DNA of 64,000 nucleotides, from the NCBI RefSeq assembly GCF_004346195.1, contig NZ_SMAK01000009.1:1-64000 (forward strand). Reading direction: 5' to 3'. Origin of the DNA: Tepidamorphus gemmatus. GTDB lineage: Bacteria; Pseudomonadota; Alphaproteobacteria; Rhizobiales; Tepidamorphaceae. The notes beneath the pieces were generated by a model. It was given only the letters and a program-made list of their open reading frames with translations, had not been told where the DNA came from and did no database searches. This document shows positions 1 to 64,000 of this stretch, piece after piece; position 1 is the stretch's first letter; each line of letters opens with the position of its first letter. The translations under genes and the position numbers were made by a program.

Positions 1-419
1 CCGACACGGCGCGGGCGGCATAGGCCACACATCCCGACGCCGCCCGCGCCATGTCGGATCGCGAAAACCGCTTGCGCAACGTGACGGCATCTCACGGCAC
101 TGGCACCGGCGGCCATGGCCAGCGCCTCGGCATGGCGCCAGAGCGCGCGCCCGACGCCGCGGCCGATCGCGTGCGGTTCGACGAAGCAGGCACGCACCTC
201 GGCCTCGCTGTCCGCGATGGCGAGCTCGAGCACGCCAGCCGCCATACCGTCAAGCTCGGCAACCCACACGGCACCGGCAGCGATCTGCTCGCTGCGAACG
301 CGCAGATCATCGCGGCAGGCCTCGAGGAAGGCCGCATCATAGCCCCAGTGGGCTTTCGCCCGCATCACGAGAGCCGACAGCTCATCGGCCTCGTTCCGGC
401 GTGCGAGGCGGATCAGCAT
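1..419 (-). CDS. GNAT-like acetyltransferase, 3' end cut by window
   Basis: An open frame starts at an ATG (419, sequence MLIRLARRNEADELSALVMR) and runs off the left edge without a stop, about 139 codons visible. The N-terminal Arg-Leu-Ala strand, a segment reading VWVAELDGMAAGVLELAI, and an acetyl-CoA P-loop-like VEPHAIGRGVGRALWRHAE (pattern Gly-x-Gly-x-Gly) are what one expects of GNAT N-acetyltransferases. The usual later motif (acidic-Pro-Asn-Ala...Phe-Tyr) is not seen; the frame reads CRHVAQAVFAIRHGAGG instead, so the C-terminal part is divergent or shifted. Substrate unknown. It lies downstream of ilvC on the same strand, 133 bases away, with a palindrome between them. Confidence 0.5.
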   Translation of the reverse strand, partial: MLIRLARRNEADELSALVMRAKAHWGYDAAFLEACRDDLRVRSEQIAAGAVWVAELDGMAAGVLELAIADSEAEVRACFVEPHAIGRGVGRALWRHAEALAMAAGASAVRCRHVAQAVFAIRHGAGGVGMCGLCRPRRV

Positions 420-513
420 CGCGCCACCTTGCCCGGCCCCCTGCCTTCGGCCGCGGAAGTGTCTCGAACGACGGACGAACGGACGTTGCCAAGCCCGGTG
501 CGCCCGACCGGAA

Positions 514-533
514 GTCCGGCGCCGGCGCCGGAC
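514..533. terminator. 20-bp perfect palindrome downstream of ilvC
   Basis: A perfectly self-complementary GC-only stretch (gtccggcg...cgccggac) lies 20 bases past the ilvC stop. It can fold as a hairpin in ilvC mRNA. There is no T-run after it on the minus strand, so it may be a processing or 3'-stabilising hairpin rather than an intrinsic terminator. Confidence 0.35.
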
Positions 534-552
534 CTCGCTGTTTCGGTCGCGC

Positions 553-1905
<1,353 letters not shown>

Positions 1906-2739
1906 ATGTTGGCACCGCCCGGTGAGGACCGATCGTCGTCGCTGCGCGGCGGCAATGGGCGTTCGCGCACGCGGATCATGGGGATCCTCAACGTGACGCC
2001 GGATTCCTTCTCCGATGGTGGCCGCTTCAATCGCCTCGACGCGGCCGTCGCCCAGGCCCGGAAAATGGCCGCGGAAGGGGCCGACATCATCGATGTCGGC
2101 GGCGAATCGACCCGGCCGGGCTACCTCCCCATCGACGCAGACGAGGAGCTGGCGCGCGTGCTGCCGGTCCTGGAGGCCATCGTGCCGATCGTCGGCATCC
2201 CGGTCTCGATCGACACGCGCAAGTCCGCGGTCGCCCGGGCGGCCCTGCGCGCCGGAGCACGCATGGTCAACGATATCTGGGGCCTGCAGCGCGACCCGAC
2301 TCTTGCAGAGCTGGCGGCAGAGGCCGACGTCGAAACGATCGCCATGCACAACCGCGATACCGTCGATCCGGCGATCGACATCATCGACGACATGCTGAGG
2401 TTCTTCGAGGTGACGATCGACATCGCCCGGCGGGCCGGCATCCGCGAGGACCGACTGATCCTCGATCCCGGCATCGGTTTCGGCAAGACCCTGGAACAGA
2501 ACCTCCGGGCCGTTAAGCATATCGGCGCGATCCGCGCGCTCGGCTTTCCGGTCCTGCTCGGCGTGTCGCGCAAATCCTCGATCGGCAGGATAACCGGCCG
2601 GGAGGTTGGCGACCGGCTCGCCGGCACGATCGCCATGAATGCCTGGGCGCTGCGCGATGGTGTCGACATCATCCGCGTCCACGACGTTGCCGAACACGTC
2701 GATGCGCGTGCGATCAGCGAGGCGCTCCGCGATGCGTGA
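1906..2739 (+). CDS. folP: dihydropteroate synthase
   Basis: FolP joins p-aminobenzoate to 6-hydroxymethyl-dihydropterin pyrophosphate, giving dihydropteroate; it is the sulfonamide target. The family blocks are plain: MGILNVTPDSFSDGGRF (pterin loop), IIDVGGESTRPGY (sulfonamide/pABA loop), DPGIGFGKTLEQN, GVSRKSSIGRI and RVHDV at the end. The frame is open 102 codons upstream, but the ATG at 1906 has GGAG five bases before it and gives 277 residues, the usual size. folB begins inside its last codons, so folP-folB-folK is a translationally coupled folate operon making consecutive pterin-branch steps. Confidence 0.95.
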   Translation: MLAPPGEDRSSSLRGGNGRSRTRIMGILNVTPDSFSDGGRFNRLDAAVAQARKMAAEGADIIDVGGESTRPGYLPIDADEELARVLPVLEAIVPIVGIPVSIDTRKSAVARAALRAGARMVNDIWGLQRDPTLAELAAEADVETIAMHNRDTVDPAIDIIDDMLRFFEVTIDIARRAGIREDRLILDPGIGFGKTLEQNLRAVKHIGAIRALGFPVLLGVSRKSSIGRITGREVGDRLAGTIAMNAWALRDGVDIIRVHDVAEHVDARAISEALRDA

Positions 2740-3118
2740 CCGACGACGCGACGGCGGCGACCGCGTCTTCTTCCGCGGAATTGTCCTGTTCGCCCGCCAC
2801 GGCGTGAAGGCCGAGGAGGAGCGGCTCGGCCAGCGATTCGAGATCGACCTCGATTGCCATCTCGATCTGGCGCCGGCGGGCAGCACTGACGACGTGACCC
2901 TGACAATCGACTACGGCGAGGTCTATACGCTCGTCCGCGACATCGTCGAGGGCGAGCGCTTCTATCTGATCGAGGCGCTCGCCGAGCGCATCGCCGGCGG
3001 CCTGCTCGCCCGCTTTGCCCGGATCGACGATGTCCGTGTCGAGATCCGCAAGCCGGCGGCCCCCGTGGCAGGCGTGTTCGACACGGTCGGCGTCGAGATC
3101 ATCAGGCGCCGGCAATGA
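2732..3118 (+). CDS. folB: dihydroneopterin aldolase
   Basis: FolB splits 7,8-dihydroneopterin into 6-hydroxymethyl-7,8-dihydropterin and glycolaldehyde, supplying the substrate of FolK. The 128-residue product has the tunnelling-fold features: VFFRGIVLFARHGVKAEEERLGQRFEIDL at the start (conserved Gly and Glu-rich turn), IDYGEVYTLV, and EIRKPAAPVAGVFDTVGVEI with the lysine and Pro of the active-site strand. The ATG at 2732 overlaps the last codons of folP, and its stop overlaps the folK start (ATGA), as in a coupled operon. Confidence 0.94.
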   Translation: MRDRRRDGGDRVFFRGIVLFARHGVKAEEERLGQRFEIDLDCHLDLAPAGSTDDVTLTIDYGEVYTLVRDIVEGERFYLIEALAERIAGGLLARFARIDDVRVEIRKPAAPVAGVFDTVGVEIIRRRQ

Positions 3119-3621
3119 TCGAGGTGGGGTTCAGTCTCGGCAGCAATGTCGGTGACAAGCTCGGCAATCTCGAACGCGCGCTGACGCTGCTGTTCGACGG
3201 ACCGACCGTCAGCTTCGGCGCCTGCTCGTCATTCTATCGGACGGCACCGTGGGGCTATGCGGCGCAGGACTGGTTCGTCAACCTCTGCGCCGTCGGGCGG
3301 ACCGACCTCGCCCCCGATGCCCTGCTCGCCCGCTGCAAGGCGGTGGAGGCAGCGGTCGGGCGGGAGAAGACATTCCGCTGGGGACCGCGGATCATCGACG
3401 TCGACATCCTCTATTACGGGACCGACGAGATCGAGGAGCCAGACCTCGCCATCCCGCACCGAGAACTGTTCAATCGCGGTTTCGTGCTCGTGCCCCTTGC
3501 CGAGATACGTCCGGACCTCATCCTGTCCGGGCGTGATGTTGGCGCGGAGGCAAGGCGCTTCGCCGGCGAGCCGATGCCGGTGGTCGCGCCGCCATGGACT
3601 CCTCAGTCTGCGCCGGACTGA
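3115..3621 (+). CDS. folK: HPPK, hydroxymethyl-dihydropterin pyrophosphokinase
   Basis: FolK transfers pyrophosphate from ATP to 6-hydroxymethyl-7,8-dihydropterin, the step directly before FolP. The 168-residue product opens with FSLGSNVGDKLGNLERAL and carries the HPPK signature GPRIIDVDILYYG (two Asp binding Mg2+) followed by PHRELFNRGFVLVPLAEI. The ATG overlaps the folB stop in an ATGA. The last 19 bases overlap the 3' end of the convergent helicase gene. Confidence 0.96.
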   Translation: MIEVGFSLGSNVGDKLGNLERALTLLFDGPTVSFGACSSFYRTAPWGYAAQDWFVNLCAVGRTDLAPDALLARCKAVEAAVGREKTFRWGPRIIDVDILYYGTDEIEEPDLAIPHRELFNRGFVLVPLAEIRPDLILSGRDVGAEARRFAGEPMPVVAPPWTPQSAPD

Positions 3622-4736
3622 ACGATTGTGATCCGCTCCGCCGCCCGCGTGATTGCGGTGTAGAGCCAGCGCTCGCGGGTGTCCTTGAAGGCGAAGCTCT
3701 CGTCGAACAGCAGGATGTCATCCCATTGCGAGCCCTGCGCCTTGTGGACGGTCAGCGCATAACCGTAGTCGAACTCGTCGAAATTGCGCCGCTGGGCCCA
3801 CGGCACCTCCTCGGCACTCTCAAACATGGCCTTCAGCACCCGGATCTTGGCGAGACTGCCATACGGTCCCTCGTCCTCGGCCTTGACCATCATCGACAGC
3901 GCCTGCGCCTTGCCCGTGCCGACCGACATGACCCGCCACAGGCTGCCGTTGAGCAACCCCTTCTCGGAGTTGTTGCGGAGGCACACGAGCTTGTCTCCCG
4001 CGGCCGGCAGCGCACCGTCGAAGCCCTTGAGCTCGCGGATGCGCTGGTTGTAGCGCCGGCGGGTGCGGTTGATGCCGAGCAGTACCTGGTCGGCGGAGAG
4101 CACCTGCGCTGCATCGATCTCGGACTTGCCGATCACGCGGCTGTCGCCGTAGCGCCCCGGCTCGAGACGGCCGCCCTCGCGGACGATCTGCGCGAGCGCC
4201 ACGATCGGATTGTCGCGCGCCTGACGGTGCACCTCGGTCAGCAGGATATCCGGCTCATGCTCGGTGAAGAAGCCACCGCCGGAGATCGGGGGAAGCTGAC
4301 CGGGGTCACCGAGCACCAGCACCGGCGTGCCGAACGACAGCAGATCGCGGCCGAGCGCCTCATCGACCATCGAGCATTCGTCGACGACGATCAGCTTCGC
4401 CTTGGCGACCGGGCTCATGCGGTTCAGCGAGAAGGTCGGCGAGACCACCGTCTTGCCGCTCTCCTCGTCCTCCAACGTCTCCTCGCCGCGCGGCCGGTAG
4501 ATCAGAGAATGGATCGTCCGCGCCCCCTCGCAACCGCGATTGCGCATCACCTGCGCCGCCTTGCCGGTGAAAGCGGCGTAGAGCACCTCGCCGTCCACCT
4601 CTTCGGCGATCCGCCGGGCAAGCATGGTCTTGCCCGTCCCTGCATAGCCGAACAGCCGGAACACCTGCCTGTCGCCGGACCTGAGCCAGCGCGAGACGGC
4701 CCTCAGGGCATCGTCCTGACCAGGCGAGAGCTTCAC
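3603..4736 (-). CDS. RecD/Dda-like superfamily 1 DNA helicase
   Basis: A compact 377-residue SF1 helicase of the AAA_30/UvrD_C_2 type. Motifs in order: FGYAGTGKTMLARRI (Walker A, about residue 30), TFTGKAA-like motif reading AFTGKAAQV, VVDECSMVDEALG (Walker B, motif II), LGDPGQLPPISGG (motif III), TVHKAQGSQWDDILLF and TAITRAAERI (motifs V-VI). It lacks the N-terminal domain of exonuclease V RecD, so it is better seen as a free-standing RecD2/Dda-like 5'-3' helicase, probably for repair or replication restart. A GTTC-N7-GTTC SOS box lies 120 bases upstream, which fits a damage-induced role. Confidence 0.88.
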   Translation of the reverse strand: MKLSPGQDDALRAVSRWLRSGDRQVFRLFGYAGTGKTMLARRIAEEVDGEVLYAAFTGKAAQVMRNRGCEGARTIHSLIYRPRGEETLEDEESGKTVVSPTFSLNRMSPVAKAKLIVVDECSMVDEALGRDLLSFGTPVLVLGDPGQLPPISGGGFFTEHEPDILLTEVHRQARDNPIVALAQIVREGGRLEPGRYGDSRVIGKSEIDAAQVLSADQVLLGINRTRRRYNQRIRELKGFDGALPAAGDKLVCLRNNSEKGLLNGSLWRVMSVGTGKAQALSMMVKAEDEGPYGSLAKIRVLKAMFESAEEVPWAQRRNFDEFDYGYALTVHKAQGSQWDDILLFDESFAFKDTRERWLYTAITRAAERITIVQSGAD

Positions 4737-4855
4737 CGGCGGCTCATCCGTTCACGCGCGCGGAGCCGCCGCGCCACAGCATCTGTTGCCCAACCGCGAA
4801 GGTGCTGGGCCCATGCATCCCCTCCACACGCGCCGCAATAGCACCGCGGCAATCG

Positions 4856-4870
4856 GAACAAGACAGGAAC
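4856..4870 (-). promoter_or_regulatory. alphaproteobacterial LexA (SOS) box
   Basis: On the minus strand the sequence reads GTTC CTGTCTT GTTC, an exact match to the GTTC-N7-GTTC box that alphaproteobacterial LexA binds. It is 120 bases upstream of the RecD-like helicase start and 15 bases downstream of the aminotransferase stop. Its second half (TTGTTC) could also serve as a -35 element. The neighbouring region 4737-4884 holds no gene. Confidence 0.72.
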
Positions 4871-4884
4871 AAACCCCAGTGATG

Positions 4885-5799
4885 TCAAGCCATCGACCGG
4901 GGCGCCGGAATGTCCTTGACCGCGACGGTCCAGTCCGGACGCGTGTGCGCGGCCCAGTAGGCCTCGATCAGCTTCGAGGTGATCGGCCCTGGCCGGCCGT
5001 CGCCGACCTTGGCGCCATCCAGACTGGTGACCGGCATGATCCCGCCGGCCGTCGAGGTCGCGAACAGTTCGTCGGCAGCCCTGGTCTCGGCGAGGCTGAC
5101 CGGCCGCGCCACGGCCTCGATGCCCGCCTCAGCAAGCAGGTCCAGCGCCGACAGACGGGTGATGCCGTGCAGCACACCGCTGTCGGGCGTGGCGACGCGA
5201 CCGTCCTTGACCACGAACAGGTTGAAGCCCGGCCCCTCGGTGATGTTGCCGGCACCGTCGGGCAGGACGACCGTGCGGGCACCACGCTCATAGGCCTCGA
5301 ACATGCCCCTTACCAGGTCGAGCCAGTGATAGTTCTTCACGGTCGGATCGACCGACAGCGGCGAGATGCGCTGGGTTTCGGCAATCGCGACCGACAGACC
5401 GGCATCGCGCTCCTCAGGTCTCAGGATCCAGCCGAACGGGATGACGAAGGCTATGAAGCGGTTGATCGCATCGCGCGGATCGCGGCTGAAGGTCGGCGAG
5501 ACACCGCGCGTCATGATCATCTCGACATAGGCGTCCTCCAAGTCCGCCCGGCGCACGCATTCGGCAAGGATCGCCGCGACCTCGTCCCTGTCGTAGGGGC
5601 ACGCCATCCTGAGCTTGTCGACGGAGGCGAAGAAGCGGTCGAGATGCCTGTCCAGCCGAAAGAACCGCCCCTTCCAGACATGCACCACGTCATAGGTTGC
5701 GTCCGAACGCAGGAAGCCCCAGTCGAGCACGGATATCTTGGCATCCTCGATGGCGCAGAACGCGCCGTCCAGGAAGGCACAGCCGGGCGGATACTGCAT
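4885..5799 (-). CDS. class IV aminotransferase, (R)-amine transaminase-like
   Basis: A fold-type IV PLP enzyme (family of branched-chain, D-amino-acid and (R)-amine transaminases) of 304 residues. The PLP lysine is in DPTVKNYHWLDLV (near residue 160); TEGPGFNLFVV, LHGITRLSALDL and STAGGIMPVTSLDG line the cofactor site. The stretch SDATYDVVHVWKGRFFRLD resembles, as I recall them, Arthrobacter-type (R)-amine transaminases more than IlvE or D-alanine transaminase. The ATG overlaps the ilvN stop (TGATG), so it is coupled to acetolactate synthase. A role in branched-chain or D-amino acid transamination is inferred from context; substrate is unproven. A GTG codon just before the ATG is an alternative start. 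Confidence 0.85.
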   Translation of the reverse strand: MQYPPGCAFLDGAFCAIEDAKISVLDWGFLRSDATYDVVHVWKGRFFRLDRHLDRFFASVDKLRMACPYDRDEVAAILAECVRRADLEDAYVEMIMTRGVSPTFSRDPRDAINRFIAFVIPFGWILRPEERDAGLSVAIAETQRISPLSVDPTVKNYHWLDLVRGMFEAYERGARTVVLPDGAGNITEGPGFNLFVVKDGRVATPDSGVLHGITRLSALDLLAEAGIEAVARPVSLAETRAADELFATSTAGGIMPVTSLDGAKVGDGRPGPITSKLIEAYWAAHTRPDWTVAVKDIPAPRSMA

Positions 5800-6314
5800 C
5801 ACAGCGCCTCGGGCCCGCGCTGGATGGCGGCCACGCCGCTGCGCGAGACCTCGACGAGCCCGAGCGGCTTCATGATCGCAATGAACTGGTCGATCTTCGC
5901 GGATCGTCCGGTGATCTCGAAGACGAAATGCTCGGTGGTTGCGTCGACCACCTGCGCCCGGAAGGCATCGGCCAGCCGCAGCGCCTCGACCCTCAGCTCA
6001 CCCTTTCCCGCCACCTTGATCAGCGCCAGTTCGCGCTCCAGCGGCTTGCCGCCGGCCGTCAGGTCTATGACCCGGTGCACCGGCACCAGCCGTTCGAGCT
6101 GATGGCGGATCTGCTCGATCACCATCGGCGTCCCCGTGGTGACGATGGTGATGCGCGAAAGATGCTTCTCGTGCTCGGTCTCCGACACAGTCAGCGAATC
6201 GATGTTGTAGCCGCGGCCCGAGAACAGACCGATGACCCGCGCGAGCACGCCTGGCTCGTTGTCGACCAGCACCGAGAGCGTATGCTGTTCGAGCGCTTCA
6301 ACCTTCTGCAACAT
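5799..6314 (-). CDS. ilvN: acetolactate synthase, small regulatory subunit
   Basis: This subunit activates the IlvB catalytic subunit and carries valine feedback inhibition. The 171-residue product has an N-terminal ACT domain starting TLSVLVDNEPGVLARVIGLF followed by SGRGYNIDSLTV, where the valine-binding Asn-Glu-Pro-Gly turn is intact, and the C-terminal ALS_ss domain with ELALIKV and THEFVFEITG-like TEHFVFEITG. Length matches the IlvH/IlvN type of alphaproteobacteria. It lies 14 bases after a glutathione S-transferase gene, not directly after ilvB, and overlaps the aminotransferase start. Confidence 0.95.
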   Translation of the reverse strand: MLQKVEALEQHTLSVLVDNEPGVLARVIGLFSGRGYNIDSLTVSETEHEKHLSRITIVTTGTPMVIEQIRHQLERLVPVHRVIDLTAGGKPLERELALIKVAGKGELRVEALRLADAFRAQVVDATTEHFVFEITGRSAKIDQFIAIMKPLGLVEVSRSGVAAIQRGPEAL

Positions 6315-6327
6315 TCTTCCTTCCGCG

Positions 6328-6999
6328 CTATCGAGCTTCGGCGATCGCCGGCTCGTCCACCTCGTCGATATCGAGCACCCACGGCTCGACGATCCCTGCC
6401 GCCTTCCAGGCCCTGAAGGCGGGAAGATCCATCACCGCCGCCATGTATGCACCGGCTTCCTCGTCGACAGGAATGGAATATCCGTCGAAGCGGGCGACGA
6501 CCGGCGCATACATCGCATCCGCCGCCGTGAAGTCGCCGAACAGGAACGGTCCGTCGTGGCCGAACCGCCGCCGGCAATCGCTCCAAAGCTGCTGGACCCG
6601 CGCGACGTCGCGCGTCACCTCGGCCCCTCGGTCGCGCCAGCCGAAGCGCTTCCGGAGATTCATCGGACAGGCGCTGCGCAGCGCGGAGAAACCGGCATGC
6701 ATCTCGCTCGAAATCGCCCGCGCGTGCGCCCGCGCGGCCGGATCGGCCGGCCAGAGTCCGGCGTCGGGAAACCGTTCGGCAAGGTATTCCAGGATCGCGA
6801 GCGACTCCCACACGGTAACGTCGCCGTCGATCAGGATCGGCACCTTCGCGGCCGGCGAGCGCGCCAGCAGCCGGGTCCGGGTGTCGGGCTGATCGAGGGG
6901 AACGAGGTCCTCCTCGAACGCGATCCCGGCAACGCTCATCGCCAGCCACGGCCTCAGCGACCACGACGAGTAGTTCTTGTTGCCGATGACGAGCTTCAT
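6328..6999 (-). CDS. glutathione S-transferase family protein
   Basis: A 223-residue cytosolic-type GST. The N-terminal thioredoxin-like domain has SSWSLRPWLAM (likely catalytic Ser and helix alpha1) and KVPILIDGDVTVWESLAILEYL, the glutathione gamma-glutamyl site (cis-Pro in VP and Glu-Ser). The alpha-helical C-terminal domain carries FGDFTAADAMYAPV. The SSWSLRPW start places it near the uncharacterised GST group often found in proteobacteria rather than near maleylacetoacetate isomerase. It sits between ilvB and ilvN on the same strand, an unusual place; any link to branched-chain synthesis is not evident. Confidence 0.88.
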   Translation of the reverse strand: MKLVIGNKNYSSWSLRPWLAMSVAGIAFEEDLVPLDQPDTRTRLLARSPAAKVPILIDGDVTVWESLAILEYLAERFPDAGLWPADPAARAHARAISSEMHAGFSALRSACPMNLRKRFGWRDRGAEVTRDVARVQQLWSDCRRRFGHDGPFLFGDFTAADAMYAPVVARFDGYSIPVDEEAGAYMAAVMDLPAFRAWKAAGIVEPWVLDIDEVDEPAIAEAR

Positions 7000-7164
7000 G
7001 GCGATCGACGTCCCGATGGCTTCAACCCGCCGATTCCTGCCCAGGCGTCATTCCGTTCGGCGCGCAACGCGGGGCCGGGATCGGACCGCGCAGACCGATC
7101 AGCGCGACCCTATCCGGGCTCGGCCGTCCGGTCGTCAGGAATGACATGCGATGGAGCGCCCACA

Positions 7165-8931
7165 TTACACCAGCATCTTGCCTTCTTCATCGATCGCAGT
7201 CGCGATATCCTCGTCGTCCACCTCGGCGCCGAGCAGCATCTCGTTGTGGGCCTTGCCCGAGGGGATCATCGGAAAGCAGTTGGCGAGCGCGGCGACCCGG
7301 CAGTCGAAGATCACCGGGCGCTTGACGTCGATCATCTCGCGGATCGCATCGTCGAGCTCGTCCGGTTTCTCCGCTCTCAGGCCGACGGCTCCATAGGCCT
7401 CCGCCAGCTTCACGAAATCGGGCAGCGACTCGTTGTAGGAGTGCGAGATCCGGTTGCCGTGCAGCAATTGCTGCCACTGCCGGACCATGCCCATGTACTG
7501 GTTGTTGAGGATGAAGATCTTCACCGGCAGCTCGTACTGAACCGCCGTCGAAATTTCCTGCATCGTCATCAGCACCGAGGCATCGCCCGCGATGTCGATG
7601 ACGAGCGCGTCGGGATGGGCGAGCTGGACGCCGATGGTGGCCGGCAGACCGTAACCCATCGTGCCGAGGCCACCGGACGTCATCCAGCGATTGGGATGCT
7701 CGAACTTGTAGAACTGCGCCGCCCACATCTGGTGCTGACCGACTTCGGTCGTGATATAGGTCTCCCGGTCCTTGGTCAGCTCGTAGAGACGCTCCACCGC
7801 ATATTGCGGCATGATCACGTCGGTGCTGGGCCGGTAGCGCAGGCAGTTGCGCGCCCGCCAGGCGTCGATCTGCGTCCACCAGACCTTCAACGCTGCCTTG
7901 TCGACCTGCGCGGCATTCGACCGCCAGATCCGGATCATGTCCTCGAGCACATAGCCGACGTCGCCGACGATCGGGACGTCAACCTTGACGTTCTTGTTGA
8001 TCGACGATGGGTCGATGTCGATGTGAATTTTCCTCGAGTTCGGCGCGAAAGCGTCGAGCCGGCCGGTGATCCGGTCATCGAAGCGCGCCCCGATGCAGAT
8101 CATGACGTCGCAATCATGCATCGCCATGTTGGCTTCGTAGGTCCCGTGCATGCCGAGCATTCCGAGCCACTGCTTGTCGGAGGCCGGATAGGCGCCGAGG
8201 CCCATCAGCGTCGAGGTGATCGGAAAGCCGGTCATGCGCACCAGCTCGCGCAGGAGCTGGCTCGCCTCGGGCCCGGAATTGATGACGCCGCCGCCGGTGT
8301 AGAACACCGGCTTTCGCGCCCCCGCCATCAGGTCGACGGCAGCGCGGATTGCCTCGAGATCGCCCTTGACGCGCGGCTTGTAGGTCTTGTGCTCGATGTT
8401 CTTGGGCCCGACATAGGGGCCGACACTGAGCTGGATGTCCTTCGGGATGTCGACCAGCACCGGGCCGGGCCGGCCGTTCTGCGCGACGTAGAAGGCCTCA
8501 TGCAGAATGCGGGCGAGGTCGCGGACGTCCTTCACCAGCCAATTGTGCTTGGTGCAGGGCCGGGTGATGCCGACCGTATCGCACTCCTGGAAGGCGTCGT
8601 TGCCGATCAGATGCGTGGCGACCTGACCGGAGATGCACACCAGCGGGATCGAATCCATCAGCGCGTCGGTGAGGCCGGTGACCGCGTTCGTCGCACCGGG
8701 ACCGGAGGTGACGAGCACCACGCCGACCTTGCCGGTGGAGCGGGCGTAGCCCTCCGCCGCATGGGTCGCGCCCTGCTCGTGGCGCACCAGGATGTGCTCG
8801 ATCTGGTCCTGCTGGAAGATCGCATCGTAGATCGGCAGTACCGCGCCGCCCGGATAGCCGAAGATGAACTCGACCCCCTGGTCCTTCAGCGCCTTGAGGA
8901 CGATTTCCGCGCCGGTCAGTTCCTCGGTCAT
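7165..8931 (-). CDS. ilvB: acetolactate synthase, large catalytic subunit
   Basis: The thiamin-diphosphate enzyme condenses pyruvate with pyruvate or 2-oxobutyrate. The 588-residue product has the three domains: N-terminal pyrimidine-binding (FIFGYPGGAVLPIYDAI with catalytic Glu in VRHEQGATHAAEGYAR), a central FAD domain (GARFDDRITGRLDAFAP), and the C-terminal TPP-binding domain with GDASVLMTMQEISTAV and ILNNQYMGMVRQWQ. MTEELTGAEIV is the family start, with an AAAGGG site upstream; the frame's earlier start would overlap the leader terminator. Expression is apparently set by the attenuator at 8972-9076. GST and ilvN follow downstream. Confidence 0.97.
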   Translation of the reverse strand: MTEELTGAEIVLKALKDQGVEFIFGYPGGAVLPIYDAIFQQDQIEHILVRHEQGATHAAEGYARSTGKVGVVLVTSGPGATNAVTGLTDALMDSIPLVCISGQVATHLIGNDAFQECDTVGITRPCTKHNWLVKDVRDLARILHEAFYVAQNGRPGPVLVDIPKDIQLSVGPYVGPKNIEHKTYKPRVKGDLEAIRAAVDLMAGARKPVFYTGGGVINSGPEASQLLRELVRMTGFPITSTLMGLGAYPASDKQWLGMLGMHGTYEANMAMHDCDVMICIGARFDDRITGRLDAFAPNSRKIHIDIDPSSINKNVKVDVPIVGDVGYVLEDMIRIWRSNAAQVDKAALKVWWTQIDAWRARNCLRYRPSTDVIMPQYAVERLYELTKDRETYITTEVGQHQMWAAQFYKFEHPNRWMTSGGLGTMGYGLPATIGVQLAHPDALVIDIAGDASVLMTMQEISTAVQYELPVKIFILNNQYMGMVRQWQQLLHGNRISHSYNESLPDFVKLAEAYGAVGLRAEKPDELDDAIREMIDVKRPVIFDCRVAALANCFPMIPSGKAHNEMLLGAEVDDEDIATAIDEEGKMLV

Positions 8932-8971
8932 TACGGCAGCCCTTTCATCTCGTGCTCGTCGTTCGGCCAAC

Positions 8972-8993
8972 AAAAAAGGCCCTCGAAGGGCCT
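8972..8993 (-). terminator. intrinsic terminator (attenuator) ahead of ilvB
   Basis: On the minus strand a 7-bp stem AGGCCCT/AGGGCCT with a TCG loop is followed by six T residues, a textbook Rho-independent terminator. It ends 41 bases before the ilvB start and therefore lies inside the ilvB leader, where its only sensible role is regulated premature termination. Confidence 0.88.
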
Positions 8994-8998
8994 GTCGT

Positions 8999-9047
8999 GC
9001 GCGCCAGCGTCCGCGACGGTCAGACCACCGTCACGCTCCTGGCGCGC
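8999..9047 (-). promoter_or_regulatory. large leader hairpin of the ilvB attenuator
   Basis: On the minus strand GCGCGCCAG pairs with CTGGCGCGC (9 bp), then AGCGT with ACGCT (after one bulged G) and GACGGT with ACCGTC, leaving the loop ggtctg. The 5' arm is made of the last ten leader-peptide codons and the loop holds the leader stop codon, so a ribosome reading the leader would open this structure. The intrinsic terminator starts six bases later. Confidence 0.75.
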
Positions 9048-9076
9048 CTGCGTACGATAAGGATGTTTCCGGACAC
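9020..9076 (-). CDS. ilvB leader peptide (18 aa)
   Basis: A short frame reading MSGNILIVRRRARSVTVV starts with GTG, has GGAG seven bases upstream and stops at 9020. Seven of its 18 codons are Ile, Leu or Val, clustered as ILIV and VTVV. It lies 28 bases from the predicted transcription start and overlaps the 5' arm of the leader hairpin, followed by a terminator and then ilvB. This is the classic layout of transcription attenuation by branched-chain aminoacyl-tRNA supply. It is too short for routine gene calling and may be unannotated. Confidence 0.82.
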   Translation of the reverse strand: MSGNILIVRRRARSVTVV

Positions 9077-9110
9077 GCCGGGACTCCATTCGGATCGTTT
9101 CGTGACGGGC

Positions 9111-9139
9111 ACGTTAGTCGCGATGGCGGAGCCGGTCAA
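9111..9139 (-). promoter_or_regulatory. promoter of the ilvB leader transcript
   Basis: On the minus strand TTGACC (9139-9134) is separated by exactly 17 bases from TAACGT (9116-9111), with CTTGAC context as in alphaproteobacterial housekeeping promoters. Transcription would start near 9104, about 28 bases before the leader peptide GTG. The remaining bases to miaA (9140-9425) hold no feature I can support. Confidence 0.65.
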
Positions 9140-9425
9140 GCGGGATGGCGCGAGTTCCGGCGCGACGGTCCGCCGTCCTCGCGTCTCCTCCGCCATCACC
9201 ACGCGCCTGGTCGCGAACTCCCTGAACGTCCCCTCCGTCACCTTGAAGTTGGTCGCAAGAAGCAGGTCGGCCTGGGCCGCCATCCATGCGGCGATCGAGA
9301 TCGATTGGTAGCCGGGATTGTTGCGTGCCGGCGGGATGACGAGGGCCTCGTGACGTCTGCCAGGTATGCCCCGTTCCCGGCGGAAGGCCGGACCGCTTCG
9401 CTCTACCGCACGACAGGAGATTCCG

Positions 9426-10358
9426 TCACGGGGGAACGGCAGCGAGACGATCCGCCGCCCGGTCGGGATCGAGCCGCTCCCAGTCGGGCATCTGATGTCG
9501 GAACCAGGTGAACTGACGCTTGGCATACTGGCGCGTCTCGGCGCGCGTCCGCTCGGCGGCCTCCTGCAGCGGCAGTTCGCCCCTCAGATGCGCCATGAAC
9601 GGCCGCAGCCCGTGCGCCCGGTAGCCGGGCAGCGACGGATCGAGGTCCATCGCCATCGCCGCGCGAACCTCGTCGAGCGCACCGGCCGCCAGCATGGCGC
9701 CGACACGCGCGTCGATGCGGGCGCGTACCGCCTCCCGATCCGGCCACAGCACCAGACGCAGCACCGACGGCGCTGGCGGCAGCAGCGGTAGCGCCGGCTC
9801 GCGCTGCCACTCCGACAACGGTCTTCCGGTCGCGACCGCCACCTCGAGCGCGCGGACGATGCGTTGCGGATCGGAGACATTGATGCGTCGCGCGGACTGA
9901 GGATCGAGCACCGCGAGCTCGGCATGGAGTGCGGCCGATCCTTCCAGTTCCAGCCGGCGGCGAACCTCCCCGCGCACGGCTTCCGGGATGTCGGGCATTG
10001 GCGGAAGTCCCCCGGTCAGCGCCTTGAAGTAGAGCCCGGTGCCGCCGACGATGATCGCAGGCCGCCCCGCGGCGGCAGCCTCGGCAAGGGCTGCCCGGAC
10101 ATCCGCCAGCCAGGCGCCGACAGAATACGCCCTCGTCAGCGGCACATGCCCGTACAACCGGTGCGGGACTGCCGCTTCGTCCTGCGGCGACGGCCGCGCG
10201 GTGAGAATGCGCAGAGTGTCGTAGACCTGCATGGAATCGGCGTTTATGACGGTGCCGCCGAGCCGGTCGGCGAGCATCAGCGCGAGCGCCGACTTGCCGC
10301 TCGCGGTTGGTCCGGCGATCAGGAATGCCCGCGGAGCCTCACCCTCGCCCGATGCCAC
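9426..10358 (-). CDS. miaA: tRNA dimethylallyltransferase
   Basis: MiaA adds the dimethylallyl group to N6 of A37 in tRNAs reading UNN codons. The 310-residue product has the P-loop LIAGPTASGKSALALML at residues 13-29, INADSMQVYDTL (substrate-binding Asp-Ser-Met-Gln), VGGTGLYFKAL, and DPQRIVRALEV near the middle, ending with TRQYAKRQFTWFR. Full length. It starts back to back with serB, two bases apart, so the promoters of both genes must lie inside the opposite coding sequence or overlap the start codons. Confidence 0.96.
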   Translation of the reverse strand: MASGEGEAPRAFLIAGPTASGKSALALMLADRLGGTVINADSMQVYDTLRILTARPSPQDEAAVPHRLYGHVPLTRAYSVGAWLADVRAALAEAAAAGRPAIIVGGTGLYFKALTGGLPPMPDIPEAVRGEVRRRLELEGSAALHAELAVLDPQSARRINVSDPQRIVRALEVAVATGRPLSEWQREPALPLLPPAPSVLRLVLWPDREAVRARIDARVGAMLAAGALDEVRAAMAMDLDPSLPGYRAHGLRPFMAHLRGELPLQEAAERTRAETRQYAKRQFTWFRHQMPDWERLDPDRAADRLAAVPP

Positions 10359-10360
10359 CG

Positions 10361-11254
10361 ATGTCCTCCACGCTTGTCCTGATGTCCGCCACCGATCACC
10401 CCGCGGTCGATGCGGCGCTGGCCGGACGTGTGCGCACTGCCGTCGGCGCCGACGAGATCCGCTGGCTGAGCCGAGGTGTCGCCTGCGACATGCGTCTACC
10501 GCTCAATAGCGCCGCGCCGGACGAAGCGGAAGCTGCCGCCCGAGAAGCCATCGCTGGCCGTCCGGTTGATATCGCCATCCTGCCGGAGGCGACACGCCGC
10601 AAGGCGCTGCTGATTGCCGACATGGACTCGACGATCATCGGTCAGGAATGCATCGACGAGCTGGCCGATCTCGTCGGATTGAAGTCGCATATCGCCGCGA
10701 TAACCGAACGCGCCATGCGTGGCGAGATCGCCTTCGAACCGGCACTGCGCGAGCGGGTCGCGCTGCTCGGGGGGATCGACCTCGATCAGATCCGCCGGGT
10801 GCTCGAGGAGCGCATCACCCTCACCGCCGGCGCCCGCACGCTGGTCGCGACCATGCGATCGACCGGAGCCTACACCGCGCTCGTTTCTGGCGGGTTCACG
10901 CTGTTCACCGAGGCGATCGCCCGCCGCGTCGGCTTCGACGAGAACCGAGCCAACGAACTGTTGCTCGACGGCGATCGCCTGTCCGGCCTGGTACGCGAGC
11001 CGATCCTTGGCCGCGACGCCAAACGCGAGGCGCTGGCGGAGCTCGTTGCGAAGCTTGGCATCGACGCACAGGCGGCGATCGCCGTGGGTGACGGAGCCAA
11101 CGATCTGGCGATGCTGGAGGCCGCGGGACTGGGAGTCGCGTTCCATGCCAAGCCAGCGGTAGCCAAGGCGGCCGACGTGCGCATCGACCACAGTGACCTC
11201 ACCGCCCTGTTGTTCCTGCAGGGCTACAGCGACTCCGAGATCATCGCCGGCTGA
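10361..11254 (+). CDS. serB: phosphoserine phosphatase
   Basis: SerB hydrolyses L-phosphoserine in the last step of serine synthesis. The HAD-superfamily motifs are complete: LLIADMDSTIIGQECIDELA (nucleophile Asp), ALVSGGFTLFTEAIA (motif II Ser), DAKREAL (motif III Lys) and AVGDGANDLAMLEAAG (motif IV). An N-terminal ACT-like region of about 80 residues precedes the catalytic domain as in most proteobacterial SerB. The start at 10361 (MSSTLVLMSATDHP) avoids overlap with miaA and gives 297 residues; an in-frame ATG lies nine bases earlier. It is convergent with degP across a hairpin. Confidence 0.95.
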   Translation: MSSTLVLMSATDHPAVDAALAGRVRTAVGADEIRWLSRGVACDMRLPLNSAAPDEAEAAAREAIAGRPVDIAILPEATRRKALLIADMDSTIIGQECIDELADLVGLKSHIAAITERAMRGEIAFEPALRERVALLGGIDLDQIRRVLEERITLTAGARTLVATMRSTGAYTALVSGGFTLFTEAIARRVGFDENRANELLLDGDRLSGLVREPILGRDAKREALAELVAKLGIDAQAAIAVGDGANDLAMLEAAGLGVAFHAKPAVAKAADVRIDHSDLTALLFLQGYSDSEIIAG

Positions 11255-11258
11255 CCCT

Positions 11259-11286
11259 TCGCCCCCGCACCATGGCGCAGGGGCGA
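11259..11286. terminator. hairpin between convergent serB and degP
   Basis: TCGCCCC (11259-11265) pairs with GGGGCGA (11280-11286) around a 14-base loop in the 46-base gap between two convergent genes. There is no strong T-run on either strand, so it may be a weak bidirectional terminator. Confidence 0.4.
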
Positions 11287-11300
11287 GACTGATCCCTGCG

Positions 11301-12818
11301 TCAGTCCTGGAACGGCACCACGACGAAGCGCAATTCGCCGGCCGGATTGGCAACCAGCAGCAACGCCGATTTCTTGCCCCTGGCCTTGAGGGCGTCCAGC
11401 TCGCGACGCACATCCGCGGCCGTCGTGACCTTCTCTTGCGCGACCTCGACGATAACGTCGCCGGCGCTGATCTGGCGAGCCGATGCGGGACCGTCCGGCG
11501 CCACATCGGTGACGACCGCACCCTCAACGGAGTCGCCGATCGCGTAGCGGCTTCGCAATTCGTCCGTCAGATCGGACAGATCGACCCCGAGCGCGCTGAT
11601 CGTGACGGTACCATCCTCGCCGGCGAGCTCGTCGGACTCCCCCGCGTCGAGCGCGGCCATCTGCTCGCCTTCCTCCAGGCGGCCGACCGTCACCTTGAAC
11701 GTCTCGCGCTCCCCCTTTCGCAACACCAGGACATCCACCGTCTTGCCGATTGCAGTGTCCGCGACGATACGCGGCAATTCCCGCATCTCGCCAACCCGGC
11801 GTCCGTCGAATTCGAGGATGACGTCGCCCGTCTCGATTCCGGCCGCCTCGGCCGGTCCGCCGCTGCTCACCCCGGCGACGAGCGCACCCTCGGCACGGTC
11901 CATCCCGAGGCTCTCGGCAATCTCGTCGGTAACCGACTGGATCCGAACGCCGAGCCAGCCGCGACGCGTCTCGCCGAACTCGACCAGCTGGCGGATGACA
12001 TTCTGCGCGATGTTGGCGGGAACGGCAAAACCGATGCCGATCGAGCCACCGGTCGGCGAGATGATCGCGGTGTTGATGCCCACCACCTCGCCGTCCATGT
12101 TGAACAGCGGACCGCCGGAATTGCCGCGGTTGATCGAGGCGTCGGTCTGGATGAAGGAGTCGTAGGGACCGGCATTGATGTCGCGGTTGCGCGCCGACAC
12201 GATGCCGGCAGTCACCGTGCCACCGAGGCCGAAGGGATTGCCGATCGCGAGCACCCAGTCGCCGACCCTCAGCGCCTCTGAATCGCCAAAGGACACCGCG
12301 GTCAGCGGCTTGTCGGGCTTCACCCGGAGAACCGCGATATCAGTCTTCTCGTCGCGTCCGACCACCTCGGCCGGCAGCTTGGTGCCATCGTTGAAGTTGA
12401 CGATGATCTCGTCGGCCTCGGCGATGACGTGGTTGTTGGTCACCACCAGACCGTCGGGATCGATCACGAAGCCGGAGCCGAGCGAATTCACCCGGTGCGG
12501 ACGCCGCGACTCCCCGTCGTCGCCCTCGCCACGGCGGTTGAAGAATTCCTCGAAGAACTCCTCGAAGGGCGATCCCGGCGGCACGCGCGGCGTGGGAATC
12601 CGTTGGGAGGTGGTGACGCGCTGCGAGGTCGAGATGTTGACGACCGCGTCGATGAGCCGTTCCGACAGATCGGCGAAGGACTCCGGGGCACCTCGCGCCT
12701 CGGCGGCAGCGAAGCTCCCCGCGCCCAGCGAGCCGAACATTGCCGCTGCCAGGCACAGCGCGGCAATCCGCCCGGTGCGGGCAATGCCTCCCCGGGCCGA
12801 TGCAGTCACATGCCACAT
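11301..12818 (-). CDS. degP: Do/DegP family periplasmic serine protease
   Basis: A periplasmic protease-chaperone of 505 residues. A basic start and a hydrophobic stretch (RIAALCLAAAMFGSLGAGSFAAAEA) form a signal peptide cleaved near residue 42. The trypsin-like domain shows the triad: His in VTNNHVIAEA, Asp in KTDIAVLRV and Ser in NRGNSGGPLFNMDG. Two PDZ domains follow, around residues 290-380 (RRGWLGVRIQSVTDEIAESLG) and 400-500 (DSVEGAVVTDVAPDGPA). The acidic FEEFFEEFFNRRGEGDDGE loop is the LA-loop region. It lies downstream of hflK-hflC-DUF2065 on the same strand, a conserved alphaproteobacterial order linking membrane and periplasmic quality control. Confidence 0.94.
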   Translation of the reverse strand: MWHVTASARGGIARTGRIAALCLAAAMFGSLGAGSFAAAEARGAPESFADLSERLIDAVVNISTSQRVTTSQRIPTPRVPPGSPFEEFFEEFFNRRGEGDDGESRRPHRVNSLGSGFVIDPDGLVVTNNHVIAEADEIIVNFNDGTKLPAEVVGRDEKTDIAVLRVKPDKPLTAVSFGDSEALRVGDWVLAIGNPFGLGGTVTAGIVSARNRDINAGPYDSFIQTDASINRGNSGGPLFNMDGEVVGINTAIISPTGGSIGIGFAVPANIAQNVIRQLVEFGETRRGWLGVRIQSVTDEIAESLGMDRAEGALVAGVSSGGPAEAAGIETGDVILEFDGRRVGEMRELPRIVADTAIGKTVDVLVLRKGERETFKVTVGRLEEGEQMAALDAGESDELAGEDGTVTISALGVDLSDLTDELRSRYAIGDSVEGAVVTDVAPDGPASARQISAGDVIVEVAQEKVTTAADVRRELDALKARGKKSALLLVANPAGELRFVVVPFQD

Positions 12819-12917
12819 TGAAAAGCCTCCGATGGCGATGCCGGTCCATCGCCCGATGGGCGAGAGCAGTCCGGTATCGAGTCGACTACATCACAGATAG
12901 CGCCTGCGCGACCCGCG

Positions 12918-12933
12918 GTCACGCATTCGTGAC
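12918..12933. repeat. inverted repeat after the DUF2065 gene
   Basis: GTCACG-catt-CGTGAC, a perfect 6-bp inverted repeat with a 4-base loop, begins four bases past the DUF2065 stop and 100 bases before degP. It could be a processing hairpin between hflKC and degP or an operator for degP. Confidence 0.35.
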
Positions 12934-12936
12934 GCG

Positions 12937-13122
12937 TTAACCGCGCACCAGCCAGACGATGAGAAGCCCGGTCGCGGCGGCGACCAGCCCCCCTGCCCGC
13001 AACGTTGCATCGGGCATCGTCAGGGCAGATTCCATCATCCGCTTGAGCCCACCGGGGAACGCGGCGTAGACGACCCCTTCGATCACCAGGACGAGCCCGA
13101 TCGCAACAACAAGGTCGCTCAT
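12937..13122 (-). CDS. DUF2065 small membrane protein
   Basis: A 61-residue protein with two hydrophobic helices (SDLVVAIGLVLVIEGVVYAAF and LRAGGLVAAATGLLIVWLV) joined by a short basic loop PGGLKRMMESALTMP, the pattern of the DUF2065 family. It overlaps the hflC stop by four bases (ATGA), and this family is regularly found after hflC, so it is probably co-translated with the HflKC complex. Its function is not known; an accessory membrane role with FtsH/HflKC is inference from context. Confidence 0.88.
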   Translation of the reverse strand: MSDLVVAIGLVLVIEGVVYAAFPGGLKRMMESALTMPDATLRAGGLVAAATGLLIVWLVRG

Positions 13123-14114
13123 TGCGCCAAGGCGGTGCCGGTCGCCGACGGCGCCTGGGTGGTGCCGCCGGCCGACGCCTGCGGGATGACGGCGGGTCCA
13201 CCGCTTTCCGCAGCGGTACCGCCAGCCGGAGGCCGGGCGGTCTGCACGGTGCCGGAACCGTTGCCGAAGTAACGGAAGAACTGCGAATCCGGCGTCAGCA
13301 GGAACCGCGTGCCGTCCTTGGACAGCGCGGCGTCGTAGGCGAGGAGCGACCGGTAGAACGAGAAGAATTCCGGGTCCAGGCTGTAGGCTTCGGCGAAGAT
13401 CGCCGCGCGCTGCGCGTCGCCATCGCCGCGCACCTCCTCGGACTCCCGGTTGGCCTCCGCGACGATGACAATCGCGTCACGGTCGGCCCGGGAGCGAATG
13501 CGGCGCGCCTGTTCCTCGCCCTCGGCGCGGATCTGCGAGGCTTCCTGCTCGCGCTCGGTCTGCATACGCCGGAAGATCGCTTCGGAATTTGCCTGCGGCA
13601 GATCGGCGCGGCGGATGCGCACGTCCACGACGGAAATGCCGAAGCCCTGCGCCTCGCGATTCACCTGCTGGGTTATCTGCGACATCAGTTGTTGGCGCTG
13701 GTCACGGACGACCGCCAGGAAGGTGGCTTCACCGAGCACGCGCCGGACCGCCGAATTGAGGATCGTGGCGAGCCGCGAATCGGCCACCGCGATCGACCCC
13801 GCCGCCTGGTAGAAGCGCAGCGGATCGGTGATGCGGTAGCGGGCGAAGGCATCGACCACCAGGCGCTTCTGATCGGAGGCGATCACCTCCTGCACCGGCG
13901 AATCAAGCGCCAGGATCCGCTTGTCGACGAAGACCACCTGGTCGGCGATCGGCATCTTCCAGTGCAGGCCGGGCTCCGAGATCACCCGCTGCGGCTGGCC
14001 AAAGCGAAGCACCAGCGCCTGCTCGGTCTGGTAGACGACGAACAGCGACGAATAGATCGCGAACAGGCCGATGGCGAGCAGGACAAGCAGTCCGCCGACG
14101 ATGGACTTCCTCAC
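13119..14114 (-). CDS. hflC: HflC, FtsH-modulating SPFH protein
   Basis: HflC forms with HflK the membrane-anchored SPFH assembly that encloses FtsH and limits its access to membrane proteins. The 331-residue product has one N-terminal transmembrane helix (GGLLVLLAIGLFAIYSSLFVV) and then the PHB/SPFH domain (VYQTEQALVLRFGQP, ending in a long charged helix near residues 180-250). It overlaps hflK upstream and DUF2065 downstream by four bases each. The C-terminal tail is rich in Gly, Ala and Thr and probably disordered. Confidence 0.94.
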   Translation of the reverse strand: MRKSIVGGLLVLLAIGLFAIYSSLFVVYQTEQALVLRFGQPQRVISEPGLHWKMPIADQVVFVDKRILALDSPVQEVIASDQKRLVVDAFARYRITDPLRFYQAAGSIAVADSRLATILNSAVRRVLGEATFLAVVRDQRQQLMSQITQQVNREAQGFGISVVDVRIRRADLPQANSEAIFRRMQTEREQEASQIRAEGEEQARRIRSRADRDAIVIVAEANRESEEVRGDGDAQRAAIFAEAYSLDPEFFSFYRSLLAYDAALSKDGTRFLLTPDSQFFRYFGNGSGTVQTARPPAGGTAAESGGPAVIPQASAGGTTQAPSATGTALAQ

Positions 14115-15238
14115 TGCGAACCTCCCGCGCTGCGCGGCGCGGCACGCCCGCCGAGCTCCTGGAGCGGCAGATACGGCACGATCCCCGAGCCGCCGGCGTT
14201 GCCGTCGATGATGATCTTGTCGGAATTGCCCAGTACCCGCTCCATCGTCTCAAGGAACATGCGCTCGCGCGTGACGTCCGGCGCCTTGCTGTACTCGGCG
14301 TACACCGCCGAGAAGCGGCTGGCCTGGCCCCGTGCCTCGTTGATCGTCCGCTCGCGGTAGGCCTCGGCCTGCTGGATGATCTGCGCGGCCTGACCGCGTG
14401 CCTCGGGTACCACCCGGTTGGCATAGGCCTGCGCCTCGTTGCGCAGCCGCTCCTGGTCGGCGCGGGCCGCCTGGACGTCGCGGAACGCATCGATGACCTG
14501 GGCGGGCGGATCGACCTTTTGGAGCTGAACCTGCGTCACCAGAATGCCGGCCTCGTAGCTGTCCAGCGTCGTCTGCATCAGCTCGAGCACGTCCTGCTCG
14601 GTGATCGCACGCGCCTGGGTCAGGACCGGCTGCAGCTGGCTGCGGCCGATCACCTCGCGTACCGCGCTCTCGGCGACGGCCTTCACGGTGGTCTCGGGAT
14701 TCTGGATATTGAACAGGTAGTTTGCCGCGTTGTTGATGACCCAGAACACCGACACGTCGACGTCGATGATGTTCTCGTCGCCGGTCAGGATCAGGCTCTC
14801 CTCGGGCACGTCGCGGACCGTCTCGCCGCGGCCGTCCTCGATCACCCGCATGCCGATGTCCACCCGGTTGACGCGGGTCACCTTGGGGGTCAGCACCGTT
14901 TCGATCGGATAGGGGAGATGGTAATGCAGCCCCGGGTCGGTCTGGCGCACGAACTTGCCGAAGCGCAGCACCACGCCCTGCTCGTCGGCCTCGACGCGGT
15001 AAAGACCGCTGAACCCCCAAAGCACGACGAGGACCAGCAGCCCGAGAACCATCGCCTTGCCGCCCATGGAGCCGCCGGGCAGGACGGATTTCAGCTTGTC
15101 CTGGCTGCGCTTGAGGATCTCCTCGAGATCCGGCGTCTGTGGACCGCGCGGCCCGGGCCTGCCGCCGCCGGGCGGCACGCCCCAAGGACCGCCGCCACCA
15201 CCGCCCCCCCAAGGGCCGCCTTGATTGCTCCAGGGCAT
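14111..15238 (-). CDS. hflK: HflK, FtsH-modulating SPFH protein
   Basis: The partner of HflC. The 375-residue product begins with a Gly/Pro/Trp-rich cytoplasmic tail (MPWSNQGGPWGGGGGGG), typical of HflK, followed by a transmembrane helix near residues 65-85 (MVLGLLVLVVLWGFSGLY) and the SPFH domain (EADEQGVVLRFGKFVRQTDP; VLTPKVTRVNRVDIGMR). A long charged helix (AARADQERLRNEAQAYAN) precedes the C-terminus. GAGGAG lies five bases before the ATG. It heads the hflK-hflC-DUF2065 operon. Confidence 0.95.
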   Translation of the reverse strand: MPWSNQGGPWGGGGGGGPWGVPPGGGRPGPRGPQTPDLEEILKRSQDKLKSVLPGGSMGGKAMVLGLLVLVVLWGFSGLYRVEADEQGVVLRFGKFVRQTDPGLHYHLPYPIETVLTPKVTRVNRVDIGMRVIEDGRGETVRDVPEESLILTGDENIIDVDVSVFWVINNAANYLFNIQNPETTVKAVAESAVREVIGRSQLQPVLTQARAITEQDVLELMQTTLDSYEAGILVTQVQLQKVDPPAQVIDAFRDVQAARADQERLRNEAQAYANRVVPEARGQAAQIIQQAEAYRERTINEARGQASRFSAVYAEYSKAPDVTRERMFLETMERVLGNSDKIIIDGNAGGSGIVPYLPLQELGGRAAPRSAGGSQ

Positions 15239-15321
15239 GAATGCTCCTCGTTGTCTGGTGGGGCGGCCCCGCGATCCGCATGGCCGCCCGGCCGTGCCGC
15301 CCGGGTCGCCCGTCAGGCGGC

Positions 15322-15350
15322 GTTATAGGTCAGGCCTGACGGCCCTTCAA
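15322..15350 (-). promoter_or_regulatory. sigma-70-type promoter of hflK
   Basis: On the minus strand TTGAAG (15350-15345) and TATAAC (15327-15322) are 17 bases apart, a close match to the housekeeping consensus. The start site would be near 15315, some 75 bases before hflK. The rest of the 15239-15481 gap shows nothing further. Confidence 0.7.
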
Positions 15351-15481
15351 CGAAAGTCGATTTGAACGACACGTGGGAAACGGGGCTGGCTTTGTCAACG
15401 CCAACCGGCGCCGGGGATCCGGATTTTCGCCCACGTCCGGCTGGCCAGCCATGCCATCGCGACCATCTGCAGCCTCGCGCC

Positions 15482-16609
<1,128 letters not shown>

Positions 16610-16670
16610 GCGAATGCTCCTTGGGGCATCGGATCCGATCTGCGCCGCACTTTGCCTGCGAAGTCGCGGT

Positions 16671-16712
16671 CAGGGCAAGATCGCCAGGGCAAGATCGGCA
16701 GGGCAAGATTGG
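16671..16712. repeat. three tandem 14-bp repeats
   Basis: CAGGGCAAGATCG plus one variable base is repeated three times head to tail (16671-16684, 16685-16698, 16699-16712), differing at one or two positions. It fills the short gap between folA and frmA, 61 bases upstream of the frmA start, and has no evident coding role. Confidence 0.85.
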
Positions 16713-16719
16713 GCGGGGA

Positions 16720-17238
16720 TCAGGTCGCGATGCGCTCGTAGACGACGAATGTCATCGCCGCCGTATCGGTGGCACCGCGCATTGGCCCCTGACGCGACAC
16801 TGCCCGCCAGATCGCCGGATCAATTTCGGGAAATCGCGTGTCGCCGTCCGGCTGTCCGGCCACTTCGGTGATGTAGAGACGCCGCGCACGGCCGATCGCC
16901 TCGGCATAGAGCTGGCCGCCGCCGATCACGAAGATCTCGTCGACCCCGCGCCTCCTGGCGAAATTCGCTGCCAGCCTCTCCGCCTCGTCCAGCGAACGGG
17001 CGGCATGGACCTGCGCCACATCGAAGGTCTCGCTGCGCGTCACCACGATGTTGTCGCGGCCCGGCAAAGGCCGGCCAATCGATTCGAAGGTCTTGCGTCC
17101 CATGATGACCGGCCTTCCCATGGTGACGGCCTTGAAGTGCTTCAGGTCCGACGGCAGCCGCCAGGGCAGTTCGTTGTTGCGGCCGATCACGCCGTTCCCG
17201 GCGACGGCCGCGATCAGGCTGAGACGGGGCGCGGTCAT
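16720..17238 (-). CDS. folA: dihydrofolate reductase
   Basis: DHFR reduces dihydrofolate to tetrahydrofolate with NADPH and is the trimethoprim target. The 172-residue product shows LSLIAAVAGNGVIGRNNELPWRLP with the Asn-Glu-Leu-Pro-Trp loop, MGRKTFESIGRPLPGRDNIVV, and EIFVIGGGQLYAEA (NADPH Gly-Gly). The usual catalytic Asp/Glu position is Glu in NNELPW. The frame extends upstream into the GNAT gene; the start at 17238 has GGAGGG before it and overlaps the GNAT stop (ATGA). It is the last gene of thyA-GNAT-folA, pairing the dihydrofolate-producing and dihydrofolate-consuming enzymes. Confidence 0.95.
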   Translation of the reverse strand: MTAPRLSLIAAVAGNGVIGRNNELPWRLPSDLKHFKAVTMGRPVIMGRKTFESIGRPLPGRDNIVVTRSETFDVAQVHAARSLDEAERLAANFARRRGVDEIFVIGGGQLYAEAIGRARRLYITEVAGQPDGDTRFPEIDPAIWRAVSRQGPMRGATDTAAMTFVVYERIAT

Positions 17239-17549
17239 GCGGAGCCCTCCGCGAGTCTCTCGAGCGCCTCGCCGGAGAGCCGGAACACGGTCCATTGGTC
17301 CATCGGCTGGGCACCCAGCGACGTGTATACCCCGATGGCCGCTTCGTTCCAGTCGAGCACCCACCATTCGAGCCGTCCCAGCCCCTCGGCGACGCAGCGC
17401 CGGGCGAAGTTCGCCAGCAGCGCAGCGCCGATCGCCGCCTCGTCCGCCTCCACCTCGTGCGCGAGCCTCTCATAGTCGGCAAGCGCGCGGATGAATCCGA
17501 GCACCAGCCCCTCTTCGCCGGGTCGGGCGGGGCGGATGGTGATCGTCAT
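17235..17549 (-). pseudogene. GNAT acetyltransferase with internal in-frame deletion
   Basis: The frame is intact but only 104 residues. It opens with a normal GNAT start (TITIRPARPGEEGLVLGFIR, then ALADYERLAHEVEADEAAIG) and ends with a normal GNAT end (RLEWWVLDWNEAAIGVYTSLGAQPMDQWTVFRL). The family is usually 150-160 residues; the middle, with beta2-beta4 and the RGxGxG/A acetyl-CoA loop, is missing. The join reads GAALLANFARRC, as if two short ALL-containing stretches had recombined. Without the cofactor loop acetylation is unlikely. The reading frame and both 4-bp or 16-bp junctions with folA and thyA are kept, so it may survive to preserve translation coupling. Confidence 0.7.
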
Positions 17550-17565
17550 CGTCCACGCCGGCCGC

Positions 17566-18360
17566 TCATACCGCCACCTCGGCCTTGATATGCGGATGCG
17601 GGTCGTAGCCCTCCAGCGCGAAATCCTCGTAGACGAACCCGAAGATGTCGGTGACGGCCGGGTTGATCAGCATCCTCGGCAGCGGGCGCGGTTCGCGGGT
17701 GAGCTGCAGGCGGGCCTGCTCGAGGTGGTTGGAATAGAGGTGCGCGTCGCCCAGCGTATGGATGAATTCGCCCGGCTTGAGCCCCGTCACCTGCGCGACC
17801 ATCATCGTCAGCAGCGCGTAGGAGGCGATGTTGAACGGCACGCCGAGGAAGATGTCGGCCGAGCGCTGATAGAGCTGACAGGACAGCCGCCCCTCGGCGA
17901 CCCAGAACTGGAAAAGGCAGTGACAGGGCGGCAGCGCCATCCGGTCGATATCTGCCGGGTTCCAGGCGGTTACGATCAGCCGGCGTGAATCCGGATTCGA
18001 CCGGATCTGGCCGACCACCTCGGCAATCTGGTCGATCGTGCTGCCGTCACGCGCCGGCCAGGAGCGCCACTGATGGCCGTAGACGGGGCCGAGTTCACCG
18101 GTCTCGTCGGCCCATTCGTCCCAGATGCTGACCCCGTTCGCCTTCAGATAGGCGATGTTGGTGTCGCCCTTCAGGAACCACAGGAGCTCGTGGACGATCG
18201 ACTTCAGATGCAGCTTCTTGGTGGTCAGCAACGGAAAGCCGTCGGCGAGGTCATAGCGGCTCTGATGGCCGAACACGCTCAGCGTTCCGGTACCTGTGCG
18301 GTCGGATTTGCGGATTCCGGTCTCCAGAACGAGGCGCAGGAGGTCGTGATACTGCCGCAT
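17566..18360 (-). CDS. thyA: thymidylate synthase
   Basis: ThyA methylates dUMP to dTMP with methylene-tetrahydrofolate, releasing dihydrofolate for FolA. The 264-residue product matches the Escherichia coli length. It has the phosphate-binding [15 protein letters not shown], the catalytic cysteine in [13 protein letters not shown], and [33 protein letters not shown] is the conserved start; the frame's earlier start adds five residues without support. It heads the thyA-GNAT-folA operon. Confidence 0.97.
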
Positions 18361-18541
18361 GGCGAATCCCTTCATCGACGGTCGGCGAGTTTACAGGCCC
18401 GGCAAGCCGGGCGGCAAATTTGCGACAGCGGCGGTCCTCCTCTACACTCACCGGGCTCGGAGGACGCTTTGCCGCCGCCCGCGTTGCAGTCATGCGATCC
18501 GGGCAGACAAGAGGACAGCCCAGCAGACGGGAGGACCGCCG

Positions 18542-18787
18542 ATGCGCATTCCAACGCCCCTCCTCGCCACCTTCGCATGCCTTGGCCTTCTGGCCGGCAC
18601 TGCGCATGCCGACATACTGGCCGAGGAGGCGATCCGCATTGCCCGGGAGAATGGCGTCGTAACGGTCACGGACGTCGACCGCGACATGAGCAAGTGGGAG
18701 GTCGAGGGGCGCGCCGCCGACGGCCGCGAGATCGAGGTCGACATCGACGCAACCTCCGGAGCGGTGCTGAAGGTCGAGCGCGACTGA
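18542..18787 (+). CDS. small secreted PepSY-domain protein
   Basis: An 81-residue protein with a signal peptide (MRIPTPLLATFACLGLLAGT ending AHA-DI) and a single PepSY-like domain: ILAEEAIRIARENG, then VTVTDVDRDMSKWEVEGRAADGREIEVDIDATSGAVLKVERD, where the WEVEG...VDIDATSG pattern is characteristic. PepSY domains are thought to bind or inhibit peptidases and often accompany sensors; no partner is nearby. A GGGAGG site precedes the ATG. It diverges from thyA. Confidence 0.8.
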   Translation: MRIPTPLLATFACLGLLAGTAHADILAEEAIRIARENGVVTVTDVDRDMSKWEVEGRAADGREIEVDIDATSGAVLKVERD

Positions 18788-18962
18788 GCGGGGTGGACGT
18801 GAAACCCGCCTCATCCTGACTCTGAACATGAGCCGGTTGAATCGGCGTGCGAGGATTCGGCCGCAAGCCAGGCGCGATCCTGCCACGGCGCCTGAACGGG
18901 CTGATTCGGGATGCCAACACCCAGGCGCAAGCGATTCACCGGACTCGGATTTCCCGCGCCGT

Positions 18963-19748
18963 TCAGATCCCGTTGAAGTCGCCGCCGCGGCCGCTGCCGC
19001 CGGCAAACCGTGCGGCTCCCTTGAGGCCTTCCGCCTCGAGCGCTGGCAGGCCACCACGGTATTCCGCCGCAAGCGCCGCATCCATCGGAAGAGTCCATTG
19101 GCCGTAGGCCGACCGGCGGTCGGCCCGCAGACACAACTGCGGAAACCGCGCAATCTCGTGCGCGAGGTCTTCTGCCGCCTGCCGTGCCATGCCAGACCCG
19201 ACGACCCGCTCGCACAGGCCGATGCGCAGCGCTTCCTCCGCCGCCACCTTGCGGCCGGTGAGGATCAGGTCGAGGGCACGGCCCATTCCGATCAGACGAG
19301 GCAGCCTGACCGTTCCTCCGTCGATCAGCGGCACGCCCCAGCGCCGGCAGTAGACGCCGAAATAGGCGTCCTCTTCCATCACCCTGAGGTCGCACCACAG
19401 GGCCAGCTCCATCCCGCCTGCCACTGCGGGCCCGGCGATGGCGGCGATCACCGGCTTCGACAGGTCGAGCCGCGTCGGGCCCATCGGCCCGCGGGCACCG
19501 GCCTCCGGATCCAGCTCCGCAATCTCCAGGGCTCCCGATGCTGCGTGCTTGAGATCATAGCCTGCACAGAAGGTTCCCCCCGCGCCCCAGAAGACCGCGA
19601 CCGCGGCGCCCTCATCCGCCTCGAAGGCCTCGAAGGCGGCAAGAAGTGCCCCAGCCGTCTCGGGATCGACCGCGTTGCGGGCGGCCGGCCGGTCGAGGAT
19701 CACCGTCCAGACCGGTCCCTGTCGCTCGGTGCGCACACTGCCTGACAT
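18963..19748 (-). CDS. crotonase/enoyl-CoA hydratase-like protein
   Basis: A 261-residue crotonase-fold protein. The oxyanion-hole segments are present (GTFCAGYDLKH and AGPAVAGGMELALWCDLRV). At the position of the first catalytic glutamate of enoyl-CoA hydratase the sequence reads FGVYCRRWGVPLIDGGT (Cys for Glu), and the second is Asp in ALDLILTG, so canonical syn-hydration is doubtful. The CRRWGVPLIDGGT variant recurs, as I recall, in a distinct proteobacterial clade. The reaction is unknown. It stands between the PepSY gene and ssrA. Confidence 0.85.
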   Translation of the reverse strand: MSGSVRTERQGPVWTVILDRPAARNAVDPETAGALLAAFEAFEADEGAAVAVFWGAGGTFCAGYDLKHAASGALEIAELDPEAGARGPMGPTRLDLSKPVIAAIAGPAVAGGMELALWCDLRVMEEDAYFGVYCRRWGVPLIDGGTVRLPRLIGMGRALDLILTGRKVAAEEALRIGLCERVVGSGMARQAAEDLAHEIARFPQLCLRADRRSAYGQWTLPMDAALAAEYRGGLPALEAEGLKGAARFAGGSGRGGDFNGI

Positions 19749-19811
19749 GGTTGCATCCTTTCCGTTCCGGCCGGACTTGCGGTTTCGATGATTGCCGCGC
19801 CCGACGAGGCT

Positions 19812-19840
19812 TTTCAGCCGAGTGTTTCGTTCCTATATTC
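19812..19840 (+). promoter_or_regulatory. promoter of ssrA
   Basis: TTTTCA (19812-19817), 17 bases, TATATT (19835-19840). The spacing is ideal and the -10 strong. Transcription would begin near 19847, just ahead of the tmRNA acceptor piece. The gap 19749-19811 holds nothing else. Confidence 0.62.
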
Positions 19841-19846
19841 CGCGTT

Positions 19847-20160
19847 GTCGGCGCAAGCTGACTATGGCGATACACGGTCGTTGGAATAAGCCCATCGGAC
19901 CCGGGGGCGGTACCCGGCGCCTCCACCAGAACCGATCCGGACGGGTCGGCTGTGGCGGGGGCGAAACAGGATCGACGAGGGTGTAAAGAACGCGCCGTCG
20001 CCCGGCATGGTACCGCCGTTATCGGGCCGTACAATAGTTGCGAACGACAACTATGCTCCGGTTGCTCAGGCCGCGTAACGCGGTCTGAAAAGCCGATCCA
20101 AGCCCTGACGGGTTAGCTCCGTCAGGCGGGGTTCGGAGGCACCTGGCAACAGAAGCCTCC
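19847..20160 (+). ncRNA. ssrA: tmRNA, circularly permuted two-piece form
   Basis: tmRNA frees stalled ribosomes and tags the unfinished protein. The acceptor piece comes first and ends with CCA at 19926-19928; the coding piece starts at 19957. The 3' strand CGCCTCC (19918-19924) pairs with GGGGGCG (19957-19963) with a G3-U70 wobble, the alanyl-tRNA synthetase identity element. A T-arm (CCGGG/CCCGG, 7-base loop) precedes the CCA, and the coding piece has the D-loop-like GAAACAGGATCGACGAGG. Helix P2 can form between pieces (CCGT/ACGG, AACG/CGTT, GGG/CCC). The 28-base linker 19929-19956 would be excised. The 3' end is estimated from the last hairpin (GGAGGC/GCCTCC); the 5' end from the promoter. 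sspB follows. Confidence 0.93.
20040..20078 (+). other. tmRNA tag reading frame
   Basis: Resume codon GCG at 20040, then AAC GAC AAC TAT GCT CCG GTT GCT CAG GCC GCG TAA. The encoded tag is ANDNYAPVAQAA; the final Ala-Ala is the ClpX-recognised degron and the start the SspB-binding part. The stop codon sits in the loop of a CCGCG/CGCGG hairpin (P5). Confidence 0.95.
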
Positions 20161-20230
20161 ACTTCGCCTTCGTTCCCGGCCGCCTGGCCTGTCACGGTCA
20201 CAGGCGTCAGTCGCAATTGCCAGCTTCCGG

Positions 20231-20809
20231 ATGCCGCAGGATCTGATTCGCTACGACCTACTGACCCAGGAGGCGCTGCGCGGCGTGGTCCGATCGGTGC
20301 TGGCCGATGTCGCCAGGGCCGGTTTGCCCGGCGACCATCACTTCTTCATTGCCTTCGCCACCCAGGCGCCGGGCGTACGCATTTCCAAGCGTCTGCGGGA
20401 GACCTATCCCGACGAGATGACGATCGTCCTGCAGTATCAGTTCTGGGATCTGGAAGTGACCGACGGCGCGTTCGCGGTGAGCCTGTCGTTCAACGGCATA
20501 CCCGAGCGTCTGCACATCCCCTTCGCTGCGATCAAGGGCTTCTTCGATCCGAGCGTCCAGTTCGGGCTGCAGTTCGATCCCGGAACCCCGGTCGAGGCCA
20601 ACGACGACGCTCGCCCCGAGTCTCGGGACCCCGCGACACCGGCCAAGGGAACGGACATGCCGGCCGATGCGCAGCGCTCGCGGACAGCACCGAAATCCAA
20701 GCCGAAACCGGACACCGCCGCCCCCGCCGACAGCCCGGCCGCGCCGTCGCGCGAGACGGCTCCCGGCGCAGACGTCGTATCGCTTGACGCATTTCGCAAG
20801 AAGACCTGA
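20231..20809 (+). CDS. sspB: SspB-alpha, ClpXP adaptor for ssrA-tagged proteins
   Basis: SspB binds the N-terminal part of the ssrA tag and hands tagged proteins to ClpXP. The 192-residue product has the alphaproteobacterial SspB fold segment: HHFFIAFATQAPGVRISKRLRE, EMTIVLQYQFWDLEV, FAVSLSFNGIPERLHIPFAAIKGFFDPSV. A long Pro/Ala/Lys-rich linker leads to the terminal ClpX-binding module ADVVSLDAFRKKT. It lies 70 bases downstream of ssrA on the same strand, so the tag and its adaptor are neighbours. The ribosome site before the ATG is weak. Confidence 0.93.
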   Translation: MPQDLIRYDLLTQEALRGVVRSVLADVARAGLPGDHHFFIAFATQAPGVRISKRLRETYPDEMTIVLQYQFWDLEVTDGAFAVSLSFNGIPERLHIPFAAIKGFFDPSVQFGLQFDPGTPVEANDDARPESRDPATPAKGTDMPADAQRSRTAPKSKPKPDTAAPADSPAAPSRETAPGADVVSLDAFRKKT

Positions 20810-20904
20810 CAGTCCCTGCCGCACCCGCGCGCCAGTCGGTTTGCGTGGCCTGACGTGCATGCTATGAGGCCCGCCAGAACAGGCTCAACCGGCAGGACTC
20901 CGGC

Positions 20905-22296
20905 ATGTCAAACACCCGTATCGAAACCGATACCTTCGGCCCGATAGAGGTCGATGCCACCCGCTACTGGGGTGCTCAGGCGCAGCGCTCGCTCGACAAC
21001 TTCAGGATCGGCTGGGAAAAGCAGCCACTGCCGATCGTGCGTGCCCTTGGCATCGTCAAGCGCGCGGCGGCCGAGGTCAACATGAAGCTCGGCAAGCTCG
21101 ATCCGAAGATCGGCGAGGCGATCGTCGCCGCCGCCCAGGAGGTGATCGACGGCAAGCTTGACGACCATTTCCCGCTGGTGGTCTGGCAGACCGGCTCCGG
21201 CACCCAGTCGAACATGAACGCCAACGAGGTGATCGCCAACCGCGCCATCGAGATCCTTGGCGGCAAGCTCGGCTCCAAGACGCCGGTCCATCCGAACGAC
21301 CACGTCAACATGAGCCAGTCGTCGAACGACACCTATCCGACGGCCATGCACGTGGCCTCAGCCGAGGAGATCGTCAACCGGCTGCTGCCGGCGCTGCGGC
21401 ATCTGCATGCCGCGCTCGACGCCAAGGCCAAGGCATGGGCGGACATCGTCAAGATCGGCCGCACGCATACCCAGGATGCGACCCCGCTCACCCTCGGTCA
21501 GGAATTCAGCGGCTACGCACAGCAGGTCGCGAACGGCATCGCCCGCATCGAGCTGACACTGCCGGGCCTGATGGAACTCGCCCAGGGCGGCACGGCCGTC
21601 GGCACCGGCCTCAACGCTCCTGTCGGATTCGACGTGGCGGTTGCCGAGCGGATCGCGGAGATCACCGGCCTTCCCTTCACCACGGCACCAAACAAGTTCG
21701 AGGCCCTCGCCGCCCACGACGCCATGGTGTTCGCGCATGGCGCCATCAACACCCTCGCCGCGGCGCTCTTCAAGATCGCCAACGACATCCGCCTGATGGG
21801 ATCCGGACCCCGCTCCGGTCTCGGCGAACTGGCGCTGCCGGAGAACGAGCCGGGATCCTCGATCATGCCGGGCAAGGTCAACCCGACCCAGTGCGAGGCG
21901 ATGACCCAGGTGTGCGTTCAGGTGTTCGGCAACCACGCCGCCATCACCTTTGCCGACAGCCAGGGCCATTTCGAGCTGAATGTGTTCAATCCCGTCATGG
22001 CCTACAACATGCTCCAGTCGATCCGGCTGATCGCCGACGCGTCGATCTCCTTCACCGACAACTGCATCGTCGGCATCGAGCCGCGCCTCGACAATATCAA
22101 GGCAGGGGTCGAGCGCTCGCTGATGCTTGTCACAGCGCTCGCCCCGAAGATCGGTTACGATGCGGCCGCCAAGATCGCCAAGGCCGCCCACGTCAAGGGC
22201 ACCACCCTGCGCGAAGAGGCCGTAGGCGGCGGCTATGTCACCGAGGCCGAATTCGACGAGATCGTGCGGCCGGAGAAGATGACACGGCCGGGGTGA
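20905..22296 (+). CDS. fumC: class II fumarate hydratase
   Basis: FumC interconverts fumarate and malate in the TCA cycle; the class II enzyme is oxygen-stable and iron-free. The 463-residue product has the superfamily blocks [40 protein letters not shown] (catalytic His) and [17 protein letters not shown], the fumarase signature loop with the catalytic Ser. Full length. AGGA precedes the ATG. It is followed by two small genes on the same strand. Confidence 0.97.
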
Positions 22297-22379
22297 GGAT
22301 CCTCGCCATGTCGGCCGGATGCCTGCATCGCATCGCCGCGCCCGCTCGCCGTTCCCACCGCGGCTGACAGTCCATCGCC

Positions 22380-22583
22380 ATGCCGGAGATCGTCAACCTC
22401 AACCGCGTCCGCAAGCAGAAGGCCCGCGCCGGGCGCAAGGCGGAAGCAGCCGCGAATCGTGTCCGCTTCGGACGTACCAAGGCCGAGCGGGCCGCTGCCA
22501 GAGCCGCCGAGGACAAGGCCGGGCGCGACCTTGCCGGTCATCGCCTTGGTGCGGATGACCCCGACACGGACCGGGGCCGGTGA
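22380..22583 (+). CDS. DUF4169 small basic protein
   Basis: A 67-residue Arg/Ala/Lys-rich protein beginning PEIVNLNRVRKQKARAGRK and containing NRVRFGRTKAERAAARAAE, the conserved core of DUF4169 in alphaproteobacteria. It is probably largely helical; its function is not known. The stop overlaps the GTG start of the next gene (GTGA), and the two are usually found together downstream of fumC in this group, so they likely form one transcript. Confidence 0.83.
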   Translation: MPEIVNLNRVRKQKARAGRKAEAAANRVRFGRTKAERAAARAAEDKAGRDLAGHRLGADDPDTDRGR

Positions 22584-22822
22584 GCGCGGGCCAGCGCAAG
22601 CGCTCGATCACCATCGCCGGCCACCGGACCAGCATCTCGCTGGAGGGCGCGTTCTGGGAGGCCCTTGGCGAGATTGCCGGGGAGCGCGGAGTGCCGATAG
22701 CCACCGTCGTCGCCGAGATCGACCGCGCCCGTGCCGGCATCGGCCTGTCGTCAGCGATCCGGCTGCATGTGCTCGATCATTACCGTCGCCGCGCGCGGCG
22801 GGCGGCCGGTCTGCCGGGCTAG
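22580..22822 (+). CDS. ribbon-helix-helix domain protein
   Basis: An 80-residue protein of the RHH_4 type: KRSITIAGHRTSISLEGAFWEALGEIA forms the beta-strand and first helix, followed by ERGVPIATVVAEIDRAR and SAIRLHVLDHYRRRARR. Despite the name such proteins often appear singly and their DNA targets are unknown. It uses a GTG start overlapping the DUF4169 stop; its last four bases overlap the end of the convergent AsmA-like gene. Confidence 0.82.
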   Translation: MSAGQRKRSITIAGHRTSISLEGAFWEALGEIAGERGVPIATVVAEIDRARAGIGLSSAIRLHVLDHYRRRARRAAGLPG

Positions 22823-25800
22823 CGGAACGTCCGCTGGCCCTCATCGCCCGACACCGTCGGGCGCGGATCGGTCGGCAAGACGACCTGCGAGTCGCCGCGA
22901 GTCTGGCCGGCGCGGACCGGAGCAAGCGGTACGACGGGCGCCGGCGTGATGACGATCGGCTGACCGATCGGCGGCAGATCCGTCGGCGACTGCTCGTCCG
23001 TCGTGACGGGCCCGGAGGTGGACGGCAGCCCATCTGAGGCCGACGAACCGGGGGGCGGCGAGTCAGCGGGCGGCAGTTCCCTCAGGATCTCCTCGATCCG
23101 ACGCGTGAACTCGCTGTTGTCGAGCTGCGTCCCCGCAGCCTGAGGCAGCTCATCCGCCGGCTGCGTCTCCTCGGCGCTCGGTTCGGGCGCCGGTTCCTCC
23201 GACTGGGAGCGCCGGTCGCGCTGCTCGGCTTGACGCCGCTGCTCCTCCTCGGCCTGAAGGCGACGCGCCTCCTCCTCGCTCTGCCGCGCCGCTTCCTCCG
23301 CACGGCGCTGCGCCTCCTCGGCGGCCTCGCGCTCGCGCCGAACGCGCTCCTGGCCCTGGCGGATCAGTTCGCGGCCCAGTCGCTGGCGCTCCAGGATCTC
23401 CGCCTGCAGCGCCTCGAGCCGTTCGACCTCCTGCTCGAAGGCACGGACGGTGAGATAGCCGAGTAGCGGATTGACGTCGATCAGCCGCTGCGGATGCGCC
23501 AGCGGGCCGGCAAACACCACACCGACCTCGCGGACGCGGCTGTCCCCGCCGTCTGCCTCGAGCCTGAGGGTCCATTCGGAATCGATGGCCAGTTCGCCGA
23601 GGTCGATGGTCGCCGAAGCGAAGCTCGACAAGGCCTCCGACCGGATGCGGACATTGTTCGCCCTCAGCACCCCCGAAGAGATCGAGAAGGCACCTTCGAT
23701 CGACTCGAAGGCAAGACTCCCTGCGTCCAAATGGCCGGCGAACACGTCGCCGACCCGTTCCTCGGTCAGCTCCAGCCCGGCATCGGCAGCGCTGATGATG
23801 AGGTCGAAGGCCGCCGGGTTCATCCGCCGCAGCACACCGTTCGTGACGCCGAACGAACCCGTACCGCTCAACGCCGAGACGAGGGCCAGCGGGCTGCGGC
23901 CGGCCCCCTCGAACGCGGCACCGAACGAGAGCGCGCCGGTGGCGACCGGCCTGCGGCCGTCGCTCCAGACGAATTCCTCGAGCCGCGCGTTCGACAGCTC
24001 GACACGGCCGGAGGCGGTGATGGTACCGTCGAGCTCGATGAGATCGAGGCTCGCCTGCAGCCGACCACCGAACAGGTTGCCGACGATATTGTCGACCGAG
24101 AACCGCACCGCATCGAAGCCGACCTCGAGCCGGGCGTCGGTCAGCCGCGCCCCCGGGAACAGCGTCGCTACCGGGGTTGCGACCGACACGCGGCCCCGCC
24201 AGCCAGGGCGGGCGGTCGCCTCGAACGGCGCCTCAGGCCAGGCCGCTTCGATGCCGGGACGGCCGATCTCCCGACCGGCCTCACCAACCGCAAGACCAAG
24301 CAGCCAGGGAAGATCGAGGCGATTTGTCTGCAGCTCGCCGTCGAGAACCCACATGCCGGCGCCCGCATCGAGGCTGATCCGACCCGCGGCGGTCACGCCG
24401 TCTGCGGCAAGTTCGAGCCCCGATACCGACCAGATGTCGTCGGTTGCCGACAGGCCAGCCGTGATCTGCAAAGGTTGCGCCGGCGGCGCGGACAGGTCGA
24501 GCCCGATCATGCGCAACAGCCGGCCGGGATCGCTCACCTGCCCGGCGATCTTGCCGGTGATTTCGCGCCCGCCCCGCTGCGGCCAGCGGCCGCTTCCGAC
24601 GAATGTGCCGTCGATGCCGATCCCCGCGGCTTCCAGATCGAAGGAAATCGACGCCTCCGGCCTTCCCTCGGCGCGAATGGCGATCCTGCCCGGCTGCTGG
24701 CCAGGGGTGGGTTCCAGTCCGACCTGGGCGGCCAACCGCGCTCCATCGGGATTGCGTGCCTGTGCATCAAGCGAGACAGCGGCAGCATGAAAGGCCTCGA
24801 CCGCCCCCTCGAAGCTCGCCTCGGCACGGATGTCGGTGCCGCCCGTGACCCCGGTCAGATCCAGACGTATGCGGCTGCCATCGGCGGTTCTGACCGCATG
24901 CACATTCGCCTCCAGCCGGGCCGGCACCAGCTCGGCCCCGCGCGCCGACAGCCAGTCGCCGCTGGCACGATAGCCGAGCGCACTCAGGAGCCGCGCCACC
25001 CCGTCGAGCGCCTCCGCCGAGGCCGCAAGGGTCAGGGAGCCATCGGGCGTCTTGGCAAAGGACCTGACCGCGCCGCTGCCCTCGACCCGGGCACCGCCGA
25101 TGTCGCCAACCGTCAGACGGTGAATCGTCAGGTCGCCGTCGGCGATCGCCAGCTCCGCCACGACTCCGCTTGCCTCCACGTCGCCGAGCGCAAGCGCATC
25201 GGCAGCAAGCTCGATATCGACGTCGATCCCCTCGACGGTGGCCGCCGCAGCACCCAGCAGCCGCGAGCGGTCCGGACCGCCCGTACCCGACGACACGGCG
25301 AGCGCCAGACGGTCGGCCGTCAGCTGCGCCGACAGCCGTCCGCGCGTCGTTTCCGTGCGCGGCCAGAAGCCGACTGCCCCCTGCAGCCGGGTATCGGCGG
25401 TTGCGATGTCGATCGATTCGGCGACGATCCTGCCGTCGCCCAGCATGACCCGCGCCGAGGCCGTCAGGCGGGCCCCTGAAAGGTGCACTGCGGGCAGTCG
25501 GAGGTTCGGGCCGAGCAGCCAGTCGCCGAACATCGGGGCCTGCGCCGCGTTCACCCGGATCGCGCCGTCGAAGCGCGGTGAACCGCTGTCGAAGATCACC
25601 CGGCCCGCCATCGACACGTCCGTTCCGCCAGGCGCAGCCGCAACCGCTCGTTCAATTGCCAGGCCGCCGCCATCGGCGGCGAGATCGACCGACAGCGCCT
25701 CCACCAGCCCGCCCGACAACACGACGGACTCGATGTCGATCGCCGCGTGTCCGGGGATCGGCAACAGCTCCGGCTCGAGCGCCGCGCCGATGCGGCGCAC

Positions 25801-26808
25801 CACCTCGACGAGGTCGACCGGCTGTTCGGCACCGCTGCCGAGCAGTCGGTCGAGATCCAGCTGCCGGGCCGACAGCACCGCGTCGAACCGCGGCCGGGCG
25901 CCAAGATCGATGTTCACGGCGCCCGCGAATGTGACGCTGCCGACCTCCGGTCCGATCCTGAGGCTCCCCTTGTCGACGACGACATGCTCCGGCGATGCCG
26001 ACACCTGGCCGTCGATCCGCCACGGCAGCGCGCCGTCGTCGGTTTCCAGACGTTCGAGCACAGCCATGCCGGTGAAGGTCGGTACCGCCTCGGGATCGCG
26101 CACCAGGGTACCGTCGAGCTCCAAGCCGAGCGGCGCATCCGCGGGCAGCAGCGACAGTTTCATGCGGATACCGCCGCGCTCCTCCTGCAGCCGGCCGGTC
26201 GCCAGCCGAAGCGTCAAGCGGCGGCCATCGGCGAAGAGGCCTCCCTCGGCGCGGAATGGTCCGATCAGCGAGGTCGCGGAGCCGCCGAGATTGATACCGG
26301 TCAGATGGATGGTTCTGCCGGCCTGGTCGTCGTCGACATCGAGCGCGCCGTCAACGATCTCGAAGCGGTCGATGCGAACCCGCTCCGGGGCGAAGGGCAC
26401 CGACGGACCGGTGTCGTTGCTCCAGACCAATCTGCCGCTCGCGTCGAGGCCGACCACCGCGAAGGGGCGACGAACCGTCATCCCGGTGATCAGCAGCTCG
26501 CCGCTGAGCAGCGGCGTCAGGGCCGCATGGATCTCGACCGACTCGGCCCCCTCACCGCCACCGGCGTCGCCGATGCGCACATCGGTTGCCGCAAGGCGCG
26601 GGAACGGCACGAGCCGCACGTCAAGTTCACCGGCGAACACCACCTTGCGACCGATGATCTCGCTCGCACGCGCCTCGAAGTAGCCGCGGTAAGACGACCA
26701 GTCGATGAAGAACGGCGCCGCGAACGCCGCAACCAGGGCCAGCGCGATGGCGATACCAATGGACAGGAGGATCGAGTTCACCGCCCGCGCCCTCGCCGCC
26801 AGCGGCAT
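22819..26808 (-). CDS. large AsmA-like envelope protein with coiled-coil tail
   Basis: A 1329-residue protein. One N-terminal transmembrane helix (SILLSIGIAIALALVAAFAAPFF) is followed by the AsmA start (IDWSSYRGYFEARASEIIGRKV, then FAGELDVRLVPFPRLAATDVRIG), and a very long beta-rich body. AsmA_2/TamB-like segments near residues 960-1070 (SFGVTNGVLRRMNPAAFDL) suggest a periplasmic groove protein for phospholipid transport to the outer membrane. The C-terminal 180 residues are different: an Arg/Glu/Gln-rich predicted coiled coil (RREREAAEEAQRRAEEAARQ) and a Pro/Ser-rich tail. An in-frame GTG at residue 10 (VNSILLSIG) is an alternative start. Monocistronic. Confidence 0.85.
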   Translation of the reverse strand: MPLAARARAVNSILLSIGIAIALALVAAFAAPFFIDWSSYRGYFEARASEIIGRKVVFAGELDVRLVPFPRLAATDVRIGDAGGGEGAESVEIHAALTPLLSGELLITGMTVRRPFAVVGLDASGRLVWSNDTGPSVPFAPERVRIDRFEIVDGALDVDDDQAGRTIHLTGINLGGSATSLIGPFRAEGGLFADGRRLTLRLATGRLQEERGGIRMKLSLLPADAPLGLELDGTLVRDPEAVPTFTGMAVLERLETDDGALPWRIDGQVSASPEHVVVDKGSLRIGPEVGSVTFAGAVNIDLGARPRFDAVLSARQLDLDRLLGSGAEQPVDLVEVVRRIGAALEPELLPIPGHAAIDIESVVLSGGLVEALSVDLAADGGGLAIERAVAAAPGGTDVSMAGRVIFDSGSPRFDGAIRVNAAQAPMFGDWLLGPNLRLPAVHLSGARLTASARVMLGDGRIVAESIDIATADTRLQGAVGFWPRTETTRGRLSAQLTADRLALAVSSGTGGPDRSRLLGAAAATVEGIDVDIELAADALALGDVEASGVVAELAIADGDLTIHRLTVGDIGGARVEGSGAVRSFAKTPDGSLTLAASAEALDGVARLLSALGYRASGDWLSARGAELVPARLEANVHAVRTADGSRIRLDLTGVTGGTDIRAEASFEGAVEAFHAAAVSLDAQARNPDGARLAAQVGLEPTPGQQPGRIAIRAEGRPEASISFDLEAAGIGIDGTFVGSGRWPQRGGREITGKIAGQVSDPGRLLRMIGLDLSAPPAQPLQITAGLSATDDIWSVSGLELAADGVTAAGRISLDAGAGMWVLDGELQTNRLDLPWLLGLAVGEAGREIGRPGIEAAWPEAPFEATARPGWRGRVSVATPVATLFPGARLTDARLEVGFDAVRFSVDNIVGNLFGGRLQASLDLIELDGTITASGRVELSNARLEEFVWSDGRRPVATGALSFGAAFEGAGRSPLALVSALSGTGSFGVTNGVLRRMNPAAFDLIISAADAGLELTEERVGDVFAGHLDAGSLAFESIEGAFSISSGVLRANNVRIRSEALSSFASATIDLGELAIDSEWTLRLEADGGDSRVREVGVVFAGPLAHPQRLIDVNPLLGYLTVRAFEQEVERLEALQAEILERQRLGRELIRQGQERVRREREAAEEAQRRAEEAARQSEEEARRLQAEEEQRRQAEQRDRRSQSEEPAPEPSAEETQPADELPQAAGTQLDNSEFTRRIEEILRELPPADSPPPGSSASDGLPSTSGPVTTDEQSPTDLPPIGQPIVITPAPVVPLAPVRAGQTRGDSQVVLPTDPRPTVSGDEGQRTFR

Positions 26809-26862
26809 CCTCTCCGGATGCCGGCTGCCGGCCCGTTGTTTAGCCCTGCCCCGTGATCCTTG

Positions 26863-28269
26863 TCAGATACGGACAATTTTCCCCGGGTTCATGATGTTCT
26901 TGGGGTCGAGCGCACGCTTGATCGCCCGCATCACCTCGACCGCCGCGCCGAGTTCGGCATCGAGATACTTCATCTTCCCCTGCCCCACCCCGTGCTCACC
27001 GGTGCAGGTCCCGTCCATGGCGATGGCTCGCTCGACGAGGCGGGTCATGAACTCCTCGACCCGGGCGATATCGGCCGGATCACTCATGTCGACGAGCACC
27101 GAGGTGTGGAAGTTGCCGTCGCCGACGTGGCCGACGATCGGCGCCAGCATCCCGAGCCGCTCGATGTCGGCCTTGGTCTCGAGGATGCATTCGGCCAGGC
27201 GGGAAATCGGCACGCAAACATCCGTCGCGAAGGTCTCCAGCCCGGGACGCAGGCCGCGGCAGGCCCAGTAGGCGTCGTGACGCGCCTGCCACAGCGCGGT
27301 CCGCTCCTCGGCATTCTGAGTCCACTCGAACGGTCCGCCGCCGAATTCGGCGGCGATCTCGCCGAAGCGTTGCGACTGCTCGGCGACGCCAGCCTCGGAG
27401 CCGTGGAACTCGACGAACAGCGTCGGCGTCTCGGCCAGCGACAGCCGCGAATAGGCATTGGAGGCGCGGACCTGCACCTCGTCGAGGAGTTCGATACGGG
27501 CAACCGGAATTCCCGACTGGATGGTCGCGATCACCGCGTTGCAGGCCCCCTCCAGCGTCGTGAAGGGGCAGACGCCGCCCGCGATCGCCTCGGGAATGCC
27601 GTGCAGCCTGAGCGTGATCTCGGTGGCGATGCCGAGCGTCCCCTCCGAACCGACGAGCAGGCGGGTAAGATCATAGCCCGCCGACGATTTCTTCGCCCGC
27701 CGCGCAGTGCGGATGATGGTGCCGTCCGCCATCACCGCCGTCAGCGACAGCACCGCATCCTTCATCGTGCCGTAGCGAACCGCGTTGGTGCCGGAGGCGC
27801 GGGTCGCCGTCATGCCGCCGATGCTGGCGTCCGCCCCGGGGTCGATCGGGAAGAACAGGCCGGAGGCGCGCAGTTCCGTGTTGAGCTGCTTGCGGGTGAC
27901 GCCCGCCTGCACCGTGCAGTCGAGATCCTCCGCGTTCACCTGCAGGACCCGGTTCATCCGGCTCATGTCCACACAGATCCCGCCGAACGGCGCGTTGACC
28001 TGCCCCTCCAGCGAGGTTCCGGTGCCGAACGCGATCACCGGGACGTCGTGACCGGCGCAGACGCGCACGATATCGGCGACTTCCTCCGTCGTCTCGGCAA
28101 AGACCACGGCATCCGGCGGTTGGTTGGGATGCCAGGTCGTGGTGTTGCCGTGCTGCGCGCGTACCGCCTGCGCCATCGACAGTCGCTCGCCGAAGCGTCC
28201 CTGCAGCGCCTCGATCGCGGCACGGACATCGCCGACGGCTCTGACGTTCGACTGCGCGGTAACAGGCAT
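26863..28269 (-). CDS. FAD-linked oxidase, D-lactate dehydrogenase (cytochrome) type
   Basis: A flavoprotein of the GlcD/Dld2 (VAO) family, about 468 residues. The FAD-binding PCMH half has PVIAFGTGTSLEGQVNAPFGG, FFPIDPGADASIGGMTATRASGTNAVRYG and LLVGSEGTLGIATEITLRL; the C-terminal FAD-oxidase_C half has IVGHVGDGNFHTSVLVD and the end TCTGEHGVGQGKMKYL (metal/substrate His). This pattern fits D-lactate or D-2-hydroxyacid dehydrogenases. The start MPVTAQSNVRAVG with GGAAGG upstream is preferred to a GTG seven codons earlier. There are no glcE/glcF partners, so it is a single-subunit enzyme; substrate not proven. Confidence 0.88.
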   Translation of the reverse strand: MPVTAQSNVRAVGDVRAAIEALQGRFGERLSMAQAVRAQHGNTTTWHPNQPPDAVVFAETTEEVADIVRVCAGHDVPVIAFGTGTSLEGQVNAPFGGICVDMSRMNRVLQVNAEDLDCTVQAGVTRKQLNTELRASGLFFPIDPGADASIGGMTATRASGTNAVRYGTMKDAVLSLTAVMADGTIIRTARRAKKSSAGYDLTRLLVGSEGTLGIATEITLRLHGIPEAIAGGVCPFTTLEGACNAVIATIQSGIPVARIELLDEVQVRASNAYSRLSLAETPTLFVEFHGSEAGVAEQSQRFGEIAAEFGGGPFEWTQNAEERTALWQARHDAYWACRGLRPGLETFATDVCVPISRLAECILETKADIERLGMLAPIVGHVGDGNFHTSVLVDMSDPADIARVEEFMTRLVERAIAMDGTCTGEHGVGQGKMKYLDAELGAAVEVMRAIKRALDPKNIMNPGKIVRI

Positions 28270-28397
28270 CGCAGGGAATCCTTCCAACACGTCCGGATTT
28301 CGGTAGATTTGCTCTCACACTAGCAGAAACACCAAGGACGCCAAATCACCATGCGACCGTGCGACATGCTGCAGCGGGCATCAGGCAAGCGGACTTC

Positions 28398-28901
28398 ATG
28401 ATGACTCTCCCCGGCACCGACCCGATCCCGGCCCCGGTCGTGACGCGGCGCATGGCGATTGAGCCCGGCTGGATCGACTACAACGGCCATCTCAACATGG
28501 CCTACTATCATGTCCTGTTCGATCGTGGCCTCGACGAGGCCTTCCTGCTGTTCGGCCTCGGCCCGGACTATGCCGCGACGCAGAACGCCTCGTTCTTCAC
28601 CCTCGAGGCGCATGTCTGCTACCTGCGCGAGCTCAGGCTCGAGGATCCGGTGCAGCTGCGGTTCCGGCTGCTCGATCATGACGCCAAGCGGGCCCACATC
28701 TTCATGGAGATGGTACAGGCCGACATGGGGTGGTTGGCTGCGACTCTGGAGATGATGTCGATACATGTCGACCTGGCGACCAAACGCTCCAGCCCATGGC
28801 CGGCTGCGGTGGCCGAGCGGATGGCGGCGATGCGGGCGGCGCATGCGATGCTGCCGCACCCTGAACAGGCGGGCAGCACGATCGGCATCCGCAGGGGTTG
28901 A
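28398..28901 (+). CDS. hotdog-fold acyl-CoA thioesterase
   Basis: A 167-residue single hotdog-domain protein of the 4HBT_2 type: IEPGWIDYNGHLNMAYYHVLFDRGLDEAFL contains the Asp/His-rich loop (DYNGHLNMA) that carries the catalytic acid in this family, followed by a long helix and SFFTLEAHVCYLRELRLEDPVQLRF. The carnitine-degradation (betainyl-CoA) thioesterases look alike, but no carnitine genes are near. Two adjacent ATGs (28398, 28401) could serve as start. It diverges from the FAD oxidase, 128 bases apart. Confidence 0.82.
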   Translation: MMTLPGTDPIPAPVVTRRMAIEPGWIDYNGHLNMAYYHVLFDRGLDEAFLLFGLGPDYAATQNASFFTLEAHVCYLRELRLEDPVQLRFRLLDHDAKRAHIFMEMVQADMGWLAATLEMMSIHVDLATKRSSPWPAAVAERMAAMRAAHAMLPHPEQAGSTIGIRRG

Positions 28902-28939
28902 TTGCCGCAGGCGTTGGTCGCCACCTGGCCGACCGTCCG

Positions 28940-30286
28940 TCAGGCAAGCCCGGTGTGCTGCCGCGCGTCGATCGTCGGCCGCCGGAGCCCGGCACGGTCC
29001 AGGGTCCGGTCGAGAAGCTGTTCGTAGATCGGCTTGCCGCCGAGCCATTCCGCCGTGACATGGGCGATGCCGCAGGTGATCAGCAGCGGCAGCGCCACCT
29101 CGTAGGCGCCGGTCAGTTCCAGCACCAGCACGACGCCGACCAGCGGCGCCCGCACCGAGGCGGTGAACAACCCACCCATCGCCGCAACCGCGAAGGCAAC
29201 GGGCAGTGCGGGGTCCGGCACGAGCGCGGTCAGGAAGACGCCGACCGCAAGCCCGGTCGCCGCCGCAAGCGTCAGCAGCGGCGCGAAGATGCCACCCGGA
29301 ACGCCTGCGACGTAGCTCGCCACCGACATCACCAGCCGGATCGCCACCAGCAGGAGCAGCAGCAGCGGCCCGTTGGTCTCCGTGACCAGCCGACGGATCA
29401 GCGCCTCGTTGCCACCGGTGGCTTCCGGCAGCACGATCAGCAGTACGCCGACCAGCAGCCCCACCGCGACTGGCACCGCGTATCGGACGCGCCGGTCGGC
29501 CAGATCGACGAGTTCGAGGCCGTGCAGGATCATGCGGTTGAAGAGCACGCCGAGCCCGCCGATGACAGTTCCGAGCACCGGGAACGCTGCCAGTGCCCAT
29601 AGCGGCACCCGGCTGGTCTCGACGGCGAGGTTCGGCCCGACACCGCCAATCCGCTCGGTGATCACCGCCGACAGCACGGAGGCGACAATCACACCGCCAA
29701 ATGTCCTGAACGTGTAGGGAAACTGCCGCCGCGTCTCCTCGATGACGAACAGGACGGCAGCGATCGGCGCGTTGAAGGCAGCGGCAAGTCCGGCCGCAGC
29801 ACCCGCAGCGATCAGCCCGCGGCGCTCGCGCAGCGCGACACGGCCCCAGTCGGCCAGCGCGCCGCCGAGGCTCGCGCCCATGTGGATGGTCGGCCCCTCG
29901 CGGCCGAGCACCAGGCCGGACGACAGCGACAGGATGCCGGCGAAGAACTTGACCGGCAGCACACGGCGCCAGCGCAGCGGCCTCAGCCCGTCGAGCGTGC
30001 CCTCGACCTCCTGCACGCCGCTGCCGGAGGCTTCCGGCGCGAACCGTCCGACGATGACGGCGGAGGCCAGCGCCATCGCCGCCGCGACCAGCGCGGCCAC
30101 GACCACCGCCGCGACACCCCGTCCGAGTTGCGCCTGCAACCAGACCGGCCAGGCCAGCAGCGCGTCCACGATGAGATGGAAGACCGTGCCGATGGTGCCG
30201 GTGGCGATCCCGACGCCCGCTGCCAGCGCGAAGAAGGCTGTATCGGCCCGTCGGTCCGGGTATGGTCGTTCCGCCGAATCCGGCAC
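28940..30286 (-). CDS. ClC family chloride/proton transporter
   Basis: A 448-residue polytopic membrane protein with the ClC selectivity motifs in order: GSGVQEVEG (near residue 88), GREGPTIHMGASLGG (residue 128; the external gating Glu is present), and GGIFAPLLTLAA with a later Tyr in LTGAYEVALPLLI. AAFNAPIAAVLFVIEETRRQ supplies the internal proton glutamate, so a Cl-/H+ antiporter is more likely than a channel. No CBS domains follow. It stands alone between the thioesterase and prfC. Confidence 0.92.
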   Translation of the reverse strand: MPDSAERPYPDRRADTAFFALAAGVGIATGTIGTVFHLIVDALLAWPVWLQAQLGRGVAAVVVAALVAAAMALASAVIVGRFAPEASGSGVQEVEGTLDGLRPLRWRRVLPVKFFAGILSLSSGLVLGREGPTIHMGASLGGALADWGRVALRERRGLIAAGAAAGLAAAFNAPIAAVLFVIEETRRQFPYTFRTFGGVIVASVLSAVITERIGGVGPNLAVETSRVPLWALAAFPVLGTVIGGLGVLFNRMILHGLELVDLADRRVRYAVPVAVGLLVGVLLIVLPEATGGNEALIRRLVTETNGPLLLLLLVAIRLVMSVASYVAGVPGGIFAPLLTLAAATGLAVGVFLTALVPDPALPVAFAVAAMGGLFTASVRAPLVGVVLVLELTGAYEVALPLLITCGIAHVTAEWLGGKPIYEQLLDRTLDRAGLRRPTIDARQHTGLA

Positions 30287-30627
30287 GTTATGCCCCCCCG
30301 TGGGCCGCCCGGATCACCCTTCCCCGCCCTGCCGCCGGCCGCCACTGCCGGATGGCGCGGACAACCGCCGAACTCTAACCAAATCGCCAGGCCGGCAATT
30401 ACCCCGTTGACGGAGCAGCACGTTCGCCGTCCGCGCCACGGCTGCCGGCGCTGAGGCCGTCGCGCGCGTCGTCGTCCGGGATCCACTCGACAGGCCGTTC
30501 ACCATTGCGATGCTAGCCTGTGGGCGATTCCCTCGCATTTGCAACAGGCTTCCCCACATAAGTTGGGGTACACACGGGCGCGCGGCTCCCCTATGGTCCG
30601 CGCGCCCTTTCCGTTCAGGCCGAGGAC
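30287..30627 (+). promoter_or_regulatory. prfC leader region with two hairpins
   Basis: This 341-base gap separates clc from divergent prfC. Near prfC, CCCCA/TGGGG (30552-30568) is followed by a 10-bp perfect stem GGGCGCGCGG/CCGCGCGCCC (30576-30607) with a 12-base loop and then TTT. The second hairpin ends only 20 bases before the prfC ATG. No convincing promoter was found further upstream; TCGACA and TGCTAG near 30489-30518 are a weak pair. Nothing else is seen. Confidence 0.5.
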
Positions 30628-32247
30628 ATGACCGAGACGCTCGACACCGCAACCGCGCCGGCCGCCGCCCGCAGACCGGACCGGCAGGCTGCCTACCGCA
30701 GCCGCCGCACCTTCGCGATCATCTCGCATCCGGACGCCGGCAAGACGACCCTGACCGAGAAGCTGCTGTTGGCCTCCGGCGCCATCCGCATGGCCGGCCA
30801 TGTGCGCGCCCGCGGCGAGCAGCGCCGCACCCGCTCGGACTGGATGGAAATCGAGCAGAAGCGCGGCATCTCCGTCACTTCGTCGGTGATGACCTTCGAG
30901 CGCGACGGGTTGACCTTCAACCTGCTCGACACGCCCGGTCACGCGGACTTCTCGGAGGACACCTATCGCACGCTCACCGCGGTCGATTCCGCGATCATGG
31001 TTATCGACGTCGCCAAGGGCATCGAGAGCCAGACGCTGAAGCTGTTCGAGGTCTGTCGGCTGCGCGACATTCCGATCATCACCTTCGTCAACAAGGTGGA
31101 CCGGGAGGGCCGCGACCCGCTCGAATTGCTCGACGAGATCGCCTCGACTCTGGCCCTCGACGTTGCACCCGTCCTGTGGCCGCTCGGCATGGGCGTCGAC
31201 TTCAAGGGCTGTATCGACCTTGCTGCCCACCGCCTGATCGGCAGCAACGGCGCGCCGGGCCGCCCGATTTCCGCCGATATCGATGCCCTGTCGCGCGACA
31301 CCGAGCTGATGGCCGACCCGAATGCCGCCCGCTCTGTCGAGGAGCTGCAGCTGGCTGCTGCCGCGCTGCCGCGATTCGATATCGACGCCTATCGGGCAGG
31401 TCACATGACGCCGATCCTGTTCGGCTCGGCATTGAAGGGCATCGGCGTCGCCGAACTGCTGCGCGCCGTCGCCGAGTGGGCGCCGCCGCCGGCACCGCAG
31501 CCCGCAAAGCCGGAGCCGGTCGCGCCCGGCGATCCCGACGTCACCGGTTTCGTGTTCAAGGTCCAGGCCAATATGGACCGGAACCACCGCGACCGCGTCG
31601 CCTTCGTGCGGCTGTGCTCGGGCATCTTCGCGCGCGGCATGAAGCTGAGAAATGTGCGCGCCGGGCGCGATCTCGCCATTTCGAATCCGATGTTCTTCTT
31701 CGCCCAGGACCGCGAGACCGTCGACGAGGCGGTGGCCGGCGACGTCATCGGCATCCCCAACCATGGCACGCTGAGCGTCGGCGACACGCTGACCTCGGGC
31801 CGCGAGGTGCGCTTCACCGGCATTCCCAACTTTGCCCCGGAGATCATCCGCCGCGTCCGCCTGTCCGACGCCATCAAGGCCAAGCAGCTTTCCAAGGCAC
31901 TCGGCGATCTCGCCGAGGAGGGCGTAACCCAGGTGTTCCGCCCGATGATCGGCGCAGACTGGATCGTCGGTGTTGTCGGCCCGCTGCAACTCGATGTGCT
32001 CGGCACCCGCATCGAGGCCGAATACGGGGTGCCGGTGGGCTTCGAGCCGATCGGGTACGACACCGCCCGTTGGGTGGCAAGCGCGGATCCGGCGGAACTG
32101 AAGAGGTTCATCGCGCTCAACCGCGCCAACATGGGCGAGGACCGCTACGGCGATCCGGTGTTCTTCGCCGCCAGCGCCTGGGCGCTGCAACGCGCCGAGA
32201 AGAACGCCCCCGCCATCCGCTTCCTCGCCACCCGCGAGATGGGCTGA
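30628..32247 (+). CDS. prfC: peptide chain release factor 3
   Basis: RF3 is a GTPase that recycles RF1/RF2 from the ribosome after termination. The 539-residue product has the translational GTPase motifs FAIISHPDAGKTTLTEKLL (G1), KRGISVTSSVM (G2), LLDTPGHADFSEDTYRTL (G3) and FVNKVDREGRD (G4), then domain II and the RF3-type C-terminal domain (GPLQLDVLGTRIEAEYGVPV). Full length. GAGGAC stands right before the ATG. The strong leader hairpins upstream suggest post-transcriptional control. Confidence 0.97.
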   Translation: MTETLDTATAPAAARRPDRQAAYRSRRTFAIISHPDAGKTTLTEKLLLASGAIRMAGHVRARGEQRRTRSDWMEIEQKRGISVTSSVMTFERDGLTFNLLDTPGHADFSEDTYRTLTAVDSAIMVIDVAKGIESQTLKLFEVCRLRDIPIITFVNKVDREGRDPLELLDEIASTLALDVAPVLWPLGMGVDFKGCIDLAAHRLIGSNGAPGRPISADIDALSRDTELMADPNAARSVEELQLAAAALPRFDIDAYRAGHMTPILFGSALKGIGVAELLRAVAEWAPPPAPQPAKPEPVAPGDPDVTGFVFKVQANMDRNHRDRVAFVRLCSGIFARGMKLRNVRAGRDLAISNPMFFFAQDRETVDEAVAGDVIGIPNHGTLSVGDTLTSGREVRFTGIPNFAPEIIRRVRLSDAIKAKQLSKALGDLAEEGVTQVFRPMIGADWIVGVVGPLQLDVLGTRIEAEYGVPVGFEPIGYDTARWVASADPAELKRFIALNRANMGEDRYGDPVFFAASAWALQRAEKNAPAIRFLATREMG

Positions 32248-32423
32248 CGCCGGCCGTCCCCACCCGGCCGGGTCATCGCAGACGTCACCGGCGCAGGACG
32301 GAAGCGGCGAACCGGGCGAACACGGAGAGACTCCGCGGTCCCGCAGGTGCCCAGGCATTCCGGCCCCGACCAGGCGTCATTCCGGATGCCCGCAGGTCGA
32401 TGGCAGATCGGAAGGAAACGCCG

Positions 32424-32454
32424 GCCGCACTGAGCAATCCCGATGCTCAGCGGC
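32424..32454. terminator. hairpin between convergent prfC and extensin-like gene
   Basis: GCCG and CTGAGC pair with GCTCAG and CGGC around a 9-base loop, with a two-base bulge. It overlaps the stop codon of the minus-strand extensin-like gene. Lacking a T-run, it is only a possible terminator. The rest of the 200-base convergent gap is empty. Confidence 0.35.
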
Positions 32455-33112
32455 AGTACCGGTAGCTGTTGCCGGCATTGTGCCGCGCCAGATCGATGTG
32501 GAAATGATCCCGGTGCGCGGCATCGGCGTTCGGACCGAGGACGGTCGTGAACATGCCGCATGCGCCCTTGTGCACCTCGCGCAGGAAGGCACGCGCCGCC
32601 GGATCGCTGCCGTTCCAGTCGTTGAGCACGCTGATCGTGCGTCCGTCCGACAGGGTGAACGAGCCGATGTCCAGCGCGTTGCCGAAGGCATGCTCGGACA
32701 TCTTGGCGCCGAACTTGTGATTGCGGGTACGGCAGACATACGATCCCATGTTGCTGATGCCGGTCACATAGGCGCCGAGGTAGCGGACAGCCGCCGGCTG
32801 CACGCTGTGATACATCCAGCCGTCCACGGCATGGGTCATCGGACATGTCAGTATGGCTGGCGTGGAGAAGCCGACATAGCCACGCAGCGCCGCCGAAACC
32901 CTGATCGGTTGCCAGACCCCGCAAACCCCGCGATCGTTGATCCGCGACATCGGCTCGGCGTAGCTGGTACGCCGGATCGGCGTCTTGGCCATGCAGATCG
33001 CCTCGAAATCCTTGCGCCACGCCTGCTCGCGGTAGGCATAGCGCGAGCTGGTGCAGCCAGCGAAGACGAACAGGATCGTCGCAAGGACGACTGTGAGGGA
33101 GATGCGCGCCAT
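32447..33112 (-). CDS. extensin-like lipoprotein, LAS-peptidase fold
   Basis: A 221-residue protein with a lipoprotein signal (VVLATILFVFAGC, lipobox Cys near residue 20). The extensin-like C-terminal domain has VAGSYVCRTR-like ITGISNMGSYVCRTRNHKFG, then SEHAFGNALDIGSFTLSDG and AHRDHFHIDLARH; the His...Asp...His-x-His set is the zinc site of D-alanyl-D-alanine carboxypeptidase-fold (MepA/VanY-like) enzymes. Four to six cysteines suggest disulfides. A murein-remodelling role is likely but unproven. A second member of the family lies at 35347-36405. Confidence 0.85.
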   Translation of the reverse strand: MARISLTVVLATILFVFAGCTSSRYAYREQAWRKDFEAICMAKTPIRRTSYAEPMSRINDRGVCGVWQPIRVSAALRGYVGFSTPAILTCPMTHAVDGWMYHSVQPAAVRYLGAYVTGISNMGSYVCRTRNHKFGAKMSEHAFGNALDIGSFTLSDGRTISVLNDWNGSDPAARAFLREVHKGACGMFTTVLGPNADAAHRDHFHIDLARHNAGNSYRYCR

Positions 33113-33182
33113 GACGGCCGCATCATTCGACTTCGAGACAAATGCGACGTTAAGCGGAAGGGTAAATGTTCGGTTGACGCGC

Positions 33183-34118
33183 TCAGCCGGGGCGCGCCTG
33201 TCCCGCCGCGCCGGCGAACAGGCCGGTCGGCCGCAACACGAGCAGGAAGGTGAGCACGGCGAACACCGCCACGTCGCGGAAATCTCCGGGAAACCAGGCA
33301 GACCAGAAGGATTCGAACACGCCGAGCAGCAGCGCCCCGGCGAAGGCCCCGCGCACCGATTCGAGCCCGCCGAGGATCGCCACGAACAGCGCCTTGGTGC
33401 CGATCATGAAGCCCATGTAGAAGCTTGCGCTGCCGTAGTAGAGCCCGATCAGCGCACCCGCCGCACCCGCATAGGCCGACGACAGCAGCATCGTCGTCGC
33501 GAAGACGCGGCCGGCATCGACACCGAGCAGTTCCGCCATCCTGAGATCCTGCGCGCAGGCCCGCCACAGCCGCCCGAAGCGCCTGCGGTCGATCAGCCAG
33601 ACCAGCGCCGCCGCCAGAGTCACGCAAAGCCCGAACACTGCCGCCTGCATGAACGTCACCTGCACCAGGAAGCCGGGCGCCTCGATGCTGAAGAGCGGCC
33701 GGACGAGCAGCGGCCTGATCCAGAGTTCGCGGCTTCCCGCGGCAAGCCGCATCGCCTCCTCCAGCATGATCGCAAGCCCGATGGTGGCAACCAGCATCGC
33801 CAGCGGCGGATGCCGGAGAAGCGGCCGTGCGACGAGGCGCCCGGCGACCGCTCCGGTCAATCCGGTCGACAGGACCGCGATCCCGCCGACGGCGAGGATC
33901 AGCACGCCGGTCGGCAGTCCGCTGCGCCCGATGAGGCCGCCCAGGCCACCGACCATCAGATAGCCGGCCCACATTGCCAACGCGCCGAAGGCCAGATTGA
34001 AGCGGCCGGTCATGCCGTGGAACAGCACGTAGGCGACCGCCACGAGCGCATAGAATGCGCTGACCTGAAGCGCGTTCAGGGTCTGCTGCAGCAGATAGGC
34101 CGCCTCCGCCGCACTCAT
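33183..34118 (-). CDS. orphan LivH-type ABC transporter permease
   Basis: A 311-residue permease with about eight hydrophobic helices, of the LivH family for branched-chain amino acids and related solutes: LNALQVSAFYALVAVAYVLFHGMTGRFNLAFGA at the start, LVATIGLAIMLEEAMRLAAG, and the EAA-like loop GVDAGRVFATTMLLSSAYAGAAGAL near the end. LivM, LivF, LivG and a binding protein are all absent from the neighbourhood, so its complex must be completed from elsewhere. The ATG at 34118 is preferred to a TTG 12 codons earlier. It diverges from a CGNR regulator across an inverted repeat, implying regulation by that protein. Confidence 0.85.
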   Translation of the reverse strand: MSAAEAAYLLQQTLNALQVSAFYALVAVAYVLFHGMTGRFNLAFGALAMWAGYLMVGGLGGLIGRSGLPTGVLILAVGGIAVLSTGLTGAVAGRLVARPLLRHPPLAMLVATIGLAIMLEEAMRLAAGSRELWIRPLLVRPLFSIEAPGFLVQVTFMQAAVFGLCVTLAAALVWLIDRRRFGRLWRACAQDLRMAELLGVDAGRVFATTMLLSSAYAGAAGALIGLYYGSASFYMGFMIGTKALFVAILGGLESVRGAFAGALLLGVFESFWSAWFPGDFRDVAVFAVLTFLLVLRPTGLFAGAAGQARPG

Positions 34119-34165
34119 CTCGGCACCTGCCCCCTGCGCCGCCCCTTGCGGCAACCATGCCGGGT

Positions 34166-34204
34166 ATCGTATCTAACTATCAAAGTGGAAGACAATAGTT
34201 ATAT
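34166..34204. promoter_or_regulatory. AT-rich inverted repeat between livH-type and CGNR genes
   Basis: TAACTAT (34174-34180) and ATAGTTA (34195-34201) form an inverted repeat, extended to 10-bp arms (34171-34180, 34195-34204) with one mismatch and a 14-base spacer. On the minus strand TTGTCT (34195-34190) and TACGAT (34171-34166) with an 18-base spacer could be the permease promoter; TTATAT at 34199-34204 could be the -10 of a leaderless CGNR transcript. The AT-rich patch stands out in this GC-rich region and looks like an operator. Confidence 0.6.
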
Positions 34205-34208
34205 CATC

Positions 34209-34841
34209 ATGCCATTTCCCTGGACCCGACGCCAGTTCGTCGGCGGCGCGCTGTGCCTGGATTTCACCAACACCGTCTACTATGCGGACGATCCCGCCCG
34301 ACGCGGCGACAGGCTGCACTCCGGCGAGGATCTCGCCGATTGGCTCCGTGCGGCCTGTCGCTTCGGCACCGCCGGCGCCTATCATCCGATGCTGGAACTG
34401 ACGGGCGACGCCTTCGATGCGGCCGCATTCGCCGATCTGCTGGTGCTGCGGCAAGCGGTCGACGACATGTTCCGATCCTGCGTCGCAGGGCGATCGCCGC
34501 CCCCTCTCTCCCTGCGCTTCATCCTCTATGCACTCGGCAGCACGATGTCCGCCGTCGAGATCGTCGCGACTGGCGATGGCTTCGCCCCTGCCACCGCCAG
34601 GTCTGTGGCAGCGTCGGCGGCGACCGCCCGCGCGGCGATCGCGCACTCGGCCCTGTCGCTCGCGCTATCGCCCGCCATCCGTCGCATCAAGCGCTGTCCC
34701 GCCTGCCACTGGCTGTTCGTCGATCGCTCGCGCAACACGAGTCGGGTCTGGTGCGACATGCTCACCTGCGGCAACCGGGCCAAGGCACGACGGCACCATC
34801 AGGTCCGCGCATCCAACCAGGATAACCACCATGACCAGTGA
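34209..34841 (+). CDS. CGNR zinc-finger (ABATE domain) regulator
   Basis: A 210-residue putative DNA-binding protein. The N-terminal ABATE-like region starts RRQFVGGALCLDFTNTV and contains HSGEDLADWL. The C-terminal CGNR zinc finger is complete: CPACHWLFVDRSRNTSRVWCDMLTCGNRAKARRH with Cys-x2-Cys and Cys-x4-Cys-Gly-Asn-Arg. Such proteins are presumed transcriptional regulators. The ATG is only about five bases past the inverted repeat, with no ribosome site, so a leaderless mRNA is possible. The stop overlaps the start region of the following lipoprotein gene. Confidence 0.85.
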   Translation: MPFPWTRRQFVGGALCLDFTNTVYYADDPARRGDRLHSGEDLADWLRAACRFGTAGAYHPMLELTGDAFDAAAFADLLVLRQAVDDMFRSCVAGRSPPPLSLRFILYALGSTMSAVEIVATGDGFAPATARSVAASAATARAAIAHSALSLALSPAIRRIKRCPACHWLFVDRSRNTSRVWCDMLTCGNRAKARRHHQVRASNQDNHHDQ

Positions 34842-35328
34842 CATCGGTTCATTCCTTCATCGGCTGGCCATGCTCGTCGCCCTCGTTGCGCTGCTGGCCC
34901 CTGCCGGCTGCGGCGACAGCGACGATGGCCCCTATGTCGAGATCGTCGGTGGCGGCTTCGTGTTCAACTACCGCATCGCCGAGGTCTTCTACGGCGTGAC
35001 TGTGGTGGCGCACCGGCCGTTGCCGCCCGGTGCCGAACTCACCGCCGAATTCGAGAATCCCGCCGGCGGGTCGCCGATCCGCGTCAGCCGTCAGGCCCGC
35101 GACAACCAGACCCGCTTCTCGCTCGACTCCGGACCGTTGCAGGGAGTGATGGCAGATCGGGACTATACCGTGGTCGTGACCCTGAGTGTCCCGTCGGGCG
35201 AGGTGCTGGAGACCCATACACGGGTGATCCGATCGAAGCTCGACCAGTCCGTGCTGCCAGAGCGCCCCCTGACCATCGGTCCCGGCTACACGCCCAATCC
35301 CGAAAACGCCGATGTGCGCGGCGAATAG
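34831..35328 (+). CDS. putative lipoprotein of unknown function
   Basis: A 165-residue protein that I do not recognise. It has a basic/hydrophobic start (FLHRLAMLVALVALLAPAGC) with a lipobox Cys near residue 28 followed by GDSDDG, an Asp at +3 that could affect sorting to the inner membrane. The rest is predicted beta-rich: YVEIVGGGFVFNYRIAEVFYGVTVVAHRPLP, then AELTAEFENPAGG and YTVVVTLSVPSGEVLETHTRV, like a small immunoglobulin-type sandwich. It overlaps the regulator gene by 11 bases, so the two are co-transcribed and perhaps translationally coupled. Confidence 0.68.
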   Translation: MTSDIGSFLHRLAMLVALVALLAPAGCGDSDDGPYVEIVGGGFVFNYRIAEVFYGVTVVAHRPLPPGAELTAEFENPAGGSPIRVSRQARDNQTRFSLDSGPLQGVMADRDYTVVVTLSVPSGEVLETHTRVIRSKLDQSVLPERPLTIGPGYTPNPENADVRGE

Positions 35329-35346
35329 CCGGAGCCTTGCTCGCGC

Positions 35347-36405
35347 CTACTGGCAGAAGGTCGTGCGCCCGTCGGCGCCGCGCCGCTGCAGGTCAAGATG
35401 CAGATGATCCTGGTGAAAGGCGTCGGCTTCGGGGCCGAGCACCGTCGTGAACGGACCGCATGCGGCTGCGTGGACACGCCTGAGGAACTCGCCTTCAGGC
35501 CCGTCGCCGGTCCAGTCGGATCCGACCGCGACAATCCGCCCGTCCGCAAGCTCGAAGGCGGAGATGTCGATCGCGTTGGCGAGCCCGTGCTCGCTCGGGC
35601 GGGTGTCCGGCTCGCCGTTGCGCGTGCGGCAGACATACGACCCGGCGACATGCAACGTCGCAAGAGACGCATCCAGTAGCTCGACGGCGGCCGGTTCGAC
35701 GACCCGTTCGACGAATTCGTCGAGCCGCTCCGCGATGGCGCAGTTGACCACCGCTTCGGGCTCCAGCCGCACCGACCGGCTCGAGCCGACGAACGATATT
35801 GCATAGATCGCCGGCACCGGACAGGCGCTGTCGCGAACGGGCGGCAACGGACGCCCGGACACGCGCGCCTCCTCGATCGCCGGACAGGCGGGCGAAAGCC
35901 CCTCCCCGAGGTCCTCCAGCGGTGGCGGCTGCGACGGCTCGTCCTCGCCGGCGGTATGATCGGGCGGCTCGGACGGACCCGCCGAAGCGGGCGCCTCCGC
36001 TGCCTTGGCGCCGTCGGCTGGCGTGGCATCGGCTGCCGGCGCGTCGGGGGACCCCGCCGTCCCGGAAACCGCGTCCCGCGAACCTCCGGCATCCGACCCG
36101 GAGTCGGCCGGCGCGACGCCGGGCGTGTCGGTCGGACTCGGTCCATCGCCGGTGCCGGCGGGGCGTTCTGCGGGCAGGGGCACGCTGCCCGGCCGCGCTT
36201 GCGGCAATGGTGGCCCGCCTGCGGGCGCGCGGTCCGTGTCGCGGTCAGGACGCGGTTGCGGCAGCGGCGGCGCGGTGTCGGACTGAGCCAGCCGCACATC
36301 GCCGAAGGTCGGCCGCTCCGGCGGCAGCGGCACATCGGCCTCGCTGCCGGCGACCTCGAGCGGCAATACCAGGGCCAGGATCACTCCCGCGACACGCGCG
36401 CGCAT
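35347..36405 (-). CDS. extensin-like protein with Pro-rich region
   Basis: A 352-residue secreted protein: signal peptide (RVAGVILALVLPLEVAGSEA), then about 135 residues rich in Pro, Ala, Gly and Asp with repeated PLPPERP/PLPQPRP/PLPQARP/PLPAERP motifs, and the C-terminal extensin-like domain. The latter shows VAGSYVCRTRNGE, RPSEHGLANAIDISAFELADG and AFHQDHLHLDLQRRG, conserving the zinc-type His...Asp...His-x-His set. It is a paralogue of 32447-33112 with an added linker that could span the periplasm or peptidoglycan. Convergent with the lipoprotein gene, 18 bases apart. Confidence 0.85.
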   Translation of the reverse strand: MRARVAGVILALVLPLEVAGSEADVPLPPERPTFGDVRLAQSDTAPPLPQPRPDRDTDRAPAGGPPLPQARPGSVPLPAERPAGTGDGPSPTDTPGVAPADSGSDAGGSRDAVSGTAGSPDAPAADATPADGAKAAEAPASAGPSEPPDHTAGEDEPSQPPPLEDLGEGLSPACPAIEEARVSGRPLPPVRDSACPVPAIYAISFVGSSRSVRLEPEAVVNCAIAERLDEFVERVVEPAAVELLDASLATLHVAGSYVCRTRNGEPDTRPSEHGLANAIDISAFELADGRIVAVGSDWTGDGPEGEFLRRVHAAACGPFTTVLGPEADAFHQDHLHLDLQRRGADGRTTFCQ

Positions 36406-36637
36406 GGCCGTCCGTCCGCGCCTGATTCGCCAGAGCGGACCATCGTGCGCCGGGCTCGAAGATTCGCTCCAACTCTCTGTTTCGTCACACTTCCTGACGG
36501 AGAACCGGTTTCCTCGTCTCCGGGAATTGCTCCTTCCGGGGCAATAGCATGGCCCAGGTCATGCACAGCTTCCACCCTGAAAAGCCTGGATTGCTGCAGT
36601 GCAATGACGAATCCTTTTCGTCTACCTCTCCGATCGG

Positions 36638-36653
36638 GTTACAGTCTTGTAAC
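36638..36653. promoter_or_regulatory. 16-base palindrome GTTACA-N4-TGTAAC
   Basis: GTTACA and TGTAAC are perfect inverted copies with four bases between. It lies 27 bases before the small membrane-protein frame and about 230 bases from the extensin-like gene start on the other strand. The shape is that of a small dimeric repressor's operator; no cognate regulator can be named. Confidence 0.5.
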
Positions 36654-36680
36654 AACGACAGGCGGAGACGCACGACGATG

Positions 36681-36764
36681 ATGGCCTTCATCAGGCGCGC
36701 CGAATTTCTCGCCACCTGTGCGGTATTCGTATTCGTCGCGGCGATCGTGGTCGGCGCTTTCTGA
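36681..36764 (+). CDS. 27-aa single-span membrane protein (candidate)
   Basis: A tiny frame, MAFIRRAEFLATCAVFVFVA followed by AIVVGAF, with an extra ATG just before it at 36678. It has a short basic N-terminus (Arg-Arg) and one uninterrupted transmembrane stretch to the last residue. GGAG lies 12 bases before the first ATG and a palindrome 24-27 bases upstream. It resembles the many small membrane proteins of bacteria, but this could also be chance; I do not recognise a family. Confidence 0.4.
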   Translation: MAFIRRAEFLATCAVFVFVAAIVVGAF

Positions 36765-37040
36765 CGGGTACGCAGATGGGTCGCACGCCTTGCCGAGGCA
36801 GGGAAGGCGCCGGGTTCGCCGTGCGCTCGTCCTTCCCCGGGCCGTCTGGCGGCTGAGCGTCGCGGAGTTGCCCTGACCGCTTGAGCAGATCTGACTGCTT
36901 GGGCAGATCACTGACCGTCCGGCCTGCCAGTCGCGGCTGCTGCTGCCGACATCACGTCCGCCGCGTCCGCGTCGCCGGGCATCCTGCACCAGGCTGCGCG
37001 CGCAGCGAAGGATCCATCGGCTGAACCTGTCGCCGGCGGC

Positions 37041-40000
37041 TCAGGCGGCCCGAGCCGCCGGCAGATAAGCCAGTACCGGCGCCAGCCACCGCTCCGCCTG
37101 CTCCACGCTCCAGCCCTTGCGCGCCGCATAGTCTTCGACCTGATCGCGCTCGATCTTGCCGAGCCCGAAATACCGGCTCGCCGGATGCGAGAAGTAGATG
37201 CCGGCGACCGAAGAACCCGGCTGCATCGCGAAGGATTCCGTCAGCCGCACGCCGGCCGCCGCCTCGGCATCAAGCAGTGCAAACAGCGTCCCCTTTTCGG
37301 TATGGTCGGGCTGTGCGGGATAGCCGGGCGCCGGCCGGATGCCCCGGTAGGCCTCGGCAATCAGCTCTGCGTTGGTGAATGCCTCGTCCGGCGCATAGCC
37401 CCAGAACTCGCGGCGGACCCGTTCGTGCATGTGCTCGGCGAAGGCCTCGGCCAACCGGTCGGCGAGCGCCTGGAACAGGATCTTCGAATAGTCGTCGTTG
37501 GCCCGCTCGAATCGCGCCAACACCGCCGTCTCGTTGTGGCCCGCCGTCACCACGAAGCCGCCGACATGATCGGCAAGTCCGCTCGACAACGGCGCGACAA
37601 AATCGGCGAGCGCGAGATTGGCCCGCTCCGAGCCGCGCCGCGACATCTGCTGGCGCAGGGTGTGCAGCACCGCCCGCCGAGTCGTGCGCTGCTGATCCGC
37701 GAAGACCACGATATCGTCCCCGTCCGCATTGGCCGGCCAGAAGCCGATCACTGCACGCGCCTCGAGAAGCCTTTCCTCGACGATGCGTGCCAGCATCGCC
37801 TCGGCGTCGGCGAACAGCTGGCGGGCAGCTTCGCCCTGGCGGGGATCATCCAGAATCTCGGGATAGCGGCCGGTCAGCTCCCAGGTCTGGAAGAACGGCG
37901 TCCAGTCGATGTAGCGGGCGAGCGTGGCAAGATCATAGGAGGCGAACGCCCTGGTGCCGAGGAAGGTTGGAACCGGCGGCACGTAGCCGGTCCAGTCGAG
38001 CGCCAGCCGGTTGGCGCGGGCATCGGCAAGCGTCTGCCGCGCCTTGTTGTCCTGCGCCCGCGAGTGGCCCTCGGCGATCCGCGCATACTCCCTGCGCGTT
38101 TCCTCATAGACACGCAGGCGTTGCTCCTCCGACAGCAGGCTGGAAACGACGCCCACCGCGCGGCTCGCATCGGTCACATAGATTGCCTGTCCCTTGCGAT
38201 AGTTCGGGTGGACCTTGACGGCGGTATGTACCTTGCTGGTCGTCGCCCCGCCGATCAGCAGCGGCAGGTCGAAGCCCTGACGCTCCATCTCGGCCGCAAC
38301 ATGGCACATCTCGTCGAGCGAGGGCGTGATCAGTCCCGACAGGCCGATGATGTCGGCCTTTTCGGCTCGCGCCGTCTCGAGGATCTTCTCGGCCGGCACC
38401 ATCACGCCGAGATCGACGACCTCGTAGTTGTTGCACTGGAGGACAACGCCGACGATGTTCTTGCCGATGTCATGGACATCGCCCTTCACCGTCGCCATGA
38501 CGATCTTGCCGGCGGCGGGACGGTCGGTGATGCCGAGCAGCCGCTTCTCCGCCTCCATGAACGGCTCGAGATAGGCGACCGCCTTCTTCATGACGCGGGC
38601 CGACTTCACCACTTGTGGCAGGAACATCTTGCCGGCGCCGAACAGGTCGCCGACCACGTTCATACCGGCCATCAGCGGGCCTTCGATCACATCGAGAGGC
38701 CGCTTCGCGGCCTTGCGCGCCTCCTCCACGTCCTCGTCGATGAAATCGGCGATCCCCGCAACGAGCGCATGTTCGATGCGCTTCTCCACTGGCCAGGATC
38801 GCCATTCGAGCGTCCTCGCCTCCCTTTCGGCGCCGCCCTGCTTGAAGCGCGCTGCGGCCTCAACCAGCCGCTCCGTCGCGTCCTCGCGGCGGTTCAGCAC
38901 AACGTCCTCGCACAACTCCCGCAGTTCCGGGTCGATATCGTCATACACGGCCAGCTGGCCGGCATTCACGATCGACATGTCGAGTCCCGCGGCAATCGCG
39001 TGGTAGAGGAACACCGAATGCATTGCCTCGCGAACCGGCTCGTTGCCGCGGAACGAGAACGACAGGTTGGACAGCCCGCCTGACACGTGCGCATGCGGCA
39101 GATTGGCGCGGATCCAGCGCGTCGCCTCGATGAAGTCGACGCCGTAGTTGTTGTGCTCGGCGATCCCGGTCGCGACGGCGAACACATTAGGATCGATGAT
39201 GATGTCCTCGGGCGGAAAGCCGGCCTTGTCGGTCAGCAACCGGTAGGAGCGTTCGGCGATCTCGATCTTGCGGGCCAGCGTGTCGGCCTGACCGGCCTCG
39301 TCGAAGGCCATCACCACCACCGCCGCGCCATAGCGCCGGACCTTGCGCGCCTGCTCCAGGAACGCGGCCTCGCCTTCCTTGAGCGAGATCGAATTCACCA
39401 CCGGCTTGCCCTGCACGCACTTCAGCCCCGCCTCAATGACGCTCCACTTCGAGGAGTCGATCATCACCGGCACGCGGGCAATGTCCGGCTCTGCGGCGAG
39501 CAGATTGAGGAAGGTGACCATCGCCGCTTCAGAGTCGAGCAGACCCTCGTCCATGTTGACGTCGATGATCTGGGCACCGTTCTCCACCTGCTGGCGCGCG
39601 ACATCGAGCGCTGCCGCGAAGTCGCCTTCCCTGATCAGCTTGCGGAAGCGCGCCGAGCCGGTGACGTTGGTGCGCTCGCCGATATTGACGAAGTTCGTCT
39701 CCTCGGTGAGCGTGAACGGCTCGAGCCCCGACAGCCGCATGTAGGTCTTCAGCGCCGGCACCTGCCGCGGTGGGAACCGCCGGACGGCCTCGGCGATATG
39801 CGCGATATGGTCAGGTGTCGTGCCGCAGCAGCCGCCGACGATGTTGACCAGCCCGGCCTCCGCGAACTCCGCGATATGCTGTGCGGTCTCGCACGGACCC
39901 TCGTCGTAGCCGCCGAAATGGTTGGGCAGGCCGGCGTTCGGATAGGCGCAGACCAAGGTGTCGGCGACCCGCGAGAGCTCGGCCAGATGCGGTCGCATCT

Positions 40001-40766
40001 CCTTGGCACCGAGCGCGCAGTTGAGACCGATCGACAGCGGCCGGGCGTGACGCAGCGAGTACCAGAACGCGGTCGGCGTCTGGCCCGACAGCGTCCGGCC
40101 GGACAGGTCGGTGATTGTGCCCGAGAGCATCACTGGCAGCCTGCGGCCAATCTCGTCGAAGACCGTCTCCAGTCCGTAGATCGCCGCCTTGGCGTTGAGG
40201 GTATCGAAGATCGTCTCGACCAGCAGGATGTCCGCACCACCCTCGATCAGCGCCCGTGCCGCTTCCGCGTAGGCGGCGGCCAGCTGGTCGAAGGTGACGG
40301 ACCGGTAGCCCGGATCGGTGACGTCTGGCGAGATCGACGCGGTGCGGTTGGTCGGGCCGAGCGCCCCGGCCACGAAGCGCGGCCGCCCGTCGGCCTTCGA
40401 TGCCTCGTCCGCCGCTGCGCGTGCCAGACGGGCGCCCTCGCGATTGAGGTCGGCGACGAGGCTTTCGGCGCCGTAGTCCGCCTGCGCGATCGCCGTCGAT
40501 GAGAAGGTGTTGGTCGAAACGATGTCGGCGCCGGCTGCAAGATAGGCGTAGTGTATGTCGCGGATCGCCTCGGGTTGGGTCAGGTTGAGAATGTCGTTGT
40601 TGCCCTTGAGCGGGTGACCCCAGTTCTTCAGGCGCCGACCACGGTAGCCCTCTTCGTCGAGATCCAGGGACTGGATCTGCGTTCCCATGGCGCCGTCGAG
40701 CACCAGGATGCGCTCGGCGGCGAGCGCACGGATGCGCCGCTCGGTTTCGGACGGATACGCGGTCAT
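37041..40766 (-). CDS. metH: cobalamin-dependent methionine synthase
   Basis: MetH moves the methyl group of methyl-tetrahydrofolate to homocysteine through B12. The 1241-residue product has all four modules: homocysteine domain (residues 1-330; zinc cysteines in GLNCALG and [12 protein letters not shown]), pterin domain (about 355-620; [14 protein letters not shown]), B12 cap and binding domain (about 650-890; cobalt-ligand His in [15 protein letters not shown]) and the AdoMet reactivation domain (900 to the end; [15 protein letters not shown]). Full length for the family. It follows metF by 31 bases in the sahR-metF-metH operon. No B12 riboswitch is seen upstream. Confidence 0.97.
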
Positions 40767-40797
40767 GTGTCGGTCCTGCTGTGGGCAAGGTCAACGC

Positions 40798-41703
40798 TCA
40801 GGCAGCCGCCGAGGTCGTCAGCGCGGGTCGCAGCCCCAGCATGTGGCAGGCAGCGTAGACCAGTTCGGCGCGGTTGAGCGTATAGAAGTGAAAATCCGAT
40901 ACGCCGTTGTCGAGCAGGTCGAGGACCTGCTCGGCGACCACGCTCGCCGCCACCAGCAGGCGGGTTTCCGGATCCTGATCCAGTCCCTCGAAGCGGGCGG
41001 CGAAGCTTTCTGGGATATGGGTACCGCACCGCTCGGCGAAGCGCGCCGCCTGGGCAAAGTTGGAGATCGGCAGGATGCCGGGTACGACGGGGATGTCGAT
41101 ACCGCGCGCCGCCAGCCGGTCGCGGTAGCGGTAGAAATACGCGTTGTCGAAGAAGAACTGAGTGATCGCGCGGGTGGCGCCGGCGTCCACCTTCGCCGCC
41201 AGCACATCGATGTCAGTGTCGAAATCGGGCGATTCGGGATGCTTCTCCGGATAGGCCGACACCGAAATCTCGAAATTGCCGATCCGGCGGATGCCCTCGA
41301 CAAGCTCGGCGGTGGTCTGGAAGCCGTGCGGGTGCGGACGATAACGGGCACCGACGCCCTCGGCCGGATCGCCGCGCAGCGCCACGATGTGGCGCACTCC
41401 GGCATCCCAGTACGCGTAGATCACCTCTTCGATTTCCTCGCGGCTCGCATCGACGCAGGTCAGGTGCGCGGCGGGACGCAGATCCGTCTCCCGCGCGATG
41501 CGGGCGACGATCTGGTGCGTCCGGTCGCGCGTCGACCCGCCGGCGCCATAGGTGACCGAGACGAAGTGCGGGCAGAGCGGCGCTAGCCGCTCGACCGCCT
41601 TCCACAGCGAAGCCTCCATCTCGGCGGTCTTCGGCGGAAAGAACTCGAAGGACACGGCAAGGTTCGGGCCGCCGCCAGGGCGCTTGCCACGGGTCGCTTC
41701 CAT
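40798..41703 (-). CDS. metF: methylenetetrahydrofolate reductase
   Basis: MetF makes the methyl-tetrahydrofolate used by MetH. The 301-residue product is a FAD-dependent beta8-alpha8 barrel: VSFEFFPPKTAEMEASLW with the catalytic Glu near residue 21, FVSVTYGAGGSTRDRT, HLTCVDASREEIEE, IVALRGDP, and ITQFFFDNAYFYRYRDR. The ATG overlaps the stop of the regulator gene upstream (TGATG), so it is coupled to it, and metH follows. The frame is open upstream, but MEATRGKRPG with this overlap is the natural start. Confidence 0.96.
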   Translation of the reverse strand: MEATRGKRPGGGPNLAVSFEFFPPKTAEMEASLWKAVERLAPLCPHFVSVTYGAGGSTRDRTHQIVARIARETDLRPAAHLTCVDASREEIEEVIYAYWDAGVRHIVALRGDPAEGVGARYRPHPHGFQTTAELVEGIRRIGNFEISVSAYPEKHPESPDFDTDIDVLAAKVDAGATRAITQFFFDNAYFYRYRDRLAARGIDIPVVPGILPISNFAQAARFAERCGTHIPESFAARFEGLDQDPETRLLVAASVVAEQVLDLLDNGVSDFHFYTLNRAELVYAACHMLGLRPALTTSAAA

Positions 41704-42704
41704 CACGCGGCCTCCTCTGAAATGGGTGTCTGACGCGCCCGGTGGCCCGTCTGCCGACCAAGCCAGATCGAAACAGTGAGCCGGTCGCCGGGCGCGTCGC
41801 TGTCGGGCGGCAGATCGACCTGCTCGAGCGGATCGACGCCGGCTGCACGCATCCAGGCATGGATCTGCTCCTGCGCGAAGCCAAGCCGGCGATGGGCATG
41901 CTGCTCGCGCAGGAACTCGAGTCCGTGCGGGGCGAAATCGACGATGATCAACCGGCCGCCGCGGCGGAGCAGCCGCGCGGCCTCGGCGATCGCCCGGGCC
42001 GGATCGTCGAGATAGTGCAGCACCTGGTGGAGGATCACTGCGTCCGCAACGCCGTTGTCGAGCGCCAGATTGTAGATGTCGCCGTGCCGCACCTGGCAGT
42101 TGGTCAGCCCCTTCTGCTCCAGCCGGTTGCGCGCATAGGCCAGCATGTCGTGCGACAGGTCGATGCCGATGCCGCGACCGACCTTCGGCCCCAGCATCTC
42201 CAGCATCCGGCCGGTGCCGGTGCCGAGATCGACGACGGTACCGAGCCGGGCATCGTTGAGCAGACGCGAGATCGCGGTCTCCACCTGCTGCTCCTCGACA
42301 TGCAGCGAGCGCAGCCTGTCCCACTCACCGGCATGACGGCGGAAATAGGCGGCAGCGGCCTCGGCGTGCGCCCGGCGCACAGCCTCGAGCCGGGTGCGGT
42401 CGCGCACAAGCACCGGATCGGTACGATCGAGACGGTCGACGATGTCGCGGGCGATCTCGGCCACCGGCCCGTGCTCCGCCAGCCGGAAGAAGGCCGACGC
42501 ACCCTCTGCGTTGCGGCGCAGCAGACCGGCCTCGACGAGCAGTTTCAGATGTCGGCTGAGGCGTGGCTGGCTCTGCCCGAGGATGTCGGTGAGGTCCTTC
42601 ACGTTGCGCTCGCCCTCGGCCAGCAGCGCCAGGATGCGCAGCCGCGTCGGCTCGCCGGCGGCGCGCAGCGCAGAGAGAAGCTGATCGGACGAGATGGGCA
42701 GCAT
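41703..42704 (-). CDS. sahR: SahR-type ArsR regulator with methyltransferase domain
   Basis: A 333-residue fusion of an ArsR winged helix (residues 5-85: EPTRLRILALLAEGERNVKDL, then GQSQPRLSRHLKLLVEAGLLRR) and a class I SAM methyltransferase-fold domain (VVDLGTGTGRMLEMLGPKVGRGIGIDLS near residue 160). This architecture in front of metF-metH is that of SahR, the S-adenosylhomocysteine-responsive repressor of SAM-cycle genes. The second domain probably senses SAH rather than methylating anything. A perfect palindrome in its own promoter supports autoregulation. Symbol assigned from architecture and context. Confidence 0.85.
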   Translation of the reverse strand: MLPISSDQLLSALRAAGEPTRLRILALLAEGERNVKDLTDILGQSQPRLSRHLKLLVEAGLLRRNAEGASAFFRLAEHGPVAEIARDIVDRLDRTDPVLVRDRTRLEAVRRAHAEAAAAYFRRHAGEWDRLRSLHVEEQQVETAISRLLNDARLGTVVDLGTGTGRMLEMLGPKVGRGIGIDLSHDMLAYARNRLEQKGLTNCQVRHGDIYNLALDNGVADAVILHQVLHYLDDPARAIAEAARLLRRGGRLIIVDFAPHGLEFLREQHAHRRLGFAQEQIHAWMRAAGVDPLEQVDLPPDSDAPGDRLTVSIWLGRQTGHRARQTPISEEAA

Positions 42705-43131
42705 GTGTCGGCACTCATTATCCTGAGACGTTCATATAAAGATATCTTTATGAAGTCAATCGATACTGACAAACCGCCCGTCCTGGCCGGACTGACCGCC
42801 TGCAAAGGCGGCGCGGCCCGTGAAGTGAGCAGTCCGCCATGACGCGGCGAACGGCCTGATCGAAAACCCTGTCCTCACCCGGCAGCGATCACGGCGCGGC
42901 GGTCACGGTGCGGTAGTGTCGGAGGGGCGTCACGGCGCGGCTTGGATTGACGAACCCTCACCGAGACCGGCGAGGATCTCCATCCGCATGACAGCTCGCC
43001 GGTCGGATCAGGTCTGGGGGAAGGACAGGCATGACCGCCGGGATCGCCATCCCCTCCGCACCCGCGACCGCCACCCGACGCTCCGGGAAGTCGACGGCAT
43101 TGCCGGGAAATCGATGCGCTTGATTCCTCTG
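42705..43131. other. gap between sahR and tag with promoter and short repeats
   Basis: The end nearest sahR holds its promoter and palindrome. Further on, TCACGGCGCGGC occurs at 42889-42900 and 42930-42941, with a partial copy (TCACGGTGCGG) at 42903-42913. No gene is supported in the rest. Confidence 0.5.
42731..42759 (-). promoter_or_regulatory. sahR-metF-metH promoter with SahR palindrome in its spacer
   Basis: On the minus strand TTGACT (42759-42754) and TATGAA (42736-42731) are exactly 17 bases apart. The perfect 16-bp palindrome ATAAAGATATCTTTAT (42736-42751) fills the spacer and touches the -10. A repressor bound there would exclude RNA polymerase. The palindrome matches, as I recall, the rhizobial SahR motif. 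Confidence 0.82.
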
Positions 43132-43773
43132 TCACACCGGCCGCTGGAGCGCCGCGCGTTCGGCTTCGACCGCCTCCCGGCAGTGGCAGCCCTCGATGTG
43201 GTCGTTGACGAGCCCCATCGCCTGCATGAAGGCATAGATCGTTGTTGGCCCGACGAAGGTCCAGCCGCGCCGTTTCAGGTCCTTCGACAGCGCAGTCGAT
43301 TCCGCGGTCGTCGTGATGGGCTTGAGGCTTGCCAGATCGAACCGCGCCGGGCGGCTGTCCGGCTGCGGCTCGTAGCGCCAGACGAAGGCCGCGAGCGACC
43401 CTTCCCGTTCGATCAGCTCGATCGCCCGCCGTGCGTTGTTGATGGTCGACTCGATCTTGCCGCGATGGCGCACGATGCCAGTGTCGGCGAGCAGCCTCAC
43501 GACGTCCCGCTCGCCGAAGCGTGCGAGCTGTTCGACGTGGAAATTCGCAAAGGCCGCCCGGAAATTCTCCCGCTTCCTGAGGATCGTGAGCCAGGACAGC
43601 CCCGATTGAAACCCTTCGAGGCACAGCTTCTCGAACAGCGTCCGGTCGTCCGTCACCGGTCGGCCCCACTCGGTGTCGTGATAGGCTGCGTAGACCGGAT
43701 CGGCGCCATGCCACCAGCACGACAGCCGCCCATCCTCGCGGCGCAGCAGCCCCTCGGCAATGGACTCGGACAT
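43132..43773 (-). CDS. tag: DNA-3-methyladenine glycosylase I
   Basis: Tag removes 3-methyladenine from alkylated DNA. The 213-residue product begins with the family's zinc-binding end (SCWWHGADPVYAAYHDTEWGRPVTDD; Cys and His ligands), has the glycosylase core LEGFQSGLSWLTILRKRENFR and GPTTIYAFMQAMGLVNDHIEGCHCRE with the C-terminal Cys/His ligands. MSESIAEGLLRR with GGAG upstream is the preferred start. A GTTC-N7-GTTC box lies 62 bases upstream. Confidence 0.95.
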   Translation of the reverse strand: MSESIAEGLLRREDGRLSCWWHGADPVYAAYHDTEWGRPVTDDRTLFEKLCLEGFQSGLSWLTILRKRENFRAAFANFHVEQLARFGERDVVRLLADTGIVRHRGKIESTINNARRAIELIEREGSLAAFVWRYEPQPDSRPARFDLASLKPITTTAESTALSKDLKRRGWTFVGPTTIYAFMQAMGLVNDHIEGCHCREAVEAERAALQRPV

Positions 43774-43834
43774 GGCACTCCGAACCGTGTTGCGAACCGC
43801 CGACGACACTGCCTGCAAGCCGCCGGCCGATCAA

Positions 43835-43849
43835 GAACAAAAGCGGAAC
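43835..43849 (-). promoter_or_regulatory. LexA (SOS) box upstream of tag
   Basis: On the minus strand the sequence reads GTTC CGCTTTT GTTC, an exact GTTC-N7-GTTC match, 62 bases before the tag start and just past the stop of the LysE-type gene. It is the second such box in the window, and both precede a DNA-repair gene. Confidence 0.75.
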
Positions 43850-43855
43850 AATCGT

Positions 43856-44488
43856 CTATGCCGCCTGCGGCCGCCGCGCGAAGGCCAGCATGATGCCCGC
43901 GCCGATCAGCGCGCCGCCGGAGATCCGGTTGACCCAGCGCATTCGCTGGACAGTGCCGGCAAGCGCGCCGACCCGGGCGCCCGCGAAGGCGTAGACCGCC
44001 ACCGCCATCGCCTCGAACAGGATGAACGCGGCGCCCATCAGTGTCATCTGCAGCACGAAGTCGCCGCCCGGCACCAGGAACTGCGGGAAGAAGGCCGTGA
44101 AGGTGACAATCGCCTTGGGATTGCTGGCGGCGACGAGAAATTCGCGTGTGGCGAGTCGGCGCAGCGGCTCCTTCACGCCCGCGCCGGACAGCGACGACAG
44201 AACGACCGGAGACCGCATCATGCGGATGCCGAGCCAGACCAGATAGGCCGCGCCGAGCCATTTGAGTAGGGTGAAGAACAGCTCGGAGGCCGACAGCACC
44301 ACGCCGAGCCCGACGGCCACCATCGCGATCATGAGCGCGAAGGCCGGCACCCGGCCGAGCGAGGCGAGATAGGCGTGTGCGAAGCCAAATCGGGCCGAGT
44401 TGCCGAGCGCCACCATGTTGTTGGGGCCCGGATACATGTTGATGGCGAAGCAGGCGGGGGCGAACAGCAGCCACATCTCAAGCGTCAT
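43856..44488 (-). CDS. LysE/RhtB family amino-acid exporter
   Basis: A 210-residue inner-membrane protein with about six hydrophobic segments. The N-terminal family motif is FAINMYPGPNNMVALGNSARFGFAHAYLASLG (the Pro-Gly-Pro-Asn turn) and the middle has LLKWLGAAYLVWLGIRMMRS and SNPKAIVTFTAFFPQFLVPG. Substrates in this family are amino acids such as homoserine, threonine or lysine; none can be assigned. MTLEMWLLFAP with a GGAGG site is chosen over an earlier start. Confidence 0.9.
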   Translation of the reverse strand: MTLEMWLLFAPACFAINMYPGPNNMVALGNSARFGFAHAYLASLGRVPAFALMIAMVAVGLGVVLSASELFFTLLKWLGAAYLVWLGIRMMRSPVVLSSLSGAGVKEPLRRLATREFLVAASNPKAIVTFTAFFPQFLVPGGDFVLQMTLMGAAFILFEAMAVAVYAFAGARVGALAGTVQRMRWVNRISGGALIGAGIMLAFARRPQAA

Positions 44489-44833
44489 GGGCGGAACCTC
44501 CGGGCCGGGCCAATCCCTAACGCGCCACCGCCATCCGTGCAAAGGGGAACTTCACGGACGGATTCGACGGATTCATTGCGGTTGCGATCGGCCGCCCAGC
44601 CTGATCTGACGAGCTTCGTTGGGCGGTCCATGACGGCGTGCCGGTCGCGCGTCCGATGCCTGCGCCTCTTGGAAGCGTCGATCACCCTTCGGGCGATCTG
44701 CGGCCGATCCGCCATGCCGCGCCCTTGCGGACGTGCTGCCTTGACGGCCCCATCGGCCATTGCGTCCGTCGAACCATCATCCGGCCGGGACAAACCGGTC
44801 GCAGGCCATTCCGCAGCCGCTTGCTGCCGGGCG
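44489..44833. other. 345-base gap between LysE-type gene and cls
   Basis: The region upstream of the exporter and downstream of cls. No open frame with a recognisable product, no clear promoter pair and no terminator was found. Confidence 0.5.
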
Positions 44834-46297
44834 CTACAGCAACGGACTGATCAACCTTACCGTGTTGTCGATGAGACGCTCGCGGAAAGGACGCGACGCG
44901 AAGCTCTGGGGATCGAGAGGCACCGAGTCGGCGATGTAGCCTGCCTGAAGCGCGGCAAGACTGGCGGTGAAGGCCTTTCCGTAGACGAACAGTGACACCT
45001 CGTAGTTCAGCCAGAGGCTGCGCATGTCGAGATTTGCCGTGCCGAACATCGCCATCACTCCGTCGACACTGATCGACTTGGTGTGCAGCAGTCCGCCGCG
45101 GAATGCGTGGATTTCCACCCCCATCGCGAGCAGCTCGTCGAAATAGGACCGGCTCGCATGGCGACTGAGCCGCGAATCGATCCGCTCGGGGAGCACCAGG
45201 GCAACGCGAACACCGCGGCCTGCTGCTCCGCGCAGCGCCCGTAGCAGCGACTCGTCAGGGACGAAATAGGGCGTGGTGAGAATCAGTTCGTGCCTGGCGG
45301 CATTGATCAGGGCCAGCAGCATCAGCAGCAGACCGTCGCCGGTCTCCCCGGGCCCCGACGAGACCACCTGCAGGTCGGTCTCGCCCTTCGGCTCGCCGAA
45401 CCGCAGGCCGACATCGGCGATCAGCTTCTCGATTGCCTCGCCCGTCTCAAGCACCCAGTCGCCGATCGCCGTGGCACCCAGCAGCGCCACCGCCGGCCCC
45501 TCGATCCGCACCATCGCGTCGATCCACTCGCCGACGCCGGCGTCCTGCTTGAAATGGCGCGGATCGACGAGGTTCATGCTGCCGGTCCAGCCGATACGCC
45601 CGTCGATCACCACGATCTTGCGATGCAGTCTCAGGTCCGTGCGTCCGAACACCGAACGCACGAGCCCGACCGGCAGCGCCTGCGCGATGGAGACGCCGGC
45701 CGCGCGCAACCGCGCCGGCTGGTTCGACCGCCACCAGGGGCGGCCGCCGAGCGCATCCACCAGCACCCGGCACGACACACCGCGCCGCGCCGCCCGGATC
45801 AGCGCCTCGAGCACGAGATCGGCCTTGCCGCCCTCGTTCCAGATGTAGAACTCCATCAGCACGCTCGTCTCGGCAGCGTCGATGTCTTCGGCCAGACGAT
45901 CGAGCATGGCGAGCGTGTCCGACATCAATTCGAGATCGCTGCCGGCCACGGTAGGTGAGGCTGCGACCATCCGGCCGAGCCGGTCGAGTCCCCGTGCCTC
46001 CCCGGCATGACGGGACCAGTCGACCACGGCCACCCCGTCGCGCAGGGCGGCTTCGCTCATCCTGCGGTAATGGGCCCGCAACGCTCCCATGGCGCGGGCG
46101 CGCCGGCCGCCGATGCGCCGTTCCCCGAGCAGGAGGTAGATCAGTCCGCCGAGAAACGGCAGGATCGCCACGAGGAACAGCCATGCCAAGGCCACGCCGG
46201 TGGACGGCCGGCTCATGATCACCCTGATGGTGATCAGCAGGACGATGACCGCATGCAGGGCGGCCGAGATGGTCAGCGAATGCAGGAAGACGTCCAT
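44834..46297 (-). CDS. cls: cardiolipin synthase (PLD superfamily)
   Basis: Joins two phosphatidylglycerol molecules (or a related pair) into cardiolipin. The 487-residue product has two N-terminal transmembrane helices (AALHAVIVLLITIRVIMS and VALAWLFLVAILPFLGGLIYLLL, the PLDc_N domain) and two HKD motifs: LRLHRKIVVIDGRIGWTGSMN and LLHTKSISVDGVMAMFGTANLD, the second reading His-x-Lys-x4-Asp as required. MDVFLHSLTIS is the preferred start; the frame is open 34 codons further without a ribosome site. Confidence 0.93.
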   Translation of the reverse strand: MDVFLHSLTISAALHAVIVLLITIRVIMSRPSTGVALAWLFLVAILPFLGGLIYLLLGERRIGGRRARAMGALRAHYRRMSEAALRDGVAVVDWSRHAGEARGLDRLGRMVAASPTVAGSDLELMSDTLAMLDRLAEDIDAAETSVLMEFYIWNEGGKADLVLEALIRAARRGVSCRVLVDALGGRPWWRSNQPARLRAAGVSIAQALPVGLVRSVFGRTDLRLHRKIVVIDGRIGWTGSMNLVDPRHFKQDAGVGEWIDAMVRIEGPAVALLGATAIGDWVLETGEAIEKLIADVGLRFGEPKGETDLQVVSSGPGETGDGLLLMLLALINAARHELILTTPYFVPDESLLRALRGAAGRGVRVALVLPERIDSRLSRHASRSYFDELLAMGVEIHAFRGGLLHTKSISVDGVMAMFGTANLDMRSLWLNYEVSLFVYGKAFTASLAALQAGYIADSVPLDPQSFASRPFRERLIDNTVRLISPLL

Positions 46298-46574
46298 CGC
46301 GGCATGCGAACAGCACGGCCAACCGCAAGTCAAACGCAATCGGATGCAACGCCGCCCGGCATCCGATACGGTCCGTTCGGCAAGGAACCGAACGACCATC
46401 GGCCCGACGCCCCCCCCGCGTGCCGGCGCGGGGAGCGGATCGCGGGATCGCCCCTCTAACCGAAAGGCCGCGCCGCGCGATTCGGTACCGACGGGAGGAT
46501 CTGCGAGCCCGTTCGAGCAATGGTGGCGGCCGTAATCGTACCGGAGGTGCGCGCACTCCGGCCGTCTGACCGCA

Positions 46575-47180
46575 TCACAGCCAGGGACGCTGCTCGGTGA
46601 CCCGCGCCTCGAACGCGGCGATGCTGTCGACCTTCTCGAGCGTCAGGCCGATGTCGTCGAGCCCATTCAGAAGGCAGTGCTTCTTGAAGGGATCGATGTC
46701 GAAATGGATCGTTCCGCCGTCCGGCCCGGTAATCGTCTGGCTCTCCAGATCGACCGTGATCGTGGCATTGGCGCCGCGGCTGGCATCATCCATCAGCCTG
46801 TCGATGTCCTCCTGCGGCAGCCGGATCAGCAGCATCCCGTTCTTGAAGGCGTTGTTGTAGAAGATGTCGCCGAAGGACGGTGCGATCACGCAGCGGATGC
46901 CGAAGTCGCTGAGCGCCCAGGGTGCATGCTCGCGGCTCGAGCCGCATCCGAAATTCTCGCCGGCGATCAGGATCTTGGCGTTACGGTAGGCGGGCTTGTT
47001 CAGAACGAAATCCGGGTTCTCGTTGCCCTTCTCGTCGAATCGCTGCTCGTAGAACAGTCCCTTGCCGAGCCCGGTGCGCTTGATCGTCTTGAGGAACTGC
47101 TTGGGAATGATCATGTCGGTGTCGACATTGATCACCGGCAGCGGCGCGGCAACGCCGGTCAGGGATGTGAACTTCTCCAT
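46575..47180 (-). CDS. leuD: 3-isopropylmalate dehydratase, small subunit
   Basis: LeuD supplies the swivelling domain of isopropylmalate isomerase in leucine synthesis. The 201-residue product begins [20 protein letters not shown] and has [13 protein letters not shown] and the conserved [17 protein letters not shown], then [18 protein letters not shown]. The frame is open 50 codons upstream, but this start is conserved in the family. leuC and leuB are not in the window; in many relatives leuD is near leuB. Confidence 0.96.
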
Positions 47181-47265
47181 TCGTCGCGGCTCCCGCAAGC
47201 TAGGCGTCGCAGATCTCGGCCCCTTCTCTAGGGCGTTCGGGCGGGGCAGATCAAGTCCGCTCGGT

Positions 47266-47799
47266 CTATCGGAAGTCCCGGTCCTGGGGGGCCAGCACCG
47301 GTGCAGCGGCCGGAACGGCCGCGCTGTCAAAGCACGAACGGATCGCCGCGCAGCGCTCGGCCCGGTTCGGATGCTCGGGGCTGCGGCTCTTGTGCGGGAA
47401 GATCATGCAGATCTGGTCGATATCGCTTTCCAGCAGCCAGCCCTCTGCCTTGCCGCGCCTCGCCGCATAGCAGTCGGCCTGCTCCTCGCCCGGTCCATAG
47501 AGCTGGTGCGCACATTCGTGGCTGTAGACGAACAGCCGCGTGGCGGCCGACAATCGATCGAGCCTGACCGGATTGAGCACGATGAACCCGCCGATCGACG
47601 CGCCATAGTCGCCGAGATCGGCCGTCACCACGGTGCGCGTGCGTCCGCAGACGGGCATGCGCGTGCCGATCTGCAGCTTGCCGGGCTCGTAGAGGGTTCC
47701 GCGCAAGACGATCTCTTCCGCCACGACCGGTCGCGTCGCGGCGGTCAGCAGTGATGCGAGAATCAGGCAGGCACCCGTCGCCCAGGCCGGCATACGCAT
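47266..47799 (-). CDS. secreted HExxH protein, putative zinc peptidase
   Basis: I do not recognise a named family. The 177-residue product has a signal peptide ([22 protein letters not shown]) and a short mature domain. [29 protein letters not shown] carries a His-Glu-x-x-His zinc motif followed seven to eight residues later by Glu-Glu, which could give the third ligand, as in small M48-like or minigluzincin peptidases. Six cysteines in the mature part suggest disulfides and a periplasmic location. It stands alone between leuD and katG. The ATG at 47799 has GGAGGG nine bases upstream. Confidence 0.62.
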
Positions 47800-47900
47800 C
47801 CGTATTGACCCTCCCGATCCCGACAATAGCTTGCCGCGGGCGGGCGCGAAACGGGCCTTCGGTGCCTGACGCGGGATCCTGCCCCGTCAGAACGATGGCA

Positions 47901-47926
47901 GGCCGCCCGCCTTGCGGCGGACGGCC
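47901..47926 (-). terminator. hairpin downstream of katG
   Basis: GGCCG and CCGCC pair with GGCGG and CGGCC with one mismatch and a four-base loop, 33 bases past the katG stop. No T-run follows on the minus strand; it is a possible terminator or 3'-end stabiliser. Confidence 0.45.
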
Positions 47927-47958
47927 TTCCCTTCGGTCGCGGAAAGGGGTCCGGACAA

Positions 47959-50414
<2,456 letters not shown>

Positions 50415-50415
<1 letters not shown>

Positions 50416-51302
50416 TGCCGACGCTCAAGCAGCTGAGATATCTCCAGGCCCTCGCCCGCGAGCGCAACTTTGCCCGCGCCGCGGCATCCTGCCACGTCAG
50501 CCAGCCGGCCTTGTCCATGCAGATCAAGGAGCTCGAGGCCGAGCTTGGCACCCCTCTCGTCGAGCGGTCGCGCGGCACGTTCTCCCTCACCCCGGTCGGC
50601 CGCGAGGTGGTGCAGCGGGCACGCCAGATACTGATTGCGACGGACGATCTCGTCGCCTATGCGCGCCATGCCGCCCGACCGATGTCGGGGCAGCTTCGGC
50701 TCGGAGTCATCCCGACCATCGCTCCGTATCTGCTGCCACGCGCCCTGCCGCTCATGCGCGAGCGGTTTCCCGAAATCGCGCTCGAGCTTCGCGAGGCCCA
50801 TACGCTGGCACTGCTCGATGAACTGTCCGACGGCAGCCTCGACCTCCTGCTGATGTCGATGCCGGTCGAGATTGCCGGCATCGACACGCTGCCGCTGTTC
50901 GACGACCGGTTCCTGCTGGCCGTGCAGACCACCCCCGGCATAGACGAGCGCCGCCGCGTCGACCCGGCGAGTCTTGCGTCGGAACGGCTGCTGCTCCTCT
51001 CCGAAGGTCATTGCCTGCGCGACCAGGCGCTTGCCCTGTGCCGCCACGCGGACCGCGAGGCACTGGGCGAACTGGGTGCGACCAGCCTCGCGACGATCGT
51101 CCAGATGGTCGCCAACGGTCTCGGCACGACACTGCTGCCCGAGATGGCCGTCGATGCGGAGATCCGCGACAATCGCATTACACTGCTGCGCTTCCAGGAT
51201 CCCGAGCCAGTCCGCACGATCGGACTGGCCTGGCGGCGCGCGTCGTCGCGCCGGAGGGAGTTCGTGATGATCGGCGAGGCACTGCGCGAGTTGGTCGGCT
51301 GA
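50415..51302 (+). CDS. oxyR: OxyR, LysR-type peroxide sensor
   Basis: OxyR senses hydrogen peroxide by forming a disulfide and activates katG-type genes. The 295-residue product has a LysR helix-turn-helix (FARAAASCHVSQPALSMQIKELEAELG) and an effector domain with LLSEGHCLRDQALALCRHAD, in which the two cysteines sit nine residues apart like Cys199 and Cys208 of the Escherichia coli protein. It starts with TTG at 50415 (PTLKQLRYLQALAR) preceded by AAGGA. Divergent from katG, its expected target. Confidence 0.94.
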
Positions 51303-51327
51303 GCCGGTCCCTCGCGGTCGGGACGGC
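51303..51327. terminator. hairpin between convergent oxyR and cydB
   Basis: GCCG and TCCC pair with GGGA and CGGC (one bulged G) in the 32-base gap between two convergent genes. It may act on both strands; no T-run is present. Confidence 0.4.
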
Positions 51328-51334
51328 CTGCCCG

Positions 51335-52351
51335 TCAGTGATAACCTTCGCCCGGACGGACCTTGCCGCGGAAGGTCCAGTAGACGAACACGGTGTAGCC
51401 GAGCACGATCGGCAGCATGAAGGTCACGCCGATCAGCGAGAAGATCTGACTCGCCGGAACGGCGGCCGCCTCCCAGATCGTGACGCTCGGCGGCACCAGC
51501 AGCGGAAACGTCGAGATGGCGAGTCCGAGATAGGAGAGCAGGAACAGGCCGATGCTGAAAAAGAACGGACTGTATCCGGCCGGCCGGTGCAGCCCGACCC
51601 ACAGACCGAGGCCGAGCAGCGCGGTCAGCACCGGCACCGGCCACAGGAAGTAGATGTTCGGGGTCGAGAACCAGCGATCGGCGATCGGCTCGAAGGCGAG
51701 CGGTGTCCAGATGCTGACCGCCGCGATGAACGCCAGCACGGCCAGCATCGCCCGCTTGGCGAGATGCGCCGCGCGATCGGCGACCGGGCCTTCGACACGG
51801 CCGCGAAGCCACGTCGCCCCCAGCAGCGCATAGCCTGCCACGAGGCCGACTCCGCACAGCACCGAGAAGGGGGTCAGGAAATCCCAGCTGCCGCCCACGT
51901 ACTGGCGATCCTGCACCTCGATACCCTGGATCAGACCGCCGAGGATCAGTCCCTGGCAGAACGCCGCCACCGTCGATCCCGCGGCGAAGGCAATGTCCCA
52001 ATGGCGGTGCTTGGGCTTGGCCACCCAGCGGAACTCGAATGAGACTCCGCGGAAGATCAGCGCCAGCAGCATGACGATGACCGGCAGATACAGCGCCGGC
52101 ATGACGATCGAGTAGGCGAGCGGAAAGGCGACCCACAACCCGCCGCCGCCAAGGATCAGCCAGGTCTCGTTGCCGTCCCAGAACGGGGCGACCGAATTCA
52201 TCATCAGGTCGCGATCCTCCTCCTTCCTCGCGAAGGGAAACAGGATGCCGATACCGAGGTCGAAGCCGTCGAGAATGACGTAGAGACCGACCGCAGACGC
52301 GATGATGACCGCCCAGATGACCGGCAGGTAGTAGTCCAGCGTCAGGTCCAT
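51335..52351 (-). CDS. cydB: cytochrome bd-type ubiquinol oxidase, subunit II
   Basis: The second membrane subunit of a bd-family terminal oxidase. The 338-residue product has about eight hydrophobic helices, beginning MDLTLDYYLPVIWAVIIASA with the conserved GFDLGIGILFPF and ETWLILGGGGLWVAFPLAYS. Its start lies four bases after the cydA stop. With the short-loop subunit I it belongs to the cyanide-insensitive (CioAB) branch. Confidence 0.94.
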   Translation of the reverse strand: MDLTLDYYLPVIWAVIIASAVGLYVILDGFDLGIGILFPFARKEEDRDLMMNSVAPFWDGNETWLILGGGGLWVAFPLAYSIVMPALYLPVIVMLLALIFRGVSFEFRWVAKPKHRHWDIAFAAGSTVAAFCQGLILGGLIQGIEVQDRQYVGGSWDFLTPFSVLCGVGLVAGYALLGATWLRGRVEGPVADRAAHLAKRAMLAVLAFIAAVSIWTPLAFEPIADRWFSTPNIYFLWPVPVLTALLGLGLWVGLHRPAGYSPFFFSIGLFLLSYLGLAISTFPLLVPPSVTIWEAAAVPASQIFSLIGVTFMLPIVLGYTVFVYWTFRGKVRPGEGYH

Positions 52352-52355
52352 CGGA

Positions 52356-53768
52356 TCACACCTCCACCTCGGCGATTTCGGATCCGGGCCTGCGCCCCAT
52401 GCCGGTGATCGGACGACTCGGCAGTCCCGTCGCTCCGACCGGTGGAGCGTCGACGGGACCGCGATTGATCAGGCGGTTGATGTAGTAGATGCCGAACGAG
52501 AACACGACCGAATAGACCACGACGAACAGGATCAGCGTGGTCAGCACCGCAGTGTAGGAGACCGGGGAGGCGGCATCCGCCGTGCGCAGGATACCGGTGG
52601 CAACCCATGGTTGCCGCCCATTCTCCGTGACCAGCCAGCCGGCCAGCACCGCGATGAAGCCCGTCGGCCACATCAACGCGGCGACACGGGTAAACAGCGT
52701 CACCTCGCCCAGCCGCCCCCTCCGCCACAGGTAGCCGCCCCACCAGGCGACGAGGATCATCAGGACGCCGATCCCGACCATGACGCGGAATCCGAAGAAC
52801 GGCCCCCAGACCGGCGGCCGGTCTTCCGGGGCAAACTGCTTCAGGCCGGGGAACGTCCCATCCAGCGAGTGGGTGAGGATGATGCTGCCGAGATAGGGCA
52901 CCGCGATCTGGAAGTCGTTCCGCTCCTCCTTCTCGTTGGGGATGGCGAACAGGATCAGCGGTACCGGACCGGGCTCGTCGCCGTCCCAGTGCCCTTCGAT
53001 GGCGGCGAGCTTGGCCGGCTGATGGACGCGTACCGACTGACCCGAGGAATCCCCGAAGAACGCCTGCAGCGGCGCCAGCACCATCGCCATGCCGAGCCCC
53101 ATTCGCAACATCGTCAGCGCATGCTCGCGATGCTTGCCGGCGATGAGATAGCGGGCACCAACCGCAATGACCACGAAACAGGTGGTCAGGTATGCGGCGG
53201 TCAGCATGTGCAGGAACCGCCAGTGGAAGGTCGGGCTGAAGATGATCTTCAGCCAGTCGTCGGGATAGGCGATGCCGTCCCGCACGACGTGGCCAGCCGG
53301 AAACTGCATCCAGCTGTTTGCCGACAGGATCCAGAACGCCGACAGCGTCGTTCCGACGGCGACGCAGATCGCCGCGGTCACGTGCAGCCAGGGCGGCAAC
53401 CGGTTCCAGCCGAACAGCATGATGCCGAGGAACGTCGCCTCTAGGAAGAACGCGGTCAGCACCTCATAGCCGATTAGCGGCGCGACGACGTTGCCGACCA
53501 CGTCGGAGAAGCGGCTCCAGTTGGTGCCGAACTGGTAGGAGAGCACGATCCCCGAGACCACGCCCATCGCGAAGGACACGGCGAAGATGCGGGTCCAGAA
53601 GCGCGCAAGGTTGTAATAGTGCTCGCGCCCGGTGCGCCGCCACATCACGAGAAGCGTCGCGATCCAGGCGGCGAGGCCGATCGTCAGGCTGGGAAAGATG
53701 ATGTGGAACGATACCGTGAACGCGAACTGTATCCGCGCCAGCATGACCGCATCCATGTCCACGTCCAT
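52356..53768 (-). CDS. cydA: cytochrome bd-type ubiquinol oxidase, subunit I (CioA branch)
   Basis: Heme-bearing subunit that oxidises ubiquinol and reduces oxygen. The 470-residue product carries the axial histidines in FHIIFPSLTIG (near residue 22) and WRFLHMLTAAY, and GWLVTENGRQPW after a short quinol loop; the short loop is typical of the cyanide-insensitive CioA type. About nine hydrophobic helices. It is followed directly by cydB; no cydX or cydDC is present. An in-frame ATG at codon 5 is an alternative start. Confidence 0.94.
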   Translation of the reverse strand: MDVDMDAVMLARIQFAFTVSFHIIFPSLTIGLAAWIATLLVMWRRTGREHYYNLARFWTRIFAVSFAMGVVSGIVLSYQFGTNWSRFSDVVGNVVAPLIGYEVLTAFFLEATFLGIMLFGWNRLPPWLHVTAAICVAVGTTLSAFWILSANSWMQFPAGHVVRDGIAYPDDWLKIIFSPTFHWRFLHMLTAAYLTTCFVVIAVGARYLIAGKHREHALTMLRMGLGMAMVLAPLQAFFGDSSGQSVRVHQPAKLAAIEGHWDGDEPGPVPLILFAIPNEKEERNDFQIAVPYLGSIILTHSLDGTFPGLKQFAPEDRPPVWGPFFGFRVMVGIGVLMILVAWWGGYLWRRGRLGEVTLFTRVAALMWPTGFIAVLAGWLVTENGRQPWVATGILRTADAASPVSYTAVLTTLILFVVVYSVVFSFGIYYINRLINRGPVDAPPVGATGLPSRPITGMGRRPGSEIAEVEV

Positions 53769-53857
53769 GGCGATCGCTCCATTCGCAATGCCGGCGTCCG
53801 ATCGACCCTAGCACGCAGGCAGCGAGTCGCCAGTCCTGCCATAGCGACAAGGCGGAT

Positions 53858-54508
53858 TCAGATCCGGTCGAGCGTCCACACCACCAGGTCGGTGGCGACC
53901 TTGTCGAACGAGGCGTTGAGCGCCGCGACCATGTCCTCGGCCCGGCTGCCGGAGATCGGGGTCGACGCGGTAAAGGTACGTGAGGCGATGACGCGGCCGG
54001 ACTGATCACTGACGATCCGCACGGCAATCGTCACGACCGCAATGCCCTGCTGCGCATCGATATGGAAGTCTTGGAGATCCGTGACCAGCCCGATGTCGTT
54101 GACGACGGCGCCGCCCGGCATCCCGACCGACCGTACCCGGCCTGAATTGCGGAACGTATCGATCAGCCGCGCCTGCACGAGCTTCGGTGCCCGGTCGCTC
54201 CATTGCGCGCCGCTCAGATAGGTGATCGCGGCGGGTGCCGGCCGAACGACGATGCGCTCGCTATTGAGCGCGCCGACCACCGTCGGCTCGGTCACGGCGA
54301 ACTGGATGCTGGTCGAACCGGAGCCCGGAACGGACCGAGGCGCCGCGAGGTCGAATGTGGCCGGCGCCGGCTTGGCGCCGAGCGCACACCCGCCCACCAT
54401 CAGGACGCAGGCGAGCATTGCCGATGCCACCCCCGCACGCCGCACTTCAGCCCCCCTGCCCCGCGCCACAAACCGGACCCTGATCGACACCGGACCGTCT
54501 TCGTTCAC
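53858..54508 (-). CDS. PqiC/YmbA-like ABC transport auxiliary lipoprotein
   Basis: A 216-residue protein whose lipobox is in MLACVLMVGGCALGA (Cys near residue 42). The mature part has the ABC_trans_aux pattern: ATFDLAAPRSV, VVRPAPAAITYLSGAQWSDRAPKLVQARLIDTFRNSG and LQDFHIDAQQG. Such lipoproteins attach MCE-type transporters to the outer membrane side. It is the last gene of the mlaE-mlaF-mlaD operon, ten bases after mlaD. The start is uncertain: the lipobox is far from the first Met, so a later start is possible. Confidence 0.85.
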   Translation of the reverse strand: MNEDGPVSIRVRFVARGRGAEVRRAGVASAMLACVLMVGGCALGAKPAPATFDLAAPRSVPGSGSTSIQFAVTEPTVVGALNSERIVVRPAPAAITYLSGAQWSDRAPKLVQARLIDTFRNSGRVRSVGMPGGAVVNDIGLVTDLQDFHIDAQQGIAVVTIAVRIVSDQSGRVIASRTFTASTPISGSRAEDMVAALNASFDKVATDLVVWTLDRI

Positions 54509-54518
54509 CTGGAACCAT

Positions 54519-55844
54519 TCAGAACCGTCGGCCCGGATTGTATTCGGGCACCGGCGAGCGTCCAGAAATGAATCCGGCCGGATTGCGTTCGATGTTCGAG
54601 ATCATCCGGTCGATGTTGCTCAGCGTCTGGCGCCCTTCCGACATGAAGGCCTGGAAGTCGCGCAGTCCCCCGCCGCCATAACGCTCGATCGAGGCTGTGA
54701 TCGTGTCCAGCCGCGAGTTGAGGTTGTCGGCGAGCGTGCGGAACGATTTTGCCGCCTCGCTGATGTTGGTCATCACGCTGTCGCCGTCTTGTCCCACCAT
54801 GCCGTCGACACGAGCGAGCAACGCGTCGAGCCGCTGCGAGGTCTCGCGCAACTGCGCCGCGGTCGCGGTGGCGTCGTCGATGAACTGGGCGATCTCCTTG
54901 TCCTTGCCGGCCAGCGTGCCGGTGAACCGGTCGACATTTGCGACCAGGCGCGACAGCGCCTCCGGATCGACGGCTGAAACCACCTTGGCAACGTCCTCGG
55001 CGACACCGTCGAGCCTGGCAGCGAGGCTGTTCAGCCGCTCGGCAGCCTCGCCGGCATTCTCAGCGAGCCGCGAAACCTGACTGGAGTTGGCGGCCAGCGC
55101 GTCGGTGAACGTCTTCACGTCGCCGACAATGGCGCGCACCTCCTCGGGGCGGATCGCAGCCACGATGGTGTTGAGGTTCTCGGCGAGCGTGTCGATCCGC
55201 GCGCCGACCTCGTTGAGGCGGCGCGCCGCCGCGCCGGCGTCGGCCAGGAAGCCGGACACCGCGTCGGAATTCTCGGCCAGTGCACCCGAGAATGTCTCGA
55301 TGTTGCGGATCGTATTGGTGACCGCAGTGGCATTGTCGGCGATCAGGTTGTCGAGGCGGCCGGCAATGGTATCGATCTTCGTCATCAGCGACTGTGCGCC
55401 CTCCAGCAGATCCTGGAAGGTCGATTTCTGGGCATAGATGATCGGCGGCTCGTCGGATTCGCCCCACGCCTCGGTGAGCGGCTTGGCGTCGGGCTGGGCG
55501 GTCTTCAGCTGGATGAAGGCGACCCCCGTGATGCCCTGGAACTGCAGCTGGGCGGTCGTGCTGACATTGATCGGGTACTGCCGATCCACCTGGATCAGCG
55601 CAACCACCTGGGCGGGGTCGTCCCTGGCGACCGACAGATCGACGACATCGCCGGCCTTGATGCCGTTGAACAGCACGGAACTGCCCTTGTTCAGCCCGGT
55701 CACCTCGTCGGAGAACACCACACGGTAGCTGACCCGACCGGCCGCATCGCCATAGGTGCCGATCCAGAAGACGAAACCGAACGCGCCGGCGACGACGGCC
55801 AGCGTGAACAATCCGACGATGAACGGGCTGGCCCGTGTTTCCAT
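54519..55844 (-). CDS. MlaD-like MCE domain protein
   Basis: Substrate-binding component of a Mla-type lipid transporter. The 441-residue product has an N-terminal transmembrane anchor (FIVGLFTLAVVAGAFGFVFWI), one MCE domain (residues 38-120: VSYRVVFSDEVTGLNKGSSVLFNGIKAG and QFQGITGVAFIQL) and then about 300 residues of heptad-rich helix (repeated LNEVGARIDTLAENL, LNSLAARLDGVAEDV), likely a long periplasmic needle. The layout is that of alphaproteobacterial MlaD with a coiled-coil tail. It lies between mlaF and the lipoprotein gene. Confidence 0.9.
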   Translation of the reverse strand: METRASPFIVGLFTLAVVAGAFGFVFWIGTYGDAAGRVSYRVVFSDEVTGLNKGSSVLFNGIKAGDVVDLSVARDDPAQVVALIQVDRQYPINVSTTAQLQFQGITGVAFIQLKTAQPDAKPLTEAWGESDEPPIIYAQKSTFQDLLEGAQSLMTKIDTIAGRLDNLIADNATAVTNTIRNIETFSGALAENSDAVSGFLADAGAAARRLNEVGARIDTLAENLNTIVAAIRPEEVRAIVGDVKTFTDALAANSSQVSRLAENAGEAAERLNSLAARLDGVAEDVAKVVSAVDPEALSRLVANVDRFTGTLAGKDKEIAQFIDDATATAAQLRETSQRLDALLARVDGMVGQDGDSVMTNISEAAKSFRTLADNLNSRLDTITASIERYGGGGLRDFQAFMSEGRQTLSNIDRMISNIERNPAGFISGRSPVPEYNPGRRF

Positions 55845-55863
55845 GACCCAGAGCTCAGTCCTG

Positions 55864-56652
55864 TCAAGCCAAGTCCGGGACCTTCACGGCCCGGGCGCGC
55901 TTTCCCTGGAAATACTCATGTATCCAGGGATCGGGGAAATCCATAACAGTTCTCAGGTCGCCCGCGACCAGGATGCGCTTCTTGCCGAGCGCGGCAATTC
56001 GGTCACAGATCGAGAACAGGCTGTCGAGGTCGTGGGTTACCATGAAAACCGTCAGACCCAAAGTCTCGCGCAGCTTGGAGATGAGGTCGTCGAAATCGGC
56101 CGCGCCGATCGGGTCGAGACCGGAGGTCGGCTCGTCGAGGAACACGAGATCCGGATCGAGCGCCAGCGCGCGCGCCAGTGCCGCCCGCTTGATCATGCCG
56201 CCGGACAGTTCGGACGGGTATTTCTCGGCTGCGTCCGGCTGCAGCCCGACCATGGCGATCTTGAGCATTGCCAGTTCGTCCATCAGCCGCTGCGGCAGGT
56301 GCAGATGCTCACGCATCGGCACCTGGACATTCTGCTTGACGGTCAGCGACGAGAACAGCGCGCCCTGCTGGAACAGGATGCCCCAGCGCCGCTCCACGGC
56401 CCGACGCTCGGCAAGCGAGACCGCATCGATGTCGGTGCCGAACATCTCGACACGGCCGGCCCGCTTTGGCACCAGTCCGACCAGGGTGCGCAACAGCACC
56501 GACTTGCCGGTGCCCGATCCGCCGACAACCCCCAGAATCTCGCCGCGATAGACGTCGAGGTCGAGATTCTCGAGGATGTTCGTCTCGCCGAAGCCGACGG
56601 TCAGACCGCGGGCGCGGATGATCGCCTCTTGCTCGTCGTGCCGGTCTGCCAT
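55864..56652 (-). CDS. MlaF-like ABC transporter ATPase
   Basis: The ATPase of the Mla-type lipid transporter, 262 residues. Walker A VVGGSGTGKSVLLRTLVG, Q-loop GILFQQGALFSSL, signature SELSGGMIKRAALARAL, Walker B DLVFLDEPTSGLDPIGA and the H-loop in VTHDLDSL are all intact; LSGGM with following IKRAALAR is typical of MlaF. It is preceded by the permease gene (12 bases) and followed by mlaD (19 bases). Confidence 0.94.
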   Translation of the reverse strand: MADRHDEQEAIIRARGLTVGFGETNILENLDLDVYRGEILGVVGGSGTGKSVLLRTLVGLVPKRAGRVEMFGTDIDAVSLAERRAVERRWGILFQQGALFSSLTVKQNVQVPMREHLHLPQRLMDELAMLKIAMVGLQPDAAEKYPSELSGGMIKRAALARALALDPDLVFLDEPTSGLDPIGAADFDDLISKLRETLGLTVFMVTHDLDSLFSICDRIAALGKKRILVAGDLRTVMDFPDPWIHEYFQGKRARAVKVPDLA

Positions 56653-56664
56653 CTCCCCGCCCCG

Positions 56665-57801
56665 TCAGTAGTCGATCGCCGCAAAGAACATCGCGAACAG
56701 TCCGTCCAGAACGATGACCATGAAGATCGACTTCACCACCGAGGAAGTCGTCTGGCGGCCAAGCGACTCGGCGCTTCCCTTGACCTGCAGCCCTTCGAGG
56801 CAGGCGATCATCCCGATGACGATGGCCATGAACGGCGCCTTGATCAGGCCGACCATGAACGTGTTCACGGCGACCGCGTTCTTCAGATAGGGCAGGAAAC
56901 TGGCCGGCGGCATGTCGATATAGATCCACGCGACGATGCCGGCCCCCGTCAGGGCGGCGATGTCGGCGACGAAGGTCAGCAGCGGCAGCGCCAGGATCAG
57001 CGCGATCAACCGCGGCACGATCAGCACCTCGACGGGGTCGAGCGCGAGGGTGCGCAGCGCATCAACTTCCTCGCGCATCTTCATCGAGCCGATCTCGGCG
57101 GTGATGGCGCTGCCCGAACGTCCGGCGATCATGATCGCGGTGAGCAGCACGCCGATCTCGCGCAGCACCAGGATGCCGGTCAGGTCGATCGACAGCACCT
57201 CCGCTCCGAAGTAGCGGAGCTGGTAAGCACCCTGCTGCAGGATGATGCCGCCGATCAGGAAGCAGATCAGCGCGACGATCGGCACCGCCCTCAGGCACAT
57301 TTGCTCGAGGTGGAAGGTGACCGAGGTAAGCCGCAGACGCCAGGGCCGCACCAGAAGGCCGAACATGATCGTCATCGCCTGGCCGAGCAGGCCGGTGATC
57401 TGAACGAGGTCCGAGCCCGCTTCGATGACCGCCTCGCCGGTATCGCTGACAAGGCGCTTGAGGATCGGCGGCTCCCGGCGCGGCGGAGGCGGCGGCTGGT
57501 CGGCCTTCTCCACCTCCTCGAACAGGATCTCGCGGGAGGGCCCGATGCCGGTATAGACGACGTCGATGCCGTGGGCAGCGAGCTCCTTGGCGGTGCGGTG
57601 CAGCAGCCATGCACCCGCAGTGTCCAGTCGCTCGATGCCGCTGAGATCGATCGCGGCGCGCCGTGTGCCGGCTGCCGGCGCGGCGAAACGGCGCAGTTCA
57701 CCGTCGAGGCGCTCGGCTTCGGCAACGGTCCAGACCCCGCTCGCGGCCAGCCTCAGCGTCTCGCCTTCCCCAACGGCGGTAACCGCCGGACGCTGATCCA
57801 T
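56665..57801 (-). CDS. MlaE-like ABC permease with N-terminal STAS domain
   Basis: The permease of the Mla-type lipid transporter, 378 residues. The first 110 residues are a STAS-like domain (AIDLSGIERLDTAGAWLLHRTAKELA), then comes the MlaE/DUF140 fold with five to six helices: GQAMTIMFGLLVRPWRLRLTSV, RAVPIVALICFLIGGIILQQG, VLREIGVLLTAIMIAGRSGSAITAEIGSMKMREEVDAL and ATTSSVVKSIFMVIVLD-like TTSSVVKSIFMVIVLDGLFA. In Escherichia coli the STAS part is a separate protein, MlaB; here it is fused. It heads the E-F-D-lipoprotein operon, diverging from dgcN. Confidence 0.92.
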   Translation of the reverse strand: MDQRPAVTAVGEGETLRLAASGVWTVAEAERLDGELRRFAAPAAGTRRAAIDLSGIERLDTAGAWLLHRTAKELAAHGIDVVYTGIGPSREILFEEVEKADQPPPPPRREPPILKRLVSDTGEAVIEAGSDLVQITGLLGQAMTIMFGLLVRPWRLRLTSVTFHLEQMCLRAVPIVALICFLIGGIILQQGAYQLRYFGAEVLSIDLTGILVLREIGVLLTAIMIAGRSGSAITAEIGSMKMREEVDALRTLALDPVEVLIVPRLIALILALPLLTFVADIAALTGAGIVAWIYIDMPPASFLPYLKNAVAVNTFMVGLIKAPFMAIVIGMIACLEGLQVKGSAESLGRQTTSSVVKSIFMVIVLDGLFAMFFAAIDY

Positions 57802-57948
57802 CGACCTTCCACCCCGTACGTGGCCGCCTCGCCCCGCTTGCACGGCGCCGGCGCGGCCCGATAATACGTCTCGTCCGTCGGGATCGCCGCCATGCCCGGC
57901 TGTGCCGGCGCAACCGCGATCCTGCCCTCTCCGAAAGGCCTTGATAGC

Positions 57949-58962
57949 ATGGAAATCGCCCATCCATACCTGCTGTTCCTCGGCGATGTGCCGGACGATC
58001 TGGCGGCCAAGACCGCCTACGGCATCGTCGACTGGCGCCGGGACTGGTGTCTCGGTCAGCTGCGATTTCCAGGTTGCGGGGCCGACGCCGAGTTGCCCGA
58101 CATGGGCGTCGGCGCTGCCGTGGCAGCCGGCGCTCGAACGATGATCGTCGGCGTCGTTAATCCCGGCGGCGTGCTGCCGGAGCACTGGGTCTCGACGATC
58201 GTCGAGGCGCTCGACGCGGGGATGGACGTGGCAAGCGGCCTGCACGTGCGCCTGAGCTCCGTGCCGGCCATCGCCGAAGCCGCTGCGAGGAACGGACGCA
58301 GGCTGTTCGACGTCCGTCATTCCACCGAGCGATTCACGACCGGCAAGGGCACCCGCCGACCCGGACGTCGCATCCTGACGGTGGGAACGGACTGCTCGGT
58401 GGGCAAGAAGTACACCGCGCTGGCGCTGGAGAAGGCGATGCGCGCGCGTGGCCTCGATGCGGACTTCCGTGCCACTGGCCAGACCGGCATCTTCATCTCG
58501 GGCCGAGGCGTATCGGTCGATGCCGTCGTCGCCGACTTCATCTCCGGCGCCGCCGAATGGCTGACCCCGGCCGCCGACCCTAACCACTGGGACGTCGTCG
58601 AGGGGCAGGGCTCGCTGTTCCACCCCTCCTTCGCGGGCGTGACGCTCGGCTTGCTGCATGGCGCCCAGCCGGACGCCTTCGTGGTCTGCCATGAGCCGAC
58701 GCGGACCAGCATGCGCAACGTCTCGCACCCGCTGCCTAGCATTCGCGAGGTGATCGAGGCGACGGTCTACATGGGCAGGCTGACGAATCCCGATATCCGC
58801 TGCGTCGGGATCTCCATCAACACCGAGAAGCTCGGCGACGCCGAGGCGCGCGCGCTCTGCAAGGACACCGCGATCGAGTACGGCCTGCCGACGACGGACC
58901 CGATCCGCTTCGGCGTCGAGGGCATCGTCGAGCGGCTGATCAGGGAGTTTCCCGCAGTATGA
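57949..58962 (+). CDS. dgcN: DgcN-type D-glutamate N-acetyltransferase (DUF1611)
   Basis: A 337-residue member of the DUF1611 family. A Rossmann-like N-terminal half (LFLGDVPDDLAAKTAYGIVDWR; ARTMIVGVVNPGG) is followed by a P-loop-like motif ILTVGTDCSVGKKYTALALEKAM and DVVEGQGSLFHPSFAGVTLGLLHG. In the DgcN-DgcA pathway for D-glutamate, DgcN acetylates D-glutamate and DgcA epimerises N-acetyl-D-glutamate. The ATG overlap with the next gene (ATGA), an enolase-superfamily epimerase, supports this assignment. Alternative names call the family a putative NAD-dependent epimerase. No aminoacylase follows here. Confidence 0.78.
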   Translation: MEIAHPYLLFLGDVPDDLAAKTAYGIVDWRRDWCLGQLRFPGCGADAELPDMGVGAAVAAGARTMIVGVVNPGGVLPEHWVSTIVEALDAGMDVASGLHVRLSSVPAIAEAAARNGRRLFDVRHSTERFTTGKGTRRPGRRILTVGTDCSVGKKYTALALEKAMRARGLDADFRATGQTGIFISGRGVSVDAVVADFISGAAEWLTPAADPNHWDVVEGQGSLFHPSFAGVTLGLLHGAQPDAFVVCHEPTRTSMRNVSHPLPSIREVIEATVYMGRLTNPDIRCVGISINTEKLGDAEARALCKDTAIEYGLPTTDPIRFGVEGIVERLIREFPAV

Positions 58963-59942
58963 TCCGCTCGCTGGAGGTGTCGGTCGAGCGCTGGCCGATC
59001 GCCGGCGGCTTCACGATCTCCCGCGGCAGCAAGACCGAAGCCGTAGTCGTGGTGGCTTCGATCCGCGAGGCCGGCATCCTCGGACGCGGCGAATGCGTGC
59101 CCTATGCCCGCTACGGCGAGACCGTCGACGGCGTCCGCGAGGCGATTGCCGCCATGGCGGATGCGGTTGGCGACGGATTGTCGCGCGCCGACCTCGCGAC
59201 GCGGATGCCCGCCGGGGCCGCACGCAATGCCATCGACTGCGCGCTGTGGGATCTCGAGGCGAAGCGCGCCGGCGAACGCGCCTGGCGGCTCGCCGGGCTT
59301 GCGCCACCGCGTCCGCTGGTCACCGCCTATACGCTGAGCCTGGGCACCCCCGAGGCAATGCACGAGGCTGCACGCAAGGCCGCGCACCGCCCCCTGCTCA
59401 AGGTCAAGCTCGGCGGCACTGGCGACGCGGAACGGATTGCCGCGGTGCGTGCGGGCGCGCCGCACGCCCGCCTGATCGTCGATGCCAACGAGGGCTGGTC
59501 GACGGCCGACATCGAGCCGCTGCTGGCCGCCTGCGCGGCCGCCGGCGTGGAACTGGTTGAGCAGCCGCTGCCGGCCGATGCCGATGGGGTCCTCGCCGAT
59601 ATCGCCCGGCCCGTCGCCGTCTGCGCCGACGAGAGCGCCCACGACCGTGCGAGTCTTGCGGGGCTGTCGGCGCGCTACGATGCGGTCAACATCAAGCTCG
59701 ACAAGACCGGCGGGCTCACCGAGGCGCTCGCCATGGCCGACGCGGTGGCGGCAAGCGGACTGAAGCTCATGGTCGGCTGCATGCTTGCCACGTCGCTCGC
59801 CATGGCGCCGGCGATGCTGGTTGCCCAGCGCGCCGACTGGGTCGACCTCGACGGACCGCTGTTGCTGGCCAGGGACCGCGATCCCGGCCTGCACTATACC
59901 GGCAGCGAGGTCCACCCGCCCGAATCCATGCTGTGGGGATAG
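58959..59942 (+). CDS. dgcA: DgcA-type N-acetyl-D-glutamate racemase (enolase superfamily)
   Basis: A 327-residue member of the muconate-lactonising subgroup, also annotated as dipeptide (L-Ala-D/L-Glu) epimerase. The lysine pair is in PLLKVKLGGTGD, metal ligands are Asp in LIVDANEGW, Glu in ELVEQPLP and Asp in VCADESAHD, and the opposite lysine in AVNIKLDKTGG. MVGCMLATSLAMAPA completes the site. It overlaps dgcN by four bases, so the two act together. Whether N-acetyl-glutamate or a dipeptide is the substrate rests on this context. Confidence 0.82.
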   Translation: MIRSLEVSVERWPIAGGFTISRGSKTEAVVVVASIREAGILGRGECVPYARYGETVDGVREAIAAMADAVGDGLSRADLATRMPAGAARNAIDCALWDLEAKRAGERAWRLAGLAPPRPLVTAYTLSLGTPEAMHEAARKAAHRPLLKVKLGGTGDAERIAAVRAGAPHARLIVDANEGWSTADIEPLLAACAAAGVELVEQPLPADADGVLADIARPVAVCADESAHDRASLAGLSARYDAVNIKLDKTGGLTEALAMADAVAASGLKLMVGCMLATSLAMAPAMLVAQRADWVDLDGPLLLARDRDPGLHYTGSEVHPPESMLWG

Positions 59943-60094
59943 GCGCGCGGTCGATTGCGGGCCGCGACATTCGCGAGAATCGGGCTACTGTGTCGCCTTA
60001 ACGATTCGTGGGGCAGACCCCGGGGGCAGACAGTGCGATATCGCTGCAAACCGGTATGTGGCACTTCGGGCAGCGCAGCAGGCGGGCCCGGTTG

Positions 60095-61090
60095 ATGGCC
60101 GGATCGGACAACCTCCCGTCGCCCCCGGGCGGGGGCACCGATCCCGAGGCCTTCGGGCCGAGCGATCCGGACTACGACGCCATCCTGGCGGCGGTCATGG
60201 AGACCGCCCGTGGACGCTGGTTCCTGGTCGAATACGCCCGCCGCAACCGCAACGCCGACACCCGTTCGCTGCTCGCCGTCCTCGAGCGGATCGAATCGCT
60301 CGTCCGCAGCCGCAAGCTGCCCGATCTCGCGATCATCCGCGACGGCTTTGCGGAGATTGCCGAAGCGCTTGCCGAGGTTCGGCGGGAAATCGCCGCCGGC
60401 GGCGAGGATCGCGAGCGCCAGCGCGCCCAGGACGTCGACTTCGCGGCGGAGGCCGAGCGGACGCGAGCCGATCTCCAGACGGTGCTGAGGGCGAGCGAAC
60501 GAATCCAGGAGATCGCCTGGGGTTTGCGCGAGCGCGAGGTTTCGCCCGACCTGTGCGATGCGCTCGACCGCTACGCTGTCGACATCCTGTCTTCCGCTCG
60601 CAGTGCGGCTGCCGGTGTGCGGGGCATGGCCTCGATGGCGCGGGCGCTGCGCCGGATCGAACGCCGCCTCGATGGCCTGGAAGGCACCCTGACGGAACCC
60701 GACCAGCCGGAGCCGACGACGAGCGTTGATCCGGCGATCCACAAGGCCGACCCGGCTGCAGGCCGCTTCCTCGAGGATCTCGAGCTCGTGGAGGGGCCCG
60801 ACGTCCAATGGACCGACGTCGATTCGCCGGCATCCGCGCAGCTCCGTCCCATGTCGGCGCTGCCGTCGCACTACGGTGCTGCGTCGCCAAGCGGCATATC
60901 GGCCGCTCCGGAGCCGGCGCCTGCCACCGCGGTATCGGCCGCCCCCGGTCGGACCACCGGCGAAGCCGGTGAGTCGGCCGAACCGCAACCGGCGGCCTCG
61001 CAGCCTCACAGGCTCCCCGAGCCGCAACGGCGCCGGCCGAGCGATCTGACCGGGCTGACCTTCGACCAGCGGATGATCCTGTTCAGTTGA
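60095..61090 (+). CDS. conserved protein of unknown function
   Basis: A 331-residue soluble protein without a signal peptide or membrane segment. The N-terminal block DPDYDAILAAVMETARGRWF, continuing LVEYARRNRNADT, is one I recall from hyphomicrobial proteins of unknown function. It is followed by a mostly helical section (LAVLERIESLVRSRKLPDL; EIAEALAEVRREIAAGGEDRERQRAQ; ALRRIERRLDGLEGTL), and then a Pro/Ala-rich disordered stretch to a conserved end DLTGLTFDQRMILFS. Start uncertain: GTG at 60008 and ATG at 60056 are in frame. It overlaps the end of the convergent dehydratase gene by eight bases. Confidence 0.68.
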   Translation: MAGSDNLPSPPGGGTDPEAFGPSDPDYDAILAAVMETARGRWFLVEYARRNRNADTRSLLAVLERIESLVRSRKLPDLAIIRDGFAEIAEALAEVRREIAAGGEDRERQRAQDVDFAAEAERTRADLQTVLRASERIQEIAWGLREREVSPDLCDALDRYAVDILSSARSAAAGVRGMASMARALRRIERRLDGLEGTLTEPDQPEPTTSVDPAIHKADPAAGRFLEDLELVEGPDVQWTDVDSPASAQLRPMSALPSHYGAASPSGISAAPEPAPATAVSAAPGRTTGEAGESAEPQPAASQPHRLPEPQRRRPSDLTGLTFDQRMILFS

Positions 61091-62102
61091 CGGCCGGGGC
61101 TTCCGCTTCCCCGGCAAGCGCCACGGCACGGGCGAAGATGGTCGGATCGGCATTGCCGCCCGACAGCACCACGACCACGGTGCGGCCGGCCACGTCGACC
61201 TTGCCGCTCAGAAGGGCCGCCAGTGCCACGGCGCCTCCGGGTTCGACCACCAGCTTGAGGTCACGCCATGCGTAGGCGACTGCTGCCAGCGCCTCCGCAT
61301 CGCTGACCGACACGCCGCCGGCGACGCGCGAGCGGTTCACCTCGAAGGTCAGCTCGCCGGGCCGCGGCGCCATCAGCGCGTCGCAAACCGATCCGGCCCG
61401 CGCTGCATTCTCCTCACGCCTTCCCGACAGGAACGAGCGGACATGGTCGTCGAAGCCATCCGGTTCGACCGTCATCACGCGCGCAGACGGCGCTAGCGCC
61501 TGAACCGCCAGCGCAATACCGGCGGTGAGACCACCCCCGCCACACGGAACCAGCACCAGGTCGGGATCGCCGGCGAGCTCCCGCGCCTGCTGCACCAGTT
61601 CGACCCCCGCAGTGCCCTGACCGGAGATGACACCCGGATCGTCATAAGGCGAGACGAACACGCCTCCCGTTTCCTCGACGACCTGCGCCGCGACCGCATC
61701 CCGGTCTCCGGTCGCCCTGTCATAGGGCACGATCCGCGCACCATAGGACCGCGTGCGATCGCGTTTCAGCGGCGGCGCATCCGACGGCATGACGATGGTG
61801 GCCGGCACACCGAAAAGCTGCGCCGCCGCCGCGATACCCTGGGCATGATTACCGGACGAACAGGTGACGATGCCGCGCCGGCGCTCGGCCTCATCGAGCG
61901 CGGCAATCGCATTGTAGGCGCCGCGGAACTTGAACGAACCGGTGCGCTGCAGGATCTCGGGCTTGATAAGCACGCGTGCGCCGGTCGCCGCATCGAGCGC
62001 CGGCGATGCGAGCAGCGGCGTCCTGATGCATACGCCGGCGAGCCGCGCCGCGGCCGCCTCAATGTCGTCGAAGGACGGGATACGCCGGTCTGGCGTCGCC
62101 AT
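61083..62102 (-). CDS. threonine/serine dehydratase (PLP fold type II)
   Basis: A 339-residue PLP enzyme of the TdcB/serine-racemase group, without the regulatory ACT domain of IlvA. The PLP lysine is in LQRTGSFKFRGAYNAI near residue 51; VTCSSGNHAQGIAAAAQLFG binds the cofactor phosphate region, and LVPCGGGGLTAGIALA is the glycine loop. It would deaminate threonine or serine; racemase activity is possible. MATPDRRIPSFDDIEAA with GGAG upstream is the start. Confidence 0.9.
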   Translation of the reverse strand: MATPDRRIPSFDDIEAAAARLAGVCIRTPLLASPALDAATGARVLIKPEILQRTGSFKFRGAYNAIAALDEAERRRGIVTCSSGNHAQGIAAAAQLFGVPATIVMPSDAPPLKRDRTRSYGARIVPYDRATGDRDAVAAQVVEETGGVFVSPYDDPGVISGQGTAGVELVQQARELAGDPDLVLVPCGGGGLTAGIALAVQALAPSARVMTVEPDGFDDHVRSFLSGRREENAARAGSVCDALMAPRPGELTFEVNRSRVAGGVSVSDAEALAAVAYAWRDLKLVVEPGGAVALAALLSGKVDVAGRTVVVVLSGGNADPTIFARAVALAGEAEAPAVN

Positions 62103-62168
62103 GATGAAGCTCCGCGCTGGAGGATCAGCCAACACTACAGGATCGGTCCGGGCAGCAAAATGGCGGCG

Positions 62169-63185
62169 TCAGGACACCGCGCAGCGATTCGACCGCAGGA
62201 TGATGTCGACGAAGGTGCGGGCGCTGGTGTCCCAGTTGAACTCGAGCGCCCGCGCCCGGCAAACATCTGGCGGGATGTTGAGCGCCGCCAGCGCGGCAGC
62301 ACGCAGATCCTCGTCCAGCACACCCGCACCCGAATGGCCTATGACGTCCATCGGCCCCGGCACCGGATAGGCCGCCACCGGCACGCCGCAGGCCAGGGCC
62401 TCGATCGAGACCAGGCCAAGTGTGTCGGTGCGGCTTGGAAAGACGAAGACGTCGGCGGCGCGGTAGAGCCGGACCAGATCCTCGCCCCGATGCACGCCGA
62501 GGAACCTGGCCTCCGGAAAGCGCCGCTGCAGCTCGGCGCGCTGGGGTCCGTCGCCAACGACGACCTTCGTGCCAGGCAGATCGAGGGCCAGGAACTCGTC
62601 CACGCTCTTCTCCACCGCGACCCGGCCGACATAGAGGAAGATGGGCCTCGGAAAGTCGAGCGCCGCCGCCTCGCCGGGCGTGAACGCCGCGGTATCGATG
62701 GCCCTCGGCCAGATCACCGGATTGGCGAAACCCCGTGACGCCAGTTCCGCCGCCAGAGTCGGCGTGGAAACCAGTGTCGCCTGCCCGGCATTGTGGAACC
62801 GCCGCAGCCAGGCGTAGGACAGCCGTGGCGGAACCGGCAGCCGCCGCGCCAGATACTCCGGAAAGCGGGTATGGAAGCTCGTGGTGAACCATCGCCCGTT
62901 GCGCAGGCACCAGCGCCGCGCCGCCATCCCGATCGGCCCTTCGGCCGGGATATGGATGAAGTCGGGCTTCAGTGCCTCGATGCGCCGCCCGACCTGGGCA
63001 GGGCCGGCCAGCGCAAGGCGGATCTCGCTGTAGGTCGGCAGCGGAACCGAGCTGAACTCGGCAGGGGAGACCACCTCGATCTCGAGACCGTACGCCGGCG
63101 TCTCGCGCCGCAGGCGGTCAAGCACGCTGACGACGCCGTTGATCTGCGGATGCCAGGCGTCCGTGGCCAGCACCAGCCGCTTCAT
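62169..63185 (-). CDS. GT4 family glycosyltransferase
   Basis: A 338-residue GT-B glycosyltransferase of family 4 (MgtA/Pim-like). Opening LVLATDAWHPQINGVVSVLDRLR, with the Gly-Val loop; acceptor half TTSFHTRFPEYLARRLPVP; donor half PIFLYVGRVAVEKSVDEFLAL, and the E-x7-E motif in DVFVFPSRTDTLGLVSIEALACGVPVAA. Such enzymes often use GDP-mannose or UDP-sugars to glycosylate lipids. Ten bases separate it from the phosphoesterase gene upstream, and the two are usually neighbours in alphaproteobacteria. Confidence 0.9.
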   Translation of the reverse strand: MKRLVLATDAWHPQINGVVSVLDRLRRETPAYGLEIEVVSPAEFSSVPLPTYSEIRLALAGPAQVGRRIEALKPDFIHIPAEGPIGMAARRWCLRNGRWFTTSFHTRFPEYLARRLPVPPRLSYAWLRRFHNAGQATLVSTPTLAAELASRGFANPVIWPRAIDTAAFTPGEAAALDFPRPIFLYVGRVAVEKSVDEFLALDLPGTKVVVGDGPQRAELQRRFPEARFLGVHRGEDLVRLYRAADVFVFPSRTDTLGLVSIEALACGVPVAAYPVPGPMDVIGHSGAGVLDEDLRAAALAALNIPPDVCRARALEFNWDTSARTFVDIILRSNRCAVS

Positions 63186-63195
63186 GACGGCGTCA

Positions 63196-63996
63196 TCACG
63201 CGGCGACCCGAGCCGTTTCGACGGGCGGGTCCTGCCGCTGGGCTCTGACGACCGGCCAGCGGATGATCTCAAGTGTCCCGTCCGGCCGCTCGCCGACCGC
63301 CGTGCAGCTCTCCACCCAGTCGCCGCAGTTCACATAGCGCACACCGTTCATCATCTGATCGGCCGGATGATGGATATGGCCGCAGACGACGCCGTCGACC
63401 CGTGCCCGCGCCGCCTCCGCGGCCAGCGCCTGCTCGAACTCGCTGATGAACGCAACGGCATTCTTGACCTTGAGCTTCAACCACGCCGAGAGCGACCAGT
63501 AGGGGAAACCGAGCTTGCGCCGGGCGACATTGAAGTAAGTGTTGACGAGCAGCGCGGTCGCATAGGCCCAGTCGCCAAGCAGCGCCAGCCATTTGGCATA
63601 ACGGACCACCGCATCGAACTCGTCTCCGTGCAGGACGAGGAAGCGCTCGCCGGTCGCCGAGATGTGGATGGCCCGGCGCATCACCTCGATGCCGCCGAAA
63701 TGCGTGCCGATGTAATCGCGCAGCAATTCGTCGTGATTCCCCGGGATGTAGATGATCCGGGCTCCCTTGCGACCCTTGCGCAGCAGCTTCTGGACGACGT
63801 CGTTGTGCTTTTGCGGCCAATACCAGGAACGCTTCAGCCGCCAGAAGTCGATGATATCGCCGACGAGATAGATGGTCTCGGCGTCCGTATGCTTGAGAAA
63901 ATCGAGAAACAGTTCACTCTGACAGCCCTTGGTGCCAAGATGAACGTCGGACAGGAACAAGGTCCGGTAAACCGTACTGGCAGGATGTTGATGCAC
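63196..63996 (-). CDS. LpxH-like calcineurin-type phosphoesterase
   Basis: A 266-residue metallophosphoesterase. TLFLSDVHLGTKGCQSE (Asp, His), LVGDIIDFW (bridging Asp), YIPGNHDELL (Asn-His), LVLHGDEFDAVV and VVCGHIHHPADQM (two His) give the full binuclear metal site. It resembles UDP-2,3-diacylglucosamine diphosphatase (LpxH) and its paralogues of unknown substrate. The frame begins with GTG four bases from the window edge, so the true start may lie outside. It is co-directed with the GT4 gene, suggesting a shared envelope-lipid job. Confidence 0.87.
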   Translation of the reverse strand: MHQHPASTVYRTLFLSDVHLGTKGCQSELFLDFLKHTDAETIYLVGDIIDFWRLKRSWYWPQKHNDVVQKLLRKGRKGARIIYIPGNHDELLRDYIGTHFGGIEVMRRAIHISATGERFLVLHGDEFDAVVRYAKWLALLGDWAYATALLVNTYFNVARRKLGFPYWSLSAWLKLKVKNAVAFISEFEQALAAEAARARVDGVVCGHIHHPADQMMNGVRYVNCGDWVESCTAVGERPDGTLEIIRWPVVRAQRQDPPVETARVAA

Positions 63997-64000
63997 GGTT

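Follow-up and report, generated by a model that had tools for sequence, protein, structure and literature searches.

A LivH-like permease paralogue with its own periplasmic protein: a possible add-on to the branched-chain amino-acid importer

A permease gene in the window, the 64,000-nucleotide stretch of Tepidamorphus gemmatus DNA that was analysed, was assigned to a clade of LivH paralogues, here called LivH2, which recurs in relatives beside or fused to an anchored periplasmic protein and in some lineages with a CGNR regulator. Comparison with these relatives brought out the unit, the clade, a fusion, co-occurrence with canonical LivH and a dyad before the regulator gene. Tentatively, and with slightly less than even confidence, the whole is read as a widespread add-on to the LIV importer, in which a second LivH would share LivM, LivF and LivG and bring an anchored periplasmic protein of its own (in one branch this would make it a multi-pass permease lipidated at the N-terminus), with two unrelated domains in the same role and, in some lineages, a CGNR regulator acting on TAAC-N20-GTTA. 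No description of the LivH2 unit was found in the open-licence papers searched and, as far as that literature reaches, the unit is an undescribed variant of the LIV importer family.

Gene content of the locus

The three genes of the initial annotation, a permease, a CGNR regulator and a small exported protein, were all present. LivH2, a LivH-like permease paralogue of 311 aa (33183..34118, minus strand), has no ABC neighbour and matched PF02653 (E 1.7e-28, 100 bits, cut-off 26.8). Across an intergenic gap of 90 bp lies the gene for an ABATE/CGNR zinc-finger regulator of 210 aa (34209..34841, plus strand), with both domains above cut-off (PF07336 ABATE, 56.8 bits against 24.4; PF11706 zf-CGNR, 57.3 bits against 24). 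As had been annotated, its frame overlaps that of the third gene, by 11 bp. The latter (34831..35328, plus strand) encodes a type I Ig-like periplasmic anchored protein of 165 aa, a probable lipoprotein. The unit is bracketed by two extensin-like C-terminal (PF06904) genes at 32447-33112 and 35347-36405; such genes also flank the type I protein in three relatives, where it stands by itself (G006, G007) or together with CGNR, the permease being absent (G004).

Recurrence and gene order in relatives

The type I profile gave 74 named loci, nine of them by their titles gamma-, beta- or muproteobacterial bins and the rest alphaproteobacterial. A permease of the LivH2 kind adjoined the type I protein, directly or across the CGNR gene, in 26 of the 74, and clustering made this permease the commonest neighbour family of the type I protein. 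For the 23 loci with both genes called (the gap measurement left out L122, L148 and L155 of the 26), 12 pairs were divergent and 11 co-directional, and 17 gaps of less than 100 bp and 4 overlaps were recorded.

The CGNR gene joined the pair in three gene orders and in one fused form (L218). The order LivH/CGNR-lipoprotein, the slash standing at the divergence seen in the window, was found in the window, in Propylenella binzhouense (L105, same genome as L193) and in eight genomes of family f23 (G029, L187, L189, L202, L204, L205, L206, L208). The order CGNR-LivH/lipoprotein was found in L155 and CGNR/LivH-lipoprotein in L153, L162, L163 and L177; in L141 and G004 the CGNR gene lay beside the type I protein alone. 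Lutibaculum baratangense (L136) has the permease with the type I protein. The gene orders were thus reshuffled yet the association was retained, which is the pattern expected of functional linkage, and by this comparison of gene neighbourhoods the unit of permease, CGNR regulator and periplasmic protein is real. The proposal of one regulated unit in the initial annotation therefore held up: its three families occur together in relatives, in several orders, and the dyad described below sits between divergent genes.

The pair is not obligate: in 48 of the 74 named loci no such permease lay beside the type I protein, a contig end truncating a few of these loci (L147, L174). Many of the permease-less loci adjoin genes read as ilvB/ilvN; ilvB/ilvN-like and LysE-type exporter genes, and in some cases nitrile-hydratase-like genes, were seen at L112, L127, L158, L171, L172 and others without LivH2.

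The permease clade

A quick permease tree was built from 98 permeases, with long-branch warnings for some rows, after rows of fewer than 250 residues, four fragment or near-copy loci, two off-target stretches and L164 (broken permease) had been left out. Canonical LivH formed one clade (SH-aLRT 100), and the type I-linked and fused permeases together formed the second, LivH2 (SH-aLRT 95; fused 94, type I 93), the L121 permease being placed without resolution. The alternative considered in the initial annotation, that the permease clusters with a complete Liv set, was thus not borne out, LivH2 being placed apart from canonical LivH. Against the NCBIfam LivH equivalog the window permease scored 165 bits, below the value of 379, which canonical LivH of Alphaproteobacteria may not reach either.

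Among the best-conserved stretches of LivH2, and kept in both of its branches, is the loop GRxWRAxxxDxxxAxLxG, which, given the BtuC-like fold of the permease, is probably the ATPase-coupling loop. Seven residues (R39, F44, E121, R124, W133, W185 and R281, window numbering) set LivH2 apart from LivH, each branch of LivH2 showing them at 78-100%. The structure of a fused relative was predicted with good scores (pLDDT 91.7, pTM 0.88). A PDB sequence search with the permease gave no relative at E 0.001, and a collection scan with the window permease gave no match.

Type I periplasmic protein

The 165-aa protein matched no Pfam or NCBIfam family at E <= 1, and a PDB search with its profile gave a best E of 0.035 or worse. 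By profile search, 57 of the 397 genomes sampled in the order have the type I family; one of these is a weak match (G362, E 9.6e-4, stops inside) that was counted there and excluded from the genus test given below. The predicted model (pLDDT 91.9) is a single Ig-like sandwich of seven beta strands with helices only at both ends, and two alpha/beta lobes around a ligand cleft are absent from it.

Lipoboxes were examined in 65 of 75 type I proteins. Among the copies beside LivH2, 20 of 24 passed the lipobox pattern; the window copy was among the failures, its lipobox being PAGC. Since PAGC fails the strict pattern, lipoprotein status is likely but not certain for the window copy, so that of the original description, a lipoprotein of unrecognised family, the second half stands with respect to Pfam and NCBIfam and the first is only likely. 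Type I copies elsewhere failed the pattern in 25 of 41 cases, most of these being read as having an N-terminal membrane helix. From these N-termini the type I protein would be held at the membrane, by lipid or by a helix. The further suggestion that the lipoprotein acts as a receptor is, in the usual sense of the word, unsupported, since the model is a single Ig-like sandwich and the protein also stands without the permease in 48 of 74 loci. At one locus (L152:6343-7411) a tandem pair of Ig-like proteins adjoins one LivH2.

Type II domain and permease fusion

In four relatives the permease is encoded in a single open reading frame whose product has an N-terminal extension of about 130 residues beginning with a lipobox. 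A profile of this type II domain gave matches in 88 of the 397 genomes sampled in the order. The domain was found 53 times in open frames of 400 codons or more, with the permease in the same frame in 50 (28 in one set and 22 of 25 in the other); the three long-frame proteins without a permease within about 2 kb are G033, G167 and G197. Short-frame type II proteins had no permease at 12 of 13 fetched loci. Type II domains without a nearby permease were seen at L239-L245, L247-L251, L277, L289 and L292, and L221 has a frame break in the permease part of its fused gene. The lipobox pattern was met in 26 of the 27 fused proteins examined (out of 28), although in a few the pattern first matched a different cysteine. 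A CGNR gene lies directly before the fused gene in L218, and none was found directly before the type II gene in the 25 further long-frame loci.

Homology of the type II domain to the type I protein was considered and rejected, because the profile alignment covers only the signal and lipobox part (25 columns, probability 37). The predicted models also look different, the type I protein being an Ig-like sandwich and the type II domain a curved sheet for which even the best match to a single domain is weak (Z 5.4). As the two types are not detectably related, the fusion argues for a link between permease and type I protein by analogy, not as a case of the same protein. Types I and II were never observed in one genome (12.6 expected, p 1.7e-7 over 397 genomes, ignoring descent), and neither were type I and the fusion (7.2 expected, p 2e-4 with 50 fusions, ignoring descent). 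From this mutual absence, together with the lack of homology, two unrelated periplasmic domains seem to fill the same place in different lineages. In three genomes, G001 with type I and G019 and G058 with type II, the module adjoins a gene read as threonine-dehydratase-like.

Canonical LIV genes in carrier genomes

The genome of the window has 38 PF02653 matches, of which, by coordinates, 36 form 18 neighbouring pairs. The window gene is one of the two singles; the other lies between ATPase-like and binding-protein-like genes, as read at locus L102. The permease is therefore without its usual ABC partners, as had been noted initially, and the coordinates of the PF02653 matches also gave no LivM without a LivH in this genome. 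On a different contig the genome has a complete canonical Liv operon (LivH-LivM-LivG-LivF-small protein-LivK).

Liv-type partners stood beside LivH2 in 1 of 40 loci examined, L161, where a complete Liv operon is followed by LivH2 and a type I protein and then by a second LivK-like gene (L161:335-8754). Among the 74 type I loci, too, LivM, LivG, LivF or LivK was found at the strict threshold only in L161. Other ABC ATPases, 22-29% identical to LivF/LivG, occurred in the flanks of 6 of the 40 LivH2 loci and probably belong to other transporters.

Canonical LivH was present in all 23 genomes tested behind the 26 LivH2 loci, a test that left out three further Sneathiella loci. In the sample of the order it was present in 264 of 397 genomes: in 57/57 type I genomes (56/56 without the weak match G362) and 50/50 fusion genomes, against 157/290 with neither type I nor the fusion (Fisher p 1e-11 for type I and 3e-10 for fusions, with no correction for phylogeny). 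By genus the association of type I with canonical LivH had p 2.5e-6, likewise with no correction for phylogeny, and within the family to which the window's genome belongs the two occur together in six genomes and are both missing from two. Short-frame type II genomes had canonical LivH in 27 of 35 cases and lacked it in 8 at the threshold used. Of the named loci, these tests cover those with LivH2, alongside the order sample; Gamma- and Betaproteobacteria are among the named loci without LivH2. Since canonical LivH is present in all counted carriers of type I and of the fusion, dependence of the module on the canonical LIV complex is the most economical interpretation.

CGNR regulator and candidate operator

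The inverted repeat between the divergent genes has 10-bp arms with one mismatch (34171-34180 and 34195-34204). Its existence, reported in the initial annotation as an AT-rich repeat, is confirmed, and by itself it is not significant, 22 of 300 simulated regions (first-order Markov, as in all simulations here) scoring as well. Its core is a 28-bp dyad, TAAC-N20-GTTA (34174..34201, no strand assigned), proposed as the CGNR operator. It lies 7 bp upstream of the start codon of the CGNR gene, and 55 bp separate it from that of the permease gene.

The dyad recurs before related CGNR genes. Of 27 regions upstream of CGNR genes, 13 had the exact form, as did 8 of the 20 representatives that share less than 70% identity, counts that include the regions from which the dyad was chosen by eye (the window, G029, G004 and L218). 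Simulated sets contained none in 488 of 500 cases and never more than two, and the next-best combination of 4-mer palindrome and spacing reached four. In held-out CGNR regions the exact dyad was found in 4 of 16 (simulated sets: at most 1 in 1000), or 2 of 14 without the f23 kin. Inexact forms precede other CGNR genes of the unit, with one mismatch in L105, two in L141, L153, L162, L163 and L177, and three in L155. In the window's own genome a version of the pattern with one more fixed base had two occurrences, and the window site alone can be read on both strands; genome-wide enrichment was not seen there, a backwards-read control giving similar numbers, and no copy was found at the Liv operon of that genome. 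A scan for sigma-70 promoters and terminators around the dyad gave none.

LivH2 regions without a nearby CGNR gene had the dyad in 1 of 20 (L111; L087 and L136 are one locus counted twice), and in the L111 genome an unlinked CGNR gene is preceded by a dyad with one mismatch. Five extra CGNR regions gave the exact dyad once (L273). CGNR genes away from the unit with the exact dyad upstream were seen at L063, L069 and L273, so the site may be general for the CGNR family. Its recurrence before CGNR genes supports DNA binding by the CGNR protein. As no CGNR match was present in 14 of 17 LivH2 genomes without a linked CGNR gene, the regulator is taken, on its distribution, as a local switch of the unit in some lineages only.

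Proposed function and alternatives

With about even confidence, we infer that LivH2 and its lipoprotein form an alternative permease module of the LIV importer that borrows LivM, LivF and LivG and is switched by the CGNR regulator. In LivH2, the LivH subunit of the LIV ABC importer, which takes up branched-chain amino acids, would have an old paralogue that comes with an anchored periplasmic partner dedicated to it, supplied as a separate Ig-like protein (type I) or as an unrelated N-terminal fusion (type II). Most likely it has no ATPase of its own and assembles with canonical LivM/LivF/LivG, replacing LivH or standing beside it, by which the importer would gain another permease half that differs in its substrates or in docking. 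Shaping or gating of the outer face is the probable role of the periplasmic protein, which in genomes without LivH2 may also serve the canonical complex alone. The CGNR protein, present only in some lineages, would bind the 28-bp dyad between the divergent genes and switch both directions, probably in response to a ligand of the ABATE domain.

Two other readings are unlikely, to much the same degree. LivH2 could be a homodimeric importer with its ATPase encoded elsewhere and with the periplasmic protein as its receptor or as a dock for the receptor; the coupling loop is kept, the permease part resembles BtuC, a homodimer, the residues specific to LivH2 suggest independent function, and some other ABC ATPase lies in the flanks of 6/40 loci. 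Liv-type partners are, however, near LivH2 in only 1/40 loci, the predicted model of the periplasmic protein is not two-lobed, and the canonical LivH of all counted carriers would be left unexplained. This last observation, like the lack of adjoining Liv-type partners, would fit a LivH2 and periplasmic protein that regulate or sense the LIV importer as a non-transporting decoy or inhibitor, but the conservation of both permease fold and coupling loop throughout a deep clade exceeds what a decoy would need.

If LivH2 were a channel or facilitator that works without ATP and is opened by the periplasmic protein, the strongly conserved coupling loop would be useless, and co-occurrence with canonical LivH would again go unexplained; such a channel is considered quite improbable, even though no Liv-type ATPase adjoins LivH2 and a lipidated or anchored periplasmic domain lies beside it or is fused to it. 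Adjacency by chance or by inherited gene order alone is the least probable reading by far: gene order is in any case shared among related genomes, and the type I protein is also found without the permease, but the variety of orders and orientations, the existence of a fusion and the return of the association in different alphaproteobacterial groups contradict it.

If the alternative-permease reading is true, exchange in ABC importers of this class is not confined to the binding protein but extends to a permease half, and lipoproteins include some multi-pass permeases. It is easy to take a LivH2 gene for ordinary LivH, and the dyad offers a concrete, testable operator proposal for ABATE/CGNR regulators.

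Comparison with known systems

The window regulator has the same two domains as Jann_2411, an ABATE/CGNR protein of known structure that was proposed as a ligand-sensing transcription regulator, with ABC-transport neighbours noted (PMC2954205). The passages of that paper considered here describe neither an operator nor this unit, and leave the ABATE/CGNR ligand open.

For the type I protein the closest fold was that of the Ig-like beta-sandwich domains of GH2 enzymes such as LacZ (Z 10.0, 106 residues, rmsd 3.2). Unlike those domains, which share 13% identity with it, the type I protein is membrane-anchored and has no enzyme attached, and likeness of fold does not reveal a function.

In the fused relative L097 the permease part resembles BtuC, the permease of the vitamin B12 importer (Z 16.7, 254 residues, rmsd 4.4), at 18% identity; BtuC works as a homodimer and pairs with its own ATPase, BtuD. 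Another of the closest known systems is the LIV-I importer, whose LivH is called BraD in Pseudomonas and Rhizobium. LivH2 and the canonical LivH of the same genome are 36% identical, both belong to PF02653 and both have the same coupling-loop pattern, but LivH2 differs from LivH in its separate clade, its altered residues, the absence of adjoining LivM/F/G/K except in L161, and its own anchored periplasmic protein or N-terminal lipobox domain.
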